32,509 nucleotides of DNA from Rhodothermales bacterium (GTDB taxonomy: Bacteria > Bacteroidota > Rhodothermia > Rhodothermales > Bin80), in assembly GCA_012267425.1 (NCBI GenBank), contig JAAXGO010000037.1, positions 1 to 32,509 on the forward strand, in the 5' to 3' direction. Made by a program: the position numbers and the translations under genes. The notes beneath the pieces were generated by a model. It saw nothing but the letters and a program-made list of their open reading frames with translations, ran no database searches and was not told the DNA's origin. Positions within the stretch are counted from its first letter, which is position 1. The number at the start of each line of letters is the position of its first letter. Shown here in pieces: positions 1-32,509 of the stretch.

Positions 1-2000
1 CGTGGGTACATACCGCTACGTTAGAATCGGACCACGGAGGATTTGGAACGTCCGTCGCCGTTGATGCCAATCGGCTGATCATCGGTGCACCAGGCGGCAC
101 AGAGGAAGCGGGCGCCGTTTTCGCCTACCGGTTAGGGGACTCGGGCTGGGAAGCAGACGGCGTACTCACCGCCGACACAGTAGCAACGCTCCGGAGCGGG
201 TGGGGCAGCGCACTCGCGCTGAGCGGATCACACGCCGTAGTGGGCGCTCCGATGGCGGAGAGCCGCGCAGGTACGGCGGTTGCATTCCATCATGACGGAA
301 TGCAGTGGGTAGCCTCCGGCATACTGGAGGCTACCGGCTACGAGGCAGGAGATCGTTTCGGTGCTGCAGCTCTCTTTTTTGGCGAGCAGCTCGCAGTCGG
401 CGCGCCCGGCGCCGGCTCGGTTGCGCTGTTCGACTTCGATACAGACACACAACGCTGGACATTCGACAGCCACATTCTGCCCTTCGAATCGTCCGCGGGC
501 GCTCAATTCGGCGCGTCCATTGCAGCAGCGGGCACTGAGCTTTGGGTGGGCTCACCCGGACATGCGGCGCGTGAAGGAGCCGTCTGGCGGTTCGAATTCG
601 ACGGACAACAGATCGTCGCATCGTCACGAATCGTAGCAGACGATCTGCAATTCAGAAGCGGATTCGGAACATCACTGGCGCTGTCTGAAAGCATAGCGAT
701 CGTCGGAGCGGTTGGCCACGACAACTTTGAGGGAGCAGCTTTTCCGTACGTGTCTTCTGACGGCGCCTGGACGGCGATGCATGTCTTGTTTAACGATTCC
801 GGTGAAATGCCGTCCGTCGTCGGTGACACCGTCGAATGCGAAGACGGCGAAGCAGGCACCTTCCCCTGCGCAGAAGTTGACATGCTGTCGTTTCTCACGC
901 GCCGCGAAATCGGCGCGCGACGCGGCATTCAGGTTAATGACGTGTGGGGATGGGAAGACCCCGAGACAGGCCGTGAGTACGCCCTCGTCGGACGCACAGA
1001 CGGCACGTCGTTTATCGATCTGTCGGATCCCAGCCATCCGGTCTATCTGGGCGACCTCCCCAAAACGGCCACGGCAAACCAGAGCCTCTGGCGAGACATC
1101 AAAGTGTACAGTGATCACGCCTTTATCGTTGCCGACGGCGCAGGTGCACATCACATGCAGATTTTCGACCTGCGTCAGCTGCGGAACATCGATACACCAC
1201 CGGTGACGTTTACCGAAACGGCAATTTACAAGGGTATCTACAGCTCACACAACCTGATCATCAACGAGGACACCGGCTTCGCATACGCCGTCGGCAACGA
1301 CTCCGGCGGCGAAACCTGCGGCGGCGCGCTGCACATGATCGACGTGCGGGACCCGGTCAATCCTACATTCGCCGGCTGCTTCGCCGACACGCGGACAGGA
1401 CGCAGCGGAACAGGTGCAACGCACGACGCACAATGCGTGACGTACCACGGGCCGGACGCGGCCTATAGCGGGAGGGAAATCTGCCTGAGCTCGAACGGCA
1501 CCGCACTGTCAATCGCCGACGTAACCGACAAAGCAAACCCGGTTGCAGTGTCAGTCGCCGAATATCCGAACGTCGCCTATACGCACCAGGGATGGCTGAC
1601 CGAGGACCATAGGTATTTCTATCTCAACGACGAAGGCGATGAAGTAGCCGGTCTCGTAGACGCAACACGGACGCTCATCTTTGACCTCACCGACCTGGAG
1701 GATCCTGCGGTCGTAGGCGAGTACATGGGACCGACGAGCGCCATCGACCACAACCTGTACATTCGTGGCGACGTCATGTACCAAACGAACTACATAGAAG
1801 GACTCCGGCTCGTCGACATAACAGATCCGGAAAACCCGGCGGAAATCGGTCACTTCGACACTGTCCCGTACGGTCCGAACGACAATTCGCCCGTTCTCGG
1901 TGCCTGGAGCAATTATCCCTACTTCAAAAGTGGAGTAATCGTCGTCACCAGCGGGCGCGAAGGGGTCTTTTTCCTCAAAAAGAAGACCGTCGATATCTAA
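1..2000 (+). CDS. FG-GAP repeat / choice-of-anchor B family exported protein (5' end missing)
   Basis: The frame is open from base 3 at the left edge, so the gene starts outside the window and 665 residues are visible. The first ~240 visible residues hold five FG-GAP-type beta-propeller blades, each centred on a motif such as IIGAPG, VVGAP, AVGAPG, WVGSPG or IVGAVG and spaced about 51 residues apart. From about residue 275 the protein matches the choice-of-anchor B domain, built of LVIVD-like repeats: an entry with two cysteines (VECEDG...FPCAEVD), then FIDLSDPSHPVYLG, MIDVRDPVNPTFAG, IADVTDKANPVA and LVDITDPENPAEIG. Members of this family are exported and attached to the surface by various C-terminal anchors. 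This protein stops at FFLKKKTVDI directly after the domain, with no visible anchor. The ligand or partner is unknown. The family call is firm; the role is not known. Confidence 0.88.
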   Translation, partial: WVHTATLESDHGGFGTSVAVDANRLIIGAPGGTEEAGAVFAYRLGDSGWEADGVLTADTVATLRSGWGSALALSGSHAVVGAPMAESRAGTAVAFHHDGMQWVASGILEATGYEAGDRFGAAALFFGEQLAVGAPGAGSVALFDFDTDTQRWTFDSHILPFESSAGAQFGASIAAAGTELWVGSPGHAAREGAVWRFEFDGQQIVASSRIVADDLQFRSGFGTSLALSESIAIVGAVGHDNFEGAAFPYVSSDGAWTAMHVLFNDSGEMPSVVGDTVECEDGEAGTFPCAEVDMLSFLTRREIGARRGIQVNDVWGWEDPETGREYALVGRTDGTSFIDLSDPSHPVYLGDLPKTATANQSLWRDIKVYSDHAFIVADGAGAHHMQIFDLRQLRNIDTPPVTFTETAIYKGIYSSHNLIINEDTGFAYAVGNDSGGETCGGALHMIDVRDPVNPTFAGCFADTRTGRSGTGATHDAQCVTYHGPDAAYSGREICLSSNGTALSIADVTDKANPVAVSVAEYPNVAYTHQGWLTEDHRYFYLNDEGDEVAGLVDATRTLIFDLTDLEDPAVVGEYMGPTSAIDHNLYIRGDVMYQTNYIEGLRLVDITDPENPAEIGHFDTVPYGPNDNSPVLGAWSNYPYFKSGVIVVTSGREGVFFLKKKTVDI

Positions 2001-2170
2001 ACGGGAACCTGACAGGTCACCATTCATTTCCAGAGACTTCGTTCAGAGCGCTTCAAATTGCAGTAAATCGAGCATCATCGCGTGCAGTTGCATGTCAGTA
2101 CCCCGATTGGCACGATTCCTGCGCGCATGTCGTAACGTAGACCCCGTAACCCAAACCGTCCGCATCCGAA

Positions 2171-3007
2171 ATGAAACGGACCCGCATGAAGCCAGCTAGC
2201 CTCGTCCTGCTGCTGGTTGCACTCGCTTTCACTGCATTCTCTGCCGAGCAGGCCTCGGCCCAGGAATACAAGGAGACATACAACGCCGCGCTCGAGGCCG
2301 CGAAGGCCAAAGATTTCGCGGGCGCCCTGGAATTATTCAAAGAGGCTGCCATTGGCGCTGACAACGCAGAGGACAGCGACATCGCAAGGAGAGCGCGTTA
2401 CGTGGCTGCACAATTGGAAAACAGGCTCGGCAACGCCGCTTATAAGGCCGAGCAGTACGACGTAGCGCTGGCACACTATTCGTCGGGCTCCGACCTCTAC
2501 GCCGAATTTATCAAAAATGGGTATGGTGAAGGCCAGGCGCTGATAAAAATCGGGCGTATCGATGACGGCCTTGCCGAGCTCGTCAAAGTCGTAAAAGCGC
2601 CGGGCGACCGCAAAACGAGCCTCGCTGCAGAGACAGCCATCCGGCAACACTTTTACTTCCAGGCATCCTCGGCAGTAAGCAAGTCGAATGCCATATCGCG
2701 CGATGCGGACCGAGCCATCACCGCGCTGAACCAACTGACCCAATACGAGCTCGCGCCTGACGCCGACTTTCATTATTACATGGCCGAAGCGCATCGCATC
2801 AAAGGTGACGCTGAGACCAGTCTCAGTTCCGCGGACGAGGCTCTCGGGCTCCACCAAGGCACGCGTACGGATAAAGCCAAGATCTGGTACGTCAAGGCCC
2901 AGGCACACGTGGCACTGAGGCAGACAGACGCCGCTAAGGAAGCGTTCACCAACGCCGCTGTCGGTGCCTATAAGCAGTCAGCGGAAGATTGGATCTCCCG
3001 CCTGTAA
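2171..3007 (+). CDS. Exported TPR-like helical repeat protein
   Basis: This 278-residue protein begins with a clear Sec signal peptide (basic MKRTRMK, hydrophobic LVLLLVALAFTAF, cleavage near ASA-QE at residue 30). There is no lipobox cysteine, so it is predicted to be soluble in the periplasm. The mature part is alpha-helical with tetratricopeptide-like units (for example YNAALEAAKAKDFAGALELF and AAYKAEQYDVALAHY) and a second set near the C-terminus (YYMAEAHRIKGDAETSLSSA, WYVKAQAHVALRQTDAAKEAF). Such repeats normally form protein-binding scaffolds; no enzyme motif is visible. It stands alone: 170 bases separate it from the upstream gene and an intrinsic terminator follows its stop. A second in-frame ATG at codon 6 is a possible alternative start. 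The function is unknown. Confidence 0.8.
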   Translation: MKRTRMKPASLVLLLVALAFTAFSAEQASAQEYKETYNAALEAAKAKDFAGALELFKEAAIGADNAEDSDIARRARYVAAQLENRLGNAAYKAEQYDVALAHYSSGSDLYAEFIKNGYGEGQALIKIGRIDDGLAELVKVVKAPGDRKTSLAAETAIRQHFYFQASSAVSKSNAISRDADRAITALNQLTQYELAPDADFHYYMAEAHRIKGDAETSLSSADEALGLHQGTRTDKAKIWYVKAQAHVALRQTDAAKEAFTNAAVGAYKQSAEDWISRL

Positions 3008-3032
3008 CCATGTGACTTTTCCATGGCATGGG

Positions 3033-3067
3033 GCCCGTAATCCGTCTGGATTACGGGCTTTTTGTTT
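3033..3067 (+). terminator. Strong rho-independent terminator after the TPR-like gene
   Basis: There is a perfect 11-bp stem, GCCCGTAATCC at 3033-3043 pairing with GGATTACGGGC at 3048-3058. It has a GTCT tetraloop and is followed at once by TTTTTGTTT. It begins 26 bases after the TPR-gene stop and ends 14 bases before the next gene, so it separates that gene from the glycan operon. Confidence 0.93.
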
Positions 3068-3080
3068 GGCCACCGACACA

Positions 3081-3866
3081 ATGTGCACCAGTGACGTCTC
3101 ACCCTCCTCCCGTATTGGCACCGGTACATCAATCGGCAAATTCTGCGTCATTGAAGAAGATGTGACGATCGGCATGAAGTGCCTCATCGGTCACCACGTC
3201 GTCATTCGCCGAGGAACTTCAATTGGCGACGGTGTACGCATTGACGACCACGCAACGCTTGGTAAGGTGCCTATGCGCGCATCCAATACCGCGCTCAGTG
3301 CAAAAGAGCCGACCCCGGGTGCATGCGTTGGCAACGGGTGCCTTATCGGCACCAGCGCCGTGCTGTATGCAGGCTGCGTGCTCGACGAATACGTTTTGGT
3401 TGCTGACCTGGCTACACTACGTGAATCCGTCACGATCGGCGCCCACACCATAATCGGACGCGGCGTGGCCGTGGAGAATTCCTGCACGATTGGACGATAT
3501 GTCAAACTCGAAACGAACGCGTACGTGACCGCCTATTCGGTGATCGAAGACCGCGCCTTCGTTGCACCCGGAGTATTGACGTCGAACGACAACTTCGCCG
3601 GACGGACTGAAGAGCGCAAGAAGCACTACAAAGGCGTCCACGTGCGCCGCGGCGGTAGAATCGGAGTCGGTACGGTGATCCTGCCCGGACGCGAAATCGG
3701 AGCAGATGCGTTGGTTGCAGGAGGCGCCGTCGTCACGCGTGACGCCCCCCCAGAGGCAATTTTCGCGGGTGCACCGGCCCGCGCAGTGCGACGCGTTCCA
3801 GAGAATCAACTTCTTAAGAATCAGGGCTGGAAGGACGTGGACGAAACTGACTCCGAGGCGGCATGA
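3081..3866 (+). CDS. Left-handed beta-helix acyltransferase (WbpD/WlbB-like N-acetyltransferase)
   Basis: This protein of 261 residues consists almost wholly of hexapeptide repeats (IGTGTS, IGKFCV, VTIGMK, IGDGVR, IGTSAV, VTIGAH, IGRYVK, IGVGTV). It ends with the usual acetyltransferase tail IFAGAPARAVRRV. The family forms trimers that use acetyl-CoA. Together with the aminotransferase and Gfo/Idh oxidoreductase that follow, it most likely acetylates the 3-amino group of UDP-2-acetamido-3-amino-3-deoxyglucuronate. The frame stays open upstream to about 2964, but that part would cross the preceding gene's end and the terminator, so ATG 3081 is chosen. It is longer than typical WbpD (about 190 residues) because of extra N-terminal coils. 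Its stop overlaps the next start by four bases (ATGA). The exact substrate is inferred. Confidence 0.82.
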   Translation: MCTSDVSPSSRIGTGTSIGKFCVIEEDVTIGMKCLIGHHVVIRRGTSIGDGVRIDDHATLGKVPMRASNTALSAKEPTPGACVGNGCLIGTSAVLYAGCVLDEYVLVADLATLRESVTIGAHTIIGRGVAVENSCTIGRYVKLETNAYVTAYSVIEDRAFVAPGVLTSNDNFAGRTEERKKHYKGVHVRRGGRIGVGTVILPGREIGADALVAGGAVVTRDAPPEAIFAGAPARAVRRVPENQLLKNQGWKDVDETDSEAA

Positions 3867-4975
3867 AGATTCAAATGGTAGACCTTCAGGGGCAGTATCA
3901 GTCTCTCAAACGCGAAATCGATTCTGCCATTGCCGACGTCGTTACGTCCGGGCAATTCATTCGAGGGCCGGTCGTCGAGAACTTTCAAGGTGAGCTGGCC
4001 GGGTATCTCGGCGGTCCGTATGCCTTGGGCGTCGCAAATGGTACGGACGCGCTGCAGATCGCGTACATGGCGCTCGGTATCAAAGCCGGCGACGAAGTCA
4101 TCACACCCGCCTTCACCTTCGTCGCGACGGCAGAAGCCGCAGCACTCCTTGGCGCTACGCCGGTGTTTGCAGACATTGATCCCGAGACATTTGGCCTCGA
4201 CCCGGCACGCCTTGCAGCGCTTATTACGCCCAAGACAAAAGCGATCGTCCCAGTACACCTGTTCGGGCATCCTTGCGACCTCGATCCGATTCTGGAGATC
4301 GGGCGACGCCACTGTATCCCTATCATCGAAGACAATGCGCAGGCCATCGGTGCCACGTACAAGGGGGAACGTACGGGGTATCTGGGCGACATCGGTACTC
4401 TTTCGTTTTTTCCATCCAAGAACCTGGGCGCCTACGGAGACGGCGGCGCCGTACTTACATGCAATCGCGATCTGCACGACCGCTTTTTCATGATCTCCAA
4501 CCACGGCGGTCGCCGCAAGTACTTCCACGAGAGTATCGGCCTCAACAGCCGCCTGGACGCTGTGCAGGCTGCCGTGTTACGTGTCAAACTCACGGCACTT
4601 GACAGATTTGCTGAAGCCCGTAAAGCAGCGGCCCGGCGGTACGATGCCCATTTTGCAGATTGCAGCTCCATCGCAACGCCAACCGTAGCATCGTGGGCGG
4701 GGCACGTCTATCATCAGTACACGCTGCGTATCAAGAACGGACGGCGCGACATGGTCGCAGCGCACCTCAAAGACCATGGGATCCCCTACGGCATCTACTA
4801 TCCGGTGCCGCTCCACCAACTGCCTGCCTTCAAAAACGCGCACAAAAGTGGCCCGCTGCCGCATTCGGAACGTGCGACACGTGAGGTAATTTCGCTCCCG
4901 ATGCATACGGAATTGACGGCCGATCAGCAAGAATACGTCGCAAGCGCCGTACTTGAAGCCGTCCAGGGAACGTAG
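3863..4975 (+). CDS. DegT/DnrJ/EryC1/StrS nucleotide-sugar aminotransferase (WbpE-like)
   Basis: This 370-residue PLP-dependent sugar aminotransferase is of normal length. Visible landmarks are the N-terminal MVDLQGQY, the substrate/cofactor loop NGTDALQIA (59-67), TPAFTFVATAEA (81-92), the aspartate that contacts the PLP ring in IIEDNAQAIGA (Asp157), and the Schiff-base lysine in FFPSKNLGAYGDGG (Lys186). The family transfers an amino group, usually from glutamate, to a keto-sugar nucleotide. With a WbpD-like acetyltransferase before it and a WbpB-like oxidoreductase two bases after it, the expected step is amination of the 3-keto intermediate of UDP-GlcNAc-uronate. The start overlaps the preceding stop (ATGA), which indicates translational coupling. 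The family is certain; the substrate is inferred from neighbours. Confidence 0.93.
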   Translation: MKIQMVDLQGQYQSLKREIDSAIADVVTSGQFIRGPVVENFQGELAGYLGGPYALGVANGTDALQIAYMALGIKAGDEVITPAFTFVATAEAAALLGATPVFADIDPETFGLDPARLAALITPKTKAIVPVHLFGHPCDLDPILEIGRRHCIPIIEDNAQAIGATYKGERTGYLGDIGTLSFFPSKNLGAYGDGGAVLTCNRDLHDRFFMISNHGGRRKYFHESIGLNSRLDAVQAAVLRVKLTALDRFAEARKAAARRYDAHFADCSSIATPTVASWAGHVYHQYTLRIKNGRRDMVAAHLKDHGIPYGIYYPVPLHQLPAFKNAHKSGPLPHSERATREVISLPMHTELTADQQEYVASAVLEAVQGT

Positions 4976-4977
4976 AC

Positions 4978-6006
4978 ATGCAACCGACCACACTATGTAT
5001 TGCACAGGTCGGCGTCGGCTACTGGGGCAAGAATCTGCTCCGCAATTTCAGCTCGCTTCCCGGCGTCAAGGTCACACACGTCTGTGACCGCAACCCGGAG
5101 GTCCTCGCGCGTGTGTCGCGTCAGTATCCGTGGGTCGTCCCGACGCAAAATATCGACGACATCGTCGATGACCCGCGTATTTCTGCCGTGGTGGTTGCCA
5201 CCGAAACGCAGCTGCACTTCACGCTCGCCGAGAAGGCGCTATTGGCCGGCAAGCACGTCTTCGTAGAAAAGCCAATGACGCAAACAGTGCCGCAAGCTCA
5301 GCGCCTCGTTGACCTTGCCGAAAAGGGCGGGCGGCACCTCATGGTGGGCCATCTCCTCCTCTACCACCCCGCCTTCAGGTACGTCGAAGAGCTCATCCGC
5401 ACCGGCCAATTGGGCGACATCTATTATCTCTACAGCGTCCGCGTGAACCTGGGAATCGTCCGGCAACACGAAAACGCCCTGGAGAGCCTTGCACCACACG
5501 ACCTGTCGGTGGCACTCGCCTTTCTCAGGCAAAAGCCCGTTGCCGTTTGCGCGCAGGGACAGGCCTACCTGCAGCCCGGCGTTGCCGACGTTGCGTTCGC
5601 CACCGTCTTTTTCGATGGCGGAGCGCTGGCTCACCTGCACACGAGTTGGCTCGATCCGCACAAGATTCGCAAGGTCACAGTCGTGGGCAACAGGAAAATG
5701 GCCGTCATAGACGACGGCGTAGGAGCCGAAAAGGTGCGTTTGTACGACAAGGGCGTTGGACCTGCTACCAGCGAATCGAACTATGCCAACTACGCCGATT
5801 CGCTAGCCGTTCGGTCGGGCGACATACATATCCCAAGAATCGACATGCAAGAGCCCCTGCGTCTCGAATGCAGCCACTTTATCGAGTGCCTACGCACTGG
5901 CAAGCGCCCACGGACGGACGGTCGTAACGGACTTGCAGTAGTGCGTCTTTTGGAAGCCGCGCAGCGATCACTTGAAAAGAACGGTCGGACCGTAGACATC
6001 GCTTAA
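4978..6006 (+). CDS. Gfo/Idh/MocA family oxidoreductase (WbpB/WlbA-like)
   Basis: This 342-residue NAD(P)-dependent sugar oxidoreductase has an N-terminal Rossmann fold with the glycine motif VGVGYWGKN (11-19) and the family's catalytic/binding EKP motif in KHVFVEKPM (Lys98). It also has GHLLLYHPAF and a C-terminal alpha/beta substrate domain. WbpB/WlbA enzymes oxidise C3 of UDP-GlcNAc-uronate to the ketone that the adjacent aminotransferase then aminates; some recycle NADH with 2-oxoglutarate. The two-base gap to the aminotransferase supports a single transcript. The gene is intact. The family call is firm and the pathway call rests on the three-gene context plus a WbpA-type dehydrogenase at 8475-9782. 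Confidence 0.9.
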   Translation: MQPTTLCIAQVGVGYWGKNLLRNFSSLPGVKVTHVCDRNPEVLARVSRQYPWVVPTQNIDDIVDDPRISAVVVATETQLHFTLAEKALLAGKHVFVEKPMTQTVPQAQRLVDLAEKGGRHLMVGHLLLYHPAFRYVEELIRTGQLGDIYYLYSVRVNLGIVRQHENALESLAPHDLSVALAFLRQKPVAVCAQGQAYLQPGVADVAFATVFFDGGALAHLHTSWLDPHKIRKVTVVGNRKMAVIDDGVGAEKVRLYDKGVGPATSESNYANYADSLAVRSGDIHIPRIDMQEPLRLECSHFIECLRTGKRPRTDGRNGLAVVRLLEAAQRSLEKNGRTVDIA

Positions 6007-6018
6007 CGAGAGCACCCC

Positions 6019-6810
6019 ATGTCTGCTCCGGAGCTGAAGACCTACCTGGAACGCCTGGTCAAGGCATTCGAGCGCCCGGCCTTCATCCAGGACGACCCGA
6101 TCGCCGTAGCACACGGCTTCGACGATCCGCGCGACCAGGAAGTGATCGGACTCTACTCGGCGCTTCTGGCCTGGGGCCGCCGCGAAACGGTCCTGACAAA
6201 AATGGCCACGCTATGCGACCTTATGGACTGGCGTCCATACGAATTCGTAATGCACTTCGACAGGGGCCAACTCAGTGACAGGCTCGCTGACTTCAAACAC
6301 CGGACCTTCCAGCCACTGGATGCCATCTGGTTTACGAGAAACCTGAGCACCCTCATTATGAGGTGGGGCAGCGTCGAGAAGATCTTCGCAGGTCACATGT
6401 CGGCAGATTCACGCGACATAGCGCCTGCCATCGAAGGCTTCAGCCGGTCGATCATGATGGCGTCTGCAGAAACTCCGGCTCGGCTGCGTAAACACCTGGC
6501 CCGCCCACGCAGCGGAAGCGCCTGCAAGCGGCTCTGCATGTACCTTCGGTGGATGGTCCGCCGTCCGCCGGTAGATCTCGGCATCTGGACGATGATCCAA
6601 CCGGCACAGCTCGTGCTTCCGCTCGATGTGCATTCCGGTAGGCAGGCCCGTGCTCTCGGTATGCTCACGCGCAAGGCCGACGACTGGAAGTCGGCGATAG
6701 AGCTCACCGGGCGCTGCCGTGAGTTTTGCCCCGAGGACCCGGCGCGGTACGACTATGCCTTTTTCGGACTCGGGGCGTACGGGGACCCGACAAGTGGCTC
6801 CAACCCATGA
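6019..6810 (+). CDS. TIGR02757 (DUF2400) family protein of unknown function
   Basis: This 263-residue protein shows conserved landmarks of the TIGR02757/DUF2400 family: DPIAVAHGFDDPRDQEVIGL near residues 26-45, ALLAWGRRETV, a basic KRLCMYLRWMVRR followed by VDLGIW, the LPLDVHSGR motif, and a C-terminal YDYAFFGLGAYG. The family is common in Bacteroidota and is all-helical. A distant tie to helix-hairpin-helix DNA glycosylases is possible, but I cannot show it here. It starts 12 bases after the oxidoreductase and overlaps the following glycosyltransferase by four bases (ATGA). It is therefore probably cotranscribed with glycan genes, although nothing in its sequence looks like a glycan enzyme. 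Confidence 0.85.
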   Translation: MSAPELKTYLERLVKAFERPAFIQDDPIAVAHGFDDPRDQEVIGLYSALLAWGRRETVLTKMATLCDLMDWRPYEFVMHFDRGQLSDRLADFKHRTFQPLDAIWFTRNLSTLIMRWGSVEKIFAGHMSADSRDIAPAIEGFSRSIMMASAETPARLRKHLARPRSGSACKRLCMYLRWMVRRPPVDLGIWTMIQPAQLVLPLDVHSGRQARALGMLTRKADDWKSAIELTGRCREFCPEDPARYDYAFFGLGAYGDPTSGSNP

Positions 6811-7766
6811 AGCAGCGACCCTCTGAGCCGGAGCTCGGACTTATCATTCCGTGCCACAACGAAGAAGACGTCGTACCGGAACTGCTCCACGCACTTGAAG
6901 ACTTGGATCTCGGGATTCCAGTGTCCGTGCTCTTCGTCGATGACGGCAGCACCGACGGCACGCTCGAGGCGTTCAAGGAAGCGTGCCTTCACAACAAGCG
7001 GCTGGCATGCTTGAGCTTTTCGCGTAATTTCGGGCACCAGAGTGCCGTATCCGCCGGACTCCGGCATGTCCGCGGTGACATCGTGGCGGTGCTCGACGCC
7101 GATCTCCAGGACCCGCCTGAAGTGTTGCATGAGTTCGTGAAAGCCTGGCGTAACGGAGCGGACGTCGTCTACGGCATCCGCACGAATCGAAAGGAGTCGC
7201 TCTTTCTGCGGCTGGCCTATCGCATGTTCTATCGCCTCTTACAGCGGATCGCAAATATTCACATTCCGCTCGATGCAGGCGATTTTGCCCTGATGGATCG
7301 CAAAGTTGTCAGCGTCATCAACGCGATGCCGGAGCATAACCGGTTCATCCGTGGCCTGCGAGGATGGGCGGGATTCAAACAGACGGGTATCCCCTACGAG
7401 CGCCAAGCACGCCGTGCGGGACGCCCATCCTACACACTCAAGCGGCTTATGAGACTGGCCTTCGATGGTCTCATGTCGTTTTCCGCCGTACCACTTCGGG
7501 TGTCGAGCTGGATGGGAGCTGCGTCCGCGCTTCTGGGATTCGGATACCTCGCATATGCGCTGACGTGCTGGCTTCGCGGCATCCAGCTACCCCCTGGCTG
7601 GACGTCTACGATCGTCGTCGTCCTGTTCCTTGGTGGCATTCAGCTTATGGTCCTCGGAATTCTGGGCGAGTACATCGGGCGCATCTTCGACGAAGTCAAG
7701 AACCGCCCCCACTACGTGCCGAGTGCCGCCTACGGGTGGCTGAAAGGCGAAGACGAAGCGGCGTGA
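6807..7766 (+). CDS. Family 2 glycosyltransferase, membrane-anchored (DPM1/GtrB-like)
   Basis: This protein of 319 residues starts from ATG 6807, which overlaps the previous stop as ATGA; an upstream in-frame GTG at 6726 lies inside the preceding gene and is not favoured. The GT-A domain shows LGLIIPCHNEE (10-20), DDGSTDGT (45-52) and the metal-binding DAD in LDADLQDPPE (Asp97, Asp99). Two C-terminal membrane spans (WMGAASALLGFGYLAYALTC and STIVVVLFLGGIQLMVLGIL) and the tail GEYIGRIFDEVKNRPHY are typical of GtrB/ArnC/DPM1 enzymes. These move a sugar from a nucleotide donor onto polyprenyl phosphate at the inner membrane. The sugar is not predictable. It probably feeds a surface-polysaccharide or glycan-decoration step. 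Confidence 0.92.
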   Translation: MKQRPSEPELGLIIPCHNEEDVVPELLHALEDLDLGIPVSVLFVDDGSTDGTLEAFKEACLHNKRLACLSFSRNFGHQSAVSAGLRHVRGDIVAVLDADLQDPPEVLHEFVKAWRNGADVVYGIRTNRKESLFLRLAYRMFYRLLQRIANIHIPLDAGDFALMDRKVVSVINAMPEHNRFIRGLRGWAGFKQTGIPYERQARRAGRPSYTLKRLMRLAFDGLMSFSAVPLRVSSWMGAASALLGFGYLAYALTCWLRGIQLPPGWTSTIVVVLFLGGIQLMVLGILGEYIGRIFDEVKNRPHYVPSAAYGWLKGEDEAA

Positions 7767-7767
7767 C

Positions 7768-8532
7768 ATGCAGAAGCGTTTCGCTGCTAACTATGCGCAG
7801 TATGAAGAGTCGCACTGGTGGTTTAAGGCACGCCGCCACATACTGCGCCGCCTGATCATACGTCTCGCACCCGGGCCACACCCGCACATCCTCGAAATCG
7901 GTACCGGTCCCGGCGCCAATCTGTACGCCATTTACCCGCGCAACGCCGTGATCACAGGGGTGGAGAAAGATCCCGCACAGGCAGAGCGGGCACGCAGCCG
8001 AGGTCCAATTCCCGTCCTCACGATTGCCGCGGAAGACGTTGCAGACGCCCTCGCAGGAACACCGTTTGACATAGTGACCATGTTTGATGTCTTAGAGCAC
8101 ATCGAGCACGACAAACGCGTCCTCTCAACCATACATCAGCTCCTTGTGCCAGGCGGCCGACTCCTCCTCACCGTGCCTGCCTATTCCTTCCTCTGGGGTC
8201 CGCAGGACATCGTAAGCGGACACCACAGGCGGTATACGCTCCATCAGCTTTGCGATCGTGTTCGCCGAGCCGGCTTTGCCATCGAGCGCGCAACGTACTT
8301 CAATACGCTGCTTTTTCCTGCAATCGCCTGCGTTCGGTTCCTGAAGCGTACGCCGAAGAATCCAACGACTGATTTCAAACTCTCGCTGGGCCCCCTGGAC
8401 CAGGTCCTCGGATGGATTTTTGGACTTGAGGCATGGCTGCTTCGCGTAACCAACCTCCCATTCGGCGTGTCGATCTACGTGGCTGCCCGAAGCGTCGACC
8501 GGGTGTCGACCACACGGTGCGAGAGCTCATAG
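7768..8532 (+). CDS. Class I SAM-dependent methyltransferase
   Basis: This 254-residue protein has methyltransferase motif I in HILEIGTGPGANL (40-52), the acidic FDIVTMFDVLEHIEHD, and VPGGRLLLTVPAYSFLWGPQ, followed by GHHRRYT. This is the pattern of small-molecule or sugar methyltransferases often found beside DPM1-like GT2 genes. It starts two bases after the GT2 stop, so it is the last gene of the plus-strand operon. The final ~15 residues (after IYVAARS) go beyond the usual family end. They run into the convergent dehydrogenase gene, overlapping it by 58 bases. The acceptor is unknown; a glycan or lipid-linked sugar is plausible from context. Confidence 0.87.
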   Translation: MQKRFAANYAQYEESHWWFKARRHILRRLIIRLAPGPHPHILEIGTGPGANLYAIYPRNAVITGVEKDPAQAERARSRGPIPVLTIAAEDVADALAGTPFDIVTMFDVLEHIEHDKRVLSTIHQLLVPGGRLLLTVPAYSFLWGPQDIVSGHHRRYTLHQLCDRVRRAGFAIERATYFNTLLFPAIACVRFLKRTPKNPTTDFKLSLGPLDQVLGWIFGLEAWLLRVTNLPFGVSIYVAARSVDRVSTTRCESS

Positions 8533-9782
8533 ACGCGCGGAAAGTCGTAGAACGAGTGGTCCGTTGCGATGACCACGCAGTCAGCCTCGCCCAAGGCAGC
8601 GTCAAGATCGGCTATGCTGTCGAGCTCGAATCCAGCATGTATAACATGGGGCACGTGTGGATCGTGGTACGATACCAGGCCTCCCTTGAGAAGGAGGAGG
8701 TGGATGATCTCGAGAGCCGGTGATTCACGTGTATCGCTCACATCCTTCTTGTAGGCAACGCCGAGTATCAGGATGCGGCTTCCGCTGATCGCGCGCTGAG
8801 CGTCGTTCAGCGCATCCTGTATCTTGCGTACCCAATAGGCCGGCATTGACGTATTGACCTCTGTTGCCAGTTCGATGAAACGGGCATGGTAGTTCAACGT
8901 GCGCAGCTTCCAGGACAAGTACTGCGGATCGATCGGAATGCAGTGGCCGCCAAGACCCGGCCCGGGCACGAATTTCATAAAACCGAACGGCTTTGTCGCA
9001 GCCGCGTCGATGACTTCCCTCGCATCGAGGCCGAGTTTGTCACAAATCAGGAGCACCTCGTTGGCAAGCCCGATGTTTACGGCTCGGAAGGTGTTTTCCA
9101 TCAGTTTCGTCATCTCGGCCGCCGCCGTAGACGACACGGGCACAAGCGTCTCGACGGCCGCTCCGTAGAGAGCCATCCCCACTTCGAGGCACGCTTCAGT
9201 TACGCCTCCTATCACCTTGGGCGTGTTCCGCATCGTAAAATCTTTGCGTCCGGGATCGACACGTTCGGGCGAAAAGCACAGGAAAAAATCTTTCCCGACT
9301 TTCAAATCCGGCGCATATCGCTCGAAACCCGGAAGGATTACGTCCGTGGTCGTACCTGGATACGTGGTACTCTCCAAGACGACCAGAATGCCGCGTTGCA
9401 GGTGGTGAGAGATGGCCTCCGCCGCCCTCAAGATATAGGACACGTCCGGGGACCGCGTTTTTCCAAGCGGCGTCGGCACGCAGATACTTGCCGCGTCGCA
9501 GTCGCTGAGGGCAGCAAAGTCGGCTGTTGCCGACAGCTTTCCGGCCTCAACCAGCGGTGCCAGACGCTCGTCAGGTACGTCCTCGACATACGATGTACCG
9601 GCATTGACACTACGGACCCGATTCTCGTTCACGTCGATACCTACGACGCGAAATCCCGCTTCAGCAAAATGCACAGCGTGCGGCAGGCCCACGTAGCCCA
9701 TACCGATGACAGCCACAGACGCGCGCCGTGAGGTAATCCGGCGCAGGAGTTCCGTTCGGGTGCTGCTCTGATCGTTACTCAT
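8475..9782 (-). CDS. wbpA: UDP-N-acetylglucosamine 6-dehydrogenase type nucleotide-sugar dehydrogenase (WbpA/TviB-like)
   Basis: This 435-residue protein has the NAD motif VAVIGMGYVGLPHA (23-36), CVPTPL, ESTTYPGTT, FSPERVDPG, and the catalytic cysteine in GLGGHCIPIDPQYLSWK (Cys281). The C-terminal UDP-binding domain has ILGVAYKKDVSDTRESP. The GGHCIPIDP and SPERVDPG forms are those of the UDP-GlcNAc/UDP-ManNAc dehydrogenase branch rather than of UDP-glucose dehydrogenase, which occurs separately at 13419-14753. The product, UDP-GlcNAc-uronate, is the substrate of the WbpB/E/D trio at 3081-6006, so this gene probably supplies the first step. It lies 11 bases after the sulfurylase-kinase gene on the same strand. 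Its 3' end overlaps the convergent methyltransferase gene. Confidence 0.92.
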   Translation of the reverse strand: MSNDQSSTRTELLRRITSRRASVAVIGMGYVGLPHAVHFAEAGFRVVGIDVNENRVRSVNAGTSYVEDVPDERLAPLVEAGKLSATADFAALSDCDAASICVPTPLGKTRSPDVSYILRAAEAISHHLQRGILVVLESTTYPGTTTDVILPGFERYAPDLKVGKDFFLCFSPERVDPGRKDFTMRNTPKVIGGVTEACLEVGMALYGAAVETLVPVSSTAAAEMTKLMENTFRAVNIGLANEVLLICDKLGLDAREVIDAAATKPFGFMKFVPGPGLGGHCIPIDPQYLSWKLRTLNYHARFIELATEVNTSMPAYWVRKIQDALNDAQRAISGSRILILGVAYKKDVSDTRESPALEIIHLLLLKGGLVSYHDPHVPHVIHAGFELDSIADLDAALGEADCVVIATDHSFYDFPRVYELSHRVVDTRSTLRAAT

Positions 9783-9793
9783 TCAAGCACGTC

Positions 9794-11521
9794 CTACGAA
9801 ATCCGGGGCAAAAATCCCAGATCGGTCAGCTTAGCCATGACTTTGTGCACACACTCCTCGACGGATTCACGGTCGGTATGGCAGACCACGTCCGCCTCGA
9901 TGGGCGCTTCGTACGGATCGTCGATGCCCGTAAAGCCCTTGATAATTCCCGCACGTGCCTTCGCGTAGAGGCCCTTAACGTCACGCTCTTCGCAGACATC
10001 GATCGGAGCGTCCACGAAGACCTCCACGTAGCCGCCGTAACATTCGATGCGATCGCGGTTGACCTTCCGGTCCGCCGCGTACGGTGCAATTGCGGCGCAG
10101 ATGACGATCCCTCTGTGGCGCGTCACTTCGGATGCCACATACCCGATCCGCTGCACGTTCGCCGACCGCCCCTTGGCAGAGAAGCCGAGTCCCTTGCTCA
10201 AGTGTCTCCGCACAATGTCACCGTCCAGGAGCGTCACCGGGCGCGCCGTGCGCTCGAGGAGTTTCATGCGGACACCATTGGCAATCGTCGACTTGCCCGA
10301 GCCCGAAAAGCCCGTAAAGAAGATCGCAAAGCCTTGCTGTTCGCGCGGTGGGTACGTGCTGAGAAGCTCCGACAGAACATCCGGATACGAAAACCACTCG
10401 GGAATTTCCTCGCCCATCTCGAGCCTGCGCCGGAATTCGGTCCCCGAGATACTCAGCATCTCCTCCCCTTCGGCGACTTCGTCGATCGGCTTGTAAACGC
10501 CGGACGCCGGCGCGTATACCATGACCCGGAACGGGACTACGTCTACACCGATTTCTTTGCTGAACGCCTCGGCGAGGTCCTGCGCCTCGTACGGGCCGTA
10601 GAAAGGCTGGCCCATCGAAGTCTTCCCGGGCCCGGCGTGATCGCGCCCGACGACAAGATGCGTGCAGCCGTAGTTCTTACGGATAATCGCATGCCAGACG
10701 GCTTCGCGCGGGCCCCCCATTCGCATGGCCAGCGGCAGCAGACTGATGGTGACTTCCGTGTCCTCGTAGTGCGTAAGTAATTTCTTGTAGCTGCGAACGC
10801 GCGTAAAGTGATCGACGTCGCCCGGTTTCGTCATGCCGACCACTGGATGAATGAGCAGCTTCCCGTCAATGTCCCGCGCAGCTCTGTCGGTAAGCTCCTT
10901 ATGGGCGCGATGCATCGGGTTGCGCGTCTGAAAAGCCACGATCCGCTCCCACCCGTGCACGTCGAAATACTCCCTCAGCTCGGCGGGCGTCTTCCGGAGC
11001 TCCTGAAAGTCATGGTGCGGGGGCAGGCGAAAGCCTTCAACCGTACCTCCGACGTACCAGTCCTTGGCCTTCTGCATGAGATACCCAACCCCCGGGTGCT
11101 CCTCACATGCGGTCCCAAACACGAGTTCGGCTTCGCGAACCTTATCCGGCTTCCACCGATCCTCGATATGGAGAACCGCGAGTGCAAGACCAGTCGGATC
11201 GCGCAGCACGACATGGTCACTACCGACAAGACCCTTCGCGACCTCGTCTGACACGTCGAGCGTGATCGGCATAGGCCAAAGCGTCCCGCATTCAAGTCGC
11301 ATGTCGCGCAGAACGCTTTCGTAATCACGACGAGACAAAAACCCTCGAAGAGGAGAAAAACCGCCGCAGATCAGCAATTCGAGGTCGCAGATCTGGCGCG
11401 GCGTCAGCATCACAGAAGGAAATCCGATCGCAAGCTCCCAGAGCGTCGCACGACGCTCTTCGCTTACGATCAATTCGGAAAGTTTCTCTCCGTGTGGTCG
11501 CACGAGCGTTGCCGTTGGCAT
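9794..11521 (-). CDS. sat-cysC: Bifunctional ATP sulfurylase / APS kinase (PAPS synthesis)
   Basis: This protein of 575 residues starts from ATG 11521. Residues 1-385 are ATP sulfurylase: LVRPHG near the start, GGFSPLRGFL (53-62), the active-site QTRNPMHRAH (198-207), GRDHAGPGKT and ISGTEFRRRL. Residues ~390-575 are APS kinase: P-loop GFSGSGKST (Lys410), DGDIVRRHLSKGLGFS, and EVFVDAPIDVCEERDVKGLY. It makes APS and then PAPS from sulfate and two ATP. The frame is open to an ATG at 11626, but that would overlap the upstream transporter gene and translate two hairpins, and the family normally begins at LVRPHG. A transporter gene precedes it. PAPS could feed sulfation or cysteine synthesis; no reductase or sulfotransferase is present here. 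Confidence 0.94.
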   Translation of the reverse strand: MPTATLVRPHGEKLSELIVSEERRATLWELAIGFPSVMLTPRQICDLELLICGGFSPLRGFLSRRDYESVLRDMRLECGTLWPMPITLDVSDEVAKGLVGSDHVVLRDPTGLALAVLHIEDRWKPDKVREAELVFGTACEEHPGVGYLMQKAKDWYVGGTVEGFRLPPHHDFQELRKTPAELREYFDVHGWERIVAFQTRNPMHRAHKELTDRAARDIDGKLLIHPVVGMTKPGDVDHFTRVRSYKKLLTHYEDTEVTISLLPLAMRMGGPREAVWHAIIRKNYGCTHLVVGRDHAGPGKTSMGQPFYGPYEAQDLAEAFSKEIGVDVVPFRVMVYAPASGVYKPIDEVAEGEEMLSISGTEFRRRLEMGEEIPEWFSYPDVLSELLSTYPPREQQGFAIFFTGFSGSGKSTIANGVRMKLLERTARPVTLLDGDIVRRHLSKGLGFSAKGRSANVQRIGYVASEVTRHRGIVICAAIAPYAADRKVNRDRIECYGGYVEVFVDAPIDVCEERDVKGLYAKARAGIIKGFTGIDDPYEAPIEADVVCHTDRESVEECVHKVMAKLTDLGFLPRIS

Positions 11522-11556
11522 CACCGCACTGCAAGTAGGTACAAAAGGGGCCGGAG

Positions 11557-11583
11557 CGCTTCCTGTTATCGAATCAGGAAGCG
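11557..11583 (-). other. Hairpin in the leader of the sulfurylase-kinase gene
   Basis: CGCTTCCTG (11557-11565) pairs with CAGGAAGCG (11575-11583), giving a 9-bp stem with a nine-base loop. It lies 36 bases upstream of the chosen start. On the minus strand the run CCCCTTTT follows about ten bases later, so it is not a canonical terminator. It could be an mRNA stabiliser or attenuator. Confidence 0.5.
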
Positions 11584-11587
11584 TCGA

Positions 11588-11614
11588 AGGTACGTCCGGA
11601 CGGCGGACGTACCT
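11588..11614 (-). other. Hairpin at the transporter stop codon
   Basis: AGGTACGTCCG (11588-11598) pairs perfectly with CGGACGTACCT (11604-11614), giving an 11-bp stem with a five-base loop. The last stem base is the end of the transporter stop codon. No T-run follows, so it looks like a 3'-end stabilising or processing structure, or a weak terminator, between the transporter and the sulfurylase-kinase gene. Confidence 0.6.
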
Positions 11615-13389
11615 CATGATATCCAAGTGAAGAATATTACTGCCGTGGTGGACATCATAACCAGCACACTCACCGGCAGTCCGACGCGCAGGTAGTCCCG
11701 CACGCGATATTCTCCCGCCGCCATGACCATCAGGTTAGTCTGGTAGCCGACAGGTGTCATGAAGCTTGCAGCGGCGGCAACCGCAACAGTAAGCGCGAAC
11801 GCCTTGGGCTCGACCCCTAATTCGACGGCCAAAGCAAGTGCAACAGGCAACATGAGTACCGCAGCCGCCTTGTGGGTGACTAATTCGGTAAGCACGTTCG
11901 TGATCACGTAAAGACCCACAAGGACTGCAATGATGCCACCCGCGGACAGATGAAGCAACGTGTTCGCCGCCACGTCGGTAAGGCCCGTTGCACCAACCGC
12001 GCGACCGAGCCCCAGCGCCGCTGCCAACAGAATGAGTACTTCCAGATTGAGCGCGCGACGGGCCATACGGACGCTCAGACAGCCCGAAGCGATCATGGCG
12101 AGCGCGGCGACAAAGGCCGCCGTCGCAAGCGGCAAGAGCCTCAGGCCGATCACCGGGATCATAACTGCCAGGATGAAAAACGCCCGTGGGGCCTTTCGGT
12201 CGAGGCGTTTCGTCTTACCAGCCCGGCGCGCGGAGACCATGTAGAACTCCGACCGGTTCGCATTCCAGCGTTCGTCGAAACCCTCGCCTGCTTCTACCAA
12301 CAGCAGATCTCCCGGCTTAATCGGCACGCGTCTCAACGGCCCTTCGAGCCGCTCGTCGCGCCGCTGAATGGCAAGCACGACCGCTTGGTACCGCTCGCGA
12401 AACGTTGTTTCACGGAGGGACCTTCCGACGAGACTCGACGTGTCTGATACCACGGCGTCGAACAGCGGGCGCGTGCGTGGCGCACCCGTGCGGGAAAGTG
12501 ACACGACCGGCTCGAGGCCGGGACGTTGCAACAGCTCCTCGAGTATTGACGTTTTGCCGGTGAACATGAGCACATCTCCCTGTGCCAGCGTCACGTGCTT
12601 CTCAACAAGCACGATGTCGTCACCCCGCCGGATATGGACGAGCTCGGCGTCGACGAGGGAGTGCAGTCCGGCCTCGTACGGGGTCTTTCCGGCCATGGGA
12701 GCCTTCTCCCCCACGCGGGCCTCGAAAAGGAATTCGCGCAGACCGTCGTCATGTGGTTCGTGCCGCCCCTCGCCCTCAGGAAGCAGCCTACACCCCACAA
12801 ACATAAAAAACGTCACTACGCAGGTGACCGCCAAAAGCCCTATCCATGTCAGATCGAACAGTCCGAACCCTGCATATCCTGCCTCCTCCAGAAGGCCCGA
12901 CACGATAATGTTCGTCGACGTTCCAATAAGCGTCACCATGCCCCCGGCGATGGCTGCATACGACAGAGGAATGAGCACCTTTGACGGCGATATGCCCGTA
13001 TTCTGTGCCCAACGTTGTACGCGCGGCGCCAAGATGGCGACGATCGGCGTGTTGTTGACGAATGCGGACAGGCCGGCGGTGGGCAAAAGCATCCGCGGCA
13101 GTGCACTTCGCAGGTCGCTCCCGTCCCCAAAGATTACACGATCAAACACCTTGATGGCGCCGGTTTCCTCGAGCCCGGCAGCGACGACAAACAGCGCGCC
13201 GACTGCCAATACAGCGGGATTGGAAAATCCTGAAAACGCGTCCGCCGGTGTAACGACGCCGGCAAGCAGAAGCACGCCAAGCCCCAAAAGAAACACCACA
13301 TCCGGGCGTGCCACGTCCCGGACGAGCGCCACCGCAATAGCCGCGACCACACCCAGCGTCAACCAGAACTGTAGGTCGAACCCGTCCAT
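11614..13389 (-). CDS. SLC13/DASS-family anion permease with two TrkA-C (RCK-C) domains, probable sulfate transporter
   Basis: This 591-residue membrane protein begins with an N-terminal transport half (about residues 5-205) carrying the family motif FVNNTPIVAILAPRVQ. Two cytoplasmic TrkA-C-like domains follow (roughly 215-300 and 310-395, ending in GDVLMFTGK and GDLLLVEAG). The C-terminal transport half (about 405-591) has the mirrored motif FMTPVGYQTNLMVMAAG. This two-RCK-C arrangement is that of the SAC1/SLT-like bacterial permeases. It lies directly upstream of ATP sulfurylase-APS kinase, so sulfate is the likely substrate; dicarboxylate or another anion is the alternative. The start is 29 bases after the ugd stop. 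The gene is intact, of usual length, and probably cotranscribed with both neighbours. Confidence 0.88.
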   Translation of the reverse strand: MDGFDLQFWLTLGVVAAIAVALVRDVARPDVVFLLGLGVLLLAGVVTPADAFSGFSNPAVLAVGALFVVAAGLEETGAIKVFDRVIFGDGSDLRSALPRMLLPTAGLSAFVNNTPIVAILAPRVQRWAQNTGISPSKVLIPLSYAAIAGGMVTLIGTSTNIIVSGLLEEAGYAGFGLFDLTWIGLLAVTCVVTFFMFVGCRLLPEGEGRHEPHDDGLREFLFEARVGEKAPMAGKTPYEAGLHSLVDAELVHIRRGDDIVLVEKHVTLAQGDVLMFTGKTSILEELLQRPGLEPVVSLSRTGAPRTRPLFDAVVSDTSSLVGRSLRETTFRERYQAVVLAIQRRDERLEGPLRRVPIKPGDLLLVEAGEGFDERWNANRSEFYMVSARRAGKTKRLDRKAPRAFFILAVMIPVIGLRLLPLATAAFVAALAMIASGCLSVRMARRALNLEVLILLAAALGLGRAVGATGLTDVAANTLLHLSAGGIIAVLVGLYVITNVLTELVTHKAAAVLMLPVALALAVELGVEPKAFALTVAVAAAASFMTPVGYQTNLMVMAAGEYRVRDYLRVGLPVSVLVMMSTTAVIFFTWIS

Positions 13390-13418
13390 TAGCGTCGGAA
13401 TACCTTCCCGCCGAAGCG

Positions 13419-14753
13419 TCAGTCGGTCCGAGGTGCGTACCGAGGACGACCTATACTGAAGTAATCGAACCCCGCGTCGGCCATCCTTCGCGCATTATAG
13501 AGGTTGCGTCCGTCGAAGATAACAGGTTGCCTGAGCAATTCCCTAATCCTCGAGAAATTAGGCCGACGAAATTCCGGCCATTCCGTACAAATCACGAGTG
13601 CATCCGCCCTATGAAGCGCGTCGTAGGCGCCGGAGGCAAAATTGACACGGTCACCAAACACGGCCCGACTCGTCTCGATTGCCTGCGGGTCATAGGCCGT
13701 AACCTCCGCTCCTGCGCTGAGAAGAAGCCGGATGACAACGTGCGACGGCGCCTCGCGCACGTCGTCGGTGTTTGGCTTGAAAGCAAGACCCCACACTGCG
13801 ACGACCAATCCGTCCAGACGGCCGCCAAAATACTCACTCACACGTTCGGCCAAGAGCGCTCGCTGAGACTCGTTAATCGTTTGCACTGCCTCCAGTATAC
13901 GAAACTCGCAGTCGTGAGCCGCCGCAGTATGCTGAAGCGCCCGCACATCCTTGGGGAAGCAGCTCCCTCCGAATCCGATTCCCGCGTACAAAAACTGCTT
14001 GCCGATCCGACTGTCCGACCCGATGCCAATCCGTACACGATCGATATCCGCGCCGACGCGATCGCACAGCGTGGACATTTCGTTCATAAAGCTGATCCGC
14101 ATTGCCAGGAAGGCATTTGCAGCGTACTTGGTGAGCTCTGCGGAGCGCTCATCCATGACCAAGATCGGGTTGCCTTGTCGGACGAATGGCTCATAAAGCT
14201 GCCGCATTCTTGCGGCAGCCCGTTCTGACGACGTCCCGAGAATCACACGTTCGGGCTTCATGAAGTCCCCTACCGCCGCCCCCTCACGCAAGAATTCCGG
14301 GTTCGACACGACGTCAAAATCCTTCCCGGCAACCAAGCCGTGCCCTTCCATGAGACGTCGCACAGCGTCCGTAGTCCCAACCGGCACTGTGCTCTTCGTA
14401 ACTACGATGCAATAGTCTCCGCTGAGAGCTTCGGCAATCTCGCCCGCAACGGACAGCACGCGCGATACGTCAGCCTCCCCGTCCTCGCCGGGCGGCGTCG
14501 GAAGCGCAAGAAAAATGATGTCGCCGTGTACTATTGCATCGTCCAACTCGGTCGTAAAGCGCAACCGCCGTTCGCGGAGATTGCGGACCAGACAGGCACC
14601 CAGATCCGGCTCGTAGATGGGCACTCTTCCCCGACTGAGTGCCTCGACCTTCTGCTCATCGATATCGACGCATACCACGTCGTTGCCCATCTCTGCAAAG
14701 CACGTCCCTGCCACGAGACCTACATACCCAGTACCGACGATGGCGACGTTCAT
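13419..14753 (-). CDS. ugd: UDP-glucose 6-dehydrogenase
   Basis: This protein of 444 residues starts from ATG 14753, which gives the family's normal beginning MNVAIVGTGYVGLVAGTCFA; the frame is open to 14804, but the added 17 residues have no family match. It shows DIDEQKVEAL, the TKSTVPVGTTD loop, NPEFLREGAAVGDFMKPERV, and the catalytic cysteine in GIGFGGSCFPKDVRAL (Cys265). The C-terminal WGLAFKPNTDDVREAPS precedes the last domain. It oxidises UDP-glucose to UDP-glucuronate using two NAD+. It heads the minus-strand group and is divergent from manC, with 157 bases between the starts that contain an 18-base dyad. UDP-GlcA is a building block of acidic polysaccharides. Confidence 0.95.
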   Translation of the reverse strand: MNVAIVGTGYVGLVAGTCFAEMGNDVVCVDIDEQKVEALSRGRVPIYEPDLGACLVRNLRERRLRFTTELDDAIVHGDIIFLALPTPPGEDGEADVSRVLSVAGEIAEALSGDYCIVVTKSTVPVGTTDAVRRLMEGHGLVAGKDFDVVSNPEFLREGAAVGDFMKPERVILGTSSERAAARMRQLYEPFVRQGNPILVMDERSAELTKYAANAFLAMRISFMNEMSTLCDRVGADIDRVRIGIGSDSRIGKQFLYAGIGFGGSCFPKDVRALQHTAAAHDCEFRILEAVQTINESQRALLAERVSEYFGGRLDGLVVAVWGLAFKPNTDDVREAPSHVVIRLLLSAGAEVTAYDPQAIETSRAVFGDRVNFASGAYDALHRADALVICTEWPEFRRPNFSRIRELLRQPVIFDGRNLYNARRMADAGFDYFSIGRPRYAPRTD

Positions 14754-14800
14754 GGGGCCTTGATTGAATCCAGCATTGAACCGTTCAGTAAACGATGGGA

Positions 14801-14818
14801 TCATTCAATTTTGAATGA
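14801..14818. promoter_or_regulatory. 18-base inverted repeat between ugd and manC
   Basis: TCATTCAA (14801-14808) and TTGAATGA (14811-14818) form a perfect dyad around a TT centre, in an AT-rich patch. It lies 48 bases ahead of the ugd start and 93 bases ahead of the manC start. The size and symmetry fit a dimeric repressor site that could control both divergent genes. No regulator gene is adjacent, so the factor is unknown. Confidence 0.45.
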
Positions 14819-14910
14819 ATGTACGGAGCAGGCATTTTTCTTTGCGCACAGTATCATTGTCGGCTTCCGGGAGTATCACTGATCCTTCGCACTGAAAAGC
14901 GGCACGTTCG

Positions 14911-15978
14911 ATGGTATACACGGTCATAATGGCCGGGGGAATTGGGAGTCGTTTCTGGCCGCGAAGCCGTGAGGCGTACCCGAAACAGTTTCTCAATGTC
15001 TTCGGCGAAGCAACCTTGCTGCAGCAGACGCTGCAGCGCATGAAAGGAATAGTTCCGCCGGCCCGCAGCTTCGTCGTCACGCACCAGCGCTACGGAGAAC
15101 TTACTCGCCGTCAGCTGCCCGAGCTGCCAGCAGAACACGTTCTCGAAGAGCCCATCAGCCGCAACACGGCACCATGCATCGCCTATGCCGCCATCAAGCT
15201 CCTTGCCCACGATCCGGATGCCGTAATGATGGTGCTTCCCGCAGATCACCTTATCCGCGACCACGCAGCCTTTCAGGCGGCTCTGCGCGTGGCCATCGAG
15301 GCTGCACAGGAAAAAGGCGCTCTCGTAACGATTGGTATCACACCAACCCACGCGGCAACCGGCTACGGCTACATACAATTTGATGGCAACCTTGACGGAA
15401 AACTTCACGCCTATCCGGTGAAGACCTTCGCCGAAAAACCGAACGTAGCGACGGCGGAACGTTTTCTTGACTCCGGAGACTTCTTGTGGAACAGCGGCAT
15501 GTTCGTGTGGCGTGCCGACACGATCGTCGAGTCTATTCAAAAGTATCTTCCCAAGTGCTATGCAGCTTTTCTCGGACTCGGCGGCGCCATCGGCACACAG
15601 TATGAAGACGAAGCCGTCCACGCCGCCTATCGCAAGAGCCCGCGCATTTCGATCGACTACGGCGTCATGGAGCGTGCAGACACCGTGTACGTCGTACCAG
15701 GATCGTTCGAATGGAACGACATCGGAGACTGGCGAGCCGTCTACGACCTGAGTCAGAACGACGATCACGGCAACGTGCTGCACAATCACGTCATCGTTCA
15801 CGATTCGAGTCGCTGCTACGTCGACGCCGGTTCCCGGCTGATCGTCCTGGTCGGCATTCACGACGCCATCGTGGTCGACACCGACGATGCATTGCTCATC
15901 TGCCACCGAGAAAGCGCACAGCAGGTCAGAAACGTTGTCGAATACCTCCACGCCCATCAGCTCGAGCAGTACGTCTGA
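14911..15978 (+). CDS. manC: Mannose-1-phosphate guanylyltransferase
   Basis: This 355-residue protein is of the single-domain type without a fused mannose-6-phosphate isomerase. It starts VYTVIMAGGIGSRFWPRSRE, which holds the nucleotide-binding signature GGxGxRxWPxSR, followed by PKQFLNVFG. It continues with ISRNTAPCIAYAA, the metal-binding LPADH (about residue 111), TGYGYIQF, VKTFAEKP and FLWNSGMFVW, and ends its core with SFEWNDIGDW. It makes GDP-mannose from GTP and mannose-1-phosphate. It is transcribed away from ugd, and no downstream gene is closely spaced (100 bases to tetR). GDP-mannose probably feeds the same surface glycan as the surrounding nucleotide-sugar genes. Confidence 0.95.
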   Translation: MVYTVIMAGGIGSRFWPRSREAYPKQFLNVFGEATLLQQTLQRMKGIVPPARSFVVTHQRYGELTRRQLPELPAEHVLEEPISRNTAPCIAYAAIKLLAHDPDAVMMVLPADHLIRDHAAFQAALRVAIEAAQEKGALVTIGITPTHAATGYGYIQFDGNLDGKLHAYPVKTFAEKPNVATAERFLDSGDFLWNSGMFVWRADTIVESIQKYLPKCYAAFLGLGGAIGTQYEDEAVHAAYRKSPRISIDYGVMERADTVYVVPGSFEWNDIGDWRAVYDLSQNDDHGNVLHNHVIVHDSSRCYVDAGSRLIVLVGIHDAIVVDTDDALLICHRESAQQVRNVVEYLHAHQLEQYV

Positions 15979-16028
15979 GACTGCAACTCACCTGATTTTC
16001 ACGATCTACGTGAACCGGTAACGAAAGA

Positions 16029-16063
16029 TTGACGTTCGGGTCAGGGTCTGACCGCAGCGTCAA
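16029..16063. promoter_or_regulatory. Nested symmetric dyad upstream of tetR (candidate TetR operator)
   Basis: Two inverted repeats share one centre at base 16046. The inner pair is GGTCAG (16039-16044) and CTGACC (16048-16053). The outer pair is TTGACG (16029-16034) and CGTCAA (16058-16063), with exactly four unpaired bases between inner and outer arms on each side. It ends 15 bases before the tetR start, where a bound dimer or pair of dimers would block transcription. Autoregulation by the adjacent TetR protein is the natural inference. Confidence 0.65.
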
Positions 16064-16078
16064 CTACTATAGACCTCG

Positions 16079-16705
16079 ATGCTTACATCCTACGCCCGAC
16101 TGCCTCGGCGCGATCGCGAACGGCACGCACGGCGCCGCGACATTCTCGCCGCCGCGAGTGCAACATTCGCCGAAAAGGGGTATGCGCACGCGACGCTGGA
16201 TGAAATAGCTCAGCGCGCAGAATACTCTAAGGGAACGCTCTACAACTATTTCAGCGGCGGCAAGGAGGACATACTCTTCTCCATCGTTGACGAGTTTCAG
16301 ATCGAACTCATACAGCTTGTCAAAGACGCGTTTCCGGCAGACTCCACGGGGTTTCGGGACGCGCTCGCCGGATTGATCACCGCGTGGAACGCGTTTTTCG
16401 AAGAGCGCCGAGAGCTCTTCATGATCATGATCAAGGAAGCCTATTGGAGCGTCTTTGACGACAATCCTGGGCGTGCCTCGTTTTTCCAGGCATACTATGC
16501 AGCGCTCGTAGAGGCTTTTCGTCCTGCGCTCCGCCGCGCCATGGATACAGGCGAAATCCGGACACTGCCGATCGACGCCACCGCCCACGTGATCCTTGCT
16601 AACCTCAAGAACCTGCAGATGCAGATTTGTCTTAGGGATGCACCTGCGCCCGAGGAAGGGGCGGAATTCCTTACTACCGTTCTGTGCGACGGACTGCTGA
16701 ACTAA
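16079..16705 (+). CDS. TetR/AcrR family transcriptional regulator
   Basis: This 208-residue protein has an N-terminal TetR DNA-binding domain at about residues 17-65: RRDILAAASATFAEKGYAHA, then TLDEIAQRAEYSKGTLYNYF, a textbook helix-turn-helix. The C-terminal ligand/dimer domain is helical and not recognisable to subfamily. Regulators of this type repress efflux genes and release DNA when a small hydrophobic compound binds. It stands 14 bases before tolC, so it is probably the first gene of the efflux operon and controls itself and the pump through the dyad at 16029-16063. Confidence 0.93.
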   Translation: MLTSYARLPRRDRERHARRRDILAAASATFAEKGYAHATLDEIAQRAEYSKGTLYNYFSGGKEDILFSIVDEFQIELIQLVKDAFPADSTGFRDALAGLITAWNAFFEERRELFMIMIKEAYWSVFDDNPGRASFFQAYYAALVEAFRPALRRAMDTGEIRTLPIDATAHVILANLKNLQMQICLRDAPAPEEGAEFLTTVLCDGLLN

Positions 16706-16719
16706 AGACGAGGCTCCTT

Positions 16720-18300
16720 ATGCGACCACTGTGCCTCAACGGAATCACGATTGCTATGGTGTTCGCGTGCTGGTCTCCGGCTCAGGCGCAGAACATCGTC
16801 ACGCTCACGCTTGACGAAGCAATCCAGATTGCGCTTGTCAGCAACTACGCCCTGCAAGAGGTACGCATGGATGCGGCGGTGGCCCGAGCCGAAGTGCGAA
16901 ACGCCTGGAGCGAGACGATGCCACGCGTTGACGCGAGCAGCGGGTACACGCGCAACCTAAGAACGGCTAACCCTTTTGCAGGCAGTGCCGCCGGTGATTT
17001 TTTTTCGGGCTTCGCCTTCATCGGCTGGCTAGCCTATAACGAAGACGCGCGTACCGACGACGACCCTACAACGATGCCGATTTCGTTTGACGAATTCGAC
17101 CGGCGGCAAACGCAGGGCCTCGAAGATGCAAACATTGTCCTCGCCGGAGGGGACAACCCGTTCCAGGTCGAGAACCAGTTCGTCTCGACGATCAACGTCA
17201 CGCAGAAGCTCTTCGATAGTTCAGCCATGGCGGGACTCCGTGCGGCTGCTCGCGTGTCGGACGTGTTCTCAAGAGCAGTAGATCGGCAGGAACAAGTGGT
17301 TATCGACCAGGTGCGGCGGGCCTTCTATCAGGCTCTCCTCGACCGCGAGCGTGCACTGGTCGCGGCCGAAAGCGTTGTACGCGCCGAAAAGACGCTTTCT
17401 GAAACCACGCGCCGCGTCGCTCAAGGCGTCGCTCCCAAGTTCCAGCGGCTCAGCGCCGACGTTCAGCTGGCCAATCTGCAGTCCTTGCTCGTCGATACGG
17501 AAAACCGGGCCGACGCAAGCCTTGACGACTTCAAATTTCTTCTCGGAATCCCGGTCGAGACGGACGTGCGGCTCCGGGGATCGCTTGAAGCCGACACGCA
17601 CTGGTTCGCCGTGTCCGATGGAGACGCCGTAGCGGCGGCCTTGGATCGGAGGCCGGATCTGGAACAGGCACGACTTACCGAAGAGATCCATGCCCTCAAT
17701 CTCAGCGTCGCGAGGTCCAACCGCATTCCCAAACTGTCGGCATTTGCAAATCTCAGTTTTCTTGGCAGCGTCCCGGATAACCGCACGTTCACGATCACCA
17801 GTAACGACGATCCATTCCTTTTCACAAAAGGGCAGAATGATTTCTTCAGCTCGTCATACTGGCAGCCGTCAATCAACGTCGGCTTTAGTCTAACGTGGAC
17901 GCTGTTTGACGGCTTTGCAACCTCGGCTCTCATCCAGCAGCGAAGGATAGACATCAGTCGGGCCAAGCTGCAGACTCTCAGTCTGCGGGAAAGCGTCCGC
18001 CTGGAAGTGGCACGCGCGAAGCGCGACCTGGCCGGCGCCCGGCAACAGATCGCAGCCCAGGAAAAAAACGTCGCGAATGCAGAGCTGAGCTATACCTATG
18101 CGAGTGCCCGTCTGGCCGAAGGTGTTGCCACACCTCTCGAAGAGCGGGACGCTTCGGACCAACTGGACCAGAGCCGCCTGAACCTTCTACAAGCCGTGTT
18201 TGATTTTCTCGTCGCCCGAAGCGCATTCGAAACGGCTGTCGGCATTCCTCTCGGGCAGCAGTCTGACATACAGCTAACCAGTAACCGATCGGTGCCGTAG
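16720..18300 (+). CDS. TolC-family outer membrane efflux protein
   Basis: This protein of 526 residues starts from ATG 16720, preceded by a GAGG Shine-Dalgarno element seven bases upstream; an earlier in-frame GTG at 16684 lies inside tetR. A signal peptide is visible (hydrophobic GITIAMVFACW, cleavage near AQA-Q at residue 23). The mature protein has the duplicated outer-membrane-efflux repeat: LTLDEAIQIALVSNYAL with the long helices around 165-260, and a second copy from about residue 300 with LDRRPDLEQARLTEEIHALN and FSLTWTLFDGFATSALIQQ. It forms the trimeric outer-membrane channel of the RND pump. The first strand-to-strand loop (about residues 81-152) is unusually long and acidic. Confidence 0.93.
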   Translation: MRPLCLNGITIAMVFACWSPAQAQNIVTLTLDEAIQIALVSNYALQEVRMDAAVARAEVRNAWSETMPRVDASSGYTRNLRTANPFAGSAAGDFFSGFAFIGWLAYNEDARTDDDPTTMPISFDEFDRRQTQGLEDANIVLAGGDNPFQVENQFVSTINVTQKLFDSSAMAGLRAAARVSDVFSRAVDRQEQVVIDQVRRAFYQALLDRERALVAAESVVRAEKTLSETTRRVAQGVAPKFQRLSADVQLANLQSLLVDTENRADASLDDFKFLLGIPVETDVRLRGSLEADTHWFAVSDGDAVAAALDRRPDLEQARLTEEIHALNLSVARSNRIPKLSAFANLSFLGSVPDNRTFTITSNDDPFLFTKGQNDFFSSSYWQPSINVGFSLTWTLFDGFATSALIQQRRIDISRAKLQTLSLRESVRLEVARAKRDLAGARQQIAAQEKNVANAELSYTYASARLAEGVATPLEERDASDQLDQSRLNLLQAVFDFLVARSAFETAVGIPLGQQSDIQLTSNRSVP

Positions 18301-18303
18301 CCT

Positions 18304-19452
18304 ATGATTCTTCCCATGAAACTACGCCAATTCTCTTCAATTCTCTGCTTCTCTCTCATCATGTCGGCCTGCGGCGGCGACGAAGACATGGCCGACACCG
18401 GCAGTCCAGCGCCGTCGACACGGGTTGAAACGCTCCTTCTCACTACCGATGCATTCGAGGACGTGATTGAACTCACCGGCACCGTCGAAGCCGTCAATGA
18501 CGCAACGCTGTCAGCGCAAACCGCGGGAACCGTGGTCATGCTTTCTGCACTCGGTACGCTGGTCGACCGTGACGAGGCCGTCGCGCAGCTAGACCAGGCG
18601 CTCCTTGAGGCCGCTCTGGAGCAGGCCGAAGCTGGCCTCGAAACGATGCAGGCCCAACTCGATCTGGCCGAGGACACCTACACACGGCTGGAGCCGCTGT
18701 ACCGGGACTCCATCTTCAGCGCCCTTGAGTTCAAGAACGTCCTTGCTCAGAGGCGGCAGGCCCAAGCGGCCGTTCGTCAGGCTGCTGCAACCGCGACACA
18801 GGCGCGTGAACAGTTCGCCAACACGACGATCCGCGCACCCTTCGCCGGTACCGTCGAGGCACACCTCGTCGAGCGCGGAGAACAGGTCGCACCCGGCGTC
18901 CCGGTTGCGCGCATCGTCGATACGCGGCGTGTCAAGATTTCCGTCGGCGTCCCCGAGCGCTACGCTGGTGACATCGCCGTCGGCACAGAAGTCTCTTTCG
19001 GCTTCGCCGCCTACGGAGGTACTCGCCGCACGGGCACGGTGACATTCGCTGGAAGTGCCATCAACCCCGAAAACAGGACCTTTGCCGTTGAAGCCGAAGT
19101 TAGCAACAAGGACGGACGACTCAAACCGGCGATGATTGCGGAGGTATTCGTCACCCGGCAACGTCTCGACAGCGTCCTGATAATACCACGCGCGGCGGTC
19201 GTGCGCGATGAAGCAGGCCACAACGTGTATACCGTCTCGAATGACGACCGCGCACAGAGTGTGAGCGTAACGCTGGGGCCGTCCCATGAAGGACGCGTTA
19301 TCGTGGAAAGCGGCCTTGAACCGGGTACCGAAGTCATCGTCTTGGGCCATACCACGGTAACAGATGGCGATCGTGTGGCTGTGGACGCTCGCTATACCGC
19401 GCTCGACAAAGTTGGTGTCCCAATCCGGCCAGAAGCCAGCGTGCGCCAATGA
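18304..19452 (+). CDS. RND efflux periplasmic adaptor lipoprotein (membrane fusion protein)
   Basis: This 382-residue protein has a signal peptide that ends in a lipobox, LIMSAC (Cys23), followed by GGDED, so it should be lipid-anchored; a second ATG at 18316 is a possible start. The order of parts is typical of AcrA/MexA proteins. A lipoyl half (TVEAVNDATLSAQTAGTVV) comes first, then a coiled-coil hairpin at about residues 95-170 and the second lipoyl half (TTIRAPFAGTVEAHLVERGE). The beta-barrel (VKISVGVPERYAGDIAVG) and the membrane-proximal end (VIIPRAAVVRDEAGHNVYTV in shortened form) follow. It links the inner-membrane permease to the TolC channel. It starts four bases after tolC and overlaps the permease start (ATGA). 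Confidence 0.94.
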   Translation: MILPMKLRQFSSILCFSLIMSACGGDEDMADTGSPAPSTRVETLLLTTDAFEDVIELTGTVEAVNDATLSAQTAGTVVMLSALGTLVDRDEAVAQLDQALLEAALEQAEAGLETMQAQLDLAEDTYTRLEPLYRDSIFSALEFKNVLAQRRQAQAAVRQAAATATQAREQFANTTIRAPFAGTVEAHLVERGEQVAPGVPVARIVDTRRVKISVGVPERYAGDIAVGTEVSFGFAAYGGTRRTGTVTFAGSAINPENRTFAVEAEVSNKDGRLKPAMIAEVFVTRQRLDSVLIIPRAAVVRDEAGHNVYTVSNDDRAQSVSVTLGPSHEGRVIVESGLEPGTEVIVLGHTTVTDGDRVAVDARYTALDKVGVPIRPEASVRQ

Positions 19453-22400
19453 AGATCACTGCTCTTGCAATCAAGTACCGGCCCAGCGTCGCCATTCTGA
19501 CGGCGCTGCTCACGCTTGGGGGACTGACCAGCTACATCACGATTCCGAAGGAATCTTTCCCGTCAATAGAGATCCCCAACATCGTCGTAACGACGGTGTA
19601 TCCAGGCGCAAGCCCCGATGATATTGAATCACTGATCACCAAACCGGTTGAGCAAGAGATTCAAAGTGTCAACGGTATTACGGAAATCCGCTCAACCTCG
19701 GTAGAAGGCGTCTCAACGGTTATTATCGAATTCGACCCTGAGGTGTCGATCACCGAGGCGTTCCAAAAGGTGCGCGACAAGGTGAGCATCGCGAAAGCGG
19801 AGTTGCCAAGCGACGTGGAAGAGCCGCTCGTAAGCGAGATCGACCTGCAGGAGTTTCCGATCATGTCGATCAACATGGCGGCGCCCTATTCGCTCGCCCG
19901 TCTTAAGGAAGTTGCCGAAGAGCTTGCCGAAGAGCTTGAGGCCATCCCAAGCGTCTTGGAAGTCCCCATCGTGGGCGCTCTGGAGCGCGAGGTGAAAGTC
20001 AACATAGATCTGAACGCGCTACAGGGGTACGCTCTGACGTTCGATGACGTCATTTCTACGATTCAGCGGGAAAACGCCAACATTCCCGGCGGCTCGATGA
20101 ACGTAGACCGGCTCAACTATCTCGTGCGAATTGACGGTGAGTTCGACGAGCCCGAGCGTGACATCGGAAACCTGGTTATTAAGAGCCCGAATGCGAGGCC
20201 CGTGTATGTCCGCGACGTGGCGGATGTTGACTTCGGCTTTAGGACCCGCTCCAGTTACGCCAGACTGCGCGTACTGCAGGTGGAGCAAGACAACCGCCTG
20301 ATCCAGCTTCCGAGCAATCGGACGGAAACGATGCAGGTCGTGACGCTGAATATCAAGAAGCGGTCCGGCGCAAATATCCTCTCGACGGCAAACGAAGTGG
20401 ACGCCGTTCTTGACGGTTTTCCCCTTCCAGAAGGAACGGAAGTCGTCATTACCGGAGACATGAGCGAACAGGTGCTGACCTTTGTCAAGGACCTGGAAAA
20501 CAACATCATCAGCGGACTCATCTTCGTGGTGCTGGTGCTGTTGTTTTTCCTCGGAGTGCGCAACGCCACTCTGGTCGGGATTGCGATTCCGCTTTCGATG
20601 TTTCTGTCGTTTATCGTCTTACAGGTGATGGGGCAGGATCTCAACTTCGTGATTCTGTTTTCCCTCATCATTGCGCTCGGCATGCTCGTTGACAATGCCG
20701 TGGTGATCGTCGAAAACATCTACCGATTCCGGGAGATGGGCCATTCGCGCTTCGACGCGGCTCGGCGCGGGACGGCCGAGGTCGGCAGCGCTGTCGTTGC
20801 ATCAACGGCGACGACCGTCGCGGTCTTTGTTCCGATGCTGTTCTGGCCGGGTGTCATCGGCAAGTTTATGAGCTACCTGCCGATGACGTTGATTATCACG
20901 CTGTCGTGCTCGCTTTTCGTTGCGATCATCATCAACCCGGTCATTACGGGGTATTTCGTGCGTCTGGAAAGCGAAGACCCGCTAGCGCGGCCACGCTTCG
21001 CTCGCCTTCTGTTTGGCGCCGTCATTGTCCTCGTCGCGCTGACTATCGTATTCTCGAACTGGAAAACCGCGGTCGTCCTCGCGGTCGCCATTCCTGTGTT
21101 TTGGGCGGTCCAAAAGTACGTTTTCAGTCCGGTTGCACAGCGTTTCGTGCAGAAGAAGCTGCCCGAGTTATTGGGGGGCTATCGGGTCTTCCTCCTTCGA
21201 ATGCTGGAGCGTCGCTACGATCTCCACGATGCGCTCTTCCAACGCAGGATTCTGTGGATGGTGACTGCGCTCGTCGCGATCGCAGGGTGCGTACTCGTCG
21301 CGATAGGTATCACAGCCACCGTGCCCGCCGGGCAAGCAGCAATGGGTGTCGGAATTCCGCTGTTTCTTGCCGCTGCCGTCTTGCCGCTTGCCATCTTGAT
21401 GAGGACTCGCAATTCCTTCCTTCGCAATACCTTCGCGCTGGGTGCTTTTTCGCTGGGCGCCGCCCTCCTTGTCGCCGGCGGCGTCGTCGCCAACTTGATG
21501 GGTATGCAGGCAGGTCTCATTCTGCTTTTGCCTGGCGGCCTCTTTGTCGTCGCCGGTCTATTGGCAATCCTACTCCATTCGCTCGAGACAATCTACTTGG
21601 GTGGAATAACCAGCGTGAAGGCGGGACTCGTGTTTTTTGCCGTCAACACCGTTGTTTTGTTGCTCATGGCGCTGGCACGCGACGTAGAATTCATCACAGC
21701 AGTCAACCTTGTCATGCTGCCCGTCGTAATTGTAGTGGTTGGACTCGTCGGCGTTCTGCTTAATGGGCGGCTTCTTAGGCGGCGCACGGAGCTGCTACTA
21801 ACCGACAACAGGGCCCGACTTCTTACCTGTACGCTTGGTGGCCTCTTCGGCATCCTGGGACTCTATGCGACCGCACCCACCGGCGTCGAATTCTTCCCTG
21901 ACACTGATCCGACCTTCGTAAACATTAAGCTGGAAGCTCCATTGGGCACGAACGTCGACGAAACCAATCGCGTAGCGGCGGAAGCACAGACGCGTGTCAA
22001 CGCCCTGTTGGAAAGCAACGCCAACGATCGCGACAACATCAAGAACATGCTCGTCAGTGTCGGCGTCGGCGGCGACGTGTTCTTCGGTGGCGGGGCTTCG
22101 GGCGCCGAGAGTTCGACGTTGACGCTCAACATGGTCGATTATGCCGACAGGCCCGAGTCGAGCGACAACACGATGACCCGCCTGCGGGAGCAACTCCGGG
22201 GCATTCCCGGCATCGAAATCGATTTCGAAAAGGACTCCGCCGGACCGCCCGTCGGGGCGCCGGTTAACATCGAGATCTCGGGCGAAGACTTCGACGAAAT
22301 CGTCCGAATCACGCGCGGAGTAAAACAGCAGCTCGTTCAAGCGTCATCAGCAGGCACGATTATGGGCCTCGTTGACATCGCCGACAATCTCAACACAGGT

Positions 22401-23453
22401 CGCCCGGAAGTGCGGGTCAACATTGATCGCGTGCGGGCTGCTCGCTTCGGTCTCAACACGCGCCAGATCGCAAACACCGTACGCACGGCCATTAACGGCT
22501 TCGAAGCCAGCAAGTATCGGACCGGCAAAGACGAACACGACATCATCGTACGCTTGGCGCAGGGACAGAGAGAGAGTTTGGAGGCAATCGAAAAGCTGAC
22601 GATCGAAGAGGACGGTGTCCAGATACCGATCACGGCCGTAGCTGACTTCGAGATCGTCGGTGGGCTGGGCTCGATAACCCGGCTGGATCTCGAACGAGTG
22701 GCTACCGTGACGGCGGACATTGCACCCGGCTACAACGGGGCTGCGGTCTTGGCACAGGTGCAAGAATACCTCAGTCCCTACGAAGCAGAGCTCGCTGCGG
22801 GATACCGCATGGCATACACGGGTGAAAACGAGGAGCAGGCCGAGTCCTTCGGGTTTTTGTTCACGGCCCTGCTTATTGGTGTCGCCTGCATTTTCATGAT
22901 CATGATCGCGCAGTTCAACAGCGTTGCAACCCCGTTCATCATCATGGTGGCCGTCGGGCTGAGTCTGATCGGCGTGCTGTTGGGTCTCATTCTCACGCGG
23001 ACTCCGTTTGGTCTGATGACTTTCATCGGCGTGATCAGCCTAGCGGGCATCGTGGTCAACAACAACATCGTCCTCATCGACTACATACAGCAGCTCCGTG
23101 ATCGTGGTCACTCGAAGATTCAGGCGATCGTAGAAGGAGGTGCAACAAGACTTCGTCCAGTGGTACTTACCACACTGACAACTATCATCGGTCTCGTACC
23201 GCTCACTTTTGGCATCCAACTAGACTTCGTGGGTCTCTTGACGGATTTCGCTCCGAATCTCCAGTTCGGATCGGAGAACACGCAGTTTTGGGGTGCAATG
23301 GGAACATCGATTATCAGTGGGCTGACGTTCGCCATTTTTCTGACGCTCGTCATTGTCCCGGTCATGTATTCGGCATTCGATTCCGTTGCCCAAGCTCTCC
23401 GTGGCGCACTGCGGTCGCCGGCTGATACGAATTCAATAGCACCGGCTTCCTGA
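19449..23453 (+). CDS. RND efflux permease with an extra ~270-residue membrane region
   Basis: At 1334 residues this is well above the usual ~1020-1050. The N-terminal half is ordinary: TM1, the porter domain (FPSIEIPNIVVTTVYPGAS, VEQEIQSVNG), TM2-TM6, and the TM4 proton-relay segment GMLVDNAVVIVEN, which has a single Asp where AcrB has two. Around residues 512-785 (bases about 20982-21801) lie roughly eight additional hydrophobic segments, for example LLFGAVIVLVALTIVF, AMGVGIPLFLAAAVLPLAIL and VNLVMLPVVIVVVGLVGVLL. The normal second half resumes at VEFFPDTDPTFV (about residue 813) and has the second porter domain and TM8-TM12. It should expel small molecules using the proton gradient; substrates are unknown. 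Confidence 0.94.
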   Translation: MKITALAIKYRPSVAILTALLTLGGLTSYITIPKESFPSIEIPNIVVTTVYPGASPDDIESLITKPVEQEIQSVNGITEIRSTSVEGVSTVIIEFDPEVSITEAFQKVRDKVSIAKAELPSDVEEPLVSEIDLQEFPIMSINMAAPYSLARLKEVAEELAEELEAIPSVLEVPIVGALEREVKVNIDLNALQGYALTFDDVISTIQRENANIPGGSMNVDRLNYLVRIDGEFDEPERDIGNLVIKSPNARPVYVRDVADVDFGFRTRSSYARLRVLQVEQDNRLIQLPSNRTETMQVVTLNIKKRSGANILSTANEVDAVLDGFPLPEGTEVVITGDMSEQVLTFVKDLENNIISGLIFVVLVLLFFLGVRNATLVGIAIPLSMFLSFIVLQVMGQDLNFVILFSLIIALGMLVDNAVVIVENIYRFREMGHSRFDAARRGTAEVGSAVVASTATTVAVFVPMLFWPGVIGKFMSYLPMTLIITLSCSLFVAIIINPVITGYFVRLESEDPLARPRFARLLFGAVIVLVALTIVFSNWKTAVVLAVAIPVFWAVQKYVFSPVAQRFVQKKLPELLGGYRVFLLRMLERRYDLHDALFQRRILWMVTALVAIAGCVLVAIGITATVPAGQAAMGVGIPLFLAAAVLPLAILMRTRNSFLRNTFALGAFSLGAALLVAGGVVANLMGMQAGLILLLPGGLFVVAGLLAILLHSLETIYLGGITSVKAGLVFFAVNTVVLLLMALARDVEFITAVNLVMLPVVIVVVGLVGVLLNGRLLRRRTELLLTDNRARLLTCTLGGLFGILGLYATAPTGVEFFPDTDPTFVNIKLEAPLGTNVDETNRVAAEAQTRVNALLESNANDRDNIKNMLVSVGVGGDVFFGGGASGAESSTLTLNMVDYADRPESSDNTMTRLREQLRGIPGIEIDFEKDSAGPPVGAPVNIEISGEDFDEIVRITRGVKQQLVQASSAGTIMGLVDIADNLNTGRPEVRVNIDRVRAARFGLNTRQIANTVRTAINGFEASKYRTGKDEHDIIVRLAQGQRESLEAIEKLTIEEDGVQIPITAVADFEIVGGLGSITRLDLERVATVTADIAPGYNGAAVLAQVQEYLSPYEAELAAGYRMAYTGENEEQAESFGFLFTALLIGVACIFMIMIAQFNSVATPFIIMVAVGLSLIGVLLGLILTRTPFGLMTFIGVISLAGIVVNNNIVLIDYIQQLRDRGHSKIQAIVEGGATRLRPVVLTTLTTIIGLVPLTFGIQLDFVGLLTDFAPNLQFGSENTQFWGAMGTSIISGLTFAIFLTLVIVPVMYSAFDSVAQALRGALRSPADTNSIAPAS

Positions 23454-23498
23454 TACCTCATCCCTGCGCGGTCAGCCCGCAAGGGAGCCTGCGTATCA
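23451..23498 (+). terminator. Possible compound hairpin downstream of the RND permease
   Basis: TGATAC, which includes the permease stop, pairs with GTATCA at 23493-23498. Inside it, TCCCTGCG (23461-23468) pairs with CGC and AGGGA (23478-23486, one bulged A). No T-run follows directly, so it is at best a weak or factor-dependent terminator between the efflux operon and mpl. Confidence 0.35.
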
Positions 23499-23526
23499 GT
23501 CACATACCGCCTCTTTACGTCTGCTT

Positions 23527-25050
23527 GTGCAACAGCTTTCGGACTTTCCGGACGCGCACCTGCGTATCTTCGAGCGGCCTCAGCTGCCTGCTGCGGAGCT
23601 CATCCAGGATGTCTATTTCATAGGCATCTGTGGGACGGGCATGGGATCGTTGGCTGGCCTCCTCAAACAGGCGGGCTGCACCGTGCGTGGTTCCGACAGC
23701 GGCGTCTATCCTCCCATGAGCACGCGGCTGGCCGAGATGAGTATCCCCATTCACGACGGCTACACTGCTGCCCACCTCGACGACGCGCCCGACCTCGTGG
23801 TGGTTGGCAATGCATGTGTCCCGACCCACGTGGAAGCGGCAGTTGCACGCGAGCGCGGTCTGACACAGGCATCGTTGCCGGAGACGCTTGCCCATTTCTT
23901 CCTCCGCACACGCCGCCCGCTTGTCGTGGCGGGAACCCATGGCAAGACCACGACGACCGGTATGCTGGTGCACATCCTTCGTGCGACCGGGCGCGACCCC
24001 GGCTTTCTCGTCGGCGGTGTGATGAACGAATACGGTGACAGCTACGATGTGGGAAGCGGACCTCATTTCGTGGTCGAGGGAGACGAATACGACTCAGCGT
24101 ATTTCGACAAGGAGCCGAAATTCATGCACTACAACCCGGCGAGTGCCATCGTCACGTCGCTGGAGTTTGACCATGCCGACATATACAGCGACATGGACGA
24201 CTATAGGCAGGCGTTCGAGCGGTTTGTCGCATTGGTCAAGCCGCCGGGCGTGCTCGCTTTGTGGGGCGACGATCCCGGTGTCCGTGCGCTCGCTTCCTGC
24301 TCGACGGCCCGGATCATTACATTTGGGCTCTTGCCCGATACGGACATAACGGCAACGAATATCGAACGCGTAGCCGCCGGGCAGCGGTTTACCCTCAAAG
24401 CCGAAGGGAGAAGGCCAAGCACGCTCTTTCTGCCAATGAGTGGGAGGCACAATCTCCTTAATGCCCTTGCGGCCTGTACGATTGCGCTCAGCGAGGGTCT
24501 CTCAGTTTCCGAGCTTGAAGGCGCACTCTCAACGTTCAAGGGCATGAAACGCCGCCAAGAAATACTGGGAGAGTTCTCGGGTGTGCTCGTCGTCGACGAC
24601 TTTGCGCATCATCCGACTGCGGTGCGCGAAACTATCCGCGCTGCTCACGAGCGGTGGCCCAACCGGCGTTTGATCGCGGTCTTCGAGCCGCGCAGCAATA
24701 GCAGCCGGCGCAAGGCGTTCGAAAAGCCTTATGCCGATGCCTTCGCCGACGCGTCGAAGGCGTACTTGAGCACGCCACCGTTTAGGCATAACGACGACCG
24801 ATCCCGATTCATGGACACGAAGACATTGGTACGTACTATCACGGCGCGGGGCACGCCTGCCCGAGTTTTTTCCGGTGCGGACCACCTTCTACGGAGCCTC
24901 ATCGGCGACGCGCGCTCGGGAGACGTGGTTCTCGTAATGTCCAACGGTGGATTCGGCGGACTGCAGCAGCACTTCCTTTCGGCACTTCGTAAGCGCTCCG
25001 CATTGGAACACGCACCGCCCGGCAGTCTTCAAGCCACAGGTTTGAAGTAG
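23527..25050 (+). CDS. mpl: UDP-N-acetylmuramate:L-alanyl-gamma-D-glutamyl-meso-DAP ligase (peptidoglycan recycling)
   Basis: This 507-residue Mur-ligase family protein has an N-terminal UDP-binding domain with VYFIGICGTGMGSLA (29-43), GSDSGVYPPMS, the P-loop GTHGKTTT (136-143), and LVGGVMNEYGDSY. The VEGDEYDSAYFDKEPKF stretch is diagnostic of Mpl rather than MurC. The central domain continues with TSLEFDHADIY and the C-terminal domain has VVDDFAHHPTAVRETI and VFEPRSNSSRR. It joins the recycled tripeptide to UDP-MurNAc in the cytoplasm. The start is GTG; no ATG is available before the conserved nucleotide-binding motif. It is four bases upstream of the CcmF-like gene, an unrelated function but possibly the same transcript. 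Confidence 0.94.
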   Translation: MQQLSDFPDAHLRIFERPQLPAAELIQDVYFIGICGTGMGSLAGLLKQAGCTVRGSDSGVYPPMSTRLAEMSIPIHDGYTAAHLDDAPDLVVVGNACVPTHVEAAVARERGLTQASLPETLAHFFLRTRRPLVVAGTHGKTTTTGMLVHILRATGRDPGFLVGGVMNEYGDSYDVGSGPHFVVEGDEYDSAYFDKEPKFMHYNPASAIVTSLEFDHADIYSDMDDYRQAFERFVALVKPPGVLALWGDDPGVRALASCSTARIITFGLLPDTDITATNIERVAAGQRFTLKAEGRRPSTLFLPMSGRHNLLNALAACTIALSEGLSVSELEGALSTFKGMKRRQEILGEFSGVLVVDDFAHHPTAVRETIRAAHERWPNRRLIAVFEPRSNSSRRKAFEKPYADAFADASKAYLSTPPFRHNDDRSRFMDTKTLVRTITARGTPARVFSGADHLLRSLIGDARSGDVVLVMSNGGFGGLQQHFLSALRKRSALEHAPPGSLQATGLK

Positions 25051-25054
25051 CACA

Positions 25055-27457
25055 ATGGCAGGTATCGTCGGTCACCTTCTGATCATCACGGCGTTCGTAA
25101 GCGCCGCGTTAGCCGTCTTTGCGTTTTTTCGTGCGGCGGAATACGAAGCTGTTGACATCGCAGACTTCAAGCGCATCGGACGCTCGGCATGGACGGTAAT
25201 GACCGTGTGTCTCTTCGGCGCATGGGCGTTGATGATAGTGCTTCTTGCCACACACCAGTTCCAGTACAACTATGTGTGGGGCCATTCGTCGCGCGACTTG
25301 CCGTGGTATTTCCTGTTCTCGGCGTCTTGGGAAGGTCAGGAAGGCTCGTTCCTCCTCTGGATTATCCTCAACTGCATCGTCGGGCTGGCGCTCATCAAAT
25401 GGGCAGCACGCAGCTACGAAGCACCCGTCATGACGGTCGTCGCGTTATGCCAGGTTTTTTTGCTGTCGATGATCGTCGGACTCAAGTTTGGCTCCGTCCC
25501 GATCGGAGCTGCACCGTTTGCCACGCTCGCGGAAGCCAACCCAGATGCTCCGATTTTCCAGACGCTTCCGGGCTTCGTACCGGAAGACGGCACTGGACTT
25601 AACGACCTGCTCCAAAACTACTGGATGGTCATTCATCCGCCGATGTTGTTCGTCGGATTCGCGCTTCTCATTGTGCCGTTTGCTTTCGCCGTTGCGGCTC
25701 TCTGGAAAAAGCGGTACACGGAATGGGTGCGTCCTGCCCTGCCGTGGACACTCGCGGCCGTCATGTGCCTCGGGGTAGGCATTGCAATGGGAGGATACTG
25801 GGCCTATGAAACGCTCTCCTTCGGTGGCTTCTGGGCGTGGGATCCGGTCGAAAACTCTTCCTTCGTTCCATGGCTCACGGGCGTGGCCGCCATCCACCTG
25901 ATGCTCATCCAGCGAAAAGGAGGCATCGGCCACAAAGCAGCACTCTCTTTGTGCATTCTGCTCTACATGTTGGTCGTCTATTCGACATTTCTGACACGAA
26001 GTGGCATTCTCGGCGACGTGTCTGTGCACTCGTTCGTCGATCTCGGACTGTACAACCAGCTCCTTGTCTGGATTCTGTCGATGGGCGTTCTGGGCTTTGG
26101 CCTCCTCGCCTGGCGCTGGCGCGAGCTGCCGAAGGCGCAGAGGGAAGCCAAACCGTTGTCGCGCGAGTTCATGGTGTTTTGCGGTGCTACACTTCTCTGC
26201 GTGGTTGCGGCAGTCGTGATTCTAGGGACGAGCTCGCCGATTTTCGGACGCATATTCCGCGACAATCCGGCCACGGTACCGATCGAGTTCTATACCGACT
26301 GGACGCTGCCGCTGTCGGTCGGATTCGTGTTTCTGGCCGGTTTGGGGCAGCTCTTCTGGTGGAATAAGATGAGCATCGAGACCGTCAACCGCGTACTCAC
26401 GCTCCCGATGGCGCTCGCGGTGGTCTCGACACTTCTCATACTGCTGTTTACGCCGTTCATTGAGCTGTCACTGCACCTCGGTACCCCTAGTGGATTCTTT
26501 GCCGAATACGGCTTTGCACTCCAGCTGATGCTGCTTCTCTTTGCGGCTCTCTTCGCGTTTTTCGGCAATGCTGCTGTGCTTGTGCGGATAGCACGCGGCA
26601 ACCTGCGGTTGGCCGGCGGCGCGCTCGCCCACGTCGGTCTCGGAATCGCAATCATAGGCATCATCACCTCGGCAGGCTTTAGCAATCCGATCTCGAACGC
26701 ACCGCCCGGTTCAGATCGCGACAACTTCGTTCTTGAACGCGACAGACCTCTTGAGGTCGAAGGCTACCGCGTCATGTATGCGGGCACTGAGCCCGGTAAG
26801 CGCGGTCACACACGATTCGTACTCTCGTTCACAGATCCCCGCGGCCACGATTTTACGCTCAAGCCCGTGGCCTACAAATCAAATTCCGGGCAGTGGATTC
26901 AACATCCCGACCTGAAGCTGTTCGTCGAAAAGGACATCTTTGTCGCCGTCACGCCGCGCGAAATGGCAAATCCGGACGGCGCCGACGAAACGGTGCTCGC
27001 ACGCGGGGACAGCGTCCTGGTGGGCGACGGTGCGTTCAGCATCCGATTCGACGCGTTCGATACCACACCCGATCTTGAGCCGTTTTTGAGCGAAAGAGAA
27101 CGTGACCGCATTGAGATTGCCGTCGGGGCGCGTCTCACCGTGCGGCATGTCCCCAGTGGACGCGTGTCTGAACACGTTCCGCTGTATCTCATCGGCACCG
27201 ACCGCAGTGTCCGCACCCTCGCCGCTGAGCATACTGACATGCAAATCCGGTTTACGCGCATGCACGTCGAAACTGGAGAAATCACCCTTACTCTAACCGG
27301 CGTGGCAGGTCCCGACTGGGTGATCGTTCAGGCCTTCGAAAAGCCCGTCATCAGCCTCGTCTGGATCGGCATCATCCTGCTCACGCTCGGGTTTCTTCTG
27401 TCCGTTGTGCGCCGCATAAAAGACGTGCGCGTGAGCATGGAGCGCGGAGCGTTCTGA
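25055..27457 (+). CDS. ccmF: CcmF/NrfE-family cytochrome c haem lyase
   Basis: This 800-residue polytopic membrane protein has the tryptophan-rich WWD haem-handling motif WAWDPVENSSFVPW near residues 260-273. Other CcmF features are YVWGHSSRDLPWYFLFSASW and EGQEGSFLLW near residues 75-105, NDLLQNYWMVIHPPMLFVG, and STFLTRSGILGDVSVHSF. The last ~230 residues form a periplasmic domain (LEVEGYRVMYAG through EHTDMQIRFTRMH) before a final membrane span and the basic tail VRRIKDVRVSMERG. CcmF works in system I cytochrome c maturation, attaching haem to apocytochrome. No other ccm gene is in the window. Its stop codon abuts the stop of the convergent permease gene with no bases between. Confidence 0.92.
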   Translation: MAGIVGHLLIITAFVSAALAVFAFFRAAEYEAVDIADFKRIGRSAWTVMTVCLFGAWALMIVLLATHQFQYNYVWGHSSRDLPWYFLFSASWEGQEGSFLLWIILNCIVGLALIKWAARSYEAPVMTVVALCQVFLLSMIVGLKFGSVPIGAAPFATLAEANPDAPIFQTLPGFVPEDGTGLNDLLQNYWMVIHPPMLFVGFALLIVPFAFAVAALWKKRYTEWVRPALPWTLAAVMCLGVGIAMGGYWAYETLSFGGFWAWDPVENSSFVPWLTGVAAIHLMLIQRKGGIGHKAALSLCILLYMLVVYSTFLTRSGILGDVSVHSFVDLGLYNQLLVWILSMGVLGFGLLAWRWRELPKAQREAKPLSREFMVFCGATLLCVVAAVVILGTSSPIFGRIFRDNPATVPIEFYTDWTLPLSVGFVFLAGLGQLFWWNKMSIETVNRVLTLPMALAVVSTLLILLFTPFIELSLHLGTPSGFFAEYGFALQLMLLLFAALFAFFGNAAVLVRIARGNLRLAGGALAHVGLGIAIIGIITSAGFSNPISNAPPGSDRDNFVLERDRPLEVEGYRVMYAGTEPGKRGHTRFVLSFTDPRGHDFTLKPVAYKSNSGQWIQHPDLKLFVEKDIFVAVTPREMANPDGADETVLARGDSVLVGDGAFSIRFDAFDTTPDLEPFLSERERDRIEIAVGARLTVRHVPSGRVSEHVPLYLIGTDRSVRTLAAEHTDMQIRFTRMHVETGEITLTLTGVAGPDWVIVQAFEKPVISLVWIGIILLTLGFLLSVVRRIKDVRVSMERGAF

Positions 27458-28570
27458 TCAGTTGCCAACGACTGTCTCCCGTGCGAGCCTGCGTCCGGTA
27501 CTGGTCAGCTCCAGTTTGCCGTTCGTGCGCACAACGAGGGCTTTTTTCAGACTCTGTGCGACTACCCGCTCGGCGAAGGCGGCCGACCACTGGAGATGCT
27601 CCTGGAGATGATCAATGCGGCTCTCCCACTCAGCTTCCGGCAGTCCTTCGTGTTGGTGAAGATGAATTGTCAGCATCTTCTGTGCGAACGACCAACGCTG
27701 CCTATTCCTCCGCCGCCTCACCGCTATGACTCCCCGGTGTGGCGCAAACAGGAACGCGAGGCCGAAGAGTAGACCCACCACCGTCGCCATTGCTCCTGCA
27801 ATCGAGGCGTCAAGAATGTGTGCAAGCCAATATCCGGCAACGGCTCCGGTAGTACCAATTCCGACGCCCAGAATCATCATGCGGTCCAATTTGTCGGTAA
27901 GAAGATGTGCGGCGGCGGGCGGACCGACCATCAAAGCGACGACCAGGATGGAGCCAACCGCGTCGAACGCCGCCACCGCCGTCACCGATACGAGCGTCAT
28001 CAGGCCGTAGTGGAGGGCCGCCGGCATGAATCCCAGCGTCGCGGCAAGCGCCGCGTCGAACGTGGCGAGCTTGAGCTCCTTGTAGAAAACAAGAAGGAAC
28101 GTGACGTTGAGTACAGCTACGGTGCCCATGACCCAGAGCGCCCGGGGCCCCATGTCCATAGACCCTACGGTCCATCGATCGAAGGGCGCAAGTGCCAACT
28201 CACCCAGAAGGACGGCGTCGATATCAAGGTGCACGTCGCCGGCATACCGGCCAATCAGAATCACGCCGATGCTGAAAAGTGCCGGAAAGACGAGTCCGAT
28301 GGCGGCGTCTTCCTTGACGAGCCGAGTGCGGGTCACCACTTCGACGAGTGCGACGGTCACAACGCCCGTGAGCGCCGCGCCGACGATAAGAAGCGGCGAA
28401 GACAGCGACCCGGTAAGAAAAAAGGCGACCACGATGCCGGGCAGAATCGCATGGCTTATCGCGTCCGACATCATAGCCATCTGTCGGAGGATAAGGAACG
28501 TTCCAGGCAGCGCACACGCCGCCGCCACGACGAGAGCTACAAGCTGTATTTCGATCTGAAAATCAGTCAC
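27458..28570 (-). CDS. Metal ABC transporter permease with C-terminal winged-helix-like domain (second permease)
   Basis: This protein of 370 residues starts from GTG 28570, which overlaps the stop of the upstream permease by four bases (GTGA). A longer frame to 28645 would run 79 bases into that gene and is not favoured. Residues 1-~275 are an ABC-3/ZnuB-type membrane domain: LILRQMAMMSDAISHAILPG, LLGELALAPFDRW, FYKELKLATFDAALAATLG and SILVVALMVGPPAAAHLL. About residues 285-370 form a cytoplasmic tail that looks like a winged helix (KMLTIHLHQHEG, LQWSAAFAERVVAQSLKKAL, VVRTNGKLELTSTGRRLA). It should move zinc, manganese or iron inward with the ATPase at 29696-30436. Confidence 0.9.
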   Translation of the reverse strand: MTDFQIEIQLVALVVAAACALPGTFLILRQMAMMSDAISHAILPGIVVAFFLTGSLSSPLLIVGAALTGVVTVALVEVVTRTRLVKEDAAIGLVFPALFSIGVILIGRYAGDVHLDIDAVLLGELALAPFDRWTVGSMDMGPRALWVMGTVAVLNVTFLLVFYKELKLATFDAALAATLGFMPAALHYGLMTLVSVTAVAAFDAVGSILVVALMVGPPAAAHLLTDKLDRMMILGVGIGTTGAVAGYWLAHILDASIAGAMATVVGLLFGLAFLFAPHRGVIAVRRRRNRQRWSFAQKMLTIHLHQHEGLPEAEWESRIDHLQEHLQWSAAFAERVVAQSLKKALVVRTNGKLELTSTGRRLARETVVGN

Positions 28571-29691
28571 GGCTCGTCGCTTTTGGCTACAGTGTTCGTT
28601 AGGATACGTTTTGCCTCTTCGATCCCCGCTTCTGTAAGCGCCCATTCCGTTTGTGCCGTTTGTCGTACGAGTCCGCGATCGGCAAGCACCATGAGTCTGT
28701 GGCGCAGTCGCCCTGCGTGGGGGTGCATCGAGTCAATCGTCGCCTCCGCATGCGGATGATCCCGGTCTTCATGCTGCGCTGCGAGGGCGTAGAGATCAAG
28801 CAACACGGTCCCACGCCTGAGTTGGCGTCCGCGTCGCCGGTCGCGCACCATCCGCCACAGAATCCCACGATTGGGTGCACCGACAAAGGAGATGACGACG
28901 AGTACGCTGACACAAAGGACGATTGTTGGTCCTGTCGGCAACTTGGCCGTCCCGGCACTCAGCAGTGCTCCCACGACGCCGGAAAGAGCACCAAAGCCCA
29001 TAGAGAGAAAAACCATGATTCCAAGACGATCCGTCCACTGCCGAGCAGCCGCGGGTGGAGCGATGATCATCATGCTCATGAGAACAACGCCGACCGTCTG
29101 AAGGCCGATGACGATAGCTATGACGAGAAGTGTCGTGAGACCGATGTCGAGGCTCCGTATCGGAAGCTGCAGACTCCGCCCGAAATCCACGTCGAACGAA
29201 AGCAACTTAAACTCCTTCCAAAACACCATGGTGGTGAGAAGTACCAGGCCTCCCAGTGCGGCCATGGTTACGAGGTCGCGTTCAACGAGCGAAGCGGCTT
29301 GCCCGAACAGGAACGTATCTAGTCCCGCCTGATTGGCATCCGGCATTTTCTGGATGACGGTAAGTAGCACGAGCCCGACGCCGAAGAACACGCTCAGCAT
29401 GAGGGCAAGCGTCGCATCATACTTGATGCGTGATACCTCGGTAACGGCCATTACCATCAGCGTGCAAAGCCATCCGGTCAAAGCCGCTCCAACCATGAGC
29501 GCCAATGGCAACTTGCTGCCTGTGAGCATAAAAGCCAAGGCAATCCCGGGAAGAGCTGCGTGGGAAATTGCATCCCCGAGAAGGCTCTGCCTCCTGAGTA
29601 CGGCGAAGGTCCCGAGTGCACCACTGACCGCACCCAAAAGCGCGGCTGCGAGTGCCACGGTTCGCAGTGTATAGTCGGTAAACAGCTCCAT
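28567..29691 (-). CDS. Metal ABC transporter permease with C-terminal winged-helix-like domain (first permease)
   Basis: This 374-residue protein has an ABC-3 family membrane domain at residues 1-~280: FAVLRRQSLLGDAISHAALPG, DTFLFGQAASL, FWKEFKLLSFDVDFGRSLG-like segment and VVLMSMMIIAPPAAARQWTD. The last ~90 residues are soluble, beginning with VRDRRRGRQLRRGTVLLDLY. They carry a winged-helix-like pattern (HAGRLRHRLMVLADRGLVR, then QTEWALTEAGIEEAKRIL), similar in layout to the tail of the second permease. It starts four bases after the ATPase stop and overlaps the second permease start (GTGA). Two different permeases would form a heterodimeric channel. Confidence 0.91.
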   Translation of the reverse strand: MELFTDYTLRTVALAAALLGAVSGALGTFAVLRRQSLLGDAISHAALPGIALAFMLTGSKLPLALMVGAALTGWLCTLMVMAVTEVSRIKYDATLALMLSVFFGVGLVLLTVIQKMPDANQAGLDTFLFGQAASLVERDLVTMAALGGLVLLTTMVFWKEFKLLSFDVDFGRSLQLPIRSLDIGLTTLLVIAIVIGLQTVGVVLMSMMIIAPPAAARQWTDRLGIMVFLSMGFGALSGVVGALLSAGTAKLPTGPTIVLCVSVLVVISFVGAPNRGILWRMVRDRRRGRQLRRGTVLLDLYALAAQHEDRDHPHAEATIDSMHPHAGRLRHRLMVLADRGLVRQTAQTEWALTEAGIEEAKRILTNTVAKSDEP

Positions 29692-29695
29692 TACG

Positions 29696-30436
29696 CTACG
29701 CGGAGGTCGTCGCCTTCAAAAACGCCACGCGGCCGCCGTAGGTAAGACGCAGGTTTTCGTCGGTAAACACTTCGGCAACGGGCCCGCTGGCGATCCGGCG
29801 CACGTTAAGCAGCATCACCTGATCGAAATATTCGCCGACGGTCTGCAGATCGTGGTGCACGACGATGACCGTCTTTCCGCGCTTTCGGAGCGCTCGTAAG
29901 AGATCGATGATCGCACGCTCGGTCGTAGCATCGACGCCCTGAAGCGGCTCGTCCATGAAATACACCGCTGCGTCGTGCACAAGTGCGCGGGCGAGAAACA
30001 CGCGCTGCTGCTGTCCGCCGGACAGTTGGCTGATCTGGCGTGCGGCAAGCGAATCCATGCCTACTTGCTGTAGGGCATCCATTGCGAGGACTCGCTCCTT
30101 GCGCCCGGGACGTTTGAACCAGCCAAGTTTGCCGTACAGCCCCATCAGGACCACGTCGAGAACGCTGGTGGGAAAATCCCAATCCACGCTCCCACGCTGT
30201 GGTACGTAGCCTACGGCCTGTCGCCCCTTCGTGTACGGCTCCCCGAACAGCAAAACCTGGCCCGCAGACGCAGGGACGAGCGACAGAATCGACTTAATCA
30301 GCGTCGTTTTGCCCGCTCCATTGGGACCAACAATCGCCATCAGCACGCCTTGGGGCACCGTCAAATCGATGTCCCACAGAACCGGGTGGTCGCGGTAGGC
30401 GACCGTGAGGTCGCTGACTTCAATCGCCGGCTGCAT
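29696..30436 (-). CDS. Metal ABC transporter ATP-binding protein
   Basis: This protein of 246 residues starts from ATG 30436, giving [20 protein letters not shown]. It has Walker [10 protein letters not shown] (37-45), the Q-loop at [15 protein letters not shown], the signature LSGGQQQR (138-145), Walker B VYFMDEP with the catalytic glutamate (Glu163), and the H-loop VVHHDL. The [18 protein letters not shown] stretch is typical of the Mn/Zn/Fe (ZnuC/MntA/TroB) branch. It energises metal uptake with the two permeases that follow. It overlaps the end of the binding-protein gene by 17 bases, so the operon is compact. The frame extends upstream to 30511, but those residues do not match the family. 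Confidence 0.95.
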
Positions 30437-31385
30437 CGCCTCGTGTTTCGAGCAAAGCGTCGACGATCGTGTCGACGTTGTGGCGGACCATCGAGAGGTA
30501 TGTCGCAGCATCCGACGCAGGACCTCCTAAGGCATCGCCGTAGAGCGTTCCACCTATTGCCACCTCAAAGCCTCGGGCCCGAACGGCTTCCCGAACCGCT
30601 TCGATGCCTCTCGGCGACACCGACGATTCTATAAACATGGCAGGAATGCGACGCGAGGCTACCATTGCCGCGACGTCCTGTACGTCCGCCGTCCCTGCTT
30701 CGGTGGCCGTCGAGATTCCCTGCAGTCCACGTACCTCAAAGCCGTACGCCAGCCCGAAATACCCGAATGCGTCGTGCGACGTAACGAGCACCCGCAATGC
30801 CTCCGGTACTGATTCGGCCTGCTCGAGAACGTAGCGATGGGCCGCTTCCAGCTCTACCACGTACGCAGCTGTATTGGCGGCATACGTGTCGGCATGGACC
30901 GGGTCCAATGTAGCAAAGTACCTTTCCGTTGCACGCGCCACGCGCATCCAAAGCGTCACGTCAAACCAAACGTGCGGGTCAAAATTGCCCTGAAACAACT
31001 CCGACTCCCTGAGACTACTCTGTAGAGCTGTGTCCTCGGCTACGGCCAGCGTCGGGATGCCGCGCCCCCGCATTTGCTCAAACACCTCCGTCATTTTGCC
31101 CTCCAGGTGGAGCCCGTTGTACACGACAACGTCGGCTTCGGCCATCCGCGTCACGTCGCCAGCACTCGCCTTGAAGAGGTGCGGATCAACGCCCGGCCCC
31201 ATCAGCGAATGCACTTCAAGCCGTCCCTCACCGACCCTCGACACGAGGTCAGCAACGATATTCGTTGTTGCTACGACCCGGATCGCCCGAGAGGAAAAAT
31301 CCACCTTCGAATCCTCCGGATTCGGCTGCCGGCACCCCGAAACGAGGAGCACTACACAGGCAAGGATGAGACTGAGTCGGGTCAT
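30420..31385 (-). CDS. Metal-binding lipoprotein of the ABC transporter (ZnuA/TroA family)
   Basis: This protein of 321 residues starts from ATG 31385; an upstream TTG at 31394 is less likely. The signal peptide ends in the lipobox LLVSGC (Cys18). The family's four metal ligands appear to be His69 (GVDPHLF), His138 (FDPHVWFD), His204 (TSHDAFGYF) and Asp284 (LYGDALGGP). Three His plus one Asp is the TroA/zinc-type set, whereas manganese-specific PsaA/MntC proteins usually have Glu at the third position. The His-rich loop of classical ZnuA is absent. Zinc is therefore favoured, with manganese possible. It is the first gene of the operon, directly behind a palindromic operator-like site. Confidence 0.92.
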
Positions 31386-31396
31386 GGTGCACAAAA

Positions 31397-31410
31397 TTAG
31401 TCATGACTAA
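31397..31410. promoter_or_regulatory. Perfect 14-base palindrome, candidate metalloregulator operator
   Basis: TTAGTCATGACTAA is a perfect palindrome ending 11 bases ahead of the binding-protein start, overlapping the predicted -7 element. Its TTAG...CTAA arms resemble operators of DtxR/MntR-type metal repressors. Repression when metal is plentiful is the natural reading. Confidence 0.65.
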
Positions 31411-31439
31411 AAATAATATTTGTTTCAGAAAACAACAAA
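31408..31439 (-). promoter_or_regulatory. Candidate Bacteroidota-type promoter of the metal uptake operon
   Basis: Read on the minus strand, TTTG (31436-31439) is followed after 20 bases by TATTTTTA (31408-31415). This is close to the Bacteroidota primary-sigma consensus of TTTG at -33 and TAnnTTTG at -7, with a one-base difference. The element sits in the most AT-rich patch of the window and abuts the palindrome at 31397-31410. Confidence 0.45.
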
Positions 31440-31515
31440 ATTGGCAAATTTTCTCAAGTCGCCGCTAGTGTATATTAGCTTCAAGCAAGTTCCAGATTCC
31501 AGACACGATAGGCTT

Positions 31516-32509
31516 ATGGACAGGTCCAGGATTCTTGCCCATGTGCTCCTTATCGTCGTCGCGATCTCTGCGGGCCTGACGGTGCAGGCACAGGCACAGG
31601 TGACGATTCGCGGCACGGTAACAGCCTCGGATACAGGCGCTCCGCTTGCGGGCGTGAACGTCTTGATCCACGGCACCTCGCGCGGTACGACTACCGATTT
31701 CTCGGGGGGCTTCTCGATAGAGGTTGATATGGCCAGCGACATTCTGGACTTTTCATTCGTGGGATATCGATCGAGGCACATTAGGCCGGTGGCGGGCAGC
31801 ACGACGCTAGATGTCACATTGGAACCGAGCGTTTTTGGGCTCAGCGACCTTGTCGTGGTCGGCTCACGGCGGCTTCCTCGCCTCGTCAAGGACTCTGTCG
31901 TTCCCATCGACGTGCTCAGCGCGCAGGATCTCGCTACAACCTCTAGCTACGACATCGATGACGTGCTCCGAGCTCAGATTCCGTCGTACAACGTGCAACG
32001 GCACACCATCGACGGAGAGGCGACGTTCGTACGTCCTATGACTCTCAGAGGCTTGCCGGCTGATAATGTCATCGTACTTGTTAATGGCAAGCGAAGACAC
32101 CGCTCTGCGTCCATTGCGCAACACGGCATGGCACTAAATCAAGGAGCGCAGGGTCCGGACCTCAATTTGATTCCGTCCATCGCCCTTAAGCAAGTAGAGC
32201 TTTTGCGGGACGGTGCATCCGCGCAATACGGTGCGGATGCTGTCGCTGGCGTATTCAACTTCCTGCTGCGCGACGCCTCGGACGGTATACACGTACGCAT
32301 GCAGAGCGGGCAATATTTCGAAGGTGACGGAGAATTCGTCAAGGTGGCCGCTAATGCCGGGCTTCCGCTAACGCACCACGGCTTTTTGAATCTGAGTCTC
32401 GAATACCAGAACGCAGCTCCAACCAGTCGCAGCGAGCAGCGTGCCGATGCAGCCTTGTTGGCGTCACGCGACTATCCGGTAGCCAATCCGGCCCAGATCT
32501 GGGGCAACC
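31516..32509 (+). CDS. TonB-dependent receptor with carboxypeptidase-regulatory-like N-terminus (3' end missing)
   Basis: The first 331 residues are visible and the frame is open at the right edge. A signal peptide (LLIVVAISAGLTV, cleavage near VQA-QA) is followed by a carboxypeptidase-regulatory-like domain at about 29-105: IRGTVTASDTGAPLAGVNVL, GTSRGTTTDFSGGFSI and FSFVGYRSR, which is the usual Bacteroidota arrangement. The plug domain begins near VVVGSRR and holds TLRGLPADNVIVLVNGKRRH and VELLRDGASAQYGADAVAGV; barrel strands start after about residue 255. It imports a ligand across the outer membrane using TonB. It is divergent from the metal ABC operon, so a metal chelate is a reasonable but unproven substrate. 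Confidence 0.93.
   Translation, partial: MDRSRILAHVLLIVVAISAGLTVQAQAQVTIRGTVTASDTGAPLAGVNVLIHGTSRGTTTDFSGGFSIEVDMASDILDFSFVGYRSRHIRPVAGSTTLDVTLEPSVFGLSDLVVVGSRRLPRLVKDSVVPIDVLSAQDLATTSSYDIDDVLRAQIPSYNVQRHTIDGEATFVRPMTLRGLPADNVIVLVNGKRRHRSASIAQHGMALNQGAQGPDLNLIPSIALKQVELLRDGASAQYGADAVAGVFNFLLRDASDGIHVRMQSGQYFEGDGEFVKVAANAGLPLTHHGFLNLSLEYQNAAPTSRSEQRADAALLASRDYPVANPAQIWGN

Follow-up and report, generated by a model that had tools for sequence, protein, structure and literature searches.

A Rhodothermales RND permease with eight predicted extra membrane helices between TM6 and TM7

Hydropathy and AlphaFold2 models confirm the prediction that the RND permease encoded in the window (the whole stretch of 32,509 nucleotides analysed here) carries eight extra TM helices between canonical TM6 and TM7, which together with TM1 makes 20. 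The added block leaves the topology of the pump intact and is a fixed feature of one bacterial class. RND pumps count among the best-studied transporters and their 12-helix layout is treated as constant. Our preferred reading, to which we assign a tentative probability of about 0.45, is that of a PMF-type tripartite RND exporter whose TM6–TM7 linker has been expanded by hairpins into a lipid-facing accessory domain at the protomer flank.

The permease and its operon

The permease gene is the last of a TetR-OEP-MFP-RND operon that is complete within the window, as judged by Pfam and NCBIfam profiles:

16079–16705, plus strand: TetR-type regulator, first gene of the operon (PF00440, 53 bits)
16684–18300, plus strand: TolC-like outer membrane efflux protein (PF02321, 162 bits)
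18304–19452, plus strand: periplasmic adaptor (RND_mfp, CusB/HlyD type) whose signal resembles that of a lipoprotein (TIGR01730 exceeds its cut-off with 234 bits)
19449–23453, plus strand: RND permease of 1334 aa with 20 predicted TM helices (open reading frame, Pfam ACR_tran, AlphaFold2)

Genes for an adaptor and an outer membrane factor thus lie directly upstream of the permease, as in tripartite efflux systems, and the OEP-MFP-RND order is kept in almost all loci with sufficient flank. Apart from its block the permease belongs to a regular tripartite exporter (TetR-TolC-adaptor-permease); this context says exporter, without naming a substrate. Directly after the pump stand genes for an Mpl-type Mur ligase and a CcmF-type cytochrome c assembly protein (23527–27457). 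Mpl follows the pump in most Rhodothermales, and CcmF follows Mpl throughout the family of the window. Divergent to the operon is a gene for a 367-aa protein (14854–15957, minus strand) that has no Pfam match and is kept beside the operon in most Rhodothermales loci, some of which have two copies.

Profile and fold both identify the protein as an RND permease. Pfam ACR_tran reaches 598.7 bits (cut-off 28) in two stretches that cover both halves, the best at residues 4–510, and in a fold search with the permease model the matches listed were solely RND pumps. When compared by phmmer with solved RND pumps, the permease aligns up to residue ~500–510 and the match resumes at 787. It stays below the cut-offs of the HAE1 profiles (TIGR00915, 326.9 versus 940.35 bits; NF033617, 527.7 versus 1250 bits), whose scores are lowered because the match is split, and below that of the HME heavy-metal profile (TIGR00914, 344 versus 701.45 bits).

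Helices and topology of the added block

A usual RND permease has 12 TM helices arranged as 1 + 6 + 5, and this layout is a feature of the superfamily from which the 20 helices predicted here depart. Hydropathy (19-residue windows, KD at least 1.76) gives eight peaks in residues ~512–785, namely 517–535, 541–559, 601–619, 632–650, 662–680, 690–708, 725–743 and 752–770, and the peak of TM7 (791–809) comes after them. AlphaFold2 places helices at 516–536, 538–586 (a TM helix plus the amphipathic linker Ialpha), 600–622, 627–652, 656–684, 686–718, 720–743 and 748–775, with TM7 at 787–808. Ialpha (~561–596) lies inside the block, behind the first added hairpin, and helix A2 is continuous with it in both models that we computed: one of residues 333–1316 (mean pLDDT 77.5, insert mostly 75–92) and one of the insert alone, residues 510–812 (mean pLDDT 91.8, pTM 0.80).

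The loop charges of the block obey the positive-inside rule. In an alignment of 60 sequences the cytosolic loops hold on average 3.6, 8.6, 3.0, 1.6 and 5.3 K/R residues and the four periplasmic turns 0–0.6. Since all added helix numbers are even, the second porter domain stays periplasmic. The preliminary description had read from the sequence about eight additional hydrophobic segments in residues ~512–785 of the 1334-residue protein, had proposed that an even number of added helices, ~20 in all, would keep the second porter domain on the periplasmic side, and had named TM prediction and AlphaFold as the way to check it. Both agree on eight membrane-length helices plus TM7, and the loop charges bear out the topology.

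Pieces of the block and their spacing

Aligned with its homologues, the block resolves into the following parts:

20994–21128, plus strand: added hairpin A, residues 516–560, two helices that precede Ialpha and are shared by the 14-TM RND pumps of Bacteroidota
21129–21242, plus strand: amphipathic linker helix Ialpha, residues ~561–598, seen as a sequence pattern in the alignment and continuous with A2 in the models
21246–21404, plus strand: added hairpin B, residues 600–652, two helices, found in 16 of the 64 homologues of full length
21414–21773, plus strand: four-helix block C1-C2-D1-D2, residues 656–775, class-wide
21798–21815, plus strand: conserved LTDNRA motif, residues 784–789, at the cytosolic start of TM7
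21807–21872, plus strand: canonical TM7, residues 787–808 (phmmer match, AlphaFold2)

Ialpha is the counterpart of the canonical TM6–TM7 linker. The spacing between TM6 and TM7 falls into discrete classes: 35 residues in a 12-TM control from the same genome (one RND gene, read from the two overlapping loci L002/L003), 91–96 in the 14-TM Bacteroidota rows, 220–250 in the 18-helix rows without hairpin B (n = 48) and 280–299 in the 20-helix rows that have it (n = 16). Hairpin B is all or nothing, with 45–53 residues in the counted columns or none, and it is wholly missing in the remaining 48 of the 64 homologues. Judged from these alignments, the block is not a single insertion but a set of several pieces, found in discrete forms that differ by helix pairs.

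A direction from 12 to 20 helices is the simplest reading; the 14-TM rows served as the chosen outgroup, and the tree does not by itself tell gain from loss. A single gain of hairpin B in one clade was rejected on a quick tree (AU p = 3e-5). The rows that have it do not form one clade, yet the hairpins of two distant rows, L157 and L189, are identical at 24 of 59 positions and look related. Two separate gains are no more likely than a loss or an exchange.

Conservation within the block

The frequency of the commonest residue is 0.39–0.61 in the added helices versus 0.71–0.94 in canonical TM2–TM6 and TM8–TM12. Canonical TM7 is variable too (0.58). The block helices are therefore far more variable than these canonical ones in the way expected of helices that face lipid. 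At the same time 19 positions of the six-helix core are at least 97% identical. Within residues 505–790, near-invariant residues are concentrated in Ialpha and where helices end on the cytosolic side (F566, P572, Y578, Y590, R659, N660, H710, E713, T785, D786, R788), and the positions of at least 97% identity within helices are glycines or proline (G703, G726, P758, G765, G768). N660, G703, H710, E713, G765 and G768 are invariant in the four-helix block C1–D2; T785, D786 and R788 occur in all 64 homologues and N787 in 63. No invariant charged residue was found in the bilayer part of the added helices of these 64 homologues. The pattern fits a lipid-facing domain that would be attached by its cytosolic face.

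Distribution across genomes

Among 39 relatives of the same family and order, 38 have the insert in one open frame, of ~1290–1390 aa where the contig is long enough. The sole relative without it (same order, 99% completeness) has an ordinary gene as its best RND match. At class level every genome searched gave an RND match, and the full insert is present in most of the listed families, though not in all Balneolaceae genomes; named records that have it include Rhodothermus, Roseithermus, Rubrivirga and Rhodohalobacter. Within the phylum the insert profile matches in 86 of 297 genomes. In genomes beyond the class, as in some of its other families, only the first ~90 insert positions match, and these frames (1117–1229 aa) are 14-TM pumps with hairpin A only. 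The commonest RND form in the phylum is the ordinary gene of ~1020–1080 aa. Many Bacteroidota ACR_tran frames reach 1440–1500 aa with an RND match spanning ~3.05–3.1 kb, so that ~400 extra residues lie outside the RND part; these are perhaps a fused outer membrane factor.

The 18-helix form occurs throughout Rhodothermota/Balneolota and sporadically in Myxococcota-type genomes. The loci L187 (Myxococcales), L179 (Deltaproteobacteria) and L144 (from an 11.4-Mb genome) cluster inside the Rhodothermota part of the tree with support 99, and among relatives of these loci the insert profile matches in 3 of 29 and 5 of 28 genomes, centre genomes included. In the flanks of the Myxococcota-type loci OEP-MFP-RND is kept and Mpl is not. 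Tree position and flanks suggest lateral transfer of the operon into these lineages; for L144, L179 and L187 the rival explanation is that of mis-binned contigs. Loci L215–L218 are also among the sporadic 18-TM occurrences in such genomes.

The preliminary description had asked whether the block is confined to one clade and whether its length is simply the ordinary form of a well-described RND subfamily. The full insert is largely bound to the class, apart from the Myxococcota-type genomes, and hairpin A reaches more widely into Bacteroidota. As far as homologous sequences tell, this pump does ordinarily have 18 or 20 helices in its class. The second half of that question did not hold: we found no description of an RND permease with such extra helices in the literature, taken here as exclusive of subscription papers, preprints and TCDB, and the expansion is apparently undescribed.

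Discussion

According to the reading that we prefer, hairpins would have expanded the TM6–TM7 linker until it became a membrane domain in its own right, with eight helices here and six in most relatives. The domain may flank each protomer on the outside, held at the cytosolic face by Ialpha, the HxxE end of C2 and the TDNR start of TM7, so that the helices turned towards lipid could vary freely. To judge by AcrB, the central cavity of the trimer is probably too small for all 24 added helices. Built in as an accessory domain, the block would influence the surrounding lipid and the lateral entry of substrate, or brace the rocking of the transmembrane halves, and could in this be likened to small separate subunits such as AcrZ for AcrB. 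TM prediction and the AlphaFold2 models, discrete spacing, variable helices, conservation at cytosolic ends, the kept operon and the lack of a free copy among the genomes scanned all speak for an accessory domain; against it stands that a non-functional expansion would also give variable helices.

Such an expansion by constructive neutral growth, in which hairpins are tolerated in a permissive cytosolic linker (even numbers keep the topology) and are kept without a selected function, is a possibility of some weight, although clearly a minority one. That a single tolerant linker grows, that the membrane parts are highly variable and that hairpin B is present or missing among close families is what it predicts. 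It accounts less easily for a six-helix core kept class-wide with its 19 positions of at least 97% identity, for absence of the insert in just one genome of 39 and for retention of the block after apparent transfer to other lineages. At the other extreme, the added helices might be an autonomous functional domain that confers a new ability, for example on cytosolic-leaflet lipid-like substrates or through a different ion or coupling ratio. We consider this doubtful; if it holds, lengthening the TM6–TM7 linker step by step is a way for RND pumps to acquire function.

It is unlikely that a once-separate membrane protein (a lipid enzyme, flippase or partner subunit) was joined into the linker with an activity of its own. 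The block alone does fold as a confident bundle in the AlphaFold2 model and has conserved motifs of its own, HxxE and TDNR. However, the block turns up piecemeal and not as one unit, and the search for a match to another membrane family, proposed in the preliminary description, gave nothing consistent. Pfam and NCBIfam gave no match common to more than one or two members, the single weak ones being, for example, DUF6057 and DUF5693. A sequence search of the PDB gave no match to the block, and a PDB fold search none with E < 0.1 (best E 0.34, TM about 0.2). No stand-alone copy was seen, as the strong profile matches in relatives and phylum genomes all lie inside RND frames.

Another explanation concerns the proton relay, for which residues D407, D408, K940, R971 and T978 are listed in AcrB (PMC2891726); we take the roles of RND relay residues from the same work and PMC8277102. 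Two sites of the permease belong here:

20691–20696, plus strand: TM4 relay residues D415-N416, at the positions of AcrB D407-D408
23058–23060, plus strand: TM10 N1204, which takes the place of AcrB K940

D415, R1234 and T1241 keep the equivalents of D407, R971 and T978, and with N416 and N1204 at the D408 and K940 positions the permease has only part of the HAE1 relay set. The block might thus be an energy-coupling module, offering an extra or alternative ion path to offset the lost D408-K940 charge pair. In keeping with this, all inspected 18- and 20-TM rows have Asn at D408 and Asn, Val or Ile at K940 (Val/Ile in the Balneolota relatives), and H710 and E713 are invariant. But among the 14-TM relatives some combine DD with K/R and others DN with NN, the latter being L118, L119, L121 and L122. 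The relay change is not tied to the block, since it occurs in these pumps without the four-helix block. Together with the kept D407, R971 and T978 equivalents and the added helices in which no invariant mid-helix charge was found, this makes the coupling module quite improbable. Of the roles raised in the preliminary description it fares worst, and a putative lipid-facing role fits best.

Internal duplication, by which hairpins would be copied from one another or from RND helix pairs, could explain why all are similar in size and have cytosolic ends, but hhalign shows no similarity between hairpins or between a hairpin and an RND pair, while the control comparison of TM5–6 with TM11–12 gives P = 5e-4, and we regard it as very improbable. 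An artefact (frameshift, chimeric contig or mis-called fusion) might be feared in a genome of 487 contigs with 89.85% completeness and 7.04% contamination, but chance and frame or assembly error are excluded because the insert frame is conserved across the class, and dozens of independent genomes, among them single-contig chromosomes (CP030158.1 is one), encode this architecture in a single open frame.

The 14-, 18- and 20-helix forms make a natural series for the study of helix gain in transporters and of the tolerance of the TM6–TM7 linker, and forms with and without each hairpin are ready-made comparisons. With HAE1-type pumps (AcrB, MexB, CmeB, MexK, MdtB; PF00873) the permease shares two RND halves with porter domains, the TM4/TM10/TM11 core and the OEP-MFP-RND operon, but it has 20 TM helices and not 12, ~290 residues between TM6 and TM7 and not ~35–45, and D408 and K940 are replaced. 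The 14-TM Bacteroidota permeases (ORFs of 1114–1203 aa) likewise carry hairpin A behind TM6 and in front of Ialpha, their profile match covering insert positions 2–90, and differ by having neither hairpin B nor the four-helix block. The 18-TM relatives in Rhodothermus, Roseithermus, Rubrivirga and Rhodohalobacter are the same pump, ~47–65% identical, with the same operon, hairpin A and block C–D; 18-TM pumps of Rhodothermota/Balneolota differ from it in lacking hairpin B. As an analogy only, AcrZ-like helper proteins also place extra membrane helices beside an RND transmembrane domain; AcrZ is a separate single helix, whereas the block helices are part of the permease chain.
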